Shown piece by piece: positions 1 through 64,000 of a stretch of 64,000 nt of DNA (position 1 is the stretch's first letter; each line of letters opens with the position of its first letter). The translations under genes were made by a program, and so were the position numbers. The notes under the pieces are model-generated. The model did no database searches. It saw nothing but the letters and a program-made list of their open reading frames with translations, and had not been told where the DNA came from. The stretch comes from Anaerophilus nitritigenes (lineage in GTDB: Bacteria; Bacillota; Clostridia; Peptostreptococcales; Thermotaleaceae): positions 1 through 64,000 of the forward strand of contig NZ_RYYS01000027.1 in NCBI RefSeq assembly GCF_004138215.1. Reading direction: 5' to 3'.

Positions 1-36
1 GCATTACACTGTTTGAGCATAGCGAGTTTGTAATGC
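1..36. repeat. Hairpin at left edge of window
   Basis: An 8-bp inverted repeat (GCATTACA at 1-8, TGTAATGC at 29-36) encloses a 20-base loop. It stands directly before the repeat copy at 41-105 and may be the head of the same element. It could instead be a terminator-like structure, but no U-run follows on either strand. The window starts here, so the element may extend further left. Confidence 0.5.
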
Positions 37-40
37 TATT

Positions 41-105
41 TTCGATCGTTTCTTCATATTTTCTAAATTTGAAAATTAGTGACGTTTTTTATAACTTTAT
101 CTATA
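41..105 (-). repeat. Dispersed intergenic repeat, copy A
   Basis: The 65 bases at 41-105 align without gaps to 60661-60725 with 9 mismatches by eye. A shorter related block lies at 39808-39846. Read on the minus strand, this copy lies just after the fakA-like gene and its hairpin, in the intergenic space before whatever gene follows. It contains no plausible open frame. Function is unknown: it could be a MITE-like relic, a regulatory leader or a structured RNA. Confidence 0.7.
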
Positions 106-110
106 AGCTA

Positions 111-134
111 AAGAAATGACTTGCGTCATTTCTT
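111..134 (-). terminator. Hairpin at end of fakA-like gene
   Basis: A perfect 10-bp stem (111-120 with 125-134) has a 4-base loop and overlaps the stop codon of the gene ending at 133. On the minus strand the 3' arm is U-rich, but only a weak U-run follows it. This makes it a probable but not textbook terminator. Confidence 0.5.
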
Positions 135-1740
135 ATTCTATAGAAAATATATAATAATAAAGAGGTTGTCCTCCATAGTAAACTTCTACATCAATATCTT
201 CATATTCTTCTTGTATTTTTTGTGCAAGATGATGAGCATTGTCTTCTTCCTCGTCTGTTCCATAAAAAATAGTAATAATCTCATCATCTTCTTTGATCAT
301 ATTTTTCAAAAGCTTATAAGCCTCTTCTTCAATATGATCTCCTACTCCTATAATTTCTCCATCAGACATTCCTAAGATATCGTCTTTATGAATATCTAAA
401 TCATTAAATTTTGTATCTCTTACAGAATAAGTAATTTGTCCTGTCTTGACATTTTGTAAAGCTTGTATCATATTTTTTTCATTTTCTTGTATATCCACAT
501 CTTCATGATAAGCTAAAACACTTGCAATTCCTTGAGGAACAGTTTTAGTAGGGATCACTGTAATTTGTTTTTCACTTAATTGTTTTGCTTGATTGGCAGC
601 CAGGATGATATTGCTATTATTTGGGAATATAAATATATGCTTTGCATTTACTTCATCAATTGCTTTTTTTATATCTTCTGTACTAGGGTTCATGGTTTGT
701 CCTCCTGTAATCACCCTATCCACATTTAAATCTTTAAAAATATTTGTAAGTCCTTCTCCCATAGTTACTGCAATCATTCCAACTTCCTTTATTTCTTCTT
801 TTTGATCTACTTTGTCAAAAATTTTATTTTCATGTTGTAGTCTCATATTATCAATTTTTAAATTCATCAATTCTCCTAATTCAAGACCACTTTCTATAAT
901 AATACCTGGATGATTTGTATGAATATGTACTTTTACTACGTTTTCATCACCTACTACTAACATACAATCTCCAAATTTTTCTATTTTACTTTTAAATCCA
1001 TCTATATCTACTTGTTTCCCTTTTATAATAAATTCTGTACAATATCCAAATTCAATATTTTGTACTTCTCTAGTTTCCATTTGTACAGGCTTTGACAATT
1101 GAATTGTTTCAATCTTTACTTCTTTTCCTGTAATGGCTTCATAAAAACCTTTATAAATAAAAATAAGACCTTTTCCTCCTGCATCTACTACACCTGCTTC
1201 TTTTAAGACCTTTAACATATTAGGTGTTTGAGATAGTGTATACTCTCCATATTCTATCACTGATTTTAAAAATACATCTATATCTTTTGTCTCTTTTGCT
1301 ATATGAATAGCTCTTTCTCCCATTTCTCTCGCTACCGTAAGAATAGTTCCCTCAATAGGTTTCATCACTGCTTTATATGCTGTTTCAGAAGCACTTTTAA
1401 TAGCATTTGCCAAATCAATCACTGTTAATTCTGATTTTTTATCACACCCTTTTGCAAATCCTCTAAAAAGCTGTGATAAAATTACACCTGAATTTCCTCT
1501 AGCTCCCATTAAAGACCCATTAGCCATCGCCTCTGCTATTTCTTTTACATTATTATTTTGCAATTCTTTGATCTCATTTGCTGCAAAGCGCATGGTAAGA
1601 GACATATTTGTTCCAGTATCTCCATCAGGAACTGGAAATACATTTAATCCATCTACTTCTTCTTTATTTTCTTCTAATATATTTGCTCCTTGAATAAACA
1701 TCTTTTTGAGCAATACTCCATCTATCATCTGAACCTTCAA
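133..1740 (-). CDS. fakA: DAK2-domain fatty acid kinase-like protein (FakA/YloV)
   Basis: The family phosphorylates fatty acids presented by FakB carriers, feeding exogenous fatty acids into phospholipid synthesis. The N-terminal DhaL/DAK2 nucleotide domain carries the Mg-ADP motif PVPDGDTGTNM near residues 37-46 and GARGNSGVILSQ further on. A middle domain and a C-terminal DegV-like region follow. The 535-aa length is normal. The start is TTG: AGGAGG lies 7 bases upstream of it, whereas the first ATG, four codons later, is too far away. It lies 17 bases behind the asp23-like gene, the usual asp23-fakA pair. No fakB is in this window, so the fatty-acid substrate is inferred from the family. 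Confidence 0.88.
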   Translation of the reverse strand: MKVQMIDGVLLKKMFIQGANILEENKEEVDGLNVFPVPDGDTGTNMSLTMRFAANEIKELQNNNVKEIAEAMANGSLMGARGNSGVILSQLFRGFAKGCDKKSELTVIDLANAIKSASETAYKAVMKPIEGTILTVAREMGERAIHIAKETKDIDVFLKSVIEYGEYTLSQTPNMLKVLKEAGVVDAGGKGLIFIYKGFYEAITGKEVKIETIQLSKPVQMETREVQNIEFGYCTEFIIKGKQVDIDGFKSKIEKFGDCMLVVGDENVVKVHIHTNHPGIIIESGLELGELMNLKIDNMRLQHENKIFDKVDQKEEIKEVGMIAVTMGEGLTNIFKDLNVDRVITGGQTMNPSTEDIKKAIDEVNAKHIFIFPNNSNIILAANQAKQLSEKQITVIPTKTVPQGIASVLAYHEDVDIQENEKNMIQALQNVKTGQITYSVRDTKFNDLDIHKDDILGMSDGEIIGVGDHIEEEAYKLLKNMIKEDDEIITIFYGTDEEEDNAHHLAQKIQEEYEDIDVEVYYGGQPLYYYIFSIE

Positions 1741-1757
1741 GACCGTACCTCCTCAAA

Positions 1758-2114
1758 TTACTTTTGTACTCTAACTCCCTGTATATGAATATTTACAGTT
1801 TCTACAGCTAATCCTGTAATCGTTTCAATATTATATTTTACCTTATCAATAATGTTTTGAGCAACAGTAGATATTCTAATACCAAACTGCACTACAATAA
1901 AAAGATCTATAATAATCTTATCATCTTCTGAGCGTACTTTTACTCCCTTTCCTAAATTTTCTCTTTTTAAAAGTTCTACCAAACCATTTCCAGTTGATTT
2001 TTTAGACATGCCTACTAATCCATAACACTCCATTGCAGATATACCAGCAATACTTGCCAAAACCTCATCATCTATGAAAATGTTTCCTAATTCATTTACT
2101 AATTTGGCACTCAT
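1758..2114 (-). CDS. Asp23/Gls24 family protein (YloU-like)
   Basis: A 118-aa cytoplasmic protein of the Asp23/Gls24 family. In some Firmicutes these proteins are membrane-associated and linked to envelope stress; the biochemical role is not settled. The conserved N-terminal part (GNIFIDDEVLASIAG) and the C-terminal block with VETVNIHIQGV are both present. GGGAGG stands 6 bases before the ATG. It is the first gene of a two-gene unit with the fakA-like gene, and a TATAAT-like -10 lies about 35-40 bases upstream. Confidence 0.85.
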   Translation of the reverse strand: MSAKLVNELGNIFIDDEVLASIAGISAMECYGLVGMSKKSTGNGLVELLKRENLGKGVKVRSEDDKIIIDLFIVVQFGIRISTVAQNIIDKVKYNIETITGLAVETVNIHIQGVRVQK

Positions 2115-2149
2115 TTTAATCCTCCCTTTTTTATCCTTTCTAATACCTT

Positions 2150-2155
2150 ATTATA
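2150..2155 (-). promoter_or_regulatory. Candidate -10 for asp23-fakA
   Basis: A perfect TATAAT (minus strand) lies 35 bases before the start codon of the asp23-like gene. The best -35 at 16-17 bp spacing (TTCATA) is poor, so only the -10 is proposed. Confidence 0.35.
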
Positions 2156-2251
2156 TTCCTACTCTATTTTATATGAATTTATTTAATGATTCAACCAAAA
2201 TGATATTTCTTTCCATTTTCAAAATGTTTTCCATGAATTTCTTCATAATAG

Positions 2252-2281
2252 TTGCATAAAACCCTATACATGTGGTAAAAT
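2252..2281 (+). promoter_or_regulatory. Probable sigma-A promoter of rpmB
   Basis: TTGCAT (2252-2257), an 18-bp spacer and TAAAAT (2276-2281) with a TG one base before the -10 (extended -10) stand 48 bases upstream of the rpmB start. Strand and position fit the only plus-strand gene nearby. Confidence 0.6.
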
Positions 2282-2328
2282 GTTAATGTTTGTAATAGGT
2301 GGATACTCACTCGAAGGAGGTGTTATAT

Positions 2329-2520
2329 ATGTCAAAAGCATGCGACGTATGTGGAAAAGGTAAAATATCTGGTAATGCAGTAAGTCACTCTAATCGTCAT
2401 ATCAAAAGATCTTGGGGTGCAAATATAAAAAAAGTAAAAGCTATCGTAGATGGTTCTCCAAAGAGAGTTCATGTATGTACTAGATGTCTTCGTTCTAATA
2501 AGGTCGAAAGAGCTATATAG
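2329..2520 (+). CDS. rpmB: 50S ribosomal protein L28
   Basis: A 63-aa protein of the large ribosomal subunit. It begins MSKACDVCGKG and has a second CxxC pair in HVCTRCLRS, so it is the zinc-ribbon (C+) form of L28. The ATG at 2329 is chosen because AAGGAGG lies 8 bases upstream; a GTG at 2299 in the same frame has no such site and would add ten residues not seen in the family. It is monocistronic, transcribed away from the asp23-fakA unit, and closed by a terminator at 2529. Confidence 0.97.
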   Translation: MSKACDVCGKGKISGNAVSHSNRHIKRSWGANIKKVKAIVDGSPKRVHVCTRCLRSNKVERAI

Positions 2521-2528
2521 CTTTAAAG

Positions 2529-2558
2529 AGCCTGCCTATTTAGGTGGGCTTTTCCTTT
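2529..2558 (+). terminator. Terminator of rpmB
   Basis: An 8-bp stem (2529-2536 with 2543-2550, two G-U pairs) is followed by a T-rich tail, starting eight bases after the rpmB stop. It may also stop the converging minus-strand transcript that ends at 2560. Confidence 0.75.
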
Positions 2559-2559
2559 A

Positions 2560-2736
2560 TCATGAACTACCACAAAATAATTTATACCCTATATAAATCA
2601 TAATGATTCCTCCTAGAACAATCCAAGCATTTGGAGGAAGAAGTATAACTGCAACAATTGAAATTCCAATCCCTAAAAGACAACATCCTATTATTTTTTT
2701 CTTTGCTCTTCTATGGATATATTTTCTTCTTCTCAC
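2560..2736 (-). CDS. Small membrane protein, 58 aa, unknown function
   Basis: An open frame of 58 codons starts at GTG, with GGGAGG 7-8 bases upstream. The product has a basic head (MRRRKYIHRRAKKK), then two hydrophobic stretches (about residues 15-34 and 38-54) separated by LLPPNAW, and ends in KLFCGSS. The positive head suggests an inside N-terminus and a hairpin of two membrane segments. It lies 41 bases behind another tiny membrane protein (2778-2930) in the same direction, and ends against the rpmB terminator. I recognise no named family. The good ribosome binding site and the hydrophobic pattern argue that it is real. Confidence 0.6.
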   Translation of the reverse strand: MRRRKYIHRRAKKKIIGCCLLGIGISIVAVILLPPNAWIVLGGIIMIYIGYKLFCGSS

Positions 2737-2777
2737 TATTATTCCTCCCTTTCAATGATTTTAAAATTTACAATTTA

Positions 2778-2930
2778 TTATCTAATAAAAAACATTACTA
2801 TTAAAATCATACATAATCCTGCTAACGCAGCATACCAAATCCATAAAGGTACACATTCTATCAATACTACTGCTCCACTTAAAGCCAATAAAATGCCCAA
2901 TATTTTTTTAATCGAATTTCTTCTTTTCAA
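2778..2930 (-). CDS. Small membrane protein, 50 aa, unknown function
   Basis: A 50-codon frame has a TTG start 5 bases after GAGGTGG. An ATG 21 bases further upstream is in frame but has no ribosome binding site. The product has a short basic head (MKRRNSIKK) and two hydrophobic segments (about residues 10-25 and 29-48) joined at ECVPLWIWY. This layout matches small two-helix proteins common in Clostridia that carry no functional name. It lies downstream of thiN and its terminator, so it needs its own promoter, which I could not identify clearly. Confidence 0.55.
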   Translation of the reverse strand: MKRRNSIKKILGILLALSGAVVLIECVPLWIWYAALAGLCMILIVMFFIR

Positions 2931-2991
2931 AAAAACCACCTCAGTATTCATACATATTATTATATATTATTCATAAGAATACATAGTGCTA

Positions 2992-3019
2992 CAAAAAAAG
3001 AAAAACCCATTAAAATGGG
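2992..3019 (-). terminator. Terminator after thiN
   Basis: The stem CCCAT/ATGGG (3006-3010 with 3015-3019) has a 4-base loop and is followed on the minus strand by two U-runs. The hairpin overlaps the thiN stop codon. It would close the long operon that runs down from the translation genes. Confidence 0.75.
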
Positions 3020-3657
3020 CTTTTGTCTTTTGCTTTTATAATTAAGATGATTCCTTTTTTTATCTCAATTAATGCCTTTTTCTCTTCAAATTCATTACTA
3101 ATTCCAACAGACGATCCAATATGAATCGTAGCATTCGAAAGTGGATACTTAAGTCCCTTTAGTGTAATTCCTTCTACTTTTTCAGATAGAGGAATGATAG
3201 AAAGATATTCTCCTAATTCTCCTTCTATCTCTATATCCTCATTTGTTGCAATTATTGCATTTTGTTCATTAATAATTTTGGCCTTTATCCCTTTTTTCAA
3301 TAAATCTACCAATAAAGTAATATTTGCCAAGGTATGATCCATTCTACTTCCCATGACTCCTAAAAATAAAATTTCTGTCGCACCTTTTTCAAGCGCATAC
3401 TCTACTGCTAGTTCTGTATCTGTATAATCTTTTTCTTTAGGGAATTTGTAAAATATTACTTTTTTTTCTTGAAAATATTTTTTGACCTCTTCGTCAATAG
3501 AATCCAAATCACCTACAATAAAATGAGGTATCCTATTCATTCTAAATAAATGTTTTGCTCCTCCATCTGCACAAATTAAAAAATCATAATCCTTGATTTT
3601 CTCCTTCATGCTTTCATAATGAAGTATATCCCCATTTGAAACAATGACACACCTCAT
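3010..3657 (-). CDS. thiN: Thiamine pyrophosphokinase
   Basis: Transfers pyrophosphate from ATP to thiamine, giving the cofactor thiamine diphosphate in the cytoplasm. The 215-aa protein has the N-terminal catalytic domain with CADGGAKHL, VGDLDSID and the acidic DYTDTELAVEYA motif, then GSRMDHTLANI, and a C-terminal beta-rich thiamine-binding domain. Length and motif order fit the family. It is the last gene of the stp-prkC-rsgA-rpe-thiN run, 10 bases behind rpe, an order conserved in many Firmicutes. GGAGG precedes the ATG. Confidence 0.93.
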   Translation of the reverse strand: MRCVIVSNGDILHYESMKEKIKDYDFLICADGGAKHLFRMNRIPHFIVGDLDSIDEEVKKYFQEKKVIFYKFPKEKDYTDTELAVEYALEKGATEILFLGVMGSRMDHTLANITLLVDLLKKGIKAKIINEQNAIIATNEDIEIEGELGEYLSIIPLSEKVEGITLKGLKYPLSNATIHIGSSVGISNEFEEKKALIEIKKGIILIIKAKDKSPF

Positions 3658-3667
3658 AATAGACCTC

Positions 3668-4324
3668 CTATAGGTTTATCTCCTCTTTAAACTCTCTTAC
3701 TGCCTGTGTTACATCTTCTGCTCCAAATATAGCAGAACCTGCCACTAATATATTCGCTCCTGCTTTTACTACTTCTTTTGCATTATCGAGTTTAATGCCT
3801 CCATCAATTTGGATCTCTACATTTAAATTTTTCTCTTCAATCATTTTTCTTAAATTTTTAATTTTATCTAATACAGAAGGAATAAACTTTTGACCTCCAA
3901 ATCCAGGATTTACAGACATAAGTAAAACCATATCTATATCTTTTAGAATGTATTCGATTGTATTTAAAGATGTTGCAGGATTTAAAGATACACAAGCTTT
4001 TACTCCATAAGATTTTATATTTTGTATCGTTCTATGTAGATGAGGACAAGCCTCTACATGAACTGTAATGATATCCGCTCCTGCTTTTACAAACTCTTCA
4101 ATATAAAGGTCTGGATTTTCTATCATCAGATGTACATCAAAAGGAAGATTTGTTTTTTCTTTTATGCTGTTTAAAATGAGTGGTCCTATTGTAATATTAG
4201 GAACAAAATGACCATCCATCACATCTATATGAAGCAAATCCGCTCCTGCATCCTCTACTTTTTTGATGTCTTCTAAAAGACTTGAAAAATCTGCTGATAA
4301 TATCGATGGTGCTAATTTTGCCAT
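3668..4324 (-). CDS. rpe: Ribulose-phosphate 3-epimerase
   Basis: Interconverts D-ribulose 5-phosphate and D-xylulose 5-phosphate in the non-oxidative pentose phosphate pathway. The 218-aa TIM-barrel protein shows the metal-binding and active-site motifs [36 protein letters not shown] and QIDGGI in order, and ends with the GSAIFG phosphate-binding loop. It starts 2 bases after the rsgA stop, with GAGGAGG upstream, so it is translationally close-coupled in the rsgA-rpe-thiN run. Confidence 0.96.
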
Positions 4325-4326
4325 AT

Positions 4327-5193
4327 TTAATACCTCCTCTTTTGACCCATTTCTTGTAATAATTGAGTATAACTTTTATATCTAGATAAACTAATTTTTC
4401 CACTTTCTACTGCATCTTTTACAGCACAATCTGGCTCATTTAGATGTTTACATCCATTAAATCTACATTTTCCTAATAAAAACTGAAATTCTTTAAATAA
4501 AAATGGAAGATCTTCTTCTAAAAAATCTAGTTCTAAGGAACTAAAGCCAGGAGTATCTAATACCCATCCTCCAAAATCTAATGGCAATAATTCTACATGT
4601 CTTGTAGTATGCTTTCCTCTTTTATTTTTTTGACTAATTTCTCCTGTTTGTAAAGACAAATTAGGTTGAATATAATTGAGTAACGAAGATTTTCCTACTC
4701 CAGAGGGTCCTGCAAAAACTGTAACTCTATTTTTCAAAATATCTATTACATCATCTATACCCTTATTTTCTTTTACACTAGTAGCAATTACTTTATATCC
4801 TGCTTTAGAATAAGTTTCTTTTAAATTTTTGCACTCTTCTTCACTTAAATCCATTTTATTAAAGCAAATCACTACATCTATTTCTTTATTTTCTGCCATT
4901 ACTAAAAATCTATCTAATAAAGTAATATTGGGATCAGGTTTTTTTACTGCAAATACAATCATTGCTTGATCAATATTGGCAACAGGAGGTCTGATAAGCT
5001 CATTAGACCTCTGTAGTATTTCTTCCACCACACCTTTTTGATTTTCTTGAACTTGAATCTGTACTTGATCTCCTACTAAAGGAATAATTTTTTCTTTCCT
5101 GAATTTCCCTCTTGCTCTGCATTCATAAATATTTTCACCTGATTGTACATAATAAAATCCGCCTATGCCTTTTATAATTCTTCCATCAATCAT
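4327..5193 (-). CDS. rsgA: Ribosome small-subunit biogenesis GTPase RsgA
   Basis: A circularly permuted GTPase that checks late 30S subunit assembly. It has an OB fold (about residues 1-65), the G4 motif FNKMD before G1 ([11 protein letters not shown]), the switch region with GKHTTRH, G3 DTPGF, and a C-terminal zinc knuckle ([14 protein letters not shown]). The ATG at 5193 is chosen: it overlaps the end of prkC by eight bases and has GGGGA about 7 bases upstream. A TTG six codons earlier is in frame but lacks a site. The product is 288 aa, a usual length. The overlap implies coupling to prkC. Confidence 0.95.
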
Positions 5194-7120
5194 AATATTT
5201 CCCCGTTTCAAAATCTATTTGCTTCGTTATAATTTTTTCATTATCGAAATAGATTTCAATGGTTGCTTTATTTCTACCAGAAATAGAAATAGACTCTTTT
5301 CCACTCTTTGATTTTTGATGCTTACCACTATATACAGTAGTTGAAACCCCATTTTGAATTTTTACGATTTTTAAATCAAACTCTTCTCTTTTAGCTGGAT
5401 CATAATTAAGAGGTAATGATATAGTTTTCATTTGAAGCTCTTCTTCTTCAGAAGGCTGTGTCAATCCTTCTGATCCTTTGCTTATCAAAAGATCTATTAC
5501 CTTGTTTTCTTCTACCTCTGATCCTTCTTTTATACTTTGAGTAATAACTTTATTCTTTTCAATATGATCATGATACTCAAAGTCAACTTTTCTAACTGTT
5601 AATCCTAATGTTTCAAGCATCCTTTTCGCTACGTTTATTTCCTCTCCCTCTACATTAGGTACTAAAACCATCTTTGTTTCTGGTCCTTTACTTATAATAA
5701 AATTCACTTCAGTTCCTTCTTTAACCTCTTTATAAGGTTTTGGACTTTGATCAATAATCACTCCATTTGGTAAATTACTGTATTGAGGTTTTACAATCCC
5801 CTCCTGTAGTCCTGCATTTTCTAAAATATCGCCTATTTCATCAATATTTTCATTGATAAAAGAAGGTACTTCTACTAACTTCGCTCCTGTACTTATGGTT
5901 AATTTAATTGTATAGCCAGCTTTTTTTACTTCCCCAGCAGAAGGATCTTGAGCCATTACATAGTCTTTGTCATATTCAGAACTGCTTTTTGAGACACCTT
6001 TTTCTACTTTAAATCCAAGATTTTCAAGATTTGTCTTTGCTTCTTCATAAGACTTACCTACTACATTTGGAACTGACTTTTCATCTACTTTTAAAAATCC
6101 TTTTGCATAAAATACTCCTGCTGTAAATAAAAGAGCTAAAATAAACGCTGTAATAATTGCACCCCATACAATTTTTTTATTTGTTGGTTTATCTTTTTTT
6201 CTATGATCTATTTTTTTCATATCTACAGGTTCTCCTTTAATGACAGGAATCACTTGTGTTGGGCTATCATCATCTTCTTCAAATTTCACAAAATTTCCTT
6301 CTGGGTATTCTAAGACTTTATCTAAATCTTGACAAATTTCCTCTGTATTATTATATCTTTTAGACTGATCCTTTTGAGTAGCTTTAATAATAATATCTTC
6401 TAATCCCTTGGGAATATTTTCATTAACTAAGGATGGTGGTGCTACTTCTTCATGGATATGCTTTAGTGCTATAGAAATAGGACTCTCTCCTTCAAAAGGA
6501 ACTTTTCCTGTAATCATCTCATAAATAACAATTCCTAAAGAATATAAGTCAGATTTTTCATCAATATATCCACCTCTAGCTTGTTCTGGTGAAAAATAAT
6601 GTACAGACCCTATTACATTTCCTGTATTCGTAACTGTTGAAGAGGTTACTGCTCTAGCAATCCCAAAATCTGTAACTTTTACTCTTCCGTCTTCTGTAAT
6701 CAATATATTGTGAGGCTTAATATCTCTATGCACAATGTGATTGCTATGGGCATGTTTTAAAGCTAAAGCAATTTGTTTTCCAATATGAATGGTTTCATTA
6801 GAATTTAAAATACCTTTTTCCTTGATCATTTGCTTTAATGTTTTTCCTTTTACATATTCCATAACAATATAATAAATATCTTTTTCATCTCCTACATCGT
6901 AAATATTTACAATATTAGGATGAGATAAGCTTGCAGCAGCTTGTGATTCTTTTCTAAAAGATTGAATAAACTCTTCATCACTTGTAAATTCTGGTCTTAA
7001 TATTTTTACAGCTACAAATCTATTGAGCAATCTACATTTTGCTTTGTAGACTAATGCCATTCCCCCGCCACCTATTTTTTCAATAATTTCATAACGGTCT
7101 CCTAAAATTTTTCCTATCAT
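5186..7120 (-). CDS. prkC: Ser/Thr protein kinase with PASTA domains (PrkC)
   Basis: A membrane kinase that senses muropeptides or lipid II and controls growth, wall synthesis and spore germination in relatives. The N-terminal Hanks-type kinase has a glycine loop (IGGGGMALVY), Lys39, the HRDIKPHN catalytic loop with Asp133, DFG and an SPEQARGG segment. One membrane helix (about 318-339) is followed by three extracellular PASTA repeats (about 345-555). An extra C-terminal beta-rich domain of about 90 residues follows the PASTA repeats. It lies just behind its phosphatase stp, as in Bacillus. The total of 644 aa is normal. Confidence 0.96.
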   Translation of the reverse strand: MIGKILGDRYEIIEKIGGGGMALVYKAKCRLLNRFVAVKILRPEFTSDEEFIQSFRKESQAAASLSHPNIVNIYDVGDEKDIYYIVMEYVKGKTLKQMIKEKGILNSNETIHIGKQIALALKHAHSNHIVHRDIKPHNILITEDGRVKVTDFGIARAVTSSTVTNTGNVIGSVHYFSPEQARGGYIDEKSDLYSLGIVIYEMITGKVPFEGESPISIALKHIHEEVAPPSLVNENIPKGLEDIIIKATQKDQSKRYNNTEEICQDLDKVLEYPEGNFVKFEEDDDSPTQVIPVIKGEPVDMKKIDHRKKDKPTNKKIVWGAIITAFILALLFTAGVFYAKGFLKVDEKSVPNVVGKSYEEAKTNLENLGFKVEKGVSKSSSEYDKDYVMAQDPSAGEVKKAGYTIKLTISTGAKLVEVPSFINENIDEIGDILENAGLQEGIVKPQYSNLPNGVIIDQSPKPYKEVKEGTEVNFIISKGPETKMVLVPNVEGEEINVAKRMLETLGLTVRKVDFEYHDHIEKNKVITQSIKEGSEVEENKVIDLLISKGSEGLTQPSEEEELQMKTISLPLNYDPAKREEFDLKIVKIQNGVSTTVYSGKHQKSKSGKESISISGRNKATIEIYFDNEKIITKQIDFETGKYYD

Positions 7121-7143
7121 TTTTTCACCTCGATTCTATCTAT

Positions 7144-7869
7144 CTAATTTTTTATGGCAATAACAGTAATATTATCATATCCACCTCTTTCATTTGCAAG
7201 GGCTACTAAATGTTCACAAGCTACTTGGATATTTTTGCAATCTATTAATGTATCCTTAATTTCTTCAACTTCTATAAGATTTGTAAGTCCATCTGTACAC
7301 AAAACAATAATATCCTCTTTTTCTACATCAAGTGTATACAGATCTATATTAATATCTTCATCTGTTCCTAAAGCTCTTGTAATCATATTTCTTTGAGGAT
7401 GAATCTTTGCTTCATTTTCTGTGATACTTCCATTTCTCACAAGCTCTGCAACGAGTGAATGATCTTGAGTAATTTGAGATATATTATTTTTTCGAATGAG
7501 ATAAGCTCGACTATCTCCTACATGAGCAACATAAATCTTTGATGCAACGAGTGCTACTGTTAAAGTAGTCCCCATTCCCTCACATTCTCTATTTTGTTGT
7601 GCCTTTTTAAAAATATCTACATTAGCATAAGTGGTTGCATTCTTTAATACCGTACAAATTTCCTTATCATTTTTTAAAATTACCTCTTTGTTTTTCTCCA
7701 TAAAATCTTTAATAGACTGAATCGCCACATTACTTGCTACTTCTCCTGCATTATGGCCTCCCATTCCATCTGCAACAATAAATAAATTTAGATCCTTACT
7801 CGCTATATAATAAGCATCTTCATTCATTTCTCTTACTCTACCTTTATGAGAATAAGCTCCAATTTCCAT
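7144..7869 (-). CDS. stp: PP2C-type Ser/Thr protein phosphatase (Stp/PrpC)
   Basis: A metal-dependent phosphatase that reverses PrkC phosphorylation. The 241-aa single-domain protein shows the PP2C metal ligands in EDAYYI, VADGMGGHNAGEVAS, HVGDSRAYLI, LCTDGLTN and GGYDNITVI. No membrane segment is seen. It precedes prkC by 23 bases in the same operon. GGGGTGA precedes the ATG. An 82-base gap separates it from rsmB upstream. Confidence 0.95.
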   Translation of the reverse strand: MEIGAYSHKGRVREMNEDAYYIASKDLNLFIVADGMGGHNAGEVASNVAIQSIKDFMEKNKEVILKNDKEICTVLKNATTYANVDIFKKAQQNRECEGMGTTLTVALVASKIYVAHVGDSRAYLIRKNNISQITQDHSLVAELVRNGSITENEAKIHPQRNMITRALGTDEDINIDLYTLDVEKEDIIVLCTDGLTNLIEVEEIKDTLIDCKNIQVACEHLVALANERGGYDNITVIAIKN

Positions 7870-7951
7870 TCAATCACCCCATATAAATCAATTCATATTG
7901 ATTTTTTGCCTTTTTTACAACCACTATTATACCACATTTCGATTTATTTCC

Positions 7952-9283
7952 TTATGATTTCTTTCTTAATTTGCAGATAAAAAATCCATCTGTATTATGA
8001 ATATGAGGATAAAGCTGTAGCATTTTTTCTTCTGCTCTAAATTTTTTAGGAATATATGGATTTACGTCTATGATTTCAAATTGTTCATCAGATTCTATAA
8101 ATTTTTTAATTACTTCTATATTTTCCTCTTTTTCTATTGTACAAGTACTATAAACTAATATCCCGTCTTTTTTTACATATTGACTTGCATTTTTTAATAT
8201 ATCTAATTGAATTTTTGTAATTTGTTGAATATGATCTAATGTCTTGTTATACTTTAATTCAGGTTTTCTTCTAATAATCCCAAGTCCTGAACAAGGAGCA
8301 TCTACCAATACTTTATCTGCTTTTTGAATCAAATCTGTATCTATTTTTTGTGCATCAAACTCTTGCACTTTAATAATTTTTATACCTAATTTCTTAGCAT
8401 TTTGTTGAATCAAATTTAGTTTATGAGGATAAATATCTCTAGCTATAATTTTACCTTCATTATTCATAATTTGTGCAATATGAGTTGTTTTTCCTCCTGG
8501 AGCTGCACATACATCTACAATAACCTCTTTATCCTTTGGATCTAGTACAAGACCTACTAACATCGAACTTTCATCTTGAATTTGAAAAAGTCCATCTTGA
8601 TAAGCTTTTAGCTCCTCTATATTTCCTACATGATCTAGATATAAACATTCCTCTACATTTGTATTTTCATCTACCTCTACCCCTTCAGCATGTAGTGTTT
8701 TTATTAACTTTTCTCTTGTAGTTTTTAGTGTATTGACTCGAATGGATAATTTCGGTGTTTCATTGTTGGCTTTTAAAAGTTTTATGGTAAAGTCTTGTCC
8801 AAATTCTTTTAACCATTTTGTTACTAACCATAAGGGATGGGAATATTGAATCGAAAGATGCATTTCTAAATTTTCTTGTAAAGAAGGAATTTGTATTTTT
8901 TCTTTATTTCTTAAATAATTCCTTAAGATTCCATTTACAAAGCCTGCTGCTCTTGGATTTATTTTTTTCATAATATTTACACTTTCGGATACCGCCGCAA
9001 AGGCAGGAATTTTATCTAAAAATATAATTTGATAAAGTCCTATTCTAAGGATTATAATCACTTTCATATCCATTTTATTCATTTTTGTCTTAGAAAGTTT
9101 TGATATTATAAAATCTAAGTAAATTTTATTTTCCAAAACTCCATATACAATTTCTCTAATTAACCTTCTATCTACTGGAGAAATTTCTTCTCCTTTTAAT
9201 GCTTTATTGACTGCAATATTTGAAAAAGCTTGATTTTGTTCAATATCTAATAGTATTTTATAAGCATACTTTCTTGCGTTCAT
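7952..9283 (-). CDS. rsmB: 16S rRNA (cytosine-967-C5)-methyltransferase
   Basis: Methylates C967 (E. coli numbering) of 16S rRNA. An N-terminal NusB-like RNA-binding domain (about residues 1-130) is joined to a Rossmann methyltransferase domain with the S-adenosylmethionine loop VCAAPGGKTTHIAQ and both family cysteines, in DAPCSGLG and STCTIEKEEN. The 443-aa length is normal. GGAGGAGAG precedes the ATG. It follows the YugP-like gene across a 43-base gap that holds a hairpin. Confidence 0.95.
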   Translation of the reverse strand: MNARKYAYKILLDIEQNQAFSNIAVNKALKGEEISPVDRRLIREIVYGVLENKIYLDFIISKLSKTKMNKMDMKVIIILRIGLYQIIFLDKIPAFAAVSESVNIMKKINPRAAGFVNGILRNYLRNKEKIQIPSLQENLEMHLSIQYSHPLWLVTKWLKEFGQDFTIKLLKANNETPKLSIRVNTLKTTREKLIKTLHAEGVEVDENTNVEECLYLDHVGNIEELKAYQDGLFQIQDESSMLVGLVLDPKDKEVIVDVCAAPGGKTTHIAQIMNNEGKIIARDIYPHKLNLIQQNAKKLGIKIIKVQEFDAQKIDTDLIQKADKVLVDAPCSGLGIIRRKPELKYNKTLDHIQQITKIQLDILKNASQYVKKDGILVYSTCTIEKEENIEVIKKFIESDEQFEIIDVNPYIPKKFRAEEKMLQLYPHIHNTDGFFICKLRKKS

Positions 9284-9306
9284 GTCTCTCCTCCTATATA
9301 CAAATC

Positions 9307-9328
9307 AATGCACCCATATGGGTGCATT
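9307..9328 (-). terminator. Perfect 22-base palindrome between protease gene and rsmB
   Basis: A perfect palindrome (9307-9328) overlaps the stop of the zinc protease gene. On the minus strand it is followed by a modest T-rich stretch. It may be a weak terminator or an attenuator that lowers transcription into rsmB. Confidence 0.45.
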
Positions 9329-10019
9329 AATCATCTCTATTTCTAAGTAGCATAAGTCTTAATAGTTGTGCAATAGATACTGCCATAGCTGCTACATAAG
9401 TTAATGCTGCTGCAGATAAAACTTTTCTCGAAGGTCTAACTTCATCTGCTGTGATAATTCCTCTTCCTTGAAGCTCATCAATGGCTCTACTACTTGCATT
9501 AAATTCTACTGGCAAAGTAATTACTTGAAATATAACTGCTGCTAAATAAAACAAAATTCCTAAATCTATCAAAGGGCCTATTCTTAAAGCAAAACCTGCA
9601 AATACTAATACCCAAACAAACTGTGAACCAAAGCTTGCAATAGGTGCTATTGTATTTCTAAGTGTAAGTGGAACATAACCACGATCATGCTGTATGGCAT
9701 GACCTACCTCATGAGCTGCTACACTAATAGAAGCAATACTTCTTCCATTATAGACTTGTGGAGATAATCTAAGAACTTTATGTCTTGGATCATAGTGATC
9801 AGATAAAAATCCACCTATTGATTCAACAGATACATGTCGTATACCGTTTTTATCTAGAATCATTCTAGCTACTTCTGCTCCTGTATATGCTTTTGTGCTA
9901 GCTACATTCAAATACCTGTGAAAAGTACTTTTTACTTTCATTTGTGCATAAAAAGCTAAAAGCATAGCAGGAATTAAAAAAATCATTCCTGATGGTGAAT
10001 AAAACCCTCTGGCATACAT
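9327..10019 (-). CDS. Zinc metallopeptidase, YugP family, membrane-bound
   Basis: A 230-aa integral membrane protein with the zinc site AAHEVGHAIQH and a distal acidic patch (ASSRAIDEL). Hydrophobic segments sit near the N-terminus (SGMIFLIPAMLLAFYA), in the middle (about 115-160) and near the C-terminus. This matches the neutral zinc metallopeptidase family (PF04298), whose substrates are unknown. The ATG at 10019 is chosen: GAGGAGG, inside the end of the DUF116 gene, lies 6 bases before it. It is placed between fmt-DUF116 and rsmB, a recurring clostridial order. Confidence 0.88.
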   Translation of the reverse strand: MYARGFYSPSGMIFLIPAMLLAFYAQMKVKSTFHRYLNVASTKAYTGAEVARMILDKNGIRHVSVESIGGFLSDHYDPRHKVLRLSPQVYNGRSIASISVAAHEVGHAIQHDRGYVPLTLRNTIAPIASFGSQFVWVLVFAGFALRIGPLIDLGILFYLAAVIFQVITLPVEFNASSRAIDELQGRGIITADEVRPSRKVLSAAALTYVAAMAVSIAQLLRLMLLRNRDD

Positions 10020-10020
10020 A

Positions 10021-10779
10021 CTATTCCTCCTCACTAATAAAATACTTGATGGTTTTTTCTATTTTTTCTACATTCACATAAGTATTTACACAAGGTCCTT
10101 CTGGTCTTTCATTAAGTATTCCAATTACAGGTATCCTTTTTACATCTTTAATTCCACTACTTAAATCTCTCTCACAAGCAACTGCAATAATAAGTTTTGG
10201 TTTTAATTCTTTGATAATCTTTCTTGCTAGTGTACCTCCTGTGGCCACAAATATTTGTACTTTATATTTTTCCTTTAATTTAAGCAAATCATCAATATTA
10301 CAAAGTCCACATCTTTTACAATTTTCAATATTCGTAGTAATCTTATGAGGACAAATTGACTTTTGAATACAATGAGGAAGTAAAATTAATATATCTTCTG
10401 GTTTTACAGATAGCTGAGAATATATATTAATTTTATTGTTAATTTGTGCAAAAACACTTCTGATGGAATCTTTATCTATCCTCATAAAAGAAGCAAGATA
10501 CATAATATTAGAATAAATTATGGTTAATGAATATTTTAACCAATTAATTGAAAACCTAGATATTTTTTTATTATATAAAATACAAATCATCATTATCATA
10601 CTTATGAGTGTAAATAGACTAAGTAATATCGTTATAATCAGTATTATATTCAAAACAAAATCATATAATACCCTATTACTAGATCTAACTAAATAAAGAG
10701 AGACTCCTCCAATGAAAACAAATAGTATAATCATTATAAGGATCATACTCATAAATATTTTATTATTTTTAGTATTCAT
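10021..10779 (-). CDS. DUF116 domain membrane protein
   Basis: A 252-aa protein with two N-terminal membrane segments (about residues 9-30 and 40-70) and a cytoplasmic domain rich in cysteines: LPHC, CPHK, then CKRCGLC, and later VACERDL and GPCVN. The cysteine layout suggests a metal or Fe-S site; this is inference. The biochemical role of DUF116 is unknown. The ATG at 10779 overlaps the fmt stop region and has AGGTGA before it. A GTG three codons earlier is possible. It is embedded in the def-fmt-rsmB operon, so it is likely co-expressed with translation-initiation genes. Confidence 0.85.
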   Translation of the reverse strand: MNTKNNKIFMSMILIMIILFVFIGGVSLYLVRSSNRVLYDFVLNIILIITILLSLFTLISMIMMICILYNKKISRFSINWLKYSLTIIYSNIMYLASFMRIDKDSIRSVFAQINNKINIYSQLSVKPEDILILLPHCIQKSICPHKITTNIENCKRCGLCNIDDLLKLKEKYKVQIFVATGGTLARKIIKELKPKLIIAVACERDLSSGIKDVKRIPVIGILNERPEGPCVNTYVNVEKIEKTIKYFISEEE

Positions 10780-10780
10780 A

Positions 10781-11710
10781 TTATTCACCTAATATGATGT
10801 CTTTTTCTATAGCATGTCCTCTTAAGTAAGCATCTACCGTCATGCGTTTACTGTTTGGAAATTGTATTTCCTCTATTAAAAGAATTTTTTCTTTGGTAGC
10901 TATAGATAAACCTTCTTGACTAACTTTTATGATTTTTCCTAAAGTTTCGTTACAATTTTCCTGTAGAACTTTTGCTTTCCATATTTTCATTTTTTGTCCG
11001 TTATAAGTAGTATATGCTACCGGCCAAGGATTGAGTCCTCGAATCAAATTATAAATATCTTCTGCTGTATTTTTCCAGTCAATTTTTCCTGTATTTTTAT
11101 CAAGAATAGATGCATAATTACTTTCTTCATGGATTTGTTTTTCCCTAGGAGCACATTTTTTTTCAATAAGTACTAAGGTTTCTTTTAATAGTTTAGCTCC
11201 TTCTATAGAAAGTTCATCATAAAAATCACCTGCTATTTTATCATCAATAGGAACTTCTTTTTTTAAAATCATATCCCCCGTATCTAATCCTTCATCCATA
11301 TACATTGTTGTAACACCTGAAATCTTCTCTCCATTGATAATAGCCCAATTGATAGGAGCTGCTCCTCTATATTTTGGAAGTAATGATGCATGAACATTAA
11401 TACATCCAAAATGAGGAGTCTCTAAAATACTTTTAGGTAAAATTTGACCAAAAGCAACTACTACAATACAATCAGGTCCTAACTCTTTTATTTTTTTTAC
11501 TGATTCTTCTTCTCTTATTTTCTCAGGTTGAAAAACAGGAATATTATATTGTGTAGCTATCTCTTTTACAGGTGGAGGTGTAAATTTTTTCCCTCTTCCC
11601 TTTGGTCGATCTGGTTGAGTAAATACTCCTATTACTTCATGTCCATCTTCTATGATCTGTTTTAAGCATGGTACAGAGAAATCTGGTGTTCCCATAAATA
11701 TAATTTTCAT
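10781..11710 (-). CDS. fmt: Methionyl-tRNA formyltransferase
   Basis: Formylates Met-tRNA(fMet) with 10-formyltetrahydrofolate to make the bacterial initiator. The N-terminal domain shows FMGTPDFSVP, the catalytic HASLLPKYRGAAPINWAI segment and TMYMDEGLDTGDM. The C-terminal OB-like tRNA-binding domain contains GLNPWPVAYT. The start at 11710 (MKIIFMGTP) is chosen because AGGTG lies 6 bases before it; two earlier in-frame starts (GTG, ATG) sit on the Shine-Dalgarno itself. It directly follows def, whose stop is ten bases upstream. Confidence 0.95.
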   Translation of the reverse strand: MKIIFMGTPDFSVPCLKQIIEDGHEVIGVFTQPDRPKGRGKKFTPPPVKEIATQYNIPVFQPEKIREEESVKKIKELGPDCIVVVAFGQILPKSILETPHFGCINVHASLLPKYRGAAPINWAIINGEKISGVTTMYMDEGLDTGDMILKKEVPIDDKIAGDFYDELSIEGAKLLKETLVLIEKKCAPREKQIHEESNYASILDKNTGKIDWKNTAEDIYNLIRGLNPWPVAYTTYNGQKMKIWKAKVLQENCNETLGKIIKVSQEGLSIATKEKILLIEEIQFPNSKRMTVDAYLRGHAIEKDIILGE

Positions 11711-11719
11711 TTTCATCAC

Positions 11720-12160
11720 CTACTTTATGACTTTATCTATAAATAATGTTCCTTCTAAATGATCAATTTCATGACAAAATGCTCGTGCTAAAAACTCTTT
11801 TCCTTCTAACTCTACTTCTTGCCCATTTCTATTTAAACCTTTTACCTTAACCCACATAGGTCTTTTTACTTCCCCTGTAGCTCCAGGTACACTTAAACAT
11901 CCTTCAGTATCTATTTGTGAACCTTTTTGTTCTACAATCTCAGGGTTTATAAGTTCTATTAATCCTTCTCCTATATCAATAATAATAATTCTTTTTAAAA
12001 TACCTACTTGTGGAGCTGCAAGACCTACTCCATCTGCAGAATACATAGTCTCAATCATATCATCCATAAGTGTTTTGATTCGATCATCAATTTTATCAAC
12101 GATTCTAGATTTTTTTCTTAAGATTGTATCTCCCTCTTTGATAATATTTCTAATTGCCAT
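11720..12160 (-). CDS. def: Peptide deformylase
   Basis: Removes the formyl group from new polypeptides. The 146-aa protein has all three family motifs: [18 protein letters not shown] and [11 protein letters not shown]. The Cys and two His bind the metal and the Glu is catalytic. It ends soon after the third motif, which is typical of short type-I clostridial deformylases. It lies between priA and fmt; def-fmt pairing couples adding and removing the formyl group. Confidence 0.97.
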
Positions 12161-12172
12161 ATTATTCCTCCT

Positions 12173-14632
12173 TCACATCATACTAATTGGGTTTATATCT
12201 ATACTCATATTTACACTAGAAAAATAACTACTTTCACTATGTTTCATATCATTTATTATACCTTTTATTGTTTTTTGGTCAACTAATTTGCATTTGATAA
12301 TAGTTTGCCATCTATATTTTTCTTTTATTTTAGAAAGTGGAGCAGGATGTGCTCCGAAAACTATTTCTTTTGAATCTATATTGTGTTTTAAAATATGTTC
12401 CTTTAATTTTTGTGTAAAATCATTTGCTCCTTCAATAACTTCTCTTTCTTTTATTCCAGAAAATAAAATGGTAAAAATCACTGTATAGGGAGGATATAAA
12501 AATTCTCTTCGCAGTAAAATTTCTTCATAATAAAAAGACTTATAATCATGCTTTTTTGCAGCTTGAATAGAAAAGTGCTCCGGTTCATAGGTTTGTACAA
12601 TTACATTTCCTAAAAGATCTCCTCTTCCTGCTCTTCCTGCCACTTGAGTAATCAATTGAAAAGTTTTTTCAGATGCTCGAAAATCAGGTAAATTAAGACT
12701 TGTATCTCCAGCAATAACCCCTACTAAAGTTACGTTTGGAAAATCTAATCCTTTTGCAATCATTTGAGTTCCTATGAGAATATCTAGCTCTCTTTTTTTA
12801 AATCTTTCTATGATCTGATCCATTGAACCTTTTTTTGTAGTAGTATCTAAATCTAATCTTGCAACATTTGCATTAGGAAAATACTTTTTTGTTATTCTCT
12901 CAATTTTTTCTGTCCCTACTCCAAAATATTTAATATATTTACTACTACACTTAGGGCATAGGGAAGGAGGATTTTGTATGAATCCACAATAATGACAATG
13001 AGCTTTATGTGTATCTGCATGATAAGTAAGAGAAATTTCACAATGAGGACATTTTACTACATAGCCACATTTTCTACATGAAATAAATGTAGAATATCCT
13101 CTACGATTTAAAAATAATATAATTTGTTCTTTTTTATTTAAATTTTCTTCAATGGCATGATATAATTTTTTACTAAAAATACTTTTATTTCCTCTTTCTA
13201 ACTCTTCTCTCATATCTACAATTTCTACCTGAGGAAGAGGGTTTTTATTGAATCGATAAAGCATTTCTATTTTTTCATATTCTCCATCTAATCCTTTTGT
13301 ATAACTTTCAAGAGATGGTGTAGCAGACCCTAATAAAAGTAAGGCATTATTTTCTTGACATCTAAACTTTGCAACATCTATAGCATGATATTTGGGGGTG
13401 TATTCAGATTTATAAGTATATTCATGCTCTTCGTCTACAATAATAATGCCTAGATTTTGAAAAGGTGCAAAAACTGCTGATCTTGCTCCGATAGCAATTT
13501 TTACTTCTCCTTCTTTAATACGAACCCACTCATCATATCTTTCTCCTAAAGATAATTTGCTATGTAATATAGCCACTTGATTTCCAAATCTACCCTTGAA
13601 TCTTTCAATCATTTGTGTAGTTAAAGAAATTTCTGGAACAAGTACAATAGCTTCTTTAGATTTATTTAAGACTTCATCAATGAGTCTCATATATACTTCT
13701 GTTTTTCCACTTCCTGTAACTCCATGAATTAAAAAAGTACGATAAATTTCTTTTTTTATAAACGGCACTATTTTTCCCATTGCATGCATCTGTTCTTTTG
13801 TAAGAGGAAGTTTGTATGTTTTTTCTATATCCATACGTTCATAAGGATCTCTTCTATTTTGAACCATATGAATTTGAATCAGACCTTTTTCTTCAAGAGC
13901 TTTTAAAGTACCCAATGATACATTTTTTTCTTTCTTAAACTCGTTCCACTCTACTTCCTTTTTATCCATTAAATAAGATATGGCTTCCCTTTGTTTGACA
14001 GCACGATTACTGATTTGATCTAGTATATTTCCTTTTTCACAAAGCTTTATGATTTTTTTTAATGATGTATTTACATGACTTTTAAAAGAATTTTGTATTT
14101 GAATGAGTTTCTGTTCTTTTAATTTTTTTAAAATATTTTTTGAATCTTTATCAGGAAATATTTTAAAAAATATTTCTTCTTGTATTTTTTTATTCTGAGT
14201 CAGATACTTTAAAATTTTATATTCTTTTTTGAGAGAATCATAATTGAGTAATTGATCTTCTTTGAAATTTTCAGAAAGTACAATATATTTGTATAGCTTC
14301 AATGATTTTCCGGTAGGCATAACACATCCTATCGCATCAATAAATTTACACATATATTCTTCTTTCATCCATTTGCATAGATCCATCATCTCTTTTGAAA
14401 GAATATGATCTACCACTCTTTGAACATACTTTATTTTATTTTTAGGAATATCTATATCGTCTATTATATCTACTACATAGCCCTCTATAGGTCTATTTCC
14501 TTGTCCAAACGGTATAATGACTCTTGAACCTATCTGTATTTTTTCATACATATCTTCTAGTATCCCATAAGTATATTCCATATCTGTTTGATTGCTTTTG
14601 TGATTGATAATAACTTTTGCAAATTTATCCAT
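12173..14632 (-). CDS. priA: Primosomal protein N', replication restart helicase PriA
   Basis: A 3'-5' helicase that reloads the replisome at stalled forks. The 819-aa protein has an N-terminal 3'BD and winged-helix region, Walker A (GVTGSGKTEVY), DEEH (VDEEHEYTYK), a cysteine-rich zinc insert (CRKCGYVVKCPHC, CHYCGF, CPKCSS) and C-terminal helicase motifs (AGRAGRG). The ATG at 14632 is chosen: GGAGG lies 8 bases before it; a start five codons further up has none. It is followed by def 12 bases on. Confidence 0.95.
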   Translation of the reverse strand: MDKFAKVIINHKSNQTDMEYTYGILEDMYEKIQIGSRVIIPFGQGNRPIEGYVVDIIDDIDIPKNKIKYVQRVVDHILSKEMMDLCKWMKEEYMCKFIDAIGCVMPTGKSLKLYKYIVLSENFKEDQLLNYDSLKKEYKILKYLTQNKKIQEEIFFKIFPDKDSKNILKKLKEQKLIQIQNSFKSHVNTSLKKIIKLCEKGNILDQISNRAVKQREAISYLMDKKEVEWNEFKKEKNVSLGTLKALEEKGLIQIHMVQNRRDPYERMDIEKTYKLPLTKEQMHAMGKIVPFIKKEIYRTFLIHGVTGSGKTEVYMRLIDEVLNKSKEAIVLVPEISLTTQMIERFKGRFGNQVAILHSKLSLGERYDEWVRIKEGEVKIAIGARSAVFAPFQNLGIIIVDEEHEYTYKSEYTPKYHAIDVAKFRCQENNALLLLGSATPSLESYTKGLDGEYEKIEMLYRFNKNPLPQVEIVDMREELERGNKSIFSKKLYHAIEENLNKKEQIILFLNRRGYSTFISCRKCGYVVKCPHCEISLTYHADTHKAHCHYCGFIQNPPSLCPKCSSKYIKYFGVGTEKIERITKKYFPNANVARLDLDTTTKKGSMDQIIERFKKRELDILIGTQMIAKGLDFPNVTLVGVIAGDTSLNLPDFRASEKTFQLITQVAGRAGRGDLLGNVIVQTYEPEHFSIQAAKKHDYKSFYYEEILLRREFLYPPYTVIFTILFSGIKEREVIEGANDFTQKLKEHILKHNIDSKEIVFGAHPAPLSKIKEKYRWQTIIKCKLVDQKTIKGIINDMKHSESSYFSSVNMSIDINPISMM

Positions 14633-14686
14633 AGATCTTTCCTCCATGGCCTTATTATATCAAAATCTATAGGGTATACACAACAA

Positions 14687-14708
14687 AGGAGCAGGTATCC
14701 CTACTCCT
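14687..14708 (-). terminator. Hairpin between coaBC and priA
   Basis: A 9-bp stem (14687-14695 with 14700-14708, one G-U pair) has a 4-base loop and overlaps the coaBC stop. The following minus-strand bases are only moderately U-rich, so this may be a weak terminator within the operon. Confidence 0.4.
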
Positions 14709-15894
14709 GAATCATTAAATTTTTTACTCTATCTAATATAATCTTTGCCAATTCTTTTTTAGACATTTTTTCACAATGCTCTATTGATCCATTTTTATCT
14801 ATAATACTTACAATATTAGTGTCACTCTTAAAACCTGCACCTTCTTTGGTCAAATCATTTGCAACAATAAAGTCTAAGTTTTTCTTTTTAATTTTATTAT
14901 TTGCATTTTCTAATAAGTTTTGAGTTTCTGCGGCAAAACCCACAAGAATTTGATGCTCTTTTTTTGATCCAAGCTCTTTTAATATATCAGGATTTCTAGT
15001 AAGAGTAATAGATAAGTCATTATCTTTCTTTTTGATTTTATTTTTTTCTACCATAGCTGGACGATAATCTGCTACAGCAGCTGACTTAATTACAATATCT
15101 GCCCAAGAAAATTTTTTTAAAACTTCTTGATACATATCATTGGTAGTAGTTACATCAATTCTTTTTACTCCTTTTGGTGTAGCTAGGTTTGTAGCTCCTG
15201 AAATTAATAAAACCTCTGCACCTCTATCTTCTGCACACTCTGCAATGGCATAACCCATCTTTCCAGAGGAATGATTGGTAATATATCGAACAGGATCAAT
15301 AGGCTCTTTTGTAGGACCTGCTGTAATCAAAATCTTTGTACCTTTTAAATCTTTTTCATTTTTAAGCAATAAAGAAGCTTCCTTGACAATCTCTTCTGGC
15401 TCTGGAAGTTTTCCTCTTCCAATATCTCCACATGCAAGTCTACCCTCTGCAGGTTCAATAAAATAATATCCAAAATCTTTAAGTTTTTTTATATTTTCTT
15501 GCACGATAGAATTTTCGTACATATTTGTATTCATAGCAGGTGCCAAAAGTACTGGTGCTTTTGTTGCCATTACCGTAGTAGTTAACATATCATCTGCAAT
15601 ACCATTTGCAATCTTTCCTATTACATTTGCAGTTGCAGGAACAACTACAAATAAATCACCCTTTTGCGCTAACGAAATATGCTCCACTTCCCATGTTTTT
15701 GGCTCTTTGAACATATCTGTAATCACATAATTTTGTGATAAAGATTGAAAAGTCAATGGATTTATAAATTCTTGTGCTGATTTTGTCATAATCACAAAGA
15801 CTTCAAATCCTTGCTTTTTAAGTTTGCTAACTACATCTACTCCTTTATATGCTGCAATGCCTCCAGTTATTCCCACTACAACATTTTTTTTCAT
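14701..15894 (-). CDS. coaBC: Bifunctional phosphopantothenoylcysteine decarboxylase/synthase
   Basis: Joins 4'-phosphopantothenate to cysteine (CoaB) and decarboxylates the product (CoaC) in coenzyme A synthesis. The N-terminal flavoprotein domain begins VVGITGGIAAYKG and has the PAMNTNMYEN motif. The C-terminal CoaB half begins near ITAGPTKEPIDPVRYI and includes NHSSGKMGYA and the AAVADY segment. The 397-aa length is normal. GAGGTG precedes the ATG. The order gmk-rpoZ-coaBC-priA is conserved across Firmicutes. Confidence 0.96.
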   Translation of the reverse strand: MKKNVVVGITGGIAAYKGVDVVSKLKKQGFEVFVIMTKSAQEFINPLTFQSLSQNYVITDMFKEPKTWEVEHISLAQKGDLFVVVPATANVIGKIANGIADDMLTTTVMATKAPVLLAPAMNTNMYENSIVQENIKKLKDFGYYFIEPAEGRLACGDIGRGKLPEPEEIVKEASLLLKNEKDLKGTKILITAGPTKEPIDPVRYITNHSSGKMGYAIAECAEDRGAEVLLISGATNLATPKGVKRIDVTTTNDMYQEVLKKFSWADIVIKSAAVADYRPAMVEKNKIKKKDNDLSITLTRNPDILKELGSKKEHQILVGFAAETQNLLENANNKIKKKNLDFIVANDLTKEGAGFKSDTNIVSIIDKNGSIEHCEKMSKKELAKIILDRVKNLMIQE

Positions 15895-15906
15895 TACTAC
15901 ACCTCA

Positions 15907-16110
15907 TTATTTTTCGACTTGTTCACGACTACATTTAATTAAATCTTCAGCAATTTCATAAGTTGCAATAGTAACAGGTTTATTTGATGGTGCAGTTGTA
16001 ATTTTTTCAGACCCATCAATAATTTGTCTAGCTCTTTTTGATGCTGCAATGACTAATGAATACCTACTATCTACTTTCTTCATTAATTCAGCTACAGATG
16101 GATTTAACAT
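15907..16110 (-). CDS. rpoZ: RNA polymerase omega subunit
   Basis: A small subunit that helps assemble RNA polymerase. The 67-aa protein includes VDSRYSLVIAASKRARQI, the conserved core of omega. The ATG at 16110 lies inside the last codons of gmk, with AAGGAGGA six bases upstream; a GTG two codons earlier overlaps that site and is unlikely. The 7-base overlap suggests translational coupling to gmk. Confidence 0.95.
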   Translation of the reverse strand: MLNPSVAELMKKVDSRYSLVIAASKRARQIIDGSEKITTAPSNKPVTIATYEIAEDLIKCSREQVEK

Positions 16111-16721
16111 GAACACTCCTCCTTAAATTTTAAAATAATTTTTTCAATGTCCTTTGTCACTTTATATTTATGTGCCTTTATAATATTTATTATTCTACAG
16201 ACAGCTTTCTCAACTTCATCGTTTATAATATAATAATCATATTCTTTTACATATTCTATTTCTTCTATAGCACTTTTAAATCTTTTGTCAATAGCTTCTT
16301 GTGATTCTGTTCCTCTTGTTGTAATTCTATTTTTTAATTCCTTCATAGATGGAGGCAATATAAATACTAGTAGAGCTTCAGGATATTTCTTTTTTACTTG
16401 TAATGCTCCTTGTACATCAATTTCTAGTAAAACATTATTACCATCATTAATTTGATCCAGTACATATTTTTTAGGTGTTCCATAATAATTATCAAATACT
16501 TTTGCATACTCTAAAAATCCATCTTGAGAAATCTCTTTTTCAAAAAAATCTTTATCTACAAAAAAATAATTTTTTCCATCTACTTCCCCTTCTCTGGGGC
16601 TTCTTGTAGTAGCAGATATGGAAAGGCTAATATTTTTTTGTATTTGTAATAATTCCTTGCAAATCGTGCCTTTTCCCGCCCCAGAAGGACCTGATACTAC
16701 AATTAACGAGCCTTTTTTCAT
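16104..16721 (-). CDS. gmk: Guanylate kinase
   Basis: Phosphorylates GMP to GDP with ATP. The 205-aa protein has the P-loop VVSGPSGAGKGTI at residues 7-19, the GMP-binding segment SISATTRSPREGEVDG with YFFVDK, and the LEIDVQGALQVK core, followed by the lid (TRGTESQEAI). It lies between remA and rpoZ in the yicC-remA-gmk-rpoZ order typical of Firmicutes. AGGGGA is upstream of the ATG. Confidence 0.97.
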   Translation of the reverse strand: MKKGSLIVVSGPSGAGKGTICKELLQIQKNISLSISATTRSPREGEVDGKNYFFVDKDFFEKEISQDGFLEYAKVFDNYYGTPKKYVLDQINDGNNVLLEIDVQGALQVKKKYPEALLVFILPPSMKELKNRITTRGTESQEAIDKRFKSAIEEIEYVKEYDYYIINDEVEKAVCRIINIIKAHKYKVTKDIEKIILKFKEECSC

Positions 16722-16759
16722 CTTTCTTAGTCCCCTTTTTATCTATTCTATTGTTCTTT

Positions 16760-17026
16760 CTAAAAAGTAGCCTCTTTCCCTTCATCTTTATTAGATAATC
16801 TGTGAGCCACTGTTTCTGGTTGAACAGCAGATAATATAATATGATCACTATCTGTAATAATTACAGCTCTTGTTCTTCTTCCATAAGTAGCATCAATAAG
16901 CATTCCTCTATCTCTTGCTTCTTGGATAATTCTTTTAATAGGTGCTGACTCAGGACTTACAATAGCTACTAATCTATTTGCAGATACAATATTTCCAAAT
17001 CCTATATTAATTAATTTAATACTCAT
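16760..17026 (-). CDS. remA: RemA-like DNA-binding regulator (DUF370)
   Basis: The 88-aa protein belongs to the RemA family. In Bacillus RemA activates matrix and osmoprotection genes by binding DNA as a ring-shaped oligomer. The family core is visible in [33 protein letters not shown] and [18 protein letters not shown] precedes the ATG. It sits between yicC and gmk as usual. The Bacillus target genes are not in this window, so the regulon here is unknown. Confidence 0.92.
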
Positions 17027-17037
17027 TCTTAGACCCC

Positions 17038-17919
17038 CTATTCAATATTTTGTACTTGTTCTCTAATCTTTTCTAACTCACTTTTTATTTCTACTACATG
17101 ATTTGTAATTTCTAGATCATTTGCTTTTGAACCTATTGTATTAATTTCTCGATTCATCTCCTGAATCAAAAAGTCTAACTTTCTTCCTACAGGATTTTTT
17201 TCTTTAAATGTATTTTTTAATTGATGAATATGACTTTTAAGTCTCACTATTTCTTCTGTAATACTACTTTTATCTGCCATAAAAGCAATTTCTAAGCTTA
17301 ATCTATTTTCATCTATTTCAATACCATCTTCTAAAATTTCATGAATCCTATCTTTTAGTTTATGTTTGTATTCCTCTACTACTTTTGGTCCTCTTTGTTC
17401 AATTACATCTATTATTTTTTTTATATACTCACATCTATTTTCTATATCTTCAACTAGCTTTTTACCTTCTACTATTCTCATTTTCATAAGCATGTCTAAA
17501 GCTTTCATAGATGCATCCTTTAGACAATTCCATACAGCTTCTTCATCTTCTTCTTTTGATTCTATTTTTAATATATCTGGAAATCTTGCTACCAAAGAAA
17601 CAGAAATATCATCCATTACATGAAATTCTTCTTTAATTTCTTTAAGAGAGTCTATATATTCCTTTGCTAGTGACGTATTTACAGAGATTTTTGTATCTGT
17701 ATCTCCTATATTCTCCATAGTAATATAGATTTCTATTCTACCTCTTTTAATTTCTGTCTTTACAAAATTCTTTAGTTTTTCTTCTAAATATGTAAGTCTT
17801 TTAGGCATTCTGACTACAGTATCGTTGTATCTGTGATTTACAGATTTTATTTCTACAATAAATTGTCTATCTAGATCTTTTGCTTCACCTCTTCCAAACC
17901 CTGTCATGCTCTTGATCAT
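17038..17919 (-). CDS. yicC: YicC family endoribonuclease
   Basis: The 293-aa protein starts [13 protein letters not shown], the signature of the YicC family, and ends with the conserved [17 protein letters not shown] segment (DUF1732 region). E. coli YicC is an endoribonuclease acting on small RNAs. The ATG at 17919 is preferred because GGAAGG lies 9 bases before it; the ATG three codons earlier abuts that site. It is the first gene of the yicC-remA-gmk-rpoZ-coaBC-priA operon, divergent from rqcH. Confidence 0.93.
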
Positions 17920-17993
17920 GCTTTTCATCCTTCCGTTGATTTATTTTAATATGAAATAAATTTATTAGAAATATTCTACTCTCGTAAGTAATG

Positions 17994-18002
17994 ATTATAT
18001 CA
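17994..18002 (-). promoter_or_regulatory. Candidate extended -10 promoter for yicC operon
   Basis: A TGnTATAAT extended -10 on the minus strand (TATAAT at 17994-17999) lies about 75 bases before the yicC start. No convincing -35 stands at 16-18 bp, as is often so for extended -10 promoters. This is the best signal in the 306-base divergent gap 17920-18225. The rest of that gap is AT-rich with no open frame or hairpin I can support. Confidence 0.45.
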
Positions 18003-18185
18003 CTTTTACATGGAAATTTTAAGTCTTCAAAGAGATTTTTATAAAGATTTATCAATCTTTCTAAGAAATACTTACAATCTTAACACTCCTATTATACAAA
18101 ATTTTACTTAGTTGTTCTACCTATTCTTTATTTTTTACAATATGTATCCTTTCTATGAAAACTTTTAAATCTCTATAAACAGTGG

Positions 18186-18191
18186 TATACT
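18186..18191 (+). promoter_or_regulatory. Candidate -10 for rqcH
   Basis: TATACT lies 35 bases before the rqcH start on the plus strand. The hexamer at 17-bp spacing (TTTTAA) is a poor -35, so confidence is low. Confidence 0.35.
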
Positions 18192-18225
18192 TAAAGAATA
18201 AGAATAAATATTTGGAGGAATATAT

Positions 18226-19995
18226 ATGCCTTTTGACGGAATGGTAGTTTCATCAATTGTACACGAATTAAAAGAAAAAATACTAATGGGTAAAATCGAT
18301 AAAATTTATCAACCTGAAAATGATGAAATTCATATCTCGATTCGCTGCTTTAAAGAAAAATATAAGCTTTTAATTTCTGCAAGTAGCAATCATCCAAGAA
18401 TTCATCTTACTCATACAGCTAAAATCAATCCACAAACCCCTCCTATCTTTTGTATGCTTTTAAGAAAGCATCTTCAAGGAGGAAGAATTATAGATATCTA
18501 TCAACAAGAATTTGAAAGGATTGTCATCCTCAATATAGAAAGCTATGATGAACTAGGAGTTTTATCTATTAAACAATTGATTATTGAGATTATGGGAAAA
18601 CACAGCAATATCATACTATTAGATCCATCTCAAAATAAAATATTAGACAGCATTAAAAGAATTTCAGGAGATATCAACAGATATAGAGAAATTCTGCCTG
18701 GGAAAAATTATATTGCACCTCCTACACAAGGAAAACAAAATCCACTACATTTATCTTTTAATGATTTTGTCTTAAAGGTTCAAGAAGCTACTATGGGGAC
18801 TTCTATTTATAAAGCTATCTATACAAGTTTCCAAGGGATCAGTCCAGTAGCTTCACGAGAAATTTGTTTTTTATCTCATATAGAACAAGACAAGGCTTTA
18901 GTAGAACTTTTAGATACTGATTATGAACACTTATGGAAAACATTTAATAAATTTTTATGTGTAAATAATCCTAATCCTCATATGGTCATCTCTAAAGACA
19001 ATAGTGAAATTATTGATTTTTATCCTATACCTCTTAAAATTTATCAAGAAATTTATACATCTATTGATTTTGATTCTATGAGTGATCTTTTAGAACAATT
19101 TTATATTCAAAGGGATCTATTTGATAGAATCAAACAAAAATCTACAGATTTAAGAAAATTAATTCATCATACTATGCAAAAATTATTAAATAAAAAACAA
19201 AAGCTAAAAGAAGAGCTTTTATCTGCTATGAAAGCTCAAAAATATAGAGTCTATGGAGAATTATTAACTGCAAACCTTCATACCATAAAAAAAGGAGATA
19301 AATCAATAGAAGTCATGAATTTTTATGATGAAAACTGTACTACAATCAAAATTGCATTAAATGAACATTTAACTCCTTCACAAAATGCACAAAAATATTT
19401 TAAAAAATATACAAAATCTAAAAATGCACAAAATGAGATAGATACACAATTAAAAGATACAGATAATGAAATCACTTATTTTGAAAATCTTTTACAAAAT
19501 ATAGAAAATACATCTGATTTAGAAAATATTGAAGAAATTCGTCTAGAGCTTATGGAAGAAGGTTATATAAAAAAGAAAAAAATTTCTTCTAAAAAAAATA
19601 CTCCTAGCAAACCTATGTCTTTCATATCCTCAGATGGATATTCTATATTAGTAGGAAAAAACAACAAACAAAATGATCATCTTACATTAAAAATAGCTTC
19701 AAAGAAAGATTTATGGTTTCACACAAAAGACATTCCAGGCTCTCATGTAATTATTATTACAAATAATCAAGAAGTTCCTCAAACTACTATTTTAGAAGCA
19801 GCAGAGCTTGCAGCATATTTTAGCAAAGGAAAAATATCAAGTAACGTGCCAGTAGATTATACTACTGTTAAATATGTAAAAAAACCTAGTGGAGCAAAAC
19901 CAGGAATGGTTATCTACGAAAATAATAAAACTATTTATACTACTCCTCGCTCTAACATCGTAGAAATCCTTCAAATGAATCAGTCCAAATCTTAA
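18226..19995 (+). CDS. rqcH: Ribosome quality-control protein RqcH (NFACT family)
   Basis: Binds stalled 50S subunits with peptidyl-tRNA and adds alanine tails that mark broken products for decay; formerly called fibronectin-binding protein. The 589-aa layout is NFACT-N (about 1-180; begins MPFDGMVVSSIVHEL), helix-hairpin-helix, a long coiled-coil middle (about 280-430) and NFACT-R (DUF814) with KDLWFHTKDIPGSHVII near residue 500. GGAGGA precedes the ATG. It is monocistronic, alone on the plus strand, and ends in a strong terminator. No secretion signal is seen, supporting the ribosomal role. Confidence 0.94.
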   Translation: MPFDGMVVSSIVHELKEKILMGKIDKIYQPENDEIHISIRCFKEKYKLLISASSNHPRIHLTHTAKINPQTPPIFCMLLRKHLQGGRIIDIYQQEFERIVILNIESYDELGVLSIKQLIIEIMGKHSNIILLDPSQNKILDSIKRISGDINRYREILPGKNYIAPPTQGKQNPLHLSFNDFVLKVQEATMGTSIYKAIYTSFQGISPVASREICFLSHIEQDKALVELLDTDYEHLWKTFNKFLCVNNPNPHMVISKDNSEIIDFYPIPLKIYQEIYTSIDFDSMSDLLEQFYIQRDLFDRIKQKSTDLRKLIHHTMQKLLNKKQKLKEELLSAMKAQKYRVYGELLTANLHTIKKGDKSIEVMNFYDENCTTIKIALNEHLTPSQNAQKYFKKYTKSKNAQNEIDTQLKDTDNEITYFENLLQNIENTSDLENIEEIRLELMEEGYIKKKKISSKKNTPSKPMSFISSDGYSILVGKNNKQNDHLTLKIASKKDLWFHTKDIPGSHVIIITNNQEVPQTTILEAAELAAYFSKGKISSNVPVDYTTVKYVKKPSGAKPGMVIYENNKTIYTTPRSNIVEILQMNQSKS

Positions 19996-20018
19996 TTGAT
20001 TTGGACTCTTTATTACTT
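19982..20018 (+). terminator. Terminator of rqcH
   Basis: A perfect 10-bp stem (19982-19991 with 19998-20007) has a 6-base loop and is followed by a T-rich stretch. The stem includes the last codons of rqcH. Confidence 0.85.
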
Positions 20019-20031
20019 TAGACTCTTCTCT

Positions 20032-21508
<1,477 letters not shown>

Positions 21509-21523
21509 TCCAATCTTTCCTTT

Positions 21524-21961
21524 CTAGCTACGATTTTCTAAAAAAACCATATAATAACAAAGTCCTATTGCTCCAAATACAATACACATATCTGCAATAT
21601 TAAAAACAGGCCAAATTCTAAAATCAAAAAAATCAATCACATATCCAAATCGGATACGATCTATTAAATTTCCTATAGCTCCTGCTATGACTAAACTTAA
21701 ACTTACACTTAGTATTTTATGTAGCTTAGTTTGTTTATATATATAAATAAAAATGCTAGCCATAATAAAAACAGTAGCTATTATAAAAAATATTTTTTGA
21801 TTCTTCAATATTCCAAAAGCAGCTCCTGCATTTTGAACATAAGTAATGTGAAATATATTTTTTACAATAGGTATGGACTCATGAAGTAAAAATCTACTTT
21901 GGATGATCCATTTAGAGCATTGATCTAAAAAAATCAATAAAATAATTAAAAAATAATTCAT
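21524..21961 (-). CDS. lspA: Lipoprotein signal peptidase
   Basis: Cleaves the signal peptide of prolipoproteins such as the PstS encoded in this window. The 145-aa protein has four membrane segments and both catalytic aspartates in GNLIDRIRFGYVIDFFDF and FNIADMCIVFG, plus DQCSKWII at the N-terminus. GGGAGGTG precedes the ATG. It heads the lspA-rluD-pyrR operon and follows the yteA terminator. Confidence 0.95.
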   Translation of the reverse strand: MNYFLIILLIFLDQCSKWIIQSRFLLHESIPIVKNIFHITYVQNAGAAFGILKNQKIFFIIATVFIMASIFIYIYKQTKLHKILSVSLSLVIAGAIGNLIDRIRFGYVIDFFDFRIWPVFNIADMCIVFGAIGLCYYMVFLENRS

Positions 21962-22040
21962 TATACACCTCCCACAAATACATATCTATCTGATTATAAC
22001 ATAACTTAGATGGGTTTCGTACTAGCTTTGTCTATTTTTC

Positions 22041-22075
22041 ATACAAAAAGTGAAGCATAGCTTCACTTTTTGTAT
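22041..22075 (-). terminator. Terminator of yteA
   Basis: A perfect 16-bp inverted repeat (22041-22056 with 22060-22075) has a 3-base loop and covers the yteA stop. Its A/T-rich outer arms give U-rich 3' arms on either strand. Confidence 0.75.
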
Positions 22076-22731
22076 TTATGAGGTATATCTTCTCTTTCTT
22101 CATCCTCTAATTGTCCCTTGTAAAAACCATTACTGATTTGATCTACATCTTCTACTGTTCCCGATACATTTTCATCATACATATTATTATCATACCAATC
22201 TAGTGCCATATGCTTCTCATCTGTTTTATTAAATCTAGCTACAGCCTGCCATGTATCTTCTCCATCAAATCCATTATAATCTTCATTTGTATCCATATAG
22301 GTTCTTCCAAAGGGTGGATATAAGCTTTGTTCTTCCACAGGCCTTGTATGAATTTCATGATGAATACTCAATTTATCCTCTTGACATTTTATACATTCTG
22401 AAGCTGTTGGAATCATTTCAAGTCTTTCGTAAGGAATATCTACTCCACAATCTATACATTTTCCATATGTTCCTCTTTGTATTCGATCTAGTGCATCTTC
22501 AATTTCTTTTAAATATATTTCTTCATTATTTTTAAGATTAAAATTCATTTCCATTTCAAAAGTTTCTGTACCTATATCCGCAGGATGATTGTCATATACA
22601 GAAAGTTCATCATAATATTCCTGTAAAGAAGCATTTGGTTCATTTTCATTCATACGTTCAATAGTTTTTATCGTTTCTTGCTTTTCATTTAATAACTTAT
22701 TTTTATAATAGTTTAATTGATCATTTTTCAA
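22063..22731 (-). CDS. TraR/DksA-type zinc-finger protein (YteA-like)
   Basis: A 222-aa protein with a coiled-coil N-terminal half and a four-cysteine DksA/TraR finger (GKCIDCGVDIPYERLEMI to ECIKCQ, about residues 96-122). The long acidic C-terminal tail contains the DTWQAVARFNKTD segment typical of the YteA subfamily. DksA relatives bind RNA polymerase; the role of the Gram-positive YteA group is not clear. The start is TTG, eight bases after AAGGAGGA. It forms a unit with the DUF5665 gene just upstream. Confidence 0.88.
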   Translation of the reverse strand: MKNDQLNYYKNKLLNEKQETIKTIERMNENEPNASLQEYYDELSVYDNHPADIGTETFEMEMNFNLKNNEEIYLKEIEDALDRIQRGTYGKCIDCGVDIPYERLEMIPTASECIKCQEDKLSIHHEIHTRPVEEQSLYPPFGRTYMDTNEDYNGFDGEDTWQAVARFNKTDEKHMALDWYDNNMYDENVSGTVEDVDQISNGFYKGQLEDEEREDIPHKYKK

Positions 22732-22745
22732 ACCTAATTCCTCCT

Positions 22746-23024
22746 TTACCTATAGTTTTCAATAATGTTAATCAATTGAGCAATATATTTTCCTATTAGA
22801 GGTAAATCTACTGTACTCTTTAGCATATAAAAAAATACAGCTGCCAATATAGTCAATCCTATAGCTGTTCCTAATCCTCTTGCTAATCCTGCCATAAAGT
22901 TTATATACAATAATCTTTTAGGATTATTCATTATATTTACATATTCGCATATTTTAGTTTTTTCTAAATCTTGTGCTAGTTTTTCTATTTTTTTTTCAAA
23001 TTGTGTTAACCTTTTATCATCCAT
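22746..23024 (-). CDS. DUF5665 small membrane protein
   Basis: A 92-aa protein. The N-terminal 45 residues are charged and helical (EKKIEKLAQDLEKTKI), followed by a conserved-looking LLYINFMAGLARGLGTAIG block and one long hydrophobic segment (about residues 55-72), ending in an amphipathic tail. This fits the DUF5665 family, whose function is unknown. GAGGGAATAATA precedes the ATG. It lies 14 bases before yteA. Confidence 0.75.
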   Translation of the reverse strand: MDDKRLTQFEKKIEKLAQDLEKTKICEYVNIMNNPKRLLYINFMAGLARGLGTAIGLTILAAVFFYMLKSTVDLPLIGKYIAQLINIIENYR

Positions 23025-23103
23025 TATTATTCCCTCATTTTCAAAAGAATATTTTATGCTATTTTTCCCTTTTGTTCATTCTTGTATGTATTATAAATTT
23101 TTT

Positions 23104-23134
23104 ATAAAAAAAATAGAATGTTTTCACATTCTAT
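23104..23134 (-). terminator. Terminator of mtnN
   Basis: An 8-bp stem (23113-23120 with 23127-23134) is followed on the minus strand by nine consecutive U. It overlaps the mtnN stop. Confidence 0.87.
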
Positions 23135-23829
23135 CCTATAGTTTTTAATACATGAAGAACAATATCAACTGAGTTTCTTGCAGCTTGATGAACAAATTCA
23201 TTAAAGTTTACATCAGCTGTTCCATCTGCTTTATCAGACATAGCACGAATAATCAAAAAAGGAACATTACTTAAATAACAAGTATGACCAATTGCTGCAC
23301 CTTCCATTTCTGCACAATATCCTCTAAATTCCTTCCATAAAAAATCTTTCTTTTCTTTAGAACCTACAAATAAATCTCCTGATAATATTCTTCCACTCTT
23401 TACTTTATAATTTTCATTTGTCTGAGCTTCTACAGCTGCTTGTATTAATTTTTTATCTGCTTTAAATATGTATTCTTCCATTCTAGGGATTTGTCCTAGT
23501 TTATATCCACCAAATACAGTAGCATCGAAATCATGTTCAATTACATCTTCTGATACTACAATGTCTCCTACCTCTAATTCATCAAAAATAGCTCCTGCCA
23601 CTCCTGTATTCATAATAGCATCTACAGAAAAATTACTAATCAAAACTTGTGCACAAACAGCTGCATTTACTTTTCCAATTCCACTTCTTACTAATACAAT
23701 TTCTTTATTTTCTAAATTTCCTTTATAAAATCTCATTCCTGCAAATGTATTTTCTTCTTTTAGCTCCATTTTATCTTTTAAAATTTCAATTTCTTCATCC
23801 ATTGCTCCTATAATTCCTATTGTATTCAT
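23131..23829 (-). CDS. mtnN: 5'-methylthioadenosine/S-adenosylhomocysteine nucleosidase
   Basis: Splits MTA and SAH, releasing adenine, and so recycles products of methylation and polyamine synthesis. The 232-aa protein begins IGIIGAMDEEIEIL with the catalytic Glu near residue 12. It has VNTGVAGAI-type sequence (MNTGVAGAIFDEL), CAEMEGAAIGH, and the active-site Asp in IIRAMSDKADG. It is apparently monocistronic: terminators flank it at 23104 and 23932. AGGGAGG precedes the ATG. Confidence 0.95.
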   Translation of the reverse strand: MNTIGIIGAMDEEIEILKDKMELKEENTFAGMRFYKGNLENKEIVLVRSGIGKVNAAVCAQVLISNFSVDAIMNTGVAGAIFDELEVGDIVVSEDVIEHDFDATVFGGYKLGQIPRMEEYIFKADKKLIQAAVEAQTNENYKVKSGRILSGDLFVGSKEKKDFLWKEFRGYCAEMEGAAIGHTCYLSNVPFLIIRAMSDKADGTADVNFNEFVHQAARNSVDIVLHVLKTIG

Positions 23830-23931
23830 TATGTTTCCCTCCCTATATTTTTCAAATTATCACTATTCTTTCTTTATTATACTTAAGATCCATTGATTTG
23901 CAAGGGTTTTATTATTTAAGATATTATATCA

Positions 23932-23961
23932 AAGAAAAAATCCTCGCTATAGACGAGAATT
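23932..23961 (-). terminator. Terminator after divIVA
   Basis: An 8-bp stem (23939-23946 with 23954-23961, one G-U pair) is followed on the minus strand by a U-run. It closes the ylm/division operon. Confidence 0.75.
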
Positions 23962-23966
23962 TTAAG

Positions 23967-24437
23967 TTATACAGATTCAGTTTCTTCCACAAGATTTTCT
24001 GATTCTCTATCAATGGTTTCAAGCTGTGCTTCTAAAAGAGTTTTAAATCTAGTTTTAAAAATTTGCAATTGTTTTTTTCCTTGTTCATATTCTCTTTGAA
24101 TTTTTATTATTTCATCTTCTGCATTTTTAACAATTCTAGTAGCTTTACTTTGTGCTTCTTCTATAATAAGCTCTGCTTTTTTTTGTGCATTTTGAGCAAC
24201 TTCTTCTGCTGTACTTTGTGCAAAAACTAGTGTATTATTAAGAGTTTTTTCTAGATTTTCATATTTATTAATCTGATCATTTAAAAGAACAATTTTATCT
24301 TTTAATTCAATATTTTCCTTATATAAATTTTCATAGTCAATAATAATATGATCTAAAAATTCATCTACTTCACTTTCTTTATAGCCTCTTAATGATTTTT
24401 TAAACTCTTTATTTTGAATTTCAAGTGGTGTAATCAT
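23967..24437 (-). CDS. divIVA: DivIVA-like septum/pole protein
   Basis: A 156-aa coiled-coil protein. The N-terminal membrane-curvature domain has ITPLEIQNKEFKKSLRGY and EVDEFLDHII. A long coiled coil (about residues 30-145) follows. DivIVA marks negatively curved membrane at the septum and poles and recruits division or sporulation partners. It is last in the yggS-sepF-yggT-ylmH-divIVA cluster, 13 bases behind ylmH, the Gram-positive ylm order. Confidence 0.94.
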   Translation of the reverse strand: MITPLEIQNKEFKKSLRGYKESEVDEFLDHIIIDYENLYKENIELKDKIVLLNDQINKYENLEKTLNNTLVFAQSTAEEVAQNAQKKAELIIEEAQSKATRIVKNAEDEIIKIQREYEQGKKQLQIFKTRFKTLLEAQLETIDRESENLVEETESV

Positions 24438-24450
24438 GTTATCCTCTCCT

Positions 24451-25239
24451 CTAGATCATTCTTTTTATGATCACTCTGTATCTGTCCTTTTTTGTTTTAT
24501 TTTCAATTTGATCTAATATAATCCTACCTTTGCCTCTTACAGAAATCAAATCCCCTTCTTTTAACATGTATGAAGACTGATTGATCGGCTTGAAATTCAC
24601 CTTCACCTTATCATATTGAATATTTCTTCCTATAGAACTTCTAGACTCTTTAAATCCTGCACTTAAAATACTATCGATTCTTAAAGAAGCTACTGTCGTA
24701 TTTATAATCTTAGTTTCCTCTTGTACCTGGATCATATTAGAAAAAGGAATAAGTTCTACATTAACTTTGTACTTGGATATTTTCTCCAAGTTTATTTGAA
24801 TATAATCATATAACTCTTTAAATATAATTACATTTGCTTGTCCGTCATCAATTAAGATATCTCCTATTTTTTCTCTCTTTAATCCTAAATTTAAAATAGC
24901 ACCTAAAAAATCTCTATGACTAATATCTTCTTTACTGAATTTTCCATAAATCCGAATTCCACAAATCGGACAATCCTCTTTTTGTAATTCCATATATTCT
25001 GGATAAAAAATCATTATTTTTCTCTCTGCTTTTTCATATCCTCCAAATATTTTGTAATTGATATCATCAAAATTACGAAAAATAGACTCACAGAGAGATA
25101 TTTGATAAGGATCATAAAAATCACTAGCTTTTATAGTATATCCTTTTAATGAACTTTCCATCTTATTGAGCACTTTCATTACTATTTTTCTTTCTTCATC
25201 ATTTTTAATATGCTTTATAAGCTTTTCTTTGTCAATCAA
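24451..25239 (-). CDS. ylmH: S4-domain RNA-binding protein YlmH
   Basis: A 262-aa protein whose C-terminal third is an S4 RNA-binding domain (LRIDSILSAGFKESRSSI and LKEGDLISVRGKGR). YlmH relatives act in ribosome rescue on obstructed 50S subunits and also lie in division clusters. The start is TTG at 25239 with a modest GAGAGTG upstream; no nearby ATG is in frame. Placement between yggT and divIVA is conserved. Its partner in rescue, RqcH, is encoded in this window at 18226. Confidence 0.92.
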   Translation of the reverse strand: MIDKEKLIKHIKNDEERKIVMKVLNKMESSLKGYTIKASDFYDPYQISLCESIFRNFDDINYKIFGGYEKAERKIMIFYPEYMELQKEDCPICGIRIYGKFSKEDISHRDFLGAILNLGLKREKIGDILIDDGQANVIIFKELYDYIQINLEKISKYKVNVELIPFSNMIQVQEETKIINTTVASLRIDSILSAGFKESRSSIGRNIQYDKVKVNFKPINQSSYMLKEGDLISVRGKGRIILDQIENKTKKDRYRVIIKRMI

Positions 25240-25252
25240 AGTATCACACTCT

Positions 25253-25519
25253 CTAATAAATTAAGCTAAGAATAATTTTTCTAATAAAGTCTAAAAAAAA
25301 CACGGCTAAAATAGGTGATATATCTATCATTCCCATTCCTAAATTAAAGTTTTGAAGTAATTTTCTAAAAGGAGCTAAGATAGGCTCTGTTAATTGATAA
25401 ACAACCCTTGTAACATTTCCACCTCCATGAGGCTGAACCCAAGATAATAAAATTCTAGCTAAAATTAAAAAGTTTAATACTCTAAAAAAATATTCAACAG
25501 ACTGTACAAGCATCCACAT
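25253..25519 (-). CDS. ylmG: YggT family membrane protein (YlmG)
   Basis: An 88-aa protein with two hydrophobic segments (about residues 5-25 and 62-85) joined by the family loop RILLSWVQPHGG and LTEPILAPFRKLL. YlmG/YggT proteins are linked to division and envelope maintenance, but their mechanism is unknown. GGTGGTG lies five bases before the ATG. It is directly downstream of sepF in the conserved cluster. Confidence 0.92.
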   Translation of the reverse strand: MWMLVQSVEYFFRVLNFLILARILLSWVQPHGGGNVTRVVYQLTEPILAPFRKLLQNFNLGMGMIDISPILAVFFLDFIRKIILSLIY

Positions 25520-25537
25520 TTTTTCACCACCTAAGGT

Positions 25538-25975
25538 CTATTTATTCCATGGAAATAAAGCTTTGTTTTTTATCTCTTCATTAATATTTCCTGATATATC
25601 TACATTACTAGGAGCTAAAATAAAAATACCCTTTGAAACCTTTTGAATATTTCCATCTAATGCATAAACGGCTCCATTTACAAAATCAAATATTTTTTTT
25701 GCTAATTCTTGATCTAAATTTTCTAGATTAATCACAACAGGTTTTCTATTTTTAAGATTATCCACAATACTTTGAGATTCTTCAAATTCAGTTGGTTCAT
25801 AAACTACCACTTTCATTTGAGTTGTTGTATGTATATTGACAATCCTATTTTTTTTAGTAGGAAAAGGTGTTATATTGTCTTCTTCTTCAATAGTAGTCTC
25901 CATCACTTCTTCTTCCTCTTCTTCATAATCATCTAACCCCATAAAATATTTTACCTTCTCAACTATTTTACTCAT
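25538..25975 (-). CDS. sepF: Cell division protein SepF
   Basis: The 145-aa protein has an N-terminal amphipathic membrane-binding helix (VEKVKYFMGLDDY), an acidic linker, and a C-terminal SepF domain (MKVVVYEPTEFEESQSI; KPVVINLENLDQELAKKI; GIFILAPSNVDI). SepF polymers anchor FtsZ to the membrane and can replace FtsA. No ftsA is present in the dcw cluster of this window, which raises the weight of SepF here. It is cotranscribed with yggS and yggT. Confidence 0.95.
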   Translation of the reverse strand: MSKIVEKVKYFMGLDDYEEEEEEVMETTIEEEDNITPFPTKKNRIVNIHTTTQMKVVVYEPTEFEESQSIVDNLKNRKPVVINLENLDQELAKKIFDFVNGAVYALDGNIQKVSKGIFILAPSNVDISGNINEEIKNKALFPWNK

Positions 25976-25989
25976 TTTATATCTCCTCT

Positions 25990-26682
25990 CTACTGATTGT
26001 AATTTCTTTCTCCAAAAATTCCAGTGCCTACTCGTATAATATTAGCACCCTCTTCAATGGCAATTTGAAAATCATTTGTCATTCCCATGGATAAATATTT
26101 CATTTCTACATGAGAAAAAGCTTTTGTCTTAATTTCTTCAAATATTTTTTTAAGTTCTTTAAAATATTTTCTTACCTCCTCAGGATCTTCCTCATAAGGA
26201 GCTATCGTCATCAATCCTTTCACCTTGATATTCTCAAAGCACTTTATTTTTTCTAAAAAATCATATACATCTTCTTGGTACATGCCAAACTTGGTATCTT
26301 CTTTTGCTACATTGATTTGAATAAGTACATCCATAATTTTATTATGTTGTTTTGCTCTTTTATCAATTTCCTTTGCTAAGCTGATTCTATCTAATGAATG
26401 AATTAATTTTACCTTATCTATAATATATTTTACTTTATTGGTTTGTAAATGACCAATCATATGAAAAGAAACTGGAGATACTTTTTCACATTTGTTAATA
26501 ATTTCTTGAACTTTATTCTCTCCTATATCTTCTATCCCTTGTGCAATTGCTTCATTAACTTTGGAACTGTCTACTGTTTTGGTTACTGCAATAAGTGTTA
26601 CTTCGTCTGGATTCCTTTTAGACTTTTCACAAGCCTTATAAATTTCTTGTCTAATATGTATAATATTTCCCTCAATGGACAT
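25990..26682 (-). CDS. ylmE: PLP homeostasis protein (YggS/YlmE family)
   Basis: A 230-aa pyridoxal-phosphate-binding barrel protein without a known reaction; it buffers PLP and affects amino-acid pools. PLP-site motifs are visible: LIAVTKTVDSSKVNEA with the lysine, FHMIGHLQTNKVK, LSMGMTNDFQIAIEEG and RVGTGIFG. The ATG at 26682 is chosen, with GGAGGG seven bases upstream, over an ATG five codons earlier that sits on that site. It directly follows the HlyD-like gene. Confidence 0.94.
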   Translation of the reverse strand: MSIEGNIIHIRQEIYKACEKSKRNPDEVTLIAVTKTVDSSKVNEAIAQGIEDIGENKVQEIINKCEKVSPVSFHMIGHLQTNKVKYIIDKVKLIHSLDRISLAKEIDKRAKQHNKIMDVLIQINVAKEDTKFGMYQEDVYDFLEKIKCFENIKVKGLMTIAPYEEDPEEVRKYFKELKKIFEEIKTKAFSHVEMKYLSMGMTNDFQIAIEEGANIIRVGTGIFGERNYNQ

Positions 26683-26697
26683 ATATATTCCCTCCAT

Positions 26698-27960
26698 TTA
26701 ATATATCATTTGACCTTCCTTTATTTTGGAAGCATTTCTAACTATTTCATCATATAATTTTATAGTTGCTACAGCTTTTATTTCTTCTCCTTCTTTCTCA
26801 TAAAAAATATTGTTTTGAACAATTATATAATCCTCATCATAACCAAGTACTTTGACAGGTTTAAATCTTGCATATCTATTGATATCTAAAACATAAACTC
26901 CTTTTTTTCCATCTTTTTGTATTAAACTATCCTTATAAAGCTTCAGCCCCTCATAATTGACAGCAATAACCTCTAAATCAATTTTTCTAGTATTAAAAAA
27001 CTTTTCATTATATTGATCGATTTGAAATACAATCATATTCTTTTTTTTACTCTCTATAACTCGAAATATTTTTCCCTTTACTTCTCCACTAGGAAACTTG
27101 AAAGTTACCATTTTTCCTTCTTTATAATTTTCTAACTGATTCTCTTCAACATAAGTGATCATATACCATATATGACTATTGACAACTTTAAATAATGGTT
27201 GATTTTGAATAACCTTTTCTGTTTGTAAATCTGTTACTTCGCTTTTTATATCTTTTAATTTATTTGATTCTAGGGTAGTCATATTTTGAGGAGTTAATAC
27301 ATCTTCATATCCATCTATACTATAACTTATAATTCCAGATATTGGACTTTTCATTCTCAAAACAGAAGCATTGATTTTTTCTTCTAGTTGTTCTTGTTCT
27401 GCCTTTAAAGTTTCTAAATTTTTCCCAGCAAAGCTTTTATCTCCTGAAATAATTTTCATTTTTTCTAATTTTAAATCTAATTCTTTTTTTAATTGTTCAA
27501 TTTTAAGCAAATCATTTTTTTGTTTAGATTCTTGTATAGACTGAATAATTTCCTCAACATCTTCATTAATTTTTGTTACATCACTTTGAAATAAATTATT
27601 TTCATCACTTTTAATATTATCAATTCTTTGATTGACTACTTCTAATTTTCTTCTTGTTGTATAATCTACTGTATCTTTATAAATTTCTGCAATTCTATAA
27701 CCTTTTTCAACTTTTTCTCCTTCTTGTGCAAAATACTTTATATCTCCTTCTACAGAACTTTTTATAAGTCTTTCATCTCTAATAATATAACAGGAAAGTT
27801 GATCTATAATCTGGATAGTTCCATATTCAGCGATACTTGTTTCTTTTGTCATAGACCACATCATAGGTAAAAATTTAATCATTAAATATAAAATAATCAT
27901 GCCAAGAAAAAAAGTTCTTAACTTGTTCTTTTTTCTTTTTTTCTGAGTCTTCTTTTTCAA
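26698..27960 (-). CDS. HlyD-family membrane adaptor-like protein
   Basis: A 420-aa protein with a strongly basic head (KKKTQKKRKKNK), one membrane segment (about residues 16-36), a biotinyl-lipoyl-like segment (SVEGDIKYFAQEGEKVEKGY), a coiled-coil stretch (about 110-205) and a beta-rich C-terminal part. The fold pattern suits HlyD-type adaptors of export systems. No ABC or MFS partner is adjacent; the neighbours are division genes. The TTG at 27960 is preferred for its AGGTGA site; a GTG three codons earlier has none. The substrate is unknown. Confidence 0.7.
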   Translation of the reverse strand: MKKKTQKKRKKNKLRTFFLGMIILYLMIKFLPMMWSMTKETSIAEYGTIQIIDQLSCYIIRDERLIKSSVEGDIKYFAQEGEKVEKGYRIAEIYKDTVDYTTRRKLEVVNQRIDNIKSDENNLFQSDVTKINEDVEEIIQSIQESKQKNDLLKIEQLKKELDLKLEKMKIISGDKSFAGKNLETLKAEQEQLEEKINASVLRMKSPISGIISYSIDGYEDVLTPQNMTTLESNKLKDIKSEVTDLQTEKVIQNQPLFKVVNSHIWYMITYVEENQLENYKEGKMVTFKFPSGEVKGKIFRVIESKKKNMIVFQIDQYNEKFFNTRKIDLEVIAVNYEGLKLYKDSLIQKDGKKGVYVLDINRYARFKPVKVLGYDEDYIIVQNNIFYEKEGEEIKAVATIKLYDEIVRNASKIKEGQMIY

Positions 27961-28096
27961 TTCCTTCACCTACACGCTTTCTTTTATTTAAATAATTCTT
28001 CACTTTTATAGATTTTCCTGCATATTATTTATATTTATCAAAATTAGTTTTATAGTCCTATTTTACTATGGAAAAATTTTCTTTTTCATGTATTAA

Positions 28097-28480
28097 TTAT
28101 TCGAAAAAATTAAAAAATTTTCCATATCTGCTAATAATCTTAATATCTTTAATATCATCTACATTTACAAATTCGATTTCATCTTTAGGTGTAACAATTA
28201 AAACACGATTATCTTTTAATGTTGCTCCTATTATAATTCCTTTGATTACATTCTTATTATGACAATAAATTTTCATTTCGTCTCCTGCCATAACTCTTAT
28301 TTTTCCAATCTTAAAATATCTTGTTTCTACTTCATCAATATGCTCTTGTGAGATTGCTTTACTATCTATAAAGATAAAGTGATTCCATAAATAATATTTT
28401 TCTTTTAATATCGTAAAAATATATCCTAAAAAAAATATAATAAACATAGCCCACAGAGTATTTTTTATATAACTCCACAT
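28097..28480 (-). CDS. Membrane-anchored protein of unknown function, 127 aa
   Basis: I recognise no family. One N-terminal membrane segment (about residues 8-27) is followed by a soluble part with two predicted beta-rich blocks (IGKIRVMAGDEMKIYCHN; GIIIGATLKDNRVLIVTP), resembling a small beta-barrel or SH3-like domain; that reading is inference. AGGAGAAT stands four bases before the ATG. A near-consensus promoter (28524-28552) and an inverted repeat (28559-28603) lie upstream. It may be transcribed on into the HlyD-like gene 136 bases below. Confidence 0.7.
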   Translation of the reverse strand: MWSYIKNTLWAMFIIFFLGYIFTILKEKYYLWNHFIFIDSKAISQEHIDEVETRYFKIGKIRVMAGDEMKIYCHNKNVIKGIIIGATLKDNRVLIVTPKDEIEFVNVDDIKDIKIISRYGKFFNFFE

Positions 28481-28523
28481 AATTATTCTCCTTGATTTTT
28501 AATATATTGATTTCACTGACTCT

Positions 28524-28552
28524 ATTTTACTTGTATACTATTTTTTAGTCAA
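28524..28552 (-). promoter_or_regulatory. Sigma-A promoter of the 127-aa gene
   Basis: TTGACT, a 17-bp spacer and TAAAAT on the minus strand lie 44 bases upstream of the start codon at 28480. Both hexamers are close to consensus. Confidence 0.65.
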
Positions 28553-28558
28553 CACTAA

Positions 28559-28603
28559 AGCCGATGCATTCTACCATTACAAAATCTGTACAATACATCG
28601 GCT
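28559..28603. repeat. Imperfect 12-bp inverted repeat upstream of 127-aa gene
   Basis: The arms at 28559-28570 and 28592-28603 pair with one mismatch around a 21-base loop. The repeat abuts the -35 of the promoter at 28524-28552 on its upstream side. It could be an operator, a second terminator of tRNA-Pro, or part of the IS200/IS605-like relic next to it. Confidence 0.55.
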
Positions 28604-28640
28604 ATTATTCATAATCCACTATCTTTTAATCACTTTAGAA

Positions 28641-28670
28641 TCCCCTGACTTTAGACATGGGGAGTGTCAA
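28641..28670 (+). mobile_element. IS200/IS605-like right-end remnant
   Basis: The segment has CCCC, a short interior with TGACTTTAGACA, GGGG, then AGTGTCAA. From memory this is the form of the right-end hairpin (also the 3' end of the TnpB guide-RNA scaffold) in IS605-group elements. No tnpA or tnpB reading frame is nearby, so it would be a solo end or decayed copy. It could also be an unrelated hairpin. Confidence 0.45.
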
Positions 28671-28673
28671 TCA

Positions 28674-28705
28674 CACAAAAAAGTAGATACTTAAGTACCT
28701 ACTTT
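28674..28705 (-). terminator. Terminator of tRNA-Pro
   Basis: The arms 28680-28692 and 28693-28705 pair with one mismatch and are followed on the minus strand by a U-run. It begins six bases after the CCA end of the tRNA. Confidence 0.7.
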
Positions 28706-28710
28706 CATAT

Positions 28711-28787
28711 TGGTCTGAGTGGGGAGACTTGAACTCCCGGCCTCTAGAACCCCATTCTAGCACGCTACCAAACTGCGCCACACCCAG
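28711..28787 (-). tRNA. tRNA-Pro(GGG)
   Basis: A 77-base cloverleaf with encoded CCA. The acceptor stem is 7 bp with one G-U. The anticodon arm is CTAGA-ATGGGGT-TCTAG, which puts T at 33, GGG at 34-36 and G at 37. The T arm is GGGAG with TTCAAGT and CTCCC. A consensus promoter lies just upstream and a terminator just downstream, so it is a single-gene unit. Confidence 0.95.
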
Positions 28788-28807
28788 ATAATAAGTATTT
28801 CAATATT

Positions 28808-28836
28808 ATTATAAAATATACATCCATAAATTTCAA
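28808..28836 (-). promoter_or_regulatory. Promoter of tRNA-Pro
   Basis: TTGAAA (28831-28836), a 17-bp spacer and TATAAT (28808-28813) on the minus strand stand about 20 bases before the tRNA 5' end. Confidence 0.8.
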
Positions 28837-28856
28837 GGAGTTTTCAAATTTGATTT

Positions 28857-28893
28857 AAACAAAAGAGCTAGGTTCTGACTAACTCTTTTGTTT
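28857..28893 (-). terminator. Hairpin after spoIVA
   Basis: A 15-bp stem (28857-28871 with 28879-28893, one G-U) has a 7-base loop and lies 11 bases after the spoIVA stop. The U-rich bases lie inside the 3' arm rather than after it. Confidence 0.6.
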
Positions 28894-28904
28894 GAATATT
28901 TATT

Positions 28905-30383
28905 TTATAAAATAATACAAATCAATCCGCCACTACCATCATTGATAATTTTTTGTAGTGTTTTTTGCATTTTAACTCTTGTATCCTCTGGCATAGTAAA
29001 CAATTTATTTTGCATTTGCTCTTTTACCATGTCATGAAGAGACTTTCCAAACATATTCGTTTGCCAAATTTTCTTAGGATCTGATTGAAATTCATCTAAA
29101 AGATATTTCAGTAATTCTTCACTTTCTTTTTCTGTCCCTACAATAGGAGAAACTTCTGTTTTAATATCTGTTCTAATAAGATGCAATGACGGAGCATTTG
29201 CTCTTAATTTTACACCAAATCTATTTCCATGCTTAAAAATTTCTGGCTCTTGTAATTCCAATTCTTCAAGAGTTGGAGCTACTAGTCCATACCCTGTTTC
29301 TTTTACATTGTTTAATGCTTCTTCTACTCGATCATATTCTTTTTTTGCTCTTGAAAATTCTTTAATAAGTCCTAGTATTTGATGATCTCCTTCTATTTTA
29401 TATCCTGTAATTTCTTGCAGTATATTATAGAAGAGTCCATCTTTCATTTTCATTTGAACATGAGCAATTCCTTCTCCTAATGCAATATCACTTAAACTTA
29501 CTTCAGATACAACTTCCATATCCATAAATTTTGCTACATAGCTTCTAATATGATTAATTTTTTTAACTTCTTGACTCCATTCTTTTACTGAATAAATGAT
29601 TTTATCTTTTAACCAATGAGTCGTATCTAATCCTTCTACCCATCCAGGAAGATGAATATTAATTTCCTTAATCGGAAACTCAAATAATACATTCTCTAAT
29701 ATTTGATTGATATCTTCTATCTCCATTTTTGCACAATCTGCAACGACTACTGGAACATTATATTTTTTTTCTAACTCTTCTTTTAATTCTATAGTTTCTT
29801 CTTCATAAGGTTTAATAGAATTTAAAACCAAAACAAAAGGTTTCTCAATCTCTTTTAACTCTTTTATTACTCTTTCTTCTGCTTCTATGTAGCTTCCTCT
29901 TTCTAGATCTGTTACACTTCCATCTGTCGTAATTACAAGTCCTATAGTAGAATGCTCCTTAATAACTTTTCTTGTTCCTATTTCTGCCGCTTCTTCAAAA
30001 GGAATCTCCTTTTCATACCAAGGAGTAGTTACCATTCTAGGTTTTCCATTTTCTTCATGACCAATAGCTCCATTTACTAAATATCCTACACAGTCTACTA
30101 GTCTTACTTTAAATTTTGCATGGTCTTTTAATGTAAGTTCAATGGCTTCATTCGGAACAAATTTAGGTTCTGTAGTCATGATTGTTTTTCCTGCTCCACT
30201 TTGTGGTAATTCATCCTTTGCTCTTTCTTTTCTATACGCATTTTCAATATTAGGTAATACGAGTAATTCCATAAATCTCTTAATGAAAGTAGATTTTCCT
30301 GTTCTAACTGGACCTACAACTCCTATATAAATATCTCCTTGTGTTCTTTCAGCAATGTCATTATATATATCAAACTTCTCCAT
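28905..30383 (-). CDS. spoIVA: Stage IV sporulation protein A
   Basis: An ATPase that polymerises on the forespore surface as the base of the spore coat. The 492-aa product has the Walker A motif GPVRTGKSTF near residue 25 and the acidic MTTEPKFVPNEAIELTL segment. The long alpha/beta middle and C-terminal domain that anchors to SpoVM follow. The ATG at 30383 is chosen (AAAGGAG is 8 bases upstream) and gives the same length as the Bacillus protein. It is expected under sigma-E, but I could not identify a convincing sigma-E promoter in 30384-30565. Confidence 0.97.
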   Translation of the reverse strand: MEKFDIYNDIAERTQGDIYIGVVGPVRTGKSTFIKRFMELLVLPNIENAYRKERAKDELPQSGAGKTIMTTEPKFVPNEAIELTLKDHAKFKVRLVDCVGYLVNGAIGHEENGKPRMVTTPWYEKEIPFEEAAEIGTRKVIKEHSTIGLVITTDGSVTDLERGSYIEAEERVIKELKEIEKPFVLVLNSIKPYEEETIELKEELEKKYNVPVVVADCAKMEIEDINQILENVLFEFPIKEINIHLPGWVEGLDTTHWLKDKIIYSVKEWSQEVKKINHIRSYVAKFMDMEVVSEVSLSDIALGEGIAHVQMKMKDGLFYNILQEITGYKIEGDHQILGLIKEFSRAKKEYDRVEEALNNVKETGYGLVAPTLEELELQEPEIFKHGNRFGVKLRANAPSLHLIRTDIKTEVSPIVGTEKESEELLKYLLDEFQSDPKKIWQTNMFGKSLHDMVKEQMQNKLFTMPEDTRVKMQKTLQKIINDGSGGLICIIL

Positions 30384-30565
30384 TCCGCTCACTCCTTTAA
30401 TTAAAAATATTTATAAAAAATTTTCATTTACAAACATCATCAGTAAACTTTTTAGAAATACATAGAAGAAATTTATATTTTTATCTCCAATACAAACTTA
30501 TATTTTTATTTATTAATGTACTAACAGTATATATATATGAGCTCTTTATAAACATTATTACTAAA

Positions 30566-30594
30566 TTAAAAAAAGATAGCTCAAAGCTATCTTT
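30566..30594 (-). terminator. Terminator of the der-plsY-gpsA operon
   Basis: A perfect 10-bp stem (30572-30581 with 30585-30594) has a 3-base loop and is followed on the minus strand by a seven-U run. It overlaps the gpsA stop. Confidence 0.87.
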
Positions 30595-31621
30595 ACCAAT
30601 TAAATTTTTCATTTTCAACTACTTCTTCAATTTCATGAGTTCTACTTCTCATCATAAGATTTACTACAGCTTCTTTTACATCTTCATTGTGATATAAAAT
30701 ATTATAAATTTCAGAAGTAATAGGCATCTCTATTTGATATTTTTTAGAAAGTTCATAAGCTACCTTTGTAGTTACAACTCCTTCTACAACCATACCTATA
30801 GATTCAATGGCTTCTTCTAGTTTTTTTCCTTCTCCAATTTGAATTCCACATCTTCTATTTCTACTATGCATACTTGTACAAGTCACAATTAAATCTCCAA
30901 TGCCTGTAAGTCCTGCAAAAGTATTCGTATCTGCTCCCATAGCTGATCCAAGTCTTGCAATCTCTGTAATTCCTCTTGTCATAAGAGCTGCTTTTGCATT
31001 GTCTCCAAAGCCTAGTCCATCTGATATTCCAGCCCCTAGTGCAATAACATTTTTAAGAGCTCCTCCAAGTTCTACTCCTATTACATCTGGATTTGTATAT
31101 ATTCTAAGCTTTGGAGAAATAAATAGATCTTGTATGTACTCAGCAACTTTTTTTGACTTTGATGCAACTACTAACGTAGTAGGCATATCTCTACATACCT
31201 CTTCTGCATGAGAAGGACCTGATAAAACAGCAAATGAATTTTGGGGTAATTCTTCTTCTACTACTTGAGAAATTCTAAGTAATGTATTATTTTCAAGACC
31301 TTTTGCCGCATTGACAATAATTTGATCACTTAAAATGATTTCTTTACATTGCCCTATTACTTTTCTAACAGCTTGAGATGATACACTAAGTAAAACCACT
31401 TGAGTATCTTTTACTGCTTCATGAATGTTAGAAAACAGATGTATATTTTCTGGTAAAAGTACCCCTGATAAATATTTTATATTTTCTCTTGTTTTTCTCA
31501 TTTGCTCAAATTGCTCTTTATTTCTCATCCATAAATTTACATTGTGTCCCTTTTTAGAAAGAGAAATTGCCAAAGCTGTTCCCCAACTTCCTGCTCCAAG
31601 TACACAAATATTATGATTCAT
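30593..31621 (-). CDS. gpsA: Glycerol-3-phosphate dehydrogenase [NAD(P)+]
   Basis: Makes sn-glycerol 3-phosphate from dihydroxyacetone phosphate for phospholipids. The 342-aa protein has the N-terminal Rossmann loop [12 protein letters not shown], the catalytic-lysine segment [23 protein letters not shown], and [12 protein letters not shown] in the C-terminal helical domain. It supplies the substrate of PlsY, encoded 26 bases upstream. AGGGGG precedes the ATG. Confidence 0.97.
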
Positions 31622-31647
31622 AACAAAGCCCCCTATATGATGAAAAG

Positions 31648-32223
31648 TTACCTTATTTTAGATTCAATCCCCTTCATCAGTCTATCTATATTTTGTCTGT
31701 GTCTATATAGTGCCATCACAGCAATTACTAAACCAAAAATAAAATAGTTTATACCTTTATCAAATAACAACAAAAACGGAAATATACTAATTGCTGTAAT
31801 AGAAGCTAAAGATACATATTTTGTTTTAACTAAAATCACAATTCCTATAAATATACAAATAATTGCAGCTAAATAATGTACACACAGTCCTACTCCTATA
31901 GCTGTAGCAATTCCTTTCCCACCTTTAAATCCAAACAATATTGGCCAGTTATGACCTATAATCACTAAAACACCACAAATCAACGCAATATTTTCTCCAC
32001 CTAAAACTCTTCCTATAGCTACTGCAATCACACCTTTTAAAGCATCTCCTAAAAGTGTTAAAATAGCAGCCTTTGCTCCTAATGTTCTATATACATTTGT
32101 AGCACCTGCATTTCCACTACCATAATTTCTAATATCTATATTTGCCAATACCTTAGATATAATAACAGAAGTTGAAAAGTTTCCCAATAGGTAACTAATG
32201 ACCATAGCAAGTATTTTAAACAT
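31648..32223 (-). CDS. plsY: Acyl-phosphate:glycerol-3-phosphate acyltransferase
   Basis: An integral membrane acyltransferase for the first acylation step of phospholipid synthesis, using acyl-phosphate. The 191-aa protein has about five membrane segments and the three conserved loops: [33 protein letters not shown] and the C-terminal HRQNIDRL region. The ATG overlaps the der stop (TAATG), so translation is coupled. It is followed by gpsA, which makes its acceptor substrate. Confidence 0.96.
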
Positions 32224-33545
32224 TACATTTCTTCACCCTTTTCTCTATATAAAATACTTATTGGTGTTCCTTCAAATCCAAATGCTTCTCTAATTTTATT
32301 TTCAATATATCTAGAATATGAAAAATGTGTCAGTTGTTTATCATTTACAAAAATAACAAACATAGGAGGTCTTACAGATGCTTGAGTAGCATAAAATATT
32401 TTTAGTCTTTTTCCTTTATCTGATGGTGGTTGATTTAAAAGTATTGCTTCTCCTATTACATCATTTAATCTACCTGTTTGCACTCTCATAGCATGTTGAT
32501 TAGAAATAAATTTAACAGTCTCTAAAATTTGTCCAACCCGTTGTTTTGTAACTGCTGAAACAAATAATATAGGTGCATAAGACATAAATGCAAGTTCATT
32601 TCTAATATCTTTTGTGAATTGATTCATCGTATTTGTCTCTTTTTCTAAAAGATCCCACTTATTCACTACAATTACAGTTGCTTTTCCTGCCTCATGAGCA
32701 TATCCTGCAATTTTTTTATCCTGTTCTGTAATGCCTTCAGTAGCATCAATCATAAGCATACAAACATTAGCTCGATCAATGGCATTTAAAGAACGAATAA
32801 CACTATATTTTTCTATATTCTCATTTACTCTACTTTGTCTTCGAATTCCTGCTGTATCTATAAATACATATTCATCTTCTCCATGGGTAAAAGGAGTATC
32901 AATAGCATCTCTTGTTGTCCCTGCGATATCACTTACAATGACTCTTTCTTCTCCTAAAATTGTATTGATAATAGAAGATTTTCCTACATTGGGTTTTCCA
33001 ATAACAGCTACTGTTATTCTTTCTTGATCTTCTTCTTCTTCATGTTCTTGTGGAAATCTAGCTACAATTTCATCTAATAAATCCCCAAGACCTAATTGAT
33101 TAGTTGACGAAATACATACAGGATCTCCTAATCCTAATTGATAAAATTCATAAAAAGAATCTGGTAATTTACTAGTATCTACTTTATTTACTACTACCAA
33201 AACAGGTTTTCCAGTTTTTCTAAGTAAAGTAGCAATAGCTTCATCATCTGCTACTAAGCCTGTTCTTCCATCTACCATAAATACTATTACATCTGCGGTT
33301 TCTATCGCCATATTGGCTTGATTTTTCATTTGAGATAAAATAATATCTTTTGTATCTGGCTCCATCCCCCCTGTATCAATTAGTGTAAAAGAATGATTTA
33401 GCCATTCTACATCTGTATAAATTCTGTCTCTTGTAACACCAGGATGATCTTCTACAATAGATATCCTTTTTCCTGCTAGTTTATTAAAAAAAGTAGATTT
33501 TCCTACATTAGGTCTTCCTACAACTGCTACTACTGGTTTGGACAT
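32223..33545 (-). CDS. der: Ribosome assembly GTPase Der (EngA)
   Basis: A double GTPase needed for 50S assembly. The 440-aa protein has two tandem G domains: GRPNVGKST, DTGG and NKVD in the first; GKPNVGKSS, DTAGI and NKWD in the second. A C-terminal KH-like domain follows (about residues 350-440). The ATG at 33545 is chosen with TAGGAGG eight bases upstream; an earlier start would overlap the DUF512 gene. It is cotranscribed with plsY and gpsA. Confidence 0.97.
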   Translation of the reverse strand: MSKPVVAVVGRPNVGKSTFFNKLAGKRISIVEDHPGVTRDRIYTDVEWLNHSFTLIDTGGMEPDTKDIILSQMKNQANMAIETADVIVFMVDGRTGLVADDEAIATLLRKTGKPVLVVVNKVDTSKLPDSFYEFYQLGLGDPVCISSTNQLGLGDLLDEIVARFPQEHEEEEDQERITVAVIGKPNVGKSSIINTILGEERVIVSDIAGTTRDAIDTPFTHGEDEYVFIDTAGIRRQSRVNENIEKYSVIRSLNAIDRANVCMLMIDATEGITEQDKKIAGYAHEAGKATVIVVNKWDLLEKETNTMNQFTKDIRNELAFMSYAPILFVSAVTKQRVGQILETVKFISNQHAMRVQTGRLNDVIGEAILLNQPPSDKGKRLKIFYATQASVRPPMFVIFVNDKQLTHFSYSRYIENKIREAFGFEGTPISILYREKGEEM

Positions 33546-33561
33546 AATACACCTCCTATAT

Positions 33562-34869
33562 TTATTCAATCACTTTATTTACAAAATCTTTTCCTTCAAC
33601 ATTAACAACTGCTACTTTAATATTTAATTCTTTTTCTACATCTTCTATCCTTACATCATCTAGAAAAACTTTTTCTCCCATTTTTAACATACTTGCAGGT
33701 ATAATCAACTTCTCACCTAAAGATTTTTCTTTTAATTGATTGATTAAATCTGTACCTGTAATTAGCCCTGCGACGGTAATGGTCTCTCCAAAGAAAAAGT
33801 TTTTTATTTCAAATACATTGATCTCTATGAAAGGAAATTTTTTCTCAACTTGTCGTGCTATTTTTTTCATAAATTCTTTAGCAGATTTTCCTGTAGCAAT
33901 AGAGATTTTTTTATGTATTATTTTGTCTATATTTATTTCTTTAAGATAATGAATAATTTCATATTCAAATTGAGCCATCATCCCTACACCATTTTCTATC
34001 TGTAAAAATTGTTCATATTCTTCATAAGATGGAACTTCTTCCTGTGCCACTACATAAAATTCATCCGAAAGATATACAAAACGAGTTCCTATCTCTTTTA
34101 ATAAAATTTTTTGCAACTTTTCTATTTGTCTAATGACTTGTTTTGCTGAATTTTCATCATATATTTTAAGTGGATACAAACCTTCTCTAAATTTGGTAAT
34201 TCCAACTGGAACAACTGCAACACTTTCCATATAAGGATATAAAAGAGATAAATCTTTTATGGTTTTTTCTAGTTCGTCCCCATCATTAAGCTCTCTACAA
34301 AGAACAATCTGTCCATTCATTTTAATTCCTGCATCTGCTAATTTTTGTATTCTTTCATATATAGTTCCTGCTTTTTTATTATGAAGCATTTTAACTCGTA
34401 AAGAAGGATTTGTAGTATGAACAGAAACATTCACAGGACTAATCCTGTATCTAATCATTTTCTCTATATCTTTATCTGACATATTTGTCAAAGTAATAAA
34501 ATTTCCTTGAAGAAATGAAAGCCTTGAATCATCATCTTTAAAATAAAGAGTATCTCTCATATTTGGTGGTAATTGATCAATAAAACAAAATACACATTTA
34601 TTTTGACAACTCTTTGCTTGATCGATAATAGGATTTTCAAATTCTATTCCTAAATCTTCATCAAAATCTTTATAGAGAGAATACTTTCGAATAGAATTAT
34701 CTTTTTTTTTGATTTCTATCTCTATATATTCATCTGCCATTAAAAACATATATTCAATGATATCCTCAATCTCTTCTCCATTTACTTTTAAAAGTTGATC
34801 TCCTTCTTCAATTCCTAGCTTCTTTGCTCTACTGTTATCATATACTTTTGAAATGATGTTTTTATGCAT
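33562..34869 (-). CDS. DUF512 protein with PDZ and radical-SAM-like domains
   Basis: A 435-aa protein. The N-terminal PDZ-like domain (about 5-70; IEEGDQLLKVNGEEI) is followed by a cysteine cluster CQNKCVFCFIDQLPP and a TIM-barrel-like region with VSVHTTNPSLR and VLCRELNDG, then the C-terminal DUF512 domain with VTVAGLITGTDL-like sequence (ITVAGLITGTDL). The CxxxCxxC points to a radical SAM Fe-S site; the substrate is unknown. Position next to der is conserved in Clostridia. The ATG at 34869 follows GGGTG; a GTG three codons up is possible. Confidence 0.88.
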   Translation of the reverse strand: MHKNIISKVYDNSRAKKLGIEEGDQLLKVNGEEIEDIIEYMFLMADEYIEIEIKKKDNSIRKYSLYKDFDEDLGIEFENPIIDQAKSCQNKCVFCFIDQLPPNMRDTLYFKDDDSRLSFLQGNFITLTNMSDKDIEKMIRYRISPVNVSVHTTNPSLRVKMLHNKKAGTIYERIQKLADAGIKMNGQIVLCRELNDGDELEKTIKDLSLLYPYMESVAVVPVGITKFREGLYPLKIYDENSAKQVIRQIEKLQKILLKEIGTRFVYLSDEFYVVAQEEVPSYEEYEQFLQIENGVGMMAQFEYEIIHYLKEINIDKIIHKKISIATGKSAKEFMKKIARQVEKKFPFIEINVFEIKNFFFGETITVAGLITGTDLINQLKEKSLGEKLIIPASMLKMGEKVFLDDVRIEDVEKELNIKVAVVNVEGKDFVNKVIE

Positions 34870-34913
34870 TATATACACCCACTTAAAATCTAGTTTTAAT
34901 ACCTGATACTAAT

Positions 34914-34922
34914 ATTATATCA
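34914..34922 (-). promoter_or_regulatory. Second candidate extended -10 promoter for DUF512-der operon
   Basis: TGnTATAAT on the minus strand (TATAAT at 34914-34919) lies 45 bases before the DUF512 gene start. The -35 position is weak. Confidence 0.45.
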
Positions 34923-34953
34923 CAATTTTTTCTAACATTCACCACAATTAGTA

Positions 34954-34983
34954 ATCATATCACGGTAGTTTATTGTACGTCAA
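34954..34983 (-). promoter_or_regulatory. Candidate promoter of DUF512-der-plsY-gpsA operon
   Basis: TTGACG (34978-34983), an 18-bp spacer and TATGAT (34954-34959) with a preceding TG lie on the minus strand, just after the capping-subunit gene and 85 bases before the DUF512 gene. Confidence 0.55.
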
Positions 34984-34989
34984 GAAACT

Positions 34990-35184
34990 TTAATGCTTCA
35001 CAATTACATAAGACCCATTTTCCAAATCATGAACCATACCCATCGTAATTTTTGAAACCAAAAGAGCAGTTTTTTCCTTTTGTTCTTCTGAATTGGCATA
35101 AAAAACAGGTACCGTTGTAGTAGAAATCATATTTTTATCTGTTGTTACAATGGCAACAATATTTTCCTTAATCCCAAAGTCCAT
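34990..35184 (-). CDS. Capping complex subunit for YIEGIA-type protein
   Basis: A 64-aa protein (MDFGIKENIVAIVTTDKN...) that always appears with YIEGIA proteins in Clostridia and Bacilli, to my knowledge; its name is a database label, not a tested function. No membrane segment or signal is seen; the sequence is a compact alpha/beta pattern. Its ATG overlaps the YIEGIA stop (TAATG), so the two are coupled and probably form a complex. Confidence 0.82.
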   Translation of the reverse strand: MDFGIKENIVAIVTTDKNMISTTTVPVFYANSEEQKEKTALLVSKITMGMVHDLENGSYVIVKH

Positions 35185-36119
35185 TATAATTCCCCTTTCA
35201 ATTGATTATTCTCTGATTTTCCTTTTTTAGATTCTAAAGGCTTTCTTTTTGCTGTTTCTAAAACTGGTGTTCTTTTAACAGCTTCTACTAAAAGATCTAT
35301 GTTAGGTTCCATAGGAATAAGCGAAAATACAATATGTCCATTATTAGGATTTCTTCTAAGCATGGGTGTAAAATCTGGCTCATCTACATCTTTTCTTATT
35401 CCTAATTGAACAGCTGTATTATGAGCAATAGCTTGTCTTTGTCCTATACTTGCTAAAGTTTCTCTTCCATTAGCATCATGGGGAATAATTTCTACTGCTA
35501 TTCCTACCTCCTCATATATTTTTCTAGAAGCTTTTAATCCTATATTCATGATTACTACATCATTTACCATAAGTAGTGGCCCTTTAAAATGGATTTTTGC
35601 AGGTTTTACTTCTGCAATCTCCATGATCAGTTGTCTCTTTAGAACTTTTTTTAATACGGCTGCCATAATCATCCCTGTCAAAGCTCCTAAAACAATTTGT
35701 CCATAAAGATGTAAATTTATTTTTTTACCTAAATAAAAAAATATACTGGTTGTAAGAGATGTAATAATAACCATATAATTTCTTGCTTCAAATGCTTTTG
35801 CAATTTCTTCAATATATGCAGTACCTCTAGGTACTAACTCTGTACCTTCAATATTATCCAGACTTTGTCTTTCCATATTTCTAACATCTCTAAATTGCTG
35901 AGCTGCTAATGCTAAAAAAGTAACAGCACCATATTCTTTTTGAATTAAAGCTGGCAATGCTACTGCTCCTAAAGATGATGCAATAACCCCTAGTGTTAAA
36001 TGAGAAATCAATCCTTGTGGATAACTTGGATATTGTCTTTGATCAATTCTAATCATATATATTCTAGCCAAAAGTCCCATAAATAAAGCTAAAATAATTT
36101 GCATGCTAAATTTTTCCAT
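35184..36119 (-). CDS. YIEGIA family membrane protein
   Basis: A 311-aa protein with several N-terminal membrane segments (about residues 5-22, 38-60, 118-135 and 140-165) and a soluble C-terminal domain. The family name-motif region reads YIEEIAKAFEARNY near residue 107. The family is restricted to spore formers and is found with sporulation and der-region genes; function is not established. GGAGG precedes the ATG. It is coupled to the capping-subunit gene by a 1-base overlap. No clear promoter could be assigned in 36120-36205. Confidence 0.85.
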   Translation of the reverse strand: MEKFSMQIILALFMGLLARIYMIRIDQRQYPSYPQGLISHLTLGVIASSLGAVALPALIQKEYGAVTFLALAAQQFRDVRNMERQSLDNIEGTELVPRGTAYIEEIAKAFEARNYMVIITSLTTSIFFYLGKKINLHLYGQIVLGALTGMIMAAVLKKVLKRQLIMEIAEVKPAKIHFKGPLLMVNDVVIMNIGLKASRKIYEEVGIAVEIIPHDANGRETLASIGQRQAIAHNTAVQLGIRKDVDEPDFTPMLRRNPNNGHIVFSLIPMEPNIDLLVEAVKRTPVLETAKRKPLESKKGKSENNQLKGEL

Positions 36120-36205
36120 AAAATACCTCCTATTTCTTTATCTTATAACTTTATTATTTGTTATTTTAAAGGTTTTATGAAAAGATTCACATATTCCTAT
36201 TGGAA

Positions 36206-36236
36206 TAAAAAAACACAGTCCTGTTAATAGGACTGT
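36206..36236 (-). terminator. Terminator of the 33-aa peptide gene
   Basis: An 8-bp stem (36215-36222 with 36229-36236) is followed on the minus strand by a run of seven U. It lies 18 bases after the stop of the small gene at 36255. Confidence 0.87.
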
Positions 36237-36254
36237 CTCATATTTTTGAATATA

Positions 36255-36356
36255 TTATACACACTTTTTATTTTTCTGACTACTTTTATAGTCTCGATCT
36301 ATCTTTTCAAGTTTCTTTAGTATTTTTTTTATAATAAGTATAGTTTTATCATCCAT
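36255..36356 (-). CDS. Small peptide, 33 aa, unknown function
   Basis: A 33-codon frame has ATG eight bases after AAGGGGG. The product begins MDDKTILIIKKILKKLEKID, continues basic and polar and ends in KKCV. The first two thirds form a clear amphipathic, lysine-rich helix (I/L on one face), and there is a single C-terminal cysteine. It has its own terminator and, upstream, a perfect 0A-box core and a sigma-H-like promoter (36382-36425). It lies between phoU and the YIEGIA gene as a self-contained unit. No family recognised. It could be a membrane-binding peptide, a regulator or a small stress protein. Confidence 0.6.
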   Translation of the reverse strand: MDDKTILIIKKILKKLEKIDRDYKSSQKNKKCV

Positions 36357-36381
36357 CTTTTTTACCCCCTTTATTTACTAA

Positions 36382-36425
36382 GTTCGGTAAAAAGTTTAAA
36401 ATTCCTACAAGAATATTTCGACAAA
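36382..36425 (-). promoter_or_regulatory. Candidate Spo0A box and sigma-H-like promoter
   Basis: On the minus strand TTTGTCGAAA (36416-36425) matches the 0A-box consensus. It is followed by AGGAATT (36400-36406), exactly 14 bases and GAAC (36382-36385), close to the sigma-H pattern AGGAWWT-N12-14-GAAT. A start near 36375 would put the 0A box about 42-50 bases upstream and give a leader of about 19 bases holding the ribosome binding site of the 33-aa gene. Confidence 0.5.
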
Positions 36426-36461
36426 TCGAATTTTTTCAAAAATAATTATAATATTATTCTT

Positions 36462-37124
36462 TTACTTATCTAAATCTTTCATATTATAATTCCCTATTTG
36501 AATATACACTACCTTTTCACATACATTTTTTGCATAGTCTGCAATTCTTTCTATATGAGAACAAATAAATAAAAAGTAGGTAGATTGAGTAATTTTTTTA
36601 GAATCTTCTATCATATAAGTTAATAGTTCTCTATACACTTGCTTATAAATTGCATCTACGGTTTCATCTAAAGTCCAAGTGTATCTAGCCAACTCAATAT
36701 CTTTTTTTACAAAAGCATCTAATGCTTTTTTTACCATATGAGTAGCTAAATCTGCCATTCTAGGAATATCAATAAGGGGCTTGATATATTTTTCGCTTGA
36801 TAATTTAATAGTAATTTTGGCAATGTCTCTAGCATGATCTGCCATCCTTTCTAAATCTGCAATGAGTCTTAATATAGAACAAATCTCTCTTAAATCAATT
36901 GCCATAGGTTGTTGAGTTGCAATTAATTTTATACATTTGTCTTCTATCTCTTCTTCTAAATTATTAATATTTTTATCAAAATCAATTACATGTTGAGCAA
37001 GAGCACAATCTTGATTTTTCAATGATTTAATACTATATAAAATAGATTCTTCTACCATACTTCCTAATTTTAGTAAATCATTATGAAGTTTTGTAAGTTC
37101 TTTAGATAATTGTAATCTTTTCAT
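36462..37124 (-). CDS. phoU: Phosphate transport regulator PhoU
   Basis: A 220-aa all-helical protein made of two similar three-helix bundles, with the metal-binding E/D-rich motifs (ADLERMADHARDIA and HIERIADYAKNVCEKV). It links Pst transporter activity to PhoR signalling and represses the Pho response when phosphate is plentiful. It is the last gene of pstCAB-phoU, 16 bases behind pstB. GGAGG precedes the ATG. Confidence 0.96.
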   Translation of the reverse strand: MKRLQLSKELTKLHNDLLKLGSMVEESILYSIKSLKNQDCALAQHVIDFDKNINNLEEEIEDKCIKLIATQQPMAIDLREICSILRLIADLERMADHARDIAKITIKLSSEKYIKPLIDIPRMADLATHMVKKALDAFVKKDIELARYTWTLDETVDAIYKQVYRELLTYMIEDSKKITQSTYFLFICSHIERIADYAKNVCEKVVYIQIGNYNMKDLDK

Positions 37125-37140
37125 CTATACATCCTCCTTT

Positions 37141-37899
37141 TTAACCAAATCTTCCAGTAATATAATCTTGTGTTCTTTTATCTCTTGGCTTTGAAAATAT
37201 ATTTTTTGTAAGATCTTTCTCTATAATTTCTCCATTTAAGAAAAAGGATGTATAATCTGATACTCTTCCTGCCTGCTGCATATTATGAGTAACAATTACT
37301 ATGGTATACTCTCTTTTTAATTCTTCTAATAGATTTTCAACCTTTAAAGTAGAAATAGGATCTAATGCAGAAGTAGGTTCATCCATTAAAATAACATCAG
37401 GTTCTACAGCTAAACATCTTGCAATACAAAGTCTTTGTTGCTGTCCTCCTGATAATCCTAAAGCAGGTTTATTTAATCTATTCTTTACTTCATCCCAAAG
37501 AGCCGCTTTCTTTAAACTTTTTTCTACGATTTCATCTAATTTTGATTTTTCCTTAATTCCATGAATTCTAGGTCCATATGAAATATTTTCATAAATTGTT
37601 TTTGAAAAAGGATTAGGCTTTTGAAAAACCATTCCTACTCTTTTTCTTAAATGAGTTAAATCACATGCAATATCATAAATATCTATTCCATCTATTAAAA
37701 TATTTCCTTTAATTTTTACATGATCTATCAAATCATTCATCCTATTTAACGTTCTTAAAAAAGTTGATTTTCCACAACCTGAAGGTCCTATTAATGCTGT
37801 AACTTTATTTTCAATAATATCTATATTAATATCCATAAGTGCATGAAATTCTCCATAATAAAGTTGTAGATCTTTCACACGTATTTTTGTATTACTCAT
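37141..37899 (-). CDS. pstB: Phosphate ABC transporter ATP-binding protein
   Basis: The ATPase of the high-affinity phosphate importer. The 252-aa protein has Walker [10 protein letters not shown], the Q-loop region with [11 protein letters not shown], signature LSGGQQQRL, Walker [13 protein letters not shown] and the H-loop VTHNM. It follows pstA by 14 bases. GGGAGA is the ribosome binding site. Confidence 0.97.
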
Positions 37900-37913
37900 A
37901 ATGAATCTCCCTT

Positions 37914-38798
37914 CTATGAAACTTTTGTATTTTTCATAAACTGATTTCCAACTACGTTGGATAAAAAATTAATACATAATACTAATATGATGAGTACAGA
38001 AGCTGTAGCAAAAGTTTTTTCTTTAGATAATCCTTCTGATGCTAATAAATATACATGCACAGACATAGTTCTTGTAGGATCTAGTATAGAAGAAGGAACT
38101 CCTAATGAACTTCCTGCTGTAAGTATTACTGCTGCTGTTTCTCCTATAGCTCTTCCAATTCCTAAAATAATTCCTGTTACAATTCCTGATATACTACTCG
38201 GAATAACTATTTTTATTATAGTCTGCCATTTTGTAGCCCCTAGCGCTAAGCTCCCCTCTCTAAAAGACGTAGGAACCATTTTAATTGCTTCTTCTGTACT
38301 TCTAATAATAGTTGGTAAAATCATCATAGCTAAAGTCAATCCTCCTGATAAAATAGACCATCTAAATCCTAATAAAATAACAAAGAATACAAATCCAAAT
38401 AATCCAAATATAATAGATGGAATTCCTGCTAATATTTCCGTTCCAAATCTAATTAATTTCACAAGCTTATTTTCTTTTGCATATTCTGTAAGATAAATCG
38501 CTGCACAAACGCCTATAGGTGTTGCAATTCCAATAGAGACGAATGTTAAATAAATACTTCCTATAATAATCGAAAAAATTCCTCCCTCTCTTCCCATACT
38601 CTTTGGTTCTTGAATAAAAAATTCAACATTTAAATATTTTACTCCATTTATAAGGACATAACCAATAATAGATAATAAAGCTACAATTGTAAGAAAAGCT
38701 ACTGCATAAATCAATATGAATGCAATTTTTTCTTTCATGTTTACTTTCTGTTTTTTAAACAATATATTCGATGTATAAATTTTTGTATTTTCTACCAT
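37914..38798 (-). CDS. pstA: Phosphate ABC transporter permease PstA
   Basis: A 294-aa permease with six membrane segments. The first (about 22-48) is preceded by a basic head, and a large outside loop contains [15 protein letters not shown]. The conserved cytoplasmic loop [16 protein letters not shown] contacts PstB. It starts 3 bases after the pstC stop. The start is set by GGGGGAGA upstream of the ATG. Confidence 0.96.
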
Positions 38799-38801
38799 AT
38801 T

Positions 38802-39686
38802 TTATTTCTCCCCCATCCTCTTCATGGTAAAAGTTGCTGTCATATTTAAAAACATAATAAATACAAACAAAATAATTCCTGTAGCAAACAAAGCCTTTTG
38901 ATGAGTAGGTGTTGCATATCCCATTTCCATAGCAATAGTTCCTGTCAATGTAGATACTGAATCTAGTATTCCTCCTGGAACTTTTGGCATATTTCCAGTA
39001 ATTAATATAACTGCCATAGTCTCTCCAACAGCTCTGCCCATTCCTAAAACTACAGATGCTATAATTCCTGATTTAGCTGCTGGAAGAACAACTCTTGTAA
39101 TGGTTTTAACATGGGTTGCCCCTAAAGCTAGAGAACCTTCTTTATATTCACTAGGTACTGATCTTATTGCATTTTCTGAAATACTTACAATAGTTGGTAA
39201 AATCATAATAGCTAATATCATAGCACCTGCTAAAATACTATATCCAGATGTGTATGCATTAGGATGAAACTTTTGTATGATAGGCAAGATATATATTCTG
39301 ATAAAAGGTACTACTATAGAAAGTCCAAACAATCCATATACAACAGATGGAATACCTGCTAATAATTCAATAGCTGGTCTAAAAATCTTTACCATAGATT
39401 TTGGTGCAATTTCTGCTAAAAATACTGCACAAGTAATTCCTGCTGGAATTCCAATCATCAATGCTCCTAGTGTAACACCTATAGACCCTATAATCATAGG
39501 AAATGCTCCATACTCTCCATTTGTTGGACTCCAATTTGTTCCAAATATAAAGGAGAATACTCCATAACTTTTTAAAATAGGAACTCCTTCTTTAAAAATA
39601 AAAAAAGTAATTAAAAAAACTGACAAAGTTGCTACAGTAGCACAAATAAACAAAAAGATTTCTATCCATTTTTCATATTTTTTCAT
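38802..39686 (-). CDS. pstC: Phosphate ABC transporter permease PstC
   Basis: A 294-aa permease with six membrane segments and the PstB-contact loop [16 protein letters not shown]. The start at 39686 (MKKYEKW) is chosen: GGGAGGAAAG lies just before it, while the in-frame ATG twelve codons earlier has none. It has its own PHO box (39758-39796) and is separated from pstS by a hairpin, so pstCAB-phoU can be expressed apart from pstS. Confidence 0.96.
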   Translation of the reverse strand: MKKYEKWIEIFLFICATVATLSVFLITFFIFKEGVPILKSYGVFSFIFGTNWSPTNGEYGAFPMIIGSIGVTLGALMIGIPAGITCAVFLAEIAPKSMVKIFRPAIELLAGIPSVVYGLFGLSIVVPFIRIYILPIIQKFHPNAYTSGYSILAGAMILAIMILPTIVSISENAIRSVPSEYKEGSLALGATHVKTITRVVLPAAKSGIIASVVLGMGRAVGETMAVILITGNMPKVPGGILDSVSTLTGTIAMEMGYATPTHQKALFATGIILFVFIMFLNMTATFTMKRMGEK

Positions 39687-39757
39687 TTTCTTTCCTCCCA
39701 CTATCAAATCTCTTATTTTCATTTTATATAGAATTTCTATTTACTTCTTTATGAAAC

Positions 39758-39796
39758 CATTAACTTTTTGTTAATTTCATGTTAATTCACAATAAA
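39758..39796 (-). promoter_or_regulatory. PHO box upstream of pstC
   Basis: Four hexamers on the minus strand begin every 11 bases: TTTATT, TTAACA, TTAACA, TTAATG (at 39791, 39780, 39769, 39758 read as plus-strand starts). This spacing is that of PhoP-binding direct repeats in Firmicutes. It lies 72 bases before the pstC start. A TATATA-like -10 lies further down but is not clear. Confidence 0.75.
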
Positions 39797-39807
39797 ATAT
39801 AAAAGAT

Positions 39808-39846
39808 GGATTTGAAAATCGGTGATGTTTTTATGACTTTATCTAT
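39808..39846 (-). repeat. Dispersed intergenic repeat, partial copy C
   Basis: About 39 bases match the core of the copies at 41-105 and 60661-60725, with one single-base gap. It sits between the hairpin after pstS and the PHO box of pstC. Confidence 0.6.
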
Positions 39847-39855
39847 GGATTAAAC

Positions 39856-39883
39856 ACAAAAGATGGATTCCTCCATCTTTTGT
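39856..39883 (-). terminator. Hairpin after pstS
   Basis: A perfect 12-bp stem (39856-39867 with 39872-39883) has a 4-base loop and lies 15 bases after the pstS stop. It is U-rich inside the 3' arm on the minus strand and can also work on the plus strand. It may make pstS mRNA more abundant than pstCAB. Confidence 0.6.
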
Positions 39884-39898
39884 ATTTTTAGTTTATCA

Positions 39899-40756
39899 TT
39901 ATTTAATTGATATAAATTCTTCTTTTACAATATCCTGTCCGTCATTCATTACAAAATCTATGAATAATTTTATTATTTTTGATTCTTTTTCTTTTGTTAA
40001 ATAATGAAACGGTCTAGATATCTTATAAGATCCTATCTTTGCGTTTTCCTCTGTAGCGTCTATCCCTTCAACTTTTAAAGATTTTACTGTTTCATCTTTT
40101 GCTCCCATAGAAATATATCCAATAGCATTTGGTGTATTTACAACAGTTTGTTTGACTGCTCCTGTAGATGGTTGTACTAGTGCTTCCTTAGTAGTTTTAT
40201 CTATTTTTCCTCCTTTTTCATCCTTTGCCTCTACTCCTGTAATTTCAACAAATGCTCCTCTTGTTCCTGACCCTTCTTCTCTACTTACAACTGTAATTTT
40301 TTGATCTTTTCCACCAATTTCTTTCCAGTTGTTAATTTCTCCTGTAAAGATTTTTTTGATTTGTTCTAATGTCACATCTTGTACTTCATTAGATGGATTT
40401 ACTATAACAGCAATACCATCTTTAGCTATTGTATAAACCTTTAATCCTAACTGTTTTTCATCTTCTTTTAATTCTCTTGAGCTAGCTCCAATATCTGCAA
40501 TAGAATCATTTGCAGATTTAACTCCTACACTTGATCCTCCACCTTGTATTTCAATAGATATTTCTGGATATTGTTCCTTAAATACATTTGCTAACTCTTC
40601 TGATAATGGTTGTATAGATGTAGATCCTGCTATAACAATTTTACCTGATATCTTTGATTGTGATTCTTTATCTTTTGGTTCCTCCTTTTGTCCACATGCA
40701 GACAATATTCCCATCCCTAAAATAAGTACCATTATAAAAAATAATATTTTTTTCAT
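39899..40756 (-). CDS. pstS: Phosphate-binding lipoprotein PstS
   Basis: The substrate-binding protein of the Pst importer. The 285-aa product begins MKKILFFIMVLILGMGILSACG, shown here in parts: a basic head, hydrophobic core and the lipobox ILSAC, so it is a lipoprotein cut by LspA. Phosphate-site motifs include AGSTSIQPL, GGGSSVGVKSA, DIGASSREL and SREEGSGTRGAF. The ATG at 40756 follows GGGGGAAAG; a start five codons earlier is unlikely. A PHO box stands upstream. Confidence 0.96.
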   Translation of the reverse strand: MKKILFFIMVLILGMGILSACGQKEEPKDKESQSKISGKIVIAGSTSIQPLSEELANVFKEQYPEISIEIQGGGSSVGVKSANDSIADIGASSRELKEDEKQLGLKVYTIAKDGIAVIVNPSNEVQDVTLEQIKKIFTGEINNWKEIGGKDQKITVVSREEGSGTRGAFVEITGVEAKDEKGGKIDKTTKEALVQPSTGAVKQTVVNTPNAIGYISMGAKDETVKSLKVEGIDATEENAKIGSYKISRPFHYLTKEKESKIIKLFIDFVMNDGQDIVKEEFISIK

Positions 40757-40824
40757 TTTACTTTCCCCCATTTTTATAAAATTTAAAGTTTGTATTCCAC
40801 TTGTCTTTCAAACTTTACATACTC

Positions 40825-40878
40825 AGTATATTCTTCTATTGTTAAGGGAAAATAAAGAAATTGTTAAATAATTGTAAA
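40825..40878 (-). promoter_or_regulatory. PHO box and -10 of pstS
   Basis: On the minus strand TTTACA, TTAACA, TTTATT and TTAACA start exactly 11 bases apart (plus-strand starts 40873, 40862, 40851, 40840). They are followed nine bases later by a perfect TATACT (40825-40830). The box lies on the upstream face of the -10, as for PhoP-activated promoters, and 69 bases before the pstS start. Confidence 0.8.
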
Positions 40879-40903
40879 AAAAAAGAAAACTAATTTGTTT
40901 TCT
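40876..40903 (-). terminator. Terminator of phoPR
   Basis: A 7-bp stem (40884-40890 with 40897-40903) is followed by eight U on the minus strand. It overlaps the phoR stop. The U-run runs into the first hexamer of the pstS PHO box, so the terminator and operator are packed together. Confidence 0.75.
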
Positions 40904-42677
40904 CTCCAATAGGAATTCTTACAGTAAACTCTGAACCTTTTCCTAATTTACTATTGACTTTTATTTCACCATCAAAAGATAGAACAATATGTTTTACAAT
41001 TGCAAGTCCTAATCCAGTTCCTCCTACCTTTCTGGATCTTGCTTTGTCTACTCTATAAAACCTTTCAAATAATCTTGGAATATGTTCTTTAGGTATTCCA
41101 ATCCCAGTATCCTTTATTACCATAAAAATATTATCGTATTTTTCGTATGCAAAAACTTTGACACTCCCTTTTTGACTTGTATATTTAATTGCATTTTCTA
41201 TTAAATTTAAAATCATTTGTTTAAACCAATCAGGATCTCCATAAATGATAGGTAAATCTAGCTTTATTTCTGTAGTGTAATCAATTTCTTTTTGATCCGC
41301 TAATCCTTTCATCATTACATAAGTTTCTTGAAACATTTCATGGATACAAATAGGATCTCTTTTGACTGAAATCTTGTGATTCTCAATAGAAGATAGAGTG
41401 AGCAAATCATCAATCAATCTTTTAAGTCTCTCTGTCTCAATGTCAATAATATCTAAAAAACGATTTCGTACCTTCTCATTATCCATAGCACCTTCTTTTA
41501 GAGTTTCTATAAATCCACTAATAGAAGTAAGCGGTGTTTTTAATTCATGAGATACATTTGCAACAAATTCAGAACGCATATTTTCAAGTCTTCTCATATC
41601 TGTTACATCTTGAATCAGCGCCATTACTCCAATAATTCTTGTAGGATCCATATCTAATCGAATAAAATTAGTATAAATTTTCAAGATCTTAGGATCTGGA
41701 TATTCTATGCTAATTTCCTTGGTTCCAATCAAATTATTGTCTAAAATATTTTTTAATATGTCATGAAGCTTATTGTTTCTAATAACTTCTAATATATGCT
41801 TACCATAAACATTCTCATCTTCAATATGAAAAAGCTTCATTGCAACAGAATTCATAAGTATAATATTATAATTTTTATCAATTGCAAACAATCCCTCATT
41901 CATGCTTCCTAATGTAGATTGAAGTTTTGTATTTTTATCTCTGATCTCTGATATCGTATGATTGATCTTTTGTACCATAATATTAAATGTATCTGCTAAA
42001 ATTCCTATTTCATCATTGCTTTTTATATAAACCTTATGTTCAAAATGTCCATTTGCTATTTTTTTTGCACTCTTTGTAATTTCTTCAATAGGTTTCGTAA
42101 CTTTATTTACAAATCTATATCCTAATATAATGGTTACTAAAAAGCCACAAAAGGCAGCAATGAATGTACTTTGTAATAATTTACTGTTTAACTCACTTAT
42201 TTCTATAAGGGGAAGTGCAAGTCTTGTCACTCCATATATATCATTTTTGACCATAATAGGAATTGCAATATATAAATAATCTATATTTGTAGTAATGCTT
42301 TTTCTTTCACTTTTTCCTATCTTTCCCTTCAGTGCACTTTTGACCTCTGGTCTATATAAGTGATTTTCTATATGATCTATATCTTTTGGGTTTACTTTTG
42401 AATCGGCTATAACATTTCCATTTTGATCAATGAAAGTCACTCTTGCATTGATTTCTTTTGAATATTTGTATGCAAAATCATAAAATTCTATCGAATTCAA
42501 TTTTTTATTTTCAATTTTTTCTTCTATAAAACAATTAATTAAATTTGCATTTGTTATTAGTTTGTTTTCGATATGATCTATATAACCTGTTTTAATAAAA
42601 TTTAAACTCAATGCTCCTGTTAAAATAATTCCTAAAAAGATTAATACCATATAAGTTGCAAAAATTTTTTTCTGCAT
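40890..42677 (-). CDS. phoR: Phosphate sensor histidine kinase PhoR
   Basis: A 595-aa membrane kinase. The first membrane segment (about residues 8-28) is followed by an outside sensor domain (about 30-165), a second segment (about 168-190), HAMP (about 190-243), PAS (about 250-360) and HisKA with SHELKTPL and His377. The HATPase domain shows NLIENAIKYTS, DTGIGIP, FERFYRVDKARS and GGTGLGLAIV. It is paired with phoP nine bases upstream and adjacent to pst genes, which supports the phosphate assignment over WalK; it is shorter than most WalK. Confidence 0.94.
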   Translation of the reverse strand: MQKKIFATYMVLIFLGIILTGALSLNFIKTGYIDHIENKLITNANLINCFIEEKIENKKLNSIEFYDFAYKYSKEINARVTFIDQNGNVIADSKVNPKDIDHIENHLYRPEVKSALKGKIGKSERKSITTNIDYLYIAIPIMVKNDIYGVTRLALPLIEISELNSKLLQSTFIAAFCGFLVTIILGYRFVNKVTKPIEEITKSAKKIANGHFEHKVYIKSNDEIGILADTFNIMVQKINHTISEIRDKNTKLQSTLGSMNEGLFAIDKNYNIILMNSVAMKLFHIEDENVYGKHILEVIRNNKLHDILKNILDNNLIGTKEISIEYPDPKILKIYTNFIRLDMDPTRIIGVMALIQDVTDMRRLENMRSEFVANVSHELKTPLTSISGFIETLKEGAMDNEKVRNRFLDIIDIETERLKRLIDDLLTLSSIENHKISVKRDPICIHEMFQETYVMMKGLADQKEIDYTTEIKLDLPIIYGDPDWFKQMILNLIENAIKYTSQKGSVKVFAYEKYDNIFMVIKDTGIGIPKEHIPRLFERFYRVDKARSRKVGGTGLGLAIVKHIVLSFDGEIKVNSKLGKGSEFTVRIPIGEKTN

Positions 42678-42685
42678 TTTTTCAC

Positions 42686-43378
42686 CTATTTCATTTTATA
42701 TCCTATTCCTCTTATAGTTTCTATATAAATAGGATATTTATCATTATCTTCTATTTTTTTTCTTAAATGTCTAATATGAACATCTACTGTCCTAGTTTCC
42801 CCAAAATAATCATATCCCCATACCTCATCTAATAAATAATTTCTTGATAAAACCTTTCCTCTATTTTGGGCTAATATTTTTAATAGTTCAAATTCTTTTA
42901 AAGTTAACTCTACTTGTTTTCCATTTTTGATGACCTCATGTTTTTGTGTATCCATTAAAAGATCATGGAATTTAATAACTTGAAGAGTTTCTTTTGAAGG
43001 CTCTTCAAATCTTCTTAAAACAGCTTTCATTCTGGCAATTAATTCACGAACACTAAAAGGTTTTGTAAGATAATCATCTGCACCTAATTCTAGACCTAAA
43101 ACTTTGTCTGTTTCTTCTCCTTTTGCTGTAAGCATAATAATAGGAATTTTACTAGTTTGTTCATGATTTCTAATTTGTTTGCAAGCTTCAAAACCATCTA
43201 TTCCGGGAAGCATTAAATCTAATAAAATCAAATCTGGAATTTCCTTTTGTGCAATTTTTATGGCATCTTCTCCATTTTCACTAGTAATTACATAAAATCC
43301 ATTTTGTTCTAAATTGAATTGAATAAGCTCTATGATATGCTGTTCGTCATCTACTACCAAAACTTTTCTTTTATGCAT
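42686..43378 (-). CDS. phoP: Phosphate response regulator PhoP
   Basis: A 230-aa OmpR-type regulator. The receiver domain has the acidic pair VVDDE at 10-11, the phosphate acceptor Asp54 in LLDLMLPG, Thr in MLTAKG and Lys in LTKPFSVREL. The C-terminal winged helix includes LTLKEFELLKIL and RTVDVHIRHLRKKIE. The ATG at 43378 is chosen after AAAAGGAGAGG. Two PHO boxes downstream are its likely sites. It follows pgeF by 20 bases, so transcription probably comes through pgeF. Confidence 0.95.
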   Translation of the reverse strand: MHKRKVLVVDDEQHIIELIQFNLEQNGFYVITSENGEDAIKIAQKEIPDLILLDLMLPGIDGFEACKQIRNHEQTSKIPIIMLTAKGEETDKVLGLELGADDYLTKPFSVRELIARMKAVLRRFEEPSKETLQVIKFHDLLMDTQKHEVIKNGKQVELTLKEFELLKILAQNRGKVLSRNYLLDEVWGYDYFGETRTVDVHIRHLRKKIEDNDKYPIYIETIRGIGYKMK

Positions 43379-43398
43379 TTTACCTCTCCTTTTCGTCA

Positions 43399-44217
43399 TC
43401 ATTCTAATTCTATGATAGCAGCCATTCTTCCAGTTATCCCTTCATCTTTTCGATAAGAGAAAAATATTTCACTATTACACATGCTGCATATATTACTTAT
43501 AGTTATATTTCTTTCCAAAAGTCCTATCTCCTTTAAAGTGCTTTGATTTGCTTTCCATAAATCTAACATATATTTCCCATTACCCTTAGAAAATACAAAT
43601 TCATCAACATTTGTAAACTCTTTGTTAAATTCTTTTATGACCCCTTCATCTACTTCATAACAGCACCGTCCAATAGATGGTCCTATGGCTGCTAAACAGT
43701 CCTTTGGATTTGTTTGATAGACTTGTATCATTTTTTCAACAGTTTTTTTAGCAATTTTAAGAGCAGTGCCTCTCCAACCTGCATGAGCTAAAGCAATAAC
43801 TTTCTTTACAGGATCTAATAGAAAAATAGGTACACAATCGGCAAAAACAGTTGTCAAAGCTACATTTTTTTCATTGGTAATGAGTGCATCGATCTCTTTT
43901 ATATCACTCTCTTTTATGATTCCCTTTCCACAATCTTTTTTTGTAACAATTTTGATATGATCTTTATGAACTTGATCTGAAAAAACTAAATTTTGTATAG
44001 AAAGATCTAAAGCCTTAGTTATTTTTTTATAATTGTTTTCTACATTTTCTTTTAAATCATTTGTTTTAAATCCTAAATTTAAGCTTTCATAGCTTCCTTT
44101 GCTAACTCCTCCTATTTTGCTACTAAATCCATGTTTGACAAGCTTCGTTTTTTCAAAACTAGGAATGGTAAAAAAAACTACTCCATCTGTATTTTTATTT
44201 TCTATAAAATTATACAT
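43399..44217 (-). CDS. pgeF: PgeF-type peptidoglycan editing factor (YlmD/YfiH)
   Basis: A 272-aa protein of the laccase-domain (Cu-oxidase_4) family, with zinc-site motifs FADCVPIFL, HAGWRGTAL and GPSIGRCCYEV. The E. coli relative removes wrongly made UDP-MurNAc-L-Ser; other members act as purine nucleoside phosphorylases. A peptidoglycan role would fit the nearby mur genes, but that is inference. GAAGGAGGAAGG precedes the ATG. It is separated from nrdR by a terminator and runs into phoP. Confidence 0.9.
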   Translation of the reverse strand: MYNFIENKNTDGVVFFTIPSFEKTKLVKHGFSSKIGGVSKGSYESLNLGFKTNDLKENVENNYKKITKALDLSIQNLVFSDQVHKDHIKIVTKKDCGKGIIKESDIKEIDALITNEKNVALTTVFADCVPIFLLDPVKKVIALAHAGWRGTALKIAKKTVEKMIQVYQTNPKDCLAAIGPSIGRCCYEVDEGVIKEFNKEFTNVDEFVFSKGNGKYMLDLWKANQSTLKEIGLLERNITISNICSMCNSEIFFSYRKDEGITGRMAAIIELE

Positions 44218-44239
44218 ATCCTTCCTCCTTCTTTATTCT

Positions 44240-44276
44240 ATACAAAATAATAGCAAGTTAAATTTCAACTTGCTAT
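44240..44276 (-). terminator. Terminator of nrdR
   Basis: A perfect 10-bp stem (44250-44259 with 44267-44276) is followed on the minus strand by a U-rich tail, six bases after the nrdR stop. Confidence 0.65.
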
Positions 44277-44281
44277 CTGCT

Positions 44282-44737
44282 TTATTTTTCATTCAGCATT
44301 TTTCTTAATTCTTCCATAAATGTATTAATATCTTTGAATTGTCTATATACAGAAGCAAATCTTACATAAGCTACCTCATCTAAATCCTTCAGATGATTCA
44401 TAACCTGCTCTCCTATATATGTACTCCTTATCTCCTTATCCATTGTATTATGCAAGTTTTTTTCTATATCATCTGCCATAATTTCAATATCTTTCATTGG
44501 AACAGGTCTTTTTTCACAAGCTCTTATGATTCCATTTAATATTTTATTTCTATTATACGCTTCTCGATTTCCATCTTTTTTTATAATAATTAGTGGAATC
44601 TCTTCTATTTTTTCATAAGTTGTAAATCTCTTTTTACACTTTCCACATTCTCTTCTTCTACGAATTGCTTGTCCTTCCTCTGTAGGTCTTGAATCAACTA
44701 CTTTTGTATCAAAATATTCACAAAATGGACAATTCAT
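44282..44737 (-). CDS. nrdR: Transcriptional repressor NrdR
   Basis: A 151-aa repressor of ribonucleotide reductase genes. The zinc ribbon has CPFC at residues 3-6 and CGKC near 31-34, with RRRREC between. The ATP-cone domain is recognised by [14 protein letters not shown] and [16 protein letters not shown]. It senses (d)ATP. It is a single-gene unit with its own promoter and terminator, behind ylmC. Confidence 0.97.
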
Positions 44738-44786
44738 CTGTATCCCCCCTATACAACTGGAAACTTGATTATCTACTGTTATCCCA

Positions 44787-44815
44787 ATTATAATATGCCC
44801 ACTAGGGGATGTCTA
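44787..44815 (-). promoter_or_regulatory. Sigma-A promoter of nrdR
   Basis: TAGACA (44810-44815), a 17-bp spacer and TATAAT (44787-44792) on the minus strand. The -35 overlaps the ylmC stop codon. It lies about 50 bases before the nrdR start. Confidence 0.65.
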
Positions 44816-45088
44816 CTCATTTTTTCCATCTTCCTCCTCTTTTATGATGATTTCATCTTTTAATGCAACCAATATAACATCTACTCCAATTTTTTTTATT
44901 TCACTCCATGTAATCAAATAATCATTTTCTTTACCAAAAAAATTTAGTATTTTTCCTGGCCCTGGTAATACAAGAGCCTCTATTCTTCCTTTTTCTAAGT
45001 TTACTTCTATATCTGATACATATCCTAATCTTCTTCCATCTGTTATGTTTATAATTTCTTTTTCTCTTAAATCATAAGTACTAATCAT
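44813..45088 (-). CDS. ylmC: YlmC/YmxH family sporulation protein (PRC-barrel)
   Basis: A 91-aa PRC-barrel protein, recognisable from STYDLREKEIINITDGRRLG and IEALVLPGPGK with FFGKENDYLITW. The family is confined to spore formers and linked to sporulation, but its action is unknown. The ATG at 45088 is preferred (GGGTGAG upstream); a GTG four codons earlier is possible. It follows sigG and its terminator, so it has a separate promoter; a TATAAT stands at 45125-45130. Confidence 0.9.
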   Translation of the reverse strand: MISTYDLREKEIINITDGRRLGYVSDIEVNLEKGRIEALVLPGPGKILNFFGKENDYLITWSEIKKIGVDVILVALKDEIIIKEEEDGKNE

Positions 45089-45157
45089 TTTCTCACCCAC
45101 TTTTATTCATATTTCCTTTATATCATTATATAAGCTTGCCTTAAAATATATGACCAC

Positions 45158-45187
45158 TAAAAAACAAAAGCATAAAAATGCTTTTGT
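45158..45187 (-). terminator. Terminator of sigG
   Basis: A 10-bp stem (45164-45173 with 45178-45187) is followed on the minus strand by a U-run, just after the sigG stop. Confidence 0.87.
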
Positions 45188-45189
45188 TT

Positions 45190-45963
45190 TTAGACGTATT
45201 TACGCATATGTTTTAGAGCTGTTTTTTCAAGTCTAGATACTTGAGCTTGAGATATCCCTATTTCATCTGCCACCTCCATTTGAGTTCTTCCTTCAAAAAA
45301 TCTTAAGGTTAGTATATGTTTTTCTCTTCCTGTTAATTTTCTTAAGGCATCTTTTAGCGCAATGCTCTCTAGCCATGTTTCATCTTCACTTTTTTCATCA
45401 CTTACTTGATCCATTACAAATATAGCATCTCCACTATCATGATAAATTGGTTCAAACAAAGATATAGGGTCTTGTATGGCATCTAGTGCAAAGACAACTT
45501 CTTCTCTTGGAATATCTAATTCCTTTGCTATATCTGATACAGTAGGTTCTTTTGAATTTTTACTGATTAATTGATCTCTTACTTGAAGTGCTTTATAGGC
45601 TGTATCTCTTAAAGATCTACTTACACGTATAGAATTATTATCTCTTAAATATCTTCTGATTTCTCCTATGATCATAGGCACAGCATATGTAGAAAACTTT
45701 ACATTATGACTTAAATCAAAGTTATCTATGGCTTTAATCAAACCAATGCATCCTACTTGAAACAAATCATCAACATGCTCTCCTCTATTGTTAAATCTTT
45801 GAATCACACTTAAAACCAATCTTAAATTTCCTCTTATGAACTCCTCTCTCGCTGTTAAGTCTCCTTGATAAATTCTTTCAAATAGTTTTTTCATTTGTGC
45901 ATTTGTTAAAACTGGTAATTTTGCTGTATTTACTCCACAAATTTCTACTTTATTAATATGCAT
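45190..45963 (-). CDS. sigG: RNA polymerase sporulation sigma factor SigG
   Basis: The late forespore sigma factor. The 257-aa protein has region 2 with GNLRLVLSVIQRFNNRGEHVDDL and GCIGLIKAIDNFDL, region 3 around LDIPREEV, and region 4 with LRFFEGRTQMEVADEIGISQ. The N-terminus (MHINKVEICGVNTAKLPVL) is typical of SigG rather than SigF. AATGGAGG precedes the ATG. It lies 113 bases behind sigE with a terminator and a sigma-F/G-like promoter between. Confidence 0.96.
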   Translation of the reverse strand: MHINKVEICGVNTAKLPVLTNAQMKKLFERIYQGDLTAREEFIRGNLRLVLSVIQRFNNRGEHVDDLFQVGCIGLIKAIDNFDLSHNVKFSTYAVPMIIGEIRRYLRDNNSIRVSRSLRDTAYKALQVRDQLISKNSKEPTVSDIAKELDIPREEVVFALDAIQDPISLFEPIYHDSGDAIFVMDQVSDEKSEDETWLESIALKDALRKLTGREKHILTLRFFEGRTQMEVADEIGISQAQVSRLEKTALKHMRKYV

Positions 45964-46008
45964 GACAATGCCTCCATTTCTATGGATTATTGCCCCCTTA
46001 CAATAGAA

Positions 46009-46037
46009 ATTATTGCCTCATTGCTTTTTCTTTATAC
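46009..46037 (-). promoter_or_regulatory. Candidate sigma-F/sigma-G promoter of sigG
   Basis: GTATA (46033-46037), a 15-bp spacer and GGCAATAAT (46009-46017) on the minus strand match the forespore sigma pattern GYATA-N15/16-GGnnAnAnT. A start near 46000 would give a leader of about 37 bases. The same GGCAATAAT repeats at 45987-45995. Confidence 0.45.
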
Positions 46038-46049
46038 TTGCCGTTTTAT

Positions 46050-46078
46050 GACAAAAAAAGAAGTCTTCTGACTTCTTT
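46050..46078 (-). terminator. Terminator of spoIIGA-sigE
   Basis: A 9-bp stem (46057-46065 with 46070-46078) is followed on the minus strand by seven U. It overlaps the sigE stop. Confidence 0.87.
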
Positions 46079-46811
46079 ATGTTAATCTCTTAATTTCTTT
46101 TCTTAACCTTGTAATAATCCGCTTTTCTAACCTTGATATGTATGATTGGGAAATTCCTAATAAGTCTGCAACTTCTTTTTGCGTTTTTTCTTCTCCATTA
46201 TTTAAACCAAATCTAAGTTCCATAATTTTCTTTTCTCTTTTAGACAACTTCTTTAATGCAATTCCTAATAATTCTTTATCTACCTCTTCTTCTAAAAACT
46301 TATAAATCAAATCATTTTCCGTTCCTAATATATCTGAAAGCAATAATTCATTTCCATCCCAATCAATATTCAGTGGTTCATCAAATGATATTTCTGATTT
46401 TGCTTTATTATTTCTTCTTAAATACATTAAAATTTCATTTTCAATACATCTTGATGCATAAGTAGCTAATTTAATTTTTTTCTTAGGATCAAAAGTATTT
46501 ACAGCTTTAATGAGACCTATAGTCCCTATGGAAATAAGGTCTTCCACTCCTATTCCAGTATTTTCAAATTTCCTTGCAATATATACTACCAATCTTAAAT
46601 TTCTTTCTATTAATATACTTCTTATCTCACCATTATCTTGCTCTAATCCATCCATTAAATTTAATTCTTCATCAGGAGTTAATGGAGGAGGCAATGCTTC
46701 ACTGCCTCCTATATAAAATATACTTTCTTCATCTATCCATTTTAATTTTTTAAGTATTTTTGCAATAAATTCTCTGAAGAATTGTTTTATTTTTTGGATA
46801 ACACTAATCAC
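46077..46811 (-). CDS. sigE: RNA polymerase sporulation sigma factor SigE (pro-sigma-E)
   Basis: The early mother-cell sigma factor, made as an inactive precursor. The 244-aa protein has a basic amphipathic pro-region (about residues 1-30, ending near [13 protein letters not shown]) that SpoIIGA removes. Region 2 has [17 protein letters not shown] and [13 protein letters not shown], and region 4 has [17 protein letters not shown]. The start is GTG with AGGGAGGAG upstream. It is coupled to spoIIGA, 29 bases upstream. Confidence 0.97.
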
Positions 46812-46840
46812 TGTAACTCCTCCCTTTTAAATCCATCGGC

Positions 46841-47737
46841 TTACTTTAATAAATCTGGATGTAATAAGGCCTCATACTCTCCATCCTGAGACAGCTTCTT
46901 TGTATATACACCTATAATAATATTTTTGATACATTTTAAATTTTTTTCATCTTGCATTTTAACTTGATCAGGTTTAAATCCCATCAGCATTCCATTTTCT
47001 TGTCCTAAAGACTTAAATGGAATTATTCTAAATCGATGACTCCATTTAGAGCTTTCCATCATCTGAGGGATCAAATTTAAATTTCCACTCTCTCCCTTAG
47101 AAAACACATCTTGTATATCTATAGGAAATAAATCTTTAATGGCTGTATATTCTACAATAATCACAGGACATTTAGATAATGGATCAAATAAAGAATTTCC
47201 TGTATCTAATAATGCGTTTAATTTGCTACTATGATTTTCTACTTCAATATAAATAGGAATATATAGTTCATCCCTTGAGATTCTTACTTGAATATATTCT
47301 AAGCAAAACTTTATCAATATGTATGCAATAATTCCAGAATAGATTAAAAGCTTCATTGTGAAATTTCCCATATAAAAAATACCATTGCTAACCATTCCAT
47401 GAAAATCTGTAAGATAAAACAACGCAAATGCTGCTCCTCCAAACATAAAAGAAATCAAATAAAAAATACCCAAAAGCTTTGCAAAATCTTTAAATTTATA
47501 GGGTGTAAATGTAACAATAATAATAAATATAGAAATAATAAATTTCATCAAAAAAGAATATAAAAAACTTAATGATGGAAAAAAAATTACAAAAGCATAG
47601 CATGCACCCACAGAAGCTCCAATCCAAAGTTTGATTTTTTTTGTATTATATTTACTAAAGTATCCTGTCAAGTGAAGAATCATCCAATTCATTAATAAAT
47701 TTTCAATAAATAAATATTCTCCATAAACTTCAAACAT
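46841..47737 (-). CDS. spoIIGA: Sigma-E processing peptidase SpoIIGA
   Basis: A membrane aspartic protease that activates SigE in the mother cell. The 298-aa protein has five hydrophobic segments in the first half (to about residue 150) and a cytoplasmic protease half with the catalytic LLDTGNSLFDP near residue 180. The ATG at 47737 is chosen (GGAGG seven bases upstream); a GTG two codons earlier is too close to the site. It is expressed with sigE. A promoter with 0A-like boxes lies upstream. Confidence 0.95.
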   Translation of the reverse strand: MFEVYGEYLFIENLLMNWMILHLTGYFSKYNTKKIKLWIGASVGACYAFVIFFPSLSFLYSFLMKFIISIFIIIVTFTPYKFKDFAKLLGIFYLISFMFGGAAFALFYLTDFHGMVSNGIFYMGNFTMKLLIYSGIIAYILIKFCLEYIQVRISRDELYIPIYIEVENHSSKLNALLDTGNSLFDPLSKCPVIIVEYTAIKDLFPIDIQDVFSKGESGNLNLIPQMMESSKWSHRFRIIPFKSLGQENGMLMGFKPDQVKMQDEKNLKCIKNIIIGVYTKKLSQDGEYEALLHPDLLK

Positions 47738-47806
47738 ATACACGCCTCCAATAAGGAGATAATCTACTTGTTACACAAATATTCAATTGTCCTTTTCCTT
47801 ATGACT

Positions 47807-47853
47807 ATTATATATAATTTTTGATTCAAACTTTGTCATTCTCTGAAGTCGAA
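47807..47853 (-). promoter_or_regulatory. Candidate Spo0A-dependent spoIIG promoter
   Basis: ATGACA (47834-47839) and TATAAT (47807-47812) on the minus strand are 21 bp apart, an over-long spacer like the 22 bp of the Bacillus spoIIG promoter. Two 0A-box-like heptamers, TGTCATT (47834-47840) and AGTCGAA (47847-47853), lie on the plus strand at and just above the -35. Each differs from TGTCGAA. Confidence 0.45.
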
Positions 47854-47870
47854 AAAGAACTAATTTATAT

Positions 47871-47905
47871 TGAAAAAAGATCGTTTAGTAAACTAAACGA
47901 TCTTT
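47871..47905 (-). terminator. Terminator of ftsZ
   Basis: A 13-bp stem (47876-47888 with 47893-47905) has a 4-base loop and is followed on the minus strand by a U-run. It overlaps the ftsZ stop and closes the dcw operon. Confidence 0.88.
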
Positions 47906-48995
47906 ATCTTCTTCTTCTTAAGAAGGTTGGAATATCTAAATCATCTGAAATTGGATTTTCCTCTGTCTCTTTTTCCACGACTTGTTCATTTTGCTTAAGT
48001 GGATCATCTTGCTTTTCTATAACTTTTTTACTAATTGTTTTTTTGCTCTCAAATCCTGTAGCAATAACTGTAATAATCAATTCGTCTTTTAAATTTTCAT
48101 CAATGACAGCACCAAAAATAATATTTGCTTCTGGATCTGCTGCTTGTGCTACTAATTCAGCTGCTTCATTAACTTCAAACAATCCTAAATTTTGTCCTCC
48201 GGTAATATTTAGAAGTACTCCTTTTGCTCCTTCAATAGAAGTTTCAAGAAGTGGACTTTGTATTGCTTGTTTTGCTGCTTCTGCTGCTCTATTATCTCCA
48301 CTTACTTTTCCTACTCCCATATGAGCAAGCCCTTGTTCAAACATAATCGTCTTTACATCAGCAAAGTCTAAGTTTACAAGTCCAGGAACAGCAATCAAAT
48401 CAGATATACCTTGTACACCTTGTTTTAAGACATCATCCGCAATCTTAAACGCATCCATAATAGAAGTTTTCTTTTCTGCTACCTGCAAAAGTCTATCATT
48501 TGGAATCGTTACCAAAGTATCAACTTTGTCTTTTAATTGTTCAATCCCAAGTTCAGCATGTTGAAGTCTTCTTTTTCCTTCAAATGTAAATGGTTTTGTT
48601 ACCACGCCTACTGTCAAAATCCCCATTTCCTTTGCAATTTGTGCTACTATAGGTGCTGCTCCTGTTCCAGTTCCTCCACCCATTCCAGCAGTAACAAATA
48701 CCATATCTGCTCCTTGTAATGCTTGACAAATGTCTTCTCTACTTTCTTCAGCAGCTTTTCTTCCTATTTCAGGGTTTGCACCAGCCCCTAGTCCTTTTGT
48801 GAGTTTGTCTCCTATTTGTATTTTATACTCAGCTTTGGATGTAAATAAAGCTTGCTTATCCGTATTAATAGCAACAAATTGCACCCCTTTAAGCTGAGAT
48901 TCTATCATTCGATTGACTGCGTTATTTCCACCGCCTCCAACACCTATTACCTTAATTTGTGCAAATTGTTCCATATCTACGTCGAATTCTAACAT
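47904..48995 (-). CDS. ftsZ: Cell division protein FtsZ
   Basis: The tubulin-like GTPase that forms the division ring. The 363-aa protein has [14 protein letters not shown], the tubulin signature [10 protein letters not shown], the T7 loop with [11 protein letters not shown] and the C-terminal peptide [11 protein letters not shown] that binds SepF, FtsA or EzrA partners. The linker is short (about 35 residues). AAGGAGG precedes the ATG. A 200-base gap separates it from sbp, so a private promoter is likely, though I could not fix one in 48996-49195. Confidence 0.98.
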
Positions 48996-49195
48996 AAGTT
49001 TACCTCCTTCATACAGCTATGAAAATATTCAACTAGCCTAACTAAATTACGTTTTCTTTACTTTTATGTATTAAGGATTCTATGCTACTTCTATCCATCC
49101 TCTTACTTCCAAACTTCATAAAGTCATAACATCTCATCCATATAATTAAATTCAACGTAATTGTAAAATATCCTTTTTTTTTTAAAATAAAAAGT

Positions 49196-49537
49196 TTATT
49201 TTTGTCCTATTTTTTCAATAAATAATCTTCTGATAACTGCAAAATTTTGGAATAATCTTCCTCCAAATGTAAATATAGCTGCGTAATACAATGGAACCCC
49301 TAATCGATCTCCAGTATATGCCAAACATCCAGCTAAAATAGCATTTCCAAAAAAACCTGATACAAATATAGTCGTATTAAATTTTTCTTCCATATATGCT
49401 CTAATTCCTCCAAATACTGAATCTAGTGCAGCTAGTATTGCTACAGACATATATAGAGAATAGGATGTAGGATACGTAACTGGAAGATACCATCCTACAG
49501 ATATTCCTATAATCAAACCTATAATTGCAATGATCAA
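49196..49537 (-). CDS. sbp: Small basic family protein Sbp (DUF1290)
   Basis: A 113-aa membrane protein with three to four hydrophobic segments and the conserved YLPVTYPTSYSLYMSVAILAAL, given here as the TYPT and AALDSVFGGIRAYMEEKFN cores. It is found between DUF881 genes and ftsZ in most Firmicutes, so a division role is likely but unproven. The start is uncertain: TTG at 49537 has AAGG eight bases upstream, while a GTG three codons earlier lacks space for a site. Confidence 0.85.
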   Translation of the reverse strand: MIIAIIGLIIGISVGWYLPVTYPTSYSLYMSVAILAALDSVFGGIRAYMEEKFNTTIFVSGFFGNAILAGCLAYTGDRLGVPLYYAAIFTFGGRLFQNFAVIRRLFIEKIGQK

Positions 49538-49538
49538 T

Positions 49539-50264
49539 TTACTCACCTTCTTCTAGAACTTTTAAATATTTAAAAGTTATTTCTTCAAAAAATTTAGGTA
49601 TTTTTATATTAATACCTGTATTCACTTCTACATACAAACCATAAATTTCTTTTATATATTGAGCCGTACTTTCTGGTGCTAACATAGCTGCTTCTAACTT
49701 TTTAGGATCTCCAATAGCTTTTATGATAAAAGGTTGGGCAAATACTTGATTGTTAATTCTTATCGTATGTCCTGCACAAATCATTTCACTCATAGAAAGT
49801 AATCTTTGTCCATTTATAGATATAGCCTCTGCACCTGCAACCTTTAATTCATTGACAATATTTAAAACATATATATCATGTACCAATAAATCTACAGCCT
49901 CTTCTCCTTCATACAATTCTCTAGTGCTATCATCTAAAGTTAAAACAATACCTGGTCCTTCTACAGCTGTAAAACCTCCAATAAGTTTTTGTTCTTCTAA
50001 TTCTTTTGTCATTGTTTCTTTAAATTTACCACCTTCTTCTTTAGTTCTTTCATATTCATAAATGATTTTTTTTCGATCTTTTAGCATTTCTTTTAATTTT
50101 TCTACTTCTTTATTTTGGCTCTCAATAGATAACTTATAATCATGAATCACTTTTAAAGGAACATATTGATAATGCCCTTGAACATTTTTAAGCTGCATTG
50201 CAATAATTACCCCTAATAATATACAAAACATTAAAATATTGATTCTCCACATATTATGCTTCAT
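49539..50264 (-). CDS. DUF881 protein, copy 2
   Basis: A 241-aa protein with one N-terminal membrane segment (about residues 8-25), an outside coiled coil (about 40-85) and a DUF881 domain with GPGIVLTLDDS, EAISINGQRLLSMSE and KAIGDPKKLEAAM. The domain is related by pattern to the adjacent copy 1. It may be a divisome-linked wall protein; function is unproven. GAGGTG precedes the ATG. Its end overlaps the sbp start region. Confidence 0.88.
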   Translation of the reverse strand: MKHNMWRINILMFCILLGVIIAMQLKNVQGHYQYVPLKVIHDYKLSIESQNKEVEKLKEMLKDRKKIIYEYERTKEEGGKFKETMTKELEEQKLIGGFTAVEGPGIVLTLDDSTRELYEGEEAVDLLVHDIYVLNIVNELKVAGAEAISINGQRLLSMSEMICAGHTIRINNQVFAQPFIIKAIGDPKKLEAAMLAPESTAQYIKEIYGLYVEVNTGINIKIPKFFEEITFKYLKVLEEGE

Positions 50265-50277
50265 GAGTTCACCTCAA

Positions 50278-51015
50278 TTATTGTTCCATATCTTCAACAG
50301 GCTTAGCATATCTAAATTTTATCACTTCATTGTATCTAGGAATTACAATCTCATCTTTCTTTTTTACAGATACTAAAAGATTATAGTTATCACTTTTCAT
50401 TTGCTCTACAATTCCAAATCGGATATTTAGTGCAGATTCTAATGTCTCAGCATTTCCAATAGCTTTAATTTCAAAAGGAGGAGCTGTAGGTACAGAATTA
50501 ATATTTACATTATTTCCTGCAAGACTAATTTCTGTTCTAGATACGATCCTTTGTCCATTTATAGATATAGCTTCTGCACCTGCATCATTGAGCCTATTAA
50601 TTAAGCTTAATAAAAGATCAAAATTATACATAATAACACTTGTATTTGATGGAAACTCAGGATCCGCAGGTGGATCGTCTATTACTATGACTACTCCTGG
50701 ACCTTTGACTTGTCTAAGTCCTGAAAATATTTTGTATTTCTCTAACTCCGCACTTATACTTTTTACCAAAACATCTTCTTTAGATTCTGCTTCTTCAATT
50801 TCTTTTAATTTAGCTTCTAATGAATTTACTTCTCCTATCAAAGCATCTTTTTCTTCTCTTGCTTTTTTTAACTCTACAGCTAATTCTTGAGCCTTTTGCC
50901 CTGAAGCTATTCCTCCTAAAATATTATTTTGTACAGTTCTGAATTGAAGGGTTATAACCAGTCCTAATATAATGCATATCCCTCCAATAGCCAATTGTGC
51001 TTTTACTTTTTTCAT
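50278..51015 (-). CDS. DUF881 protein, copy 1
   Basis: A 245-aa protein with the same plan as its neighbour: membrane segment (about 7-25), coiled coil (about 38-85), and DUF881 domain with GPGVVIVIDDPP, EAISINGQRIVSRTE and KAIGNAETLESAL. The two copies are clearly paralogous, placed 13 bases apart, and probably act together. GGAGGAAG precedes the ATG. Confidence 0.88.
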   Translation of the reverse strand: MKKVKAQLAIGGICIILGLVITLQFRTVQNNILGGIASGQKAQELAVELKKAREEKDALIGEVNSLEAKLKEIEEAESKEDVLVKSISAELEKYKIFSGLRQVKGPGVVIVIDDPPADPEFPSNTSVIMYNFDLLLSLINRLNDAGAEAISINGQRIVSRTEISLAGNNVNINSVPTAPPFEIKAIGNAETLESALNIRFGIVEQMKSDNYNLLVSVKKKDEIVIPRYNEVIKFRYAKPVEDMEQ

Positions 51016-51026
51016 ACTACTTCCTC

Positions 51027-51770
51027 CTATTCTACAGGCCTATAGGTTGGATAGCCTTCATGACTAATATCCACCACCCCTCTTGTAATTTGTCTTTTGT
51101 TTAAATCTTTTAATATTTCATTTAATGCTTGTAATCTATAATCCAAATCATCTCCTTTTCCTATTTTACAAATCAAATCATTTGTAATCTTAATTTTAAT
51201 ATCCTTTTTATTGCTAATATCAAGTTCCTGAATCGTAACATTATATCTATTCAAACCTCTTACAATTTCAAGAGATTCTTTAAACTGATTCTTATCTTTT
51301 ACTTTTAATATAGATCCTGCCATAAAATTCGAAAAAGTCAGCCCTTTTATTACTTTTAAATTTTCCATTTGTGATGATGATCTTAAAACCATCCCATCTT
51401 CATCAATAATTAGATATTCGTTCATAAATGGAATAACAGCTTCTTCTTTTCTTTCTGTAATATGAATCAAAATTTTATTTGGAAACTTTCTCTCTATTTG
51501 AACTGTTTTAATATATGGATCTTTATACAAATTTATCTTTACATTTTCTAATTTTTCTTTTAACATATGATTGCCTATGGTAATAGCTGATTTTGAAATG
51601 ATTGCATTTTCTGAAATTTGTTTGTTTCCTATCACTTCTACATCTTTGATTGTAAATACATCTGTTTTAAAAATAACAATAAAAGCAACAATTCCCATTA
51701 ATAATAAAATTAAAGAAAATAACTTCTTATTACTTTGATGAACTTTTTTTTCTAACATAAATTTTTTCAT
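51027..51770 (-). CDS. ftsQ: Cell division protein FtsQ/DivIB
   Basis: A 247-aa bitopic protein with a short basic inside tail, one membrane segment (about residues 17-36), a POTRA domain beginning FTIKDVEVIGNKQISENAI and including FPNKILIHITERKEEAVI, then a beta domain. It bridges FtsL/DivIC to the divisome. GGGAGGG precedes the ATG. It follows murA across a short gap with a hairpin. Confidence 0.9.
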   Translation of the reverse strand: MKKFMLEKKVHQSNKKLFSLILLLMGIVAFIVIFKTDVFTIKDVEVIGNKQISENAIISKSAITIGNHMLKEKLENVKINLYKDPYIKTVQIERKFPNKILIHITERKEEAVIPFMNEYLIIDEDGMVLRSSSQMENLKVIKGLTFSNFMAGSILKVKDKNQFKESLEIVRGLNRYNVTIQELDISNKKDIKIKITNDLICKIGKGDDLDYRLQALNEILKDLNKRQITRGVVDISHEGYPTYRPVE

Positions 51771-51815
51771 CTGTCCCTCCCTTACTACAAGTTTGTCCTA
51801 CTTTTTTTCTTGTTT

Positions 51816-51838
51816 AAGAGGCGAAAAAGCCACCTCTT
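51816..51838 (-). other. Hairpin between murA and ftsQ
   Basis: An 8-bp stem (51816-51823 with 51831-51838, one G-U) has a 7-base loop and overlaps the murA stop. No U-run follows on the minus strand, so it may stabilise mRNA or cause pausing rather than terminate. Confidence 0.35.
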
Positions 51839-53090
51839 AGTCAATTCTATGAATATTTGCTCCTAAAGTCTTAAGCATATAATCTAAATTTTCATATCCT
51901 CTATCTATATGTTTAATATTTTCAACAGTTGTAAATCCTTCTGCAGCTAGACCTGCCATCACTAAAGCGGCTCCTCCTCTTAAATCCTTTGCATATACTT
52001 TTGCACCTGTAAGCTTGTTGACTCCTTGAATCACTGCTACTCTACCATCAATCTTTATATTTGCTCCCATTCTAATCAACTCATCTACCTGCTTATATCT
52101 ATTTTCAAAAACTGTCTCTGTAATAATACTCGTTCCATGTGCAATCGTCATAAAAGCCATAAACTGGGCCTGCATATCCGTTGGAAAACCTGGATAAGGT
52201 AATGTTTTGGTCATCTCTATTGCTTTGGGTCTGTGTATCATTTTTATTTTTAAACTTCTATCTTTTTGAAGAACTAAGCATCCTGCTTCTTTTACTTTTG
52301 AAATAATCGGTCCTAAATGGTCTGCTATTACATTATCTAAGACAGCTTCTCCTCCTGTAATGGCTACTGCTGTAACTATAGTTCCTGCTACAATTCTATC
52401 AGGAATAATTTGATGCTCTACATTATGAAGTTTCTTTACTCCTTCAATAATAATTTCACTAGTACCTGCGCCTACTACTTTGGCTCCCATTTTATTTAAA
52501 TAATCCTGTAAATCTATTATTTCTGGTTCTTTTGCTGCATTTCGTATTTTGGTAATTCCTTTTGCCATAACTGCAATGAGCATAGCGTTTTCAGTAGCAC
52601 CTACACTTGGATAATCTAGATGAATTTCTTTTCCTTCTAAGCTTATAACTTCACATTCTAAAAAACCATGGGCTTCTGTAATTTTTACTCCTAATTCCCT
52701 TAAAGCCTTTAAGTGAAGATCTATAGGTCTAGGACCTATTTCGCAACCGCCTGGATAACTAATTTTTATTTTGCCACATCTAGCCAACATAGGTCCCATT
52801 AAAAATATGGACGACCTCATTTCTCTTACTAAATGTTCTGGGATTTCATAAGAAGATAAAGTACTTGAATCAACTGTTAAAGTATATTGATTAAAATGTA
52901 CTCTACACCCTATAGACCTTAAAATTTCAATCATAGAATGAACATCACTTAAATTAGGACAATCAAATAATGTGCTTTCTCCTCCATTCATTACAGTAGC
53001 GGCTAAAATTGGAAGAACTGCATTTTTAGCTCCTCCAATTCTTATTGTCCCCTTTAGTGGATTTCCCCCTTCTATCAAAAAACTACTCAC
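51837..53090 (-). CDS. murA: UDP-N-acetylglucosamine 1-carboxyvinyltransferase
   Basis: The first committed step of peptidoglycan synthesis; the target of fosfomycin. The 417-aa protein begins with GGNPLKGTIRIGGAKNAVLP, here split as GGNPLKG and IGGAKNAVLPILAA. The reactive cysteine is Cys116 in YPGGCEIGPRP, so it should be fosfomycin-sensitive. The GTG at 53090 is chosen: GGAGGTG lies six bases before it and the resulting length is the family's; the ATG 17 codons earlier has no site. Confidence 0.96.
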   Translation of the reverse strand: MSSFLIEGGNPLKGTIRIGGAKNAVLPILAATVMNGGESTLFDCPNLSDVHSMIEILRSIGCRVHFNQYTLTVDSSTLSSYEIPEHLVREMRSSIFLMGPMLARCGKIKISYPGGCEIGPRPIDLHLKALRELGVKITEAHGFLECEVISLEGKEIHLDYPSVGATENAMLIAVMAKGITKIRNAAKEPEIIDLQDYLNKMGAKVVGAGTSEIIIEGVKKLHNVEHQIIPDRIVAGTIVTAVAITGGEAVLDNVIADHLGPIISKVKEAGCLVLQKDRSLKIKMIHRPKAIEMTKTLPYPGFPTDMQAQFMAFMTIAHGTSIITETVFENRYKQVDELIRMGANIKIDGRVAVIQGVNKLTGAKVYAKDLRGGAALVMAGLAAEGFTTVENIKHIDRGYENLDYMLKTLGANIHRID

Positions 53091-53214
53091 AAACTTCACC
53101 TCCGAGATATATCCTTTAAGGCAATCATTCCTTTTATACATAAATAATCAATAATATATTAATCATTTTATGCATAATTCTCAAAGGTGTTCCCGTAGAA
53201 AGTCAAAAAATCCT

Positions 53215-54321
53215 TTAAGATTCTATTAATTGTAAAATATTATCATAAATCAAATCTGTTGCGTTTGGTTTTGCTAATAATTTACTTTTATAAGCCATCT
53301 CTTTTAATTTTATATCATCCTGAGATAAATTATCTATTAAATTTATAATTTCTTTTGGTTGTAATGTTTTTTCAGAAAGCAATATAGCCGCTCCATTTTT
53401 TTGTATTGCTTTGGCATTATATTCTTGATGATTGTTTGTTACATATGGAGATGGTATCAAAATAGAAGGAAGCCCCATCGCTGCAATTTCTGCTAATGCA
53501 ATAGCTCCTGCTCTACTAATAATTAAATCACTCACGCCCATAAATTTTGACATATCATAAACATATTCTTTAATTACAATATTATTTTCAATTTTTAAAC
53601 CATTCTCTTTTAGCTTATGAATGGTCTTTTCATAATGTCTACTTCCTGTTACATGAATGATAGTAATATTTTTATTTCCATTGAAGTTTTTTAACACTTC
53701 TATCATGGTATCATTAATTTTTTCTGCGCCTCTACTTCCTCCAACTGCCATAACCACAAATTGATCTTCTTTTATATCTAAAGAGTTACGACACTTACTT
53801 TTGTGAATATGAATAAAATCTTTTCTTACAGGATTTCCAGTTATTACAATTTTTTCATTATTATTAAAATAGTGTTTGGACTCTTCAAAACTAGCAAAAA
53901 TCTTACTTACAAATTTACTTAATATTTTATTTGTCATTCCTGGAATTACATTTTGTTCATGTATTACAGTTTTAATGTTTAGTATAGAAGCAATAAATAC
54001 AACTGGTCCACATACATATCCACCTGTTCCAATTACTAAATCTGGCTTGAAATCTTTAATAATTTTTATAGCATCTTTAATTCCTATAAATAAATCTCTT
54101 ACAGATTTTGCTGTATCTAAAGATATCTTTCTTTTAAAACCACTTACAGTAATAGTTTTTAATGAATAACCAGCCTTAGGAACCAAATCACTTTCTAATC
54201 CTTTTTGTGTACCTACAAATAATATTTCTACCCCTTTAATTTCTTCTTTTATTTTATTGGCAATTGCAATGGCAGGATAGATATGTCCTCCTGTACCTCC
54301 ACCTGAAATTAATACTTTCAT
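53215..54321 (-). CDS. murG: UDP-GlcNAc:lipid I N-acetylglucosaminyltransferase
   Basis: Converts lipid I to lipid II on the inner membrane face. The 368-aa GT-B fold protein has the N-terminal ISGGGTGGHIYPA loop, VIGTGGYVCGPV, HEQNVIPG, and in the C-terminal half GGSRGAEKIN and SRAGAIALAEIAAMGLPSIL. It lies four bases behind spoVE, a functional pair for lipid II synthesis and use. The product and order are typical of the cluster. Confidence 0.97.
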   Translation of the reverse strand: MKVLISGGGTGGHIYPAIAIANKIKEEIKGVEILFVGTQKGLESDLVPKAGYSLKTITVSGFKRKISLDTAKSVRDLFIGIKDAIKIIKDFKPDLVIGTGGYVCGPVVFIASILNIKTVIHEQNVIPGMTNKILSKFVSKIFASFEESKHYFNNNEKIVITGNPVRKDFIHIHKSKCRNSLDIKEDQFVVMAVGGSRGAEKINDTMIEVLKNFNGNKNITIIHVTGSRHYEKTIHKLKENGLKIENNIVIKEYVYDMSKFMGVSDLIISRAGAIALAEIAAMGLPSILIPSPYVTNNHQEYNAKAIQKNGAAILLSEKTLQPKEIINLIDNLSQDDIKLKEMAYKSKLLAKPNATDLIYDNILQLIES

Positions 54322-54325
54322 TGCT

Positions 54326-55429
54326 TCAACTCCTATCTAAATGTGAATACCTAGAAATATTTAATAATATTCCTATAGCTGCCATAAATATAGCCAATGA
54401 ATTTCCTCCCCAACTAATAAAGGGTAGTGGAATTCCTGTAACAGGCATAGAAGAAGTTGCAACTGCAATATTAATAATTACTTGTACTGCAACCATAGCT
54501 GTAATGCCTGTTGCAATCAAGCACCCAAATAAATCTGGTGCATTAATAGCAATTTTTACCCCTCTCCAAATCAATAAAAGAAATAAAATAATTATGACAA
54601 CACATCCTATAAAGCCTAGTTCTTCTCCTATAATAGCAAATATAAAATCATTTTGAGGCTCAGGAATATAAAGATATTTTTGAATACTTTTTCCAAGACC
54701 TACCCCAAACAAACCTCCTGATCCTAATGCATACAAAGACTGGATCACTTGATATCCTGTTCCTTGAGGATCTGCAAAAGGGTCTAAAAATCCTGTTAAC
54801 CTCCTCATACGATAAGGTTCTAATAAAATCATTACAATAATTAATCCTATTCCTCCAAATCCCATCATTCCAACATGAAACCATCTCATTCCTGTTACAA
54901 ACATCATAGTTGATATAATCAAACTAATCGTTAGTGCAGTACTCATATTAGGCTGTAGAATAATCAAAGCAAAGTATATTCCTATAATCATAAGACAAGG
55001 AATTACCCCTTTAAAAAAATCCTTAATTTTTTCAGGCTTTCTTGAAAGATAAGATGCTGTAAATAAAATTCCACAAATTTTTGCAACCTCTCCAGGCATG
55101 ATGGTAAAGCTTCCTACTCCTAACCATCTTTTGGCTCCATTAAATTCCTTCCCTAGAGGTGTTAACACTAATATTAGTAAAACTAAGCTTACTATATAAG
55201 CATACGGCGCTATCTTTTTATATTTCCAATAATCAAAATTCATAGTAAAAAACATACCTACAAGCCCTAGTCCCGCCCACATCAATTCTCTTTTTAAAAA
55301 ATGATATGAATCATTCATCTTAGATAAAGCATAATAATGACTTGAACTAAAAACCATTACTATACCTACTACTACTAACACTAATACTGTAAGCATAAGG
55401 GTAAAATCACTGGTCTTTTTTTTGGGCAC
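54326..55429 (-). CDS. spoVE: SEDS-family glycosyltransferase SpoVE/FtsW
   Basis: A membrane peptidoglycan polymerase with ten predicted membrane segments in 367 aa. SEDS motifs include NFDYWKYK near the catalytic region, GAKRWLGVGSFTIMPGE, GYQVIQSLYALGSGGLFG, PEPQNDFIFAIIGEELGF and MPVTGIPLPFISWGGNS. The start is GTG, nine bases after GGGGG. Placed with spoVD, it may serve cell division, the spore cortex or both. SpoVE and FtsW cannot be told apart from sequence alone. Confidence 0.93.
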   Translation of the reverse strand: MPKKKTSDFTLMLTVLVLVVVGIVMVFSSSHYYALSKMNDSYHFLKRELMWAGLGLVGMFFTMNFDYWKYKKIAPYAYIVSLVLLILVLTPLGKEFNGAKRWLGVGSFTIMPGEVAKICGILFTASYLSRKPEKIKDFFKGVIPCLMIIGIYFALIILQPNMSTALTISLIISTMMFVTGMRWFHVGMMGFGGIGLIIVMILLEPYRMRRLTGFLDPFADPQGTGYQVIQSLYALGSGGLFGVGLGKSIQKYLYIPEPQNDFIFAIIGEELGFIGCVVIIILFLLLIWRGVKIAINAPDLFGCLIATGITAMVAVQVIINIAVATSSMPVTGIPLPFISWGGNSLAIFMAAIGILLNISRYSHLDRS

Positions 55430-55435
55430 TATTTA

Positions 55436-56794
55436 TTACCCCCTTAATTTTTTTACTCTCTCTTTAAAATGTTTTCCTCTTACTTCATAACTTGGATACA
55501 TATCCCAACTTGCACAAGCAGGTGACAGTAAGACACAATCTCCTTCTTTTGCAATCTTTGATGATAACAAAACTGCTTCTTCTAGATTTTTTACAATACT
55601 ACATTCTAAAAAATTATTTTCTGCTGCTGTTTTTCTAATTTTTTCTGCTGTTTCTCCAAAAATAATCATATGTTTTACTTTATTGTCAAAACTTTGAATA
55701 AATTCTGTAAAAGCAGTCCCTTTATCCATTCCTCCTGCAATCAAAACAATAGGATTTTTCATAGCTTCTATAGCTCTTATAGATGCATCTGGATTTGTTC
55801 CTTTCGAATCATTGAAAAATTTCACTTTATTGATTTCCTCTACAAATTCTATTCTATGTTCTACGCCCATAAAGTTCTTTACTGTATCTGCAATGACTTT
55901 ATGATCAATTCCTGCAAAGTGAGCAATGGCTATAGCTGCTAAGGCGTTTTCCAAATTGTGTTTTCCTGGAATTTTCAGATCATCTACTTTACAAATCTTT
56001 TCATATGCCTTATTTTCTTCTTTGACAACAATATACTCATCTACTACAAAAGCACCTTTTTCCAATGTAACTTTTCTACTAAAAGGAATTACTTGTGATT
56101 TTGCTAGATCCTTTATATTATATGTCACAGGATTATCTTTATTTAAAATCAGAATATGGTCTTTTGTTTGATTTTTGAATATATTAGCTTTTGCTTTTAC
56201 ATAATTATCTATTGTCTTATGTCTATTTAAATGGTCTGGTGTAACATTAAGAATTGCTGCAATTTTAGGAGTAAACTCTATAATACTCTCTAGTTGAAAA
56301 CTACTTACTTCTGTAATCATAAAAGCTTCTTTACTAGCATTTTGTGCTTTAGATACAGCAGCTACACCAATATTTCCTACCACGTAAGTTTCTTTTTTTG
56401 CATTTTCAAAAATTTCTCCTACTAAAGAAGTTGTAGTCGTTTTTCCATTGGTACCTGTAATAGCAATAAATTGCCCCTTACATAGTGTATATGCCAGCTC
56501 TAATTCTCCAATAATAGTAATTCCTAATTCCTTAGCCTTTTGAATAAAAGAAAGATCTGTAGGAACTCCTGGACTTAAAACAACTAAATCAAATATTCCC
56601 ATGTTCTCTGGATCCTTTCCTAAAATAAAATCTACTTTATCTTTTGTTAACTCTTTTGTAATTTCTTTTAACTCTTCTTTTGTTTTTTGATCATTTACAG
56701 TTACCTTTGACCCTAAATCTATTAATGTATTAACTGTAGAAATTCCAGAAATTCCAAGTCCTACTACTAAAACCTTTTTGTCTTTAAGTTCCAT
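55436..56794 (-). CDS. murD: UDP-N-acetylmuramoylalanine--D-glutamate ligase
   Basis: Adds D-glutamate to UDP-MurNAc-L-Ala. The 452-aa Mur ligase has an N-terminal Rossmann-like domain (VVGLGISGISTV), the ATP loop ITGTNGKTTTTSLV near residues 113-126, NVTPDHLNRH, and a C-terminal domain with FNDSKGTNPDASIRAIEA and SPACASWDMYPSYEVRG. It lies six bases before spoVE. GCAGGTG is the ribosome binding site. Confidence 0.97.
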   Translation of the reverse strand: MELKDKKVLVVGLGISGISTVNTLIDLGSKVTVNDQKTKEELKEITKELTKDKVDFILGKDPENMGIFDLVVLSPGVPTDLSFIQKAKELGITIIGELELAYTLCKGQFIAITGTNGKTTTTSLVGEIFENAKKETYVVGNIGVAAVSKAQNASKEAFMITEVSSFQLESIIEFTPKIAAILNVTPDHLNRHKTIDNYVKAKANIFKNQTKDHILILNKDNPVTYNIKDLAKSQVIPFSRKVTLEKGAFVVDEYIVVKEENKAYEKICKVDDLKIPGKHNLENALAAIAIAHFAGIDHKVIADTVKNFMGVEHRIEFVEEINKVKFFNDSKGTNPDASIRAIEAMKNPIVLIAGGMDKGTAFTEFIQSFDNKVKHMIIFGETAEKIRKTAAENNFLECSIVKNLEEAVLLSSKIAKEGDCVLLSPACASWDMYPSYEVRGKHFKERVKKLRG

Positions 56795-56826
56795 AATCTA
56801 CACCTGCTTTCTTATTTTAACATCAT

Positions 56827-57786
56827 TTAGTTTAAACCAAATAAACCTAAAATACATAACAACAAAGTTACAGACCAAAATACTGCTACAACTTTTGTTT
56901 CTTTCCATCCCATCAATTCGAAATGATGATGAAGAGGACTCATTTTAAATATTCTTTTTCCTGTAAGTTTAAAAGAAGTTACTTGTAAAATAACAGATAA
57001 GGCTTCTACAAAATAAATTCCTCCTACAACAGGAATAATTAAAGTTAAATTCATCAAAATTGCTACAGTTGCAATGGCCCCACCTAATGCCATAGATCCT
57101 GTGTCCCCCATAAATACTTTTGCAGGATGAGCATTGAATTTTAAAAACCCTAAACAAGCTCCTGTAAGTGCTCCACAAAATACACCAATACTAGTAAAAC
57201 CCAAATTCATAGCTACCAAGCTAAAAAAAGAAGAAACAATTAACGTAACTCCTGATGCCAATCCATCTAAACCATCTGTAAGGTTTACACTATTGGCTGT
57301 TGCTACTACCACTGTAGCAATAAAAGGAACATATATAATCCCAAGATCTACATACTCATTTATAAAAGGAACTAAAATTTTGGTTCCCGATACAGATACA
57401 TAAGATTGATAAATCGCTATAATAATTGCAACAATAATTTGACCAATTAACTTTTGATATGCTTTAAGTCCTAAATTTCTTTTTAAAACAACTTTTATAA
57501 AATCGTCTATAAATCCTATTAATCCAAATGAAATAGTAGCAAACAAAACTACATATAAGTCTTTATTTTCATTTCCTGAAGTCAACGTCGTAATAAAAAT
57601 AGCAGCAATCATGATTAAACCACCCATAGTAGGAGTTCCAGACTTTTTCAGATGGGATTTTGGTCCTTCATCTCTTATACTTTGTCCTACCTTTAATCTT
57701 TGTAATATGGGTATTACTAGAGGCCCTAAAATTAATGTAATAAGGAAAGATGTGATAATTGTAATAATAAGTTGTTTATACTGCAT
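56827..57786 (-). CDS. mraY: Phospho-N-acetylmuramoyl-pentapeptide transferase
   Basis: Moves phospho-MurNAc-pentapeptide to undecaprenyl phosphate, making lipid I. The 319-aa membrane protein has about ten segments and the family motifs: GTPTMGGLIMI, the DD pair in GFIDDFIKV, NLTDGLDGLASG, FMGDTGSMALGGA and the cytoplasmic MSPLHHHFELMGWKE. It lies between murF and murD, as in most dcw clusters. Confidence 0.97.
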   Translation of the reverse strand: MQYKQLIITIITSFLITLILGPLVIPILQRLKVGQSIRDEGPKSHLKKSGTPTMGGLIMIAAIFITTLTSGNENKDLYVVLFATISFGLIGFIDDFIKVVLKRNLGLKAYQKLIGQIIVAIIIAIYQSYVSVSGTKILVPFINEYVDLGIIYVPFIATVVVATANSVNLTDGLDGLASGVTLIVSSFFSLVAMNLGFTSIGVFCGALTGACLGFLKFNAHPAKVFMGDTGSMALGGAIATVAILMNLTLIIPVVGGIYFVEALSVILQVTSFKLTGKRIFKMSPLHHHFELMGWKETKVVAVFWSVTLLLCILGLFGLN

Positions 57787-57793
57787 CGTCTAT

Positions 57794-59176
57794 TTAACTC
57801 CTCTCTTGTATATATTCTACGATCTCTTCCATATGTATTCCCCTTGAACCTTTAATTAGTACTGCATCATCTTTATCTAATAATTTTTTTAATACTTCAA
57901 TAGCTTCTTGATTATTTTTACATATATAAGTCCTATCTTTCTTAAATCTATTTTCTGTAGCCCCTATAACAATATGCTCTCCTTGATTTCCTACAGCAAT
58001 CAAATAATCTATATTAGCTTTGGCTACATCACTTCCTACATGATAATGTCCAATTTGAGCGTATTCTCCCATTTCTAGCATCGTTCCTAAAACAGCAATT
58101 TTTCTTTTGCATTTCATTTTACTTAGCACACATATAGCTGCTTTCATAGAATCTGGACTTGCATTGTATGCATCATTGATGACTTTTATTTCTTCTTTAG
58201 TAGTAAAAATATTAAGGCGCATATTACTTCCTTCAAATTCTCTAATCCCTTCCTGTATCAAATTCATATCTACTTTAAACAAAATTCCAACAGCAATGGC
58301 ACACAAAGCATTGTATACATTATGAATTCCAGGTACTTTTAAAAAGAAAGAATACTCTTTATTGTTAAAAATCAAATCAAAAGATATTCCTTTTTCCCCT
58401 AAATCTTGTATGTTGCTTACTCTATAATCGCACCCTTCTTTTTTTCCTATAAAATATTTCTTGTAATCCGTTTTCTTTTTCTTTAATATCTTTAAAAGAT
58501 CATCATCTCCATTGACAATAAGCACTTGATCCTCCCTAAAATAATTAGTAATCTCCATCTTCGCCTTCATAATATTCTCTTGTGTTTTTAAATGTTCTAT
58601 ATGAGAAAGACCTATATTAGTAATAATCCCTACATGAGGATTGACTAAACTTGCAAGTAAGTCTATTTCACCTAATGCACTCATTCCCATCTCAAAAATA
58701 GCTATCTCATGCTCTTTTGCCAACTCAAAAACAGTCAAAGGAAGTCCAATGTGATTATTAAAATTTCCCTTATTTTTTAAAACTTTATATTTCTTAGATA
58801 AGACACTATAGATCATATCTTTTGTAGATGTTTTTCCAGTACTACCTGTTACTCCTATAATGGGAATAGAAAATTTAGATACATAATATCGCGTAAGATC
58901 ATGAAGTGCTTTTAAAGTATCTGTTACTTTGATCACAGATAAATTATCATTTTTTTCAAAATTTTCTTCACTAATTAGTACTGCACAAGCCCCTTTTTTT
59001 ATTGCATCTTTTATAAAATCATGTCCATTAAAATTTTCTCCCATTAAAGGAATAAATAGTTCATCTTTTTTGATTTTCCTTGAGTCTATACAGATCCCTT
59101 GGATTTGTTGTTGTATCTCTCCTTGTAAAAGTTTTCCTTTCGTAGCATCTATAATCTCTTTTATGGTTAATTTCAT
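57794..59176 (-). CDS. murF: UDP-MurNAc-tripeptide--D-alanyl-D-alanine ligase
   Basis: Adds D-Ala-D-Ala to the UDP-MurNAc-tripeptide. The 460-aa protein has an N-terminal domain with GICIDSRKI, the ATP loop VTGSTGKTSTKDM near residue 110, the NIGLSHIEHL motif, NDAYNASPDSMKAAI and a C-terminal domain ending VLIKGSRGIHMEEIV. Its start is one base after the murE stop, so the two ligases are coupled. Confidence 0.97.
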   Translation of the reverse strand: MKLTIKEIIDATKGKLLQGEIQQQIQGICIDSRKIKKDELFIPLMGENFNGHDFIKDAIKKGACAVLISEENFEKNDNLSVIKVTDTLKALHDLTRYYVSKFSIPIIGVTGSTGKTSTKDMIYSVLSKKYKVLKNKGNFNNHIGLPLTVFELAKEHEIAIFEMGMSALGEIDLLASLVNPHVGIITNIGLSHIEHLKTQENIMKAKMEITNYFREDQVLIVNGDDDLLKILKKKKTDYKKYFIGKKEGCDYRVSNIQDLGEKGISFDLIFNNKEYSFFLKVPGIHNVYNALCAIAVGILFKVDMNLIQEGIREFEGSNMRLNIFTTKEEIKVINDAYNASPDSMKAAICVLSKMKCKRKIAVLGTMLEMGEYAQIGHYHVGSDVAKANIDYLIAVGNQGEHIVIGATENRFKKDRTYICKNNQEAIEVLKKLLDKDDAVLIKGSRGIHMEEIVEYIQERS

Positions 59177-59177
59177 A

Positions 59178-60635
59178 TTACTTTTCCTCCCTAAGTATTT
59201 CAGAAGCTACTGCTTTATCATCAAAATCAATAATTTTATCCTTAAGAATTTGATAAGTTTCATGACCCTTCCCTGCTATTAAAATCACATCTTCAGGTTT
59301 ACTCATTTTAATAGCTTCCTTAATTGCTTCTTTTCTATCTTCTATCATTTTATATTTACATGATGTCCTTTTTATTCCTACTTCAATATCTTTCATAATT
59401 TTATCTGGATCTTCTGATCTAGGATTATCACTTGTTATCACACAGTAATCAGAAATTTTTCCAGCAACTTCTCCCATCATAGGTCTTTTTGTTTTATCTC
59501 TGTCTCCTCCACATCCAAAAACAGTAATAATTCTTCCCTCTACAAAATCTTTTATGGTATGTAGTGCGTTTTTTAATGCATCAGGAGTATGAGAATAATC
59601 TACAATAATGTTATGTTCTTTTGTATCAGGAACTGTTTCAAATCTTCCTGGTACCTTTACTGATTCTATCCCTATTTTTATTTCTTCAAAACTATATCCT
59701 AAAACATAACATACTCCCATAGCAGCCAAAGCATTATATACAGAAAACATTCCAGGAGTTTGAATAGAAATTTTCCCACTAAATTGAGGTGTCATCAAAG
59801 TAAAGGTTGTTCCTTTAGAGGAAGTTTCTATGTCTTTTGCATAAATATCTGCTTGATCATAAATCCCATAAGTAATAAGCTTTGTATCTAAACGATTGAC
59901 TTCTTGTGCAATTTCTTTCCCATATGGATCATCTATATTGATTATATTTGCCTTGGTAGTTTGATAAAACAGTTTTGTCTTAGCTTTTTTATAATTTTCT
60001 ATAGTTTCATGAAAATCCATATGATCTGGTGTTAAATTTGTGAATACTCCTATCTTATAAGGTATCCCTGCTACTCTATCTAAATCAAGAGAATGAGAAG
60101 ATACTTCCATCACACAAGTATTTACTTCTTTGTCTACCATCTCTTTAAAAAGCTTATGTAAATCTAAGGATTCAGGTGTTGTGTTATTTGCCTTATATTT
60201 TTTATCTAAAATTTCATGAGCAATGGTTCCTATCAATCCTGTAGCTACATGGTTTTTTTGTAATATACTTTTGATTAAATGAGTAATCGTAGTTTTTCCA
60301 TTTGTTCCTGTCACTCCAATAAGATTCATAGTTTTGATAGGATCATAATAAAAATGAGATGAAATATAGGCTAATACTTTTCTACTGTTTTCTACTTGAA
60401 TGATAGTAACCCCTTCTATAAAATCAATATGCTTTTGAACAATCACTACTTTTGCTCCATTTTTTACGGCTTGATCAATATACTCATGCCCATCTGTTTT
60501 AAATCCTGCAATCGCTACAAAAGCATAACCTTCTTTTACTTTTCTTGAATCATAGGCAATTCCTATTACTTGTATATCTTTTTTTCCTGTAATTTTAGTA
60601 ATCTTTAGCCCTTTCATTAATTGATCTATCTTCAT
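59178..60635 (-). CDS. murE: UDP-MurNAc-L-Ala-D-Glu--meso-diaminopimelate ligase
   Basis: Adds the third residue of the stem peptide. The 485-aa protein has the ATP loop GVTGTNGKTTITHL, NNTTPESLDL, LTPDHMDFHETIENY and, in the C-terminal domain, the DNPR motif (TSDNPRSEDP), which marks diaminopimelate rather than lysine as substrate. The ATG at 60635 is chosen with GAGGGGAG five bases upstream; an earlier start 17 codons up would lie inside the repeat copy B and lacks a site. Confidence 0.96.
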   Translation of the reverse strand: MKIDQLMKGLKITKITGKKDIQVIGIAYDSRKVKEGYAFVAIAGFKTDGHEYIDQAVKNGAKVVIVQKHIDFIEGVTIIQVENSRKVLAYISSHFYYDPIKTMNLIGVTGTNGKTTITHLIKSILQKNHVATGLIGTIAHEILDKKYKANNTTPESLDLHKLFKEMVDKEVNTCVMEVSSHSLDLDRVAGIPYKIGVFTNLTPDHMDFHETIENYKKAKTKLFYQTTKANIINIDDPYGKEIAQEVNRLDTKLITYGIYDQADIYAKDIETSSKGTTFTLMTPQFSGKISIQTPGMFSVYNALAAMGVCYVLGYSFEEIKIGIESVKVPGRFETVPDTKEHNIIVDYSHTPDALKNALHTIKDFVEGRIITVFGCGGDRDKTKRPMMGEVAGKISDYCVITSDNPRSEDPDKIMKDIEVGIKRTSCKYKMIEDRKEAIKEAIKMSKPEDVILIAGKGHETYQILKDKIIDFDDKAVASEILREEK

Positions 60636-60660
60636 ATAATCTCCCCTCATATCAATAATT

Positions 60661-60725
60661 TTCGATTGTTTCTTCATATTTCCCAAATTTGAAAATCAGT
60701 GACGAATTTTATGACTTTGTCTACA
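60661..60725 (-). repeat. Dispersed intergenic repeat, copy B
   Basis: The 65 bases match 41-105 at 56 positions with no gap, and the inner 39 bases match the copy near 39808. Read on the minus strand it forms the stretch just before the murE ribosome binding site, after the hairpin that follows spoVD. Confidence 0.7.
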
Positions 60726-60780
60726 ATATCTATATCTTAATAGTATAGACTTTTATTTGTTTTCATAAACAAAACTCAGC

Positions 60781-60830
60781 AAAAGGCAACTTCATCCCCA
60801 ATAATTTTACTATGAATGAAGTTGCCTTTT
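60781..60830 (-). terminator. Long hairpin after spoVD
   Basis: A perfect 15-bp stem (60781-60795 with 60816-60830) has a 20-base loop, 86 bases after the spoVD stop. The 3' arm ends in a U-run on either strand. It would separate spoVD from murE, which then needs its own promoter, possibly within 60640-60780. Confidence 0.6.
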
Positions 60831-60915
60831 GTATTTTATTTGTTTTCATTATAACACATAATTTTTATCTTTCTTCAAAATTATTATGGATTTACTAAAT
60901 AAATTAAGTTGTTTT

Positions 60916-62901
60916 CTATTGTTTTAAATATAAAATAATCATAGATTGTTCCTGAATATGTGCTCCTGGTTTTGGAAATTGATCTATAATAATTGTATCT
61001 GGTTGATCTACCTCATAAGGCTCTGTTTCATATTGTAAATTATGTTCTCCTAATACTTTTGTAGCAGCAGTTAGTGTCATATTCCTTAGTTCTGGAACTA
61101 CTACTTGATTTTTTTTGTATTCCTTAGCCTCTGCTTCACTAAATCTTGGTTCTACGTCTAGATATCTAAGAGTGTCTTTTAAAATATCATGAGCGGCAGG
61201 AGCTGCCGTTTGACTTCCAAAATGGACTCCCTGCGGTTCATCTATTACTACTAAAACAGCAATTTTAGGATCATCTACAGGTGCAAGGGCTATAAATGAA
61301 GAATACACTTTTCCTTTTGCGTATTTTCCATTTTCTATTTTATCAGCTGTTCCAGTTTTTCCACCAATTCTATATCCAGGAATATATGCATGTTTTCCCG
61401 ATCCACTAGATACTACAGATTCCATAATTAATTCTAAATCTTTTGCTGTTTTTTCAGAAACTACCTGTCTAATCATTTTAGGTTCATATCGATGCATCAC
61501 ATTTCCTGAATCATCTACTAATTCCTTTACAATTCTTGGTTGCATCAATTTCCCATTATTTCCAATAGCAGATATAGCATTAATTAGTTGTAGAGGTGTT
61601 ACAGAAATTCCGTGTCCATAAGACATGGTAGCTAACTCTACAGGTCCTACATATTTTTTATTTTGTATAATCCCACTACTTTCTCCAGGTAAATCAATTC
61701 CTGTAGGTTTATTAAACCCAAAAGCTTCTATATAATCATAATATTTTTCTACTCCTAATCGTTGGGCTACTTCTATAAAAACTGGGTTACATGAATTTTG
61801 AACAGCTTGTGTAAAGGTCTGTGCTCCATGAGGATTATAATACCTCCAACATCTTAATCTTTGACCAGCTACTATAATATGTCCCTTGCAATAAAAAGGA
61901 GAGTTTGGAGTAACTACTCCTTCTTCTAACCCAGCTGCTGATGTAATAAGCTTAAAAGTAGATCCTGGCTCATAAGTATCACTAATGATTGGATTTCTCC
62001 ACATATCATTCCATATTTTACTTTTTCCTTTTTGATCTGTATTTTCATATTCTCTTTTTTGATTTGCATCTATAGGAATTCTAGGATCATTTGGATTATA
62101 ATCTGGTTTTACAGCCATTGCTAAAATATCTCCTGTTTTTGGTTCCATAACAATTCCAAATACCCTTTTAGCTTGAGTTTTCATCGCAGCATCTTCAATT
62201 GCTTTTTCTACAAAATGCTGTATTACTTCATCAATAGTCAATACCACATTTAATCCATTTTCTGCTTTATAGTACTTATCTGTTCCATAATGTAGCTGTC
62301 TTCCTGCTGCATCTGTATTTTTAATCCATCTTCCTGGCAAACCACTTAAATATTTATCATATTGAAGTTCTATTCCTATAAGTCCCTGATTATCATAAGT
62401 AGTATGACCTAGTATATGAGATAAAAAATTTCCAAATGGATAATGTCTTCTATTATCTTCTGCAATCCATATTCCTTCTAGTTTTGCCTTTCTAATTTTA
62501 TCTGCTTTATCCTTATCAATCCACATTTTAATTTTTATAAGTCCAGTATTTCTTTGAGATAACTTTTCTTTTAATTCTTTCTCTTCCATTTCAAGAATCT
62601 TGGCTAATTTTTTTGCTGTTTCATCTAGTTTTCCGTCTTTTACTACTTCTACTGGTCTTGCCCAAACTGTATTGGTACTCGCACTAATGGCTAATTCCTT
62701 TCCTTTACGATCATAAATGGTTCCTCTTTTTGCAGGAATAGGAATATCTCTTGTTTGCTGAATATGTGCAAGTTGCCTATATTTCTCTCCATTTACAATT
62801 TGAATCCATCCAACTCTAAAAATCAATAAAAATAATACAGTGCTTACTGCAAACAATAAAAAAACTAATCTTTTTTTATTAGAAATAGTAGGCGTTGCCA
62901 A
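60916..62901 (-). CDS. spoVD: Penicillin-binding protein, SpoVD/FtsI type, with one PASTA domain
   Basis: A class B transpeptidase. The 661-aa protein has one N-terminal membrane segment (about 12-28), the dimerisation domain (about 55-220), and the transpeptidase domain with active Ser314 in GSTFKL, SCN at 370-372 and KTG at 515-517. A single PASTA domain spans about 600-661. It is called SpoVD because of the PASTA domain and pairing with spoVE; it may also serve vegetative division, as no other PBP is in the cluster. The start is TTG with GGGGG upstream. Confidence 0.93.
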   Translation of the reverse strand: MATPTISNKKRLVFLLFAVSTVLFLLIFRVGWIQIVNGEKYRQLAHIQQTRDIPIPAKRGTIYDRKGKELAISASTNTVWARPVEVVKDGKLDETAKKLAKILEMEEKELKEKLSQRNTGLIKIKMWIDKDKADKIRKAKLEGIWIAEDNRRHYPFGNFLSHILGHTTYDNQGLIGIELQYDKYLSGLPGRWIKNTDAAGRQLHYGTDKYYKAENGLNVVLTIDEVIQHFVEKAIEDAAMKTQAKRVFGIVMEPKTGDILAMAVKPDYNPNDPRIPIDANQKREYENTDQKGKSKIWNDMWRNPIISDTYEPGSTFKLITSAAGLEEGVVTPNSPFYCKGHIIVAGQRLRCWRYYNPHGAQTFTQAVQNSCNPVFIEVAQRLGVEKYYDYIEAFGFNKPTGIDLPGESSGIIQNKKYVGPVELATMSYGHGISVTPLQLINAISAIGNNGKLMQPRIVKELVDDSGNVMHRYEPKMIRQVVSEKTAKDLELIMESVVSSGSGKHAYIPGYRIGGKTGTADKIENGKYAKGKVYSSFIALAPVDDPKIAVLVVIDEPQGVHFGSQTAAPAAHDILKDTLRYLDVEPRFSEAEAKEYKKNQVVVPELRNMTLTAATKVLGEHNLQYETEPYEVDQPDTIIIDQFPKPGAHIQEQSMIILYLKQ

Positions 62902-62927
62902 TGATACTGCCCCCTTATGATCAGATA

Positions 62928-63419
62928 CTAATCTAGTAACCCTATTATTTTACTTGTAGTTTTTTTTATGATTGCTACTAGACCTTTCTGATTGCTTTCT
63001 TCATATTTTTTTGTCTCTTCTTGTGTGTTTAAAGTATTTTGTATGCTATTACTATTTACATTAATAAATTCCATTTGTGATTTTTCAGGATATTGCATCC
63101 CTAATTCTTCTTTTGCTCTTTTTTCAATCCAATCACTTCTTTTTATTTGTTCTACTTCTACTTTAAGATTTTCTATTTGTGCCTGCATTTGATGAATATC
63201 CTTATTTATTCCATTTATTTTATATTTTAATTCTGTCAATTGCACATATCCTAATAAAATCCCTATACATAAACTTCCAACTATTAACAGTCCAAAAATA
63301 ATTTGTATTTTATGAACGGCTTTAACCTTGTTTTGTGTTTTTTTCTTTCTTTCCTTTTTAGGTGAAGGTTGTAAATATTTTTCATTCATATGCTTATATT
63401 CCCTCTGTGCTATTATCAA
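62928..63419 (-). CDS. ftsL: FtsL-like divisome protein
   Basis: A 163-aa bitopic protein with a basic, lysine-rich inside tail (KKERKKKTQNKVKAVHK), one membrane segment (about residues 36-58), a leucine-zipper-like coiled coil (about 62-100) and a polar tail. It belongs here by position between rsmH and the class B PBP. Two starts are possible: TTG at 63419 has seven G seven bases upstream and is preferred; ATG at 63389 has GAGGG eleven bases upstream and would give 153 aa. Confidence 0.82.
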   Translation of the reverse strand: MIIAQREYKHMNEKYLQPSPKKERKKKTQNKVKAVHKIQIIFGLLIVGSLCIGILLGYVQLTELKYKINGINKDIHQMQAQIENLKVEVEQIKRSDWIEKRAKEELGMQYPEKSQMEFINVNSNSIQNTLNTQEETKKYEESNQKGLVAIIKKTTSKIIGLLD

Positions 63420-63449
63420 ACTTATTCCCCCCCTTCTTTTTTTAGAACG

Positions 63450-64000
63450 TTAAATCTTTTGTGCTACTCTTAATTTTGCACTTCTAGATCTTGGGTTTTC
63501 TTCTACCTCCCTATCAGATGGTAAAATAGGCTTTCTAGATATTCTTTTTAAAATCGCCACTCCCCCACATTGACATATAGGATACTGTGGTGGACATTTA
63601 CAAGCAGTACTTAAATCTTTAAAGACATTTTTTATAATACGATCTTCTAAGGAATGGAATGTAATGATACATATTCTTCCTTCTTGGTTTAATTTTTCTG
63701 AAACCTCTCGTACTGTATCTTCTAAAATTCCTAATTCATTATTTACTTCTATTCTTATGGCTTGGAAAGTTCTTTTAGCTGGATGAGGTCCTTCCCTTCT
63801 TGCAGAAGCAGGGATTGCCTTTTTAATAATATCTACTAATTCACCTGTCGTTTCAATAGGCTTTGATGCTCTTTCTTTTACAATAAAGCTTGCAATTCTT
63901 TTAGCCCACTTATCCTCTCCATATTCTTTAATAATTCTTCCTAGCTCTTTTTCATCATAATCATTAACAATTTCTTTTGCAGTAAAGGTTGCTCTTTTAT
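63450..64000 (-). CDS. rsmH: 16S rRNA (cytosine-1402-N4)-methyltransferase, C-terminal part
   Basis: A frame open from the right window edge to a stop at 63450 encodes about 183 residues of RsmH (MraW). The motifs [37 protein letters not shown] and [16 protein letters not shown] are in the family order, followed by two cysteine pairs ([12 protein letters not shown]) and the basic end [11 protein letters not shown]. The N-terminal methyltransferase motif lies outside the window. It sits first among the dcw genes visible, 30 bases before ftsL. Confidence 0.95.

Follow-up and report, generated by a model that had tools for sequence, protein, structure and literature searches.

Between phoU and the YIEGIA gene of Anaerophilus nitritigenes, the minus strand carries a 33-codon open reading frame behind what resembles a sporulation promoter, and this locus raises the question of whether so short a frame is a genuine gene and, if so, whether its product acts as the cell enters sporulation. 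For the stretch of DNA analyzed here (the window, 64,000 nucleotides in full), a sequence-only reading had described a self-contained unit encoding a small peptide, of no named family, induced as sporulation begins. Read in the order of the minus strand, phoU (PF01895; 36462-37124) is followed by a 0A box, TTTGTCGAA (36417..36425), which is a predicted Spo0A~P binding site for which there are no binding data, and by a sigma-H-like promoter, AGGAATT-N14-GAAC (36382..36406, within GTAGGAATT-N14-GAAC), whose conserved GTAGGA starts 8 bases past the 0A box (an N8 spacer). A Shine-Dalgarno sequence, AAAGGGGG (AGGGGG, about 36365..36372), which like the two preceding elements was identified by reading the sequence, comes before the 33-codon gene MDDKTILIIKKILKKLEKIDRDYKSSQKNKKCV (36255..36356, with its ATG at 36356 and its stop codon ending at 36255), a call that rests on the open reading frame, homologs, purifying selection, and an AlphaFold2 model. 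A Rho-independent terminator (36206..36236; stem at 36215-36236 with 8 pairs, ACAGTCCT/AGGACTGT, and a T run) closes the unit, and the YIEGIA gene (PF14045; 35184-36119) and YIEGIA_cap (PF21835) lie beyond. All of the elements that the sequence-only reading had placed here, namely, the 0A box, the promoter, the frame, and the terminator, were found in place. The YIEGIA protein and its capping subunit (34990-35184) overlap by one base in this spore-former.

The sigma-H consensus is reportedly AGGAWWW / GAAT, and our assignment of the promoter follows that consensus. The TGTCGAA core of the 0A box (36417-36423) is an established Spo0A site, including for Spo0A of C. difficile (PMC3485338), and it is the only exact core within the window. 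However, 1.7 such cores are expected by chance per 64 kb, so the 0A box alone proves nothing and the case must rest on conservation. Terminator-like sites numbered 2, versus 0.0 expected from shuffled sequence. The terminator at 36206-36236 is likely shared with the phoU operon; in the relatives G001 and G006, a terminator lies directly 3' of phoU. In the window, no terminator was found between phoU (stop at 36462) and the 33-codon gene, and read-through from the pst-phoU operon is therefore conceivable, such that transcripts made under phosphate starvation might, by inference, run into the gene. The description of the unit as self-contained thus held only in part, since no terminator sets it apart from phoU.

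The 33-codon frame is a real, conserved coding gene. Relatives of equal length with the same KKCV end occur in G001, of the same genus (55% identical), and in G015, of the same family (52% identical), and a further 33-residue relative is found in a phage contig from IMG/VR. Identity at the DNA level begins just 5' of the 0A box, extends as far as the stop codon, and fades beyond, and TAAAGGGGGT at the Shine-Dalgarno position has the same letters in the window, G001, G015, and phage copies. Between the window gene and its relatives, synonymous change is near saturation (pS, 0.67 to 0.79), with pN of 0.24 to 0.26 overall and 0.11 to 0.14 within the helix; for the phage copy, the values are 0.72 (pS) and 0.24 (pN). 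Purifying selection therefore holds the helix at the codon level. Two outcomes that would have refuted the earlier interpretation, a frame unconserved in close relatives and a lack of codon-level constraint, were examined, and neither was observed.

These data also bear on the alternative that the locus produces a small regulatory RNA in which the short frame is incidental or secondary. In favor of an RNA are the small predicted size of the transcript (about 165 bases), the presence of a dedicated promoter and a strong terminator, and a fold z-score of -3.4, which is partly owed to the terminator. Against it, the substitutions obey codon logic. Moreover, the unit common to the window and the phage (36250..36436, minus strand; 187 bases, 72% identical; blastn of phage locus L172 against the window, E of 5e-21) comprises the promoter and frame only, with the homology ending at the stop codon and leaving out the terminator. 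Identity with a known RNA was rejected, as there was no Rfam match up to an E value of 1. We regard the RNA explanation as very unlikely.

AlphaFold2 predicts that the protein is a single helix spanning residues 3 to 30, with a mean pLDDT of 84 and values of 94 to 95 over the first 20 residues. The helix is amphipathic, with a hydrophobic moment exceeding that of shuffled sequences (p of about 0.02 to 0.05). Family members range in net charge from +6 (the 33-residue form, which is cationic) down to -4 (among the chromosomal forms, which are acidic), yet the hydrophobic face of the helix is retained, a pattern that points to binding of a protein rather than to activity at the membrane. By eye, the peptide shows neither a signal peptide nor a membrane span, and no partner gene was evident adjoining the loci. 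Together with the variable charge and the retained hydrophobic face, these observations favor a cytoplasmic location and binding to another protein. An alternative, that Spo0A-on cells make a peptide which is secreted or acts on membranes, such as a cannibalism toxin, a signal, or an antimicrobial, would be consistent with the cationic amphipathic helix (+6) of the 33-residue form, and Bacillus has killing peptides driven by Spo0A. Nevertheless, this explanation appears remote, because a signal peptide or membrane span is lacking by eye, no transport, modification, or immunity genes evidently adjoin the loci, and the chromosomal forms are not cationic but acidic (as low as -4).

The claim that no named family fits this protein was upheld: searches of Pfam and NCBIfam with six family members (up to an E value of 10), of PHROG, and of the PDB by profile gave no credible match. 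Profile searches, concluding with a profile of 13 members, did reach relatives of 26 to 53 residues that share the core D-x-K/R-T-x-x-I-I/L-x-K-I-L/I-x-x-L-E. The window's own genome encodes one of them as a second copy (G000:C52:118038-118160, MEKLDKRTIEILEKILKLLQNVGDEVEWNSKENNSEDIYLH), which has an ortholog in G001. Relatives of 41 to 53 residues occur also in G006, G008, G012, G014, and G015, the longer chromosomal form having a variable C-terminal tail, and a 26-residue form occurs in G011. The longer forms occur widely across the family, and their neighborhood is partly stable; genes which we take to be lonB, an aldo-keto reductase, or a DUF4392-like gene, named by reading the sequence and not by search, often lie near them. 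Two genera of another family have forms of 51 and 52 residues next to lexA, and the tie of these to the 33-residue form depends on the short helix and on a promoter match that is looser.

With the 13-member profile, a clean gap separated the members (worst E value, 1.6e-9) from noise (best E value, 1e-3). The family was present in 8 of the 16 genomes of the window's taxonomic family, and no credible members emerged elsewhere from 391 class-level and 339 phylum-level genomes. Candidates from other families of the class and phylum were weak fragments only, mostly inside long frames, and were taken as chance; weak matches at the order level, with E values above about 1e-3, were rejected on inspection or by frame length, save those confirmed by alignments A4 and A5. 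The open-licence literature searched contained no paper describing such a gene. We conclude that the family was previously undescribed and belongs to none of the families tested, while in its probable action it would be a known kind of small regulator. The second family member in the genome, the 26- to 53-residue family, and the phage and sigK-element copies described below had all been overlooked in the sequence-only reading.

The promoter is conserved to the same degree as the protein. Eleven aligned family promoters share TTTGTCGAA-NN-ATT-NNN-GTAGGA and a downstream CGAA, and the 0A box, GTAGGA, and CGAA columns are invariant; the phage copy also retains the 0A box. The pattern TGTCGAA-N4..30-AGGAWW-N14..16-GAA gave two matches in all contigs of the window's own 3.06-Mb genome, both directly before family genes, and a tighter pattern with up to 1 mismatch gave the same two and no others. 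Elsewhere, the broad pattern gave 2 matches in G001 and 1 in G008, all at family genes. As a control, the pattern was read backwards, giving 1 match (broad) or 0 (strict) in the window's own genome, G000. Because the backwards control also yields a match, the argument rests not on the count but on the placement before two family genes. The same genome encodes Spo0A (422 bits) and SigH (371 bits), and the locus has a feature of the Spo0A-sigma-H regulon, namely, a sigma-H-type promoter preceded at short distance by a 0A box. That Spo0A~P and sigma-H activate the gene is inferred from this promoter anatomy, without expression or binding data. The idea of a small peptide induced as sporulation begins is thus supported by sequence evidence, the induction itself remaining an inference.

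Further promoters of this general type were observed. In the longer chromosomal forms (promoters L086, L085, L016, L018, L048, L049, and L070), TGTCGAA usually occupies the -10 region as another exact copy of the 0A core, one that is missing from the 33-residue forms and that could conceivably serve as a repression site at high Spo0A~P. At three places in G006 (L114, L122, and L126; 1501-1760), identical copies of a 60-residue protein, MGDNDKKVADNSFEASENLKDHVAGAIDKASKGDFAGAAKDAMDAVGDMAQVAGHVVEGN, each follow a different 0A-plus-sigma-H-like promoter, TGTCGAAATTTGCGAGTGG...AAAGGATA...GAGAA. Similar TGTCGAAA-TTGCGA promoters precede other genes in G003 and G017. A contig of Domibacillus antri, of the Bacillales (L106, 42-200), has the exact architecture (0A box, N8, GTAGGATT, N14, GAAT) before an unrelated frame, MDGTSEMDGSITIT...

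Scanning IMG/VR with the promoter DNA pattern identified one contig, IMGVR_UViG_2795385446_000002 (53 kb), in which MDEKTVMIIKKILMKLENRERESEDTITNKKCG stands behind the same promoter. The contig encodes RecT, the small and large terminase subunits, portal, and head proteins, and the 33-residue gene sits just upstream of the terminase small subunit gene. This relative is thus located in a bona fide phage or prophage, whereas the window copy has no adjoining phage genes. No other contig in IMG/VR carried the gene, and none was found in an annotated phage collection; a plasmid origin was rejected, as PLSDB gave no match. Directly 3' of the phage gene (L172, 9100-9240), a second 0A-box/GTAGGAAT precedes a 45-residue frame, MNDEQIKEITIAMINGKQLYSGNSNEETAEKIAEFINTLREKTNE, without a PHROG match.

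The other copies of the 33-residue form occupy different sites. In G015, the gene (1,856,667-1,856,765) lies between the halves of sigK (N-half near 1,862,530-1,862,940; C-half near 1,855,300-1,855,620), inside the element that interrupts sigK, with another stretch of phage homology beside it. The G001 gene is not within the interrupting element but about 270 bases 3' of the sigK C-half, and the 23 bases that follow it match the phage exactly. The elements that split sigK in G015 (L092 and L154) and G001 (L093 and L153) have serine recombinase-like genes, and the C-terminal halves in the two genomes begin at different sigK codons. The window copy lies between phoU and the terminator, while G001 and G006 have the order phoU-terminator-YIEGIA with no peptide gene at that place; the suggestion that the gene would keep its synteny with phoU and YIEGIA therefore failed. 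From the phage, sigK-side, and phoU placements, and from the relatives without the gene, it follows that the 33-residue form, found at three different chromosomal places in three species, goes with phage-like DNA and that the window copy is isolated. The window copy is likely a former phage or element copy that now stands alone, although the direction of transfer is inferred and not established.

These placements also permit the interpretation that the gene is a phage moron serving the phage, for instance by delaying sporulation during lysogeny or by aiding entry of phage DNA into the spore, and that the window copy is a solitary, passively kept remnant. Its location beside the terminase gene in the phage and within the sigK element of G015, together with its occurrence in three species at three chromosomal places, supports this possibility. 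There are precedents in devI of ICEBs1, a sporulation inhibitor of a mobile element (PMC8032392), and in sporulation regulators carried by phages (PMC10294663). However, comparison with the phage copy shows that the window copy is still strongly constrained (pS of 0.72 versus pN of 0.24), and its promoter is intact, indicating that it is not simply decaying. The wide occurrence and partly stable neighborhood of the longer chromosomal forms also speak against the moron interpretation, which we regard as possible but less likely than not.

Known systems offer several points of comparison. In Bacillus subtilis, SinI and AbbA are Spo0A-induced small antagonists of SinR and AbrB, respectively, and SinI, AbbA, and Sda are brakes or antagonists. 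The window protein resembles SinI and AbbA as a small cytoplasmic helical protein whose gene is, by inference, switched on by Spo0A~P, but it differs in having no Pfam or NCBIfam match, no adjacent sinR-like gene, and a sigma-H-like promoter. The SinI, Sda, AbbA, MciZ, and SpoVM families were absent from the matches of six family members to Pfam and NCBIfam up to an E value of 10. In size range and helical makeup, the protein is also like Sda and the Spo0E-like proteins; the 53-residue Spo0E of C. difficile binds Spo0A and represses sporulation (PMC11115286). Membership of the Spo0E-like family (PF09388) was rejected, as neither the peptide nor five relatives matched it up to an E value of 10 and both family loci were absent from the ten PF09388 matches (E up to 10) in the genome, where five Spo0E-like genes above the cutoff lie elsewhere. 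In Spo0E-like proteins, the second helix of the hairpin bears an SxxxD motif, whereas the window 33-mer has no S followed by D four residues on and has one predicted helix. By analogy, the window protein probably works like SinI, Sda, or Spo0E while being homologous to none of them.

Among mobile elements, DevI of ICEBs1 is likewise a small protein acting on entry into development (PMC8032392), but it has 86 residues and is expressed from the element promoter Pxis rather than from a Spo0A/sigma-H promoter. Phages carry sporulation genes, including a truncated spo0A and sigF/sigG homologs (PMC10294663), and the prophage-like element yin can shift the onset of sporulation (PMC10747680). As with these genes and the skin and yin elements, a phage or prophage-like element is here linked to host sporulation; the difference is that the present case involves a small protein of unknown family with its own 0A-box/sigma-H-like promoter.

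We propose that, as the cell enters sporulation, RNA polymerase with sigma-H would transcribe the gene as a one-gene unit activated by Spo0A~P, so that the protein would be present at the onset of sporulation, before division, as inferred from the promoter anatomy. The cytoplasmic, 33-residue, single-helix protein would bind a partner through its conserved hydrophobic helix face. The inferred partner is probably something that governs Spo0A~P or sigma-H activity, and the protein would thus provide feedback or timing at the point where the cell decides whether to sporulate, its target and the sign of its effect being unidentified. Such a role is favored because known Spo0A-linked proteins of similar size are antagonists or brakes and because mobile elements and phages affect sporulation. 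In this proposal the host would retain the longer chromosomal form of 41 to 53 residues, and the short 33-residue form, with the same promoter, would be phage cargo. Taken as a whole, this reading of a Spo0A~P/sigma-H-induced helical protein that binds a partner, tunes entry into sporulation, and is carried in short form by phages seems to us as likely to be right as wrong.

A structural or housekeeping role in division, chromosome handling, or the envelope, in which this would be a small early sporulation protein without regulatory function, must also be considered. Sigma-H and Spo0A drive structural genes as well, and the small single-helix proteins SpoVM and MciZ act on the membrane or on FtsZ. 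However, the patchy distribution (8 of 16 family genomes) and carriage by a phage are more in keeping with an accessory modulator than with a core component, and we consider a structural role unlikely. A bolder version of the regulatory reading, which we offer only tentatively, is that a new family of micro-regulators comprises both a longer protein made by the host and a short phage mimic under the same promoter, with which the phage would read the sporulation signal, compete for the target of the host protein, and reset the decision.

Clostridia do without much of the machinery that sets Spo0A~P in Bacillus, and to our knowledge, the small proteins that tune their entry into sporulation are largely unidentified. 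Genes of 26 to 53 codons are easily overlooked by gene callers; the undescribed family reported here was found through its promoter, and it is coding and conserved. The most unusual part is that the short form in the phage has kept the same sporulation-type promoter, which provides a specific, testable example in which a phage would read, or interfere with, the decision of its host to form spores. The shared gene-plus-promoter unit suggests that bacteria and their phages may both use it to influence that decision.
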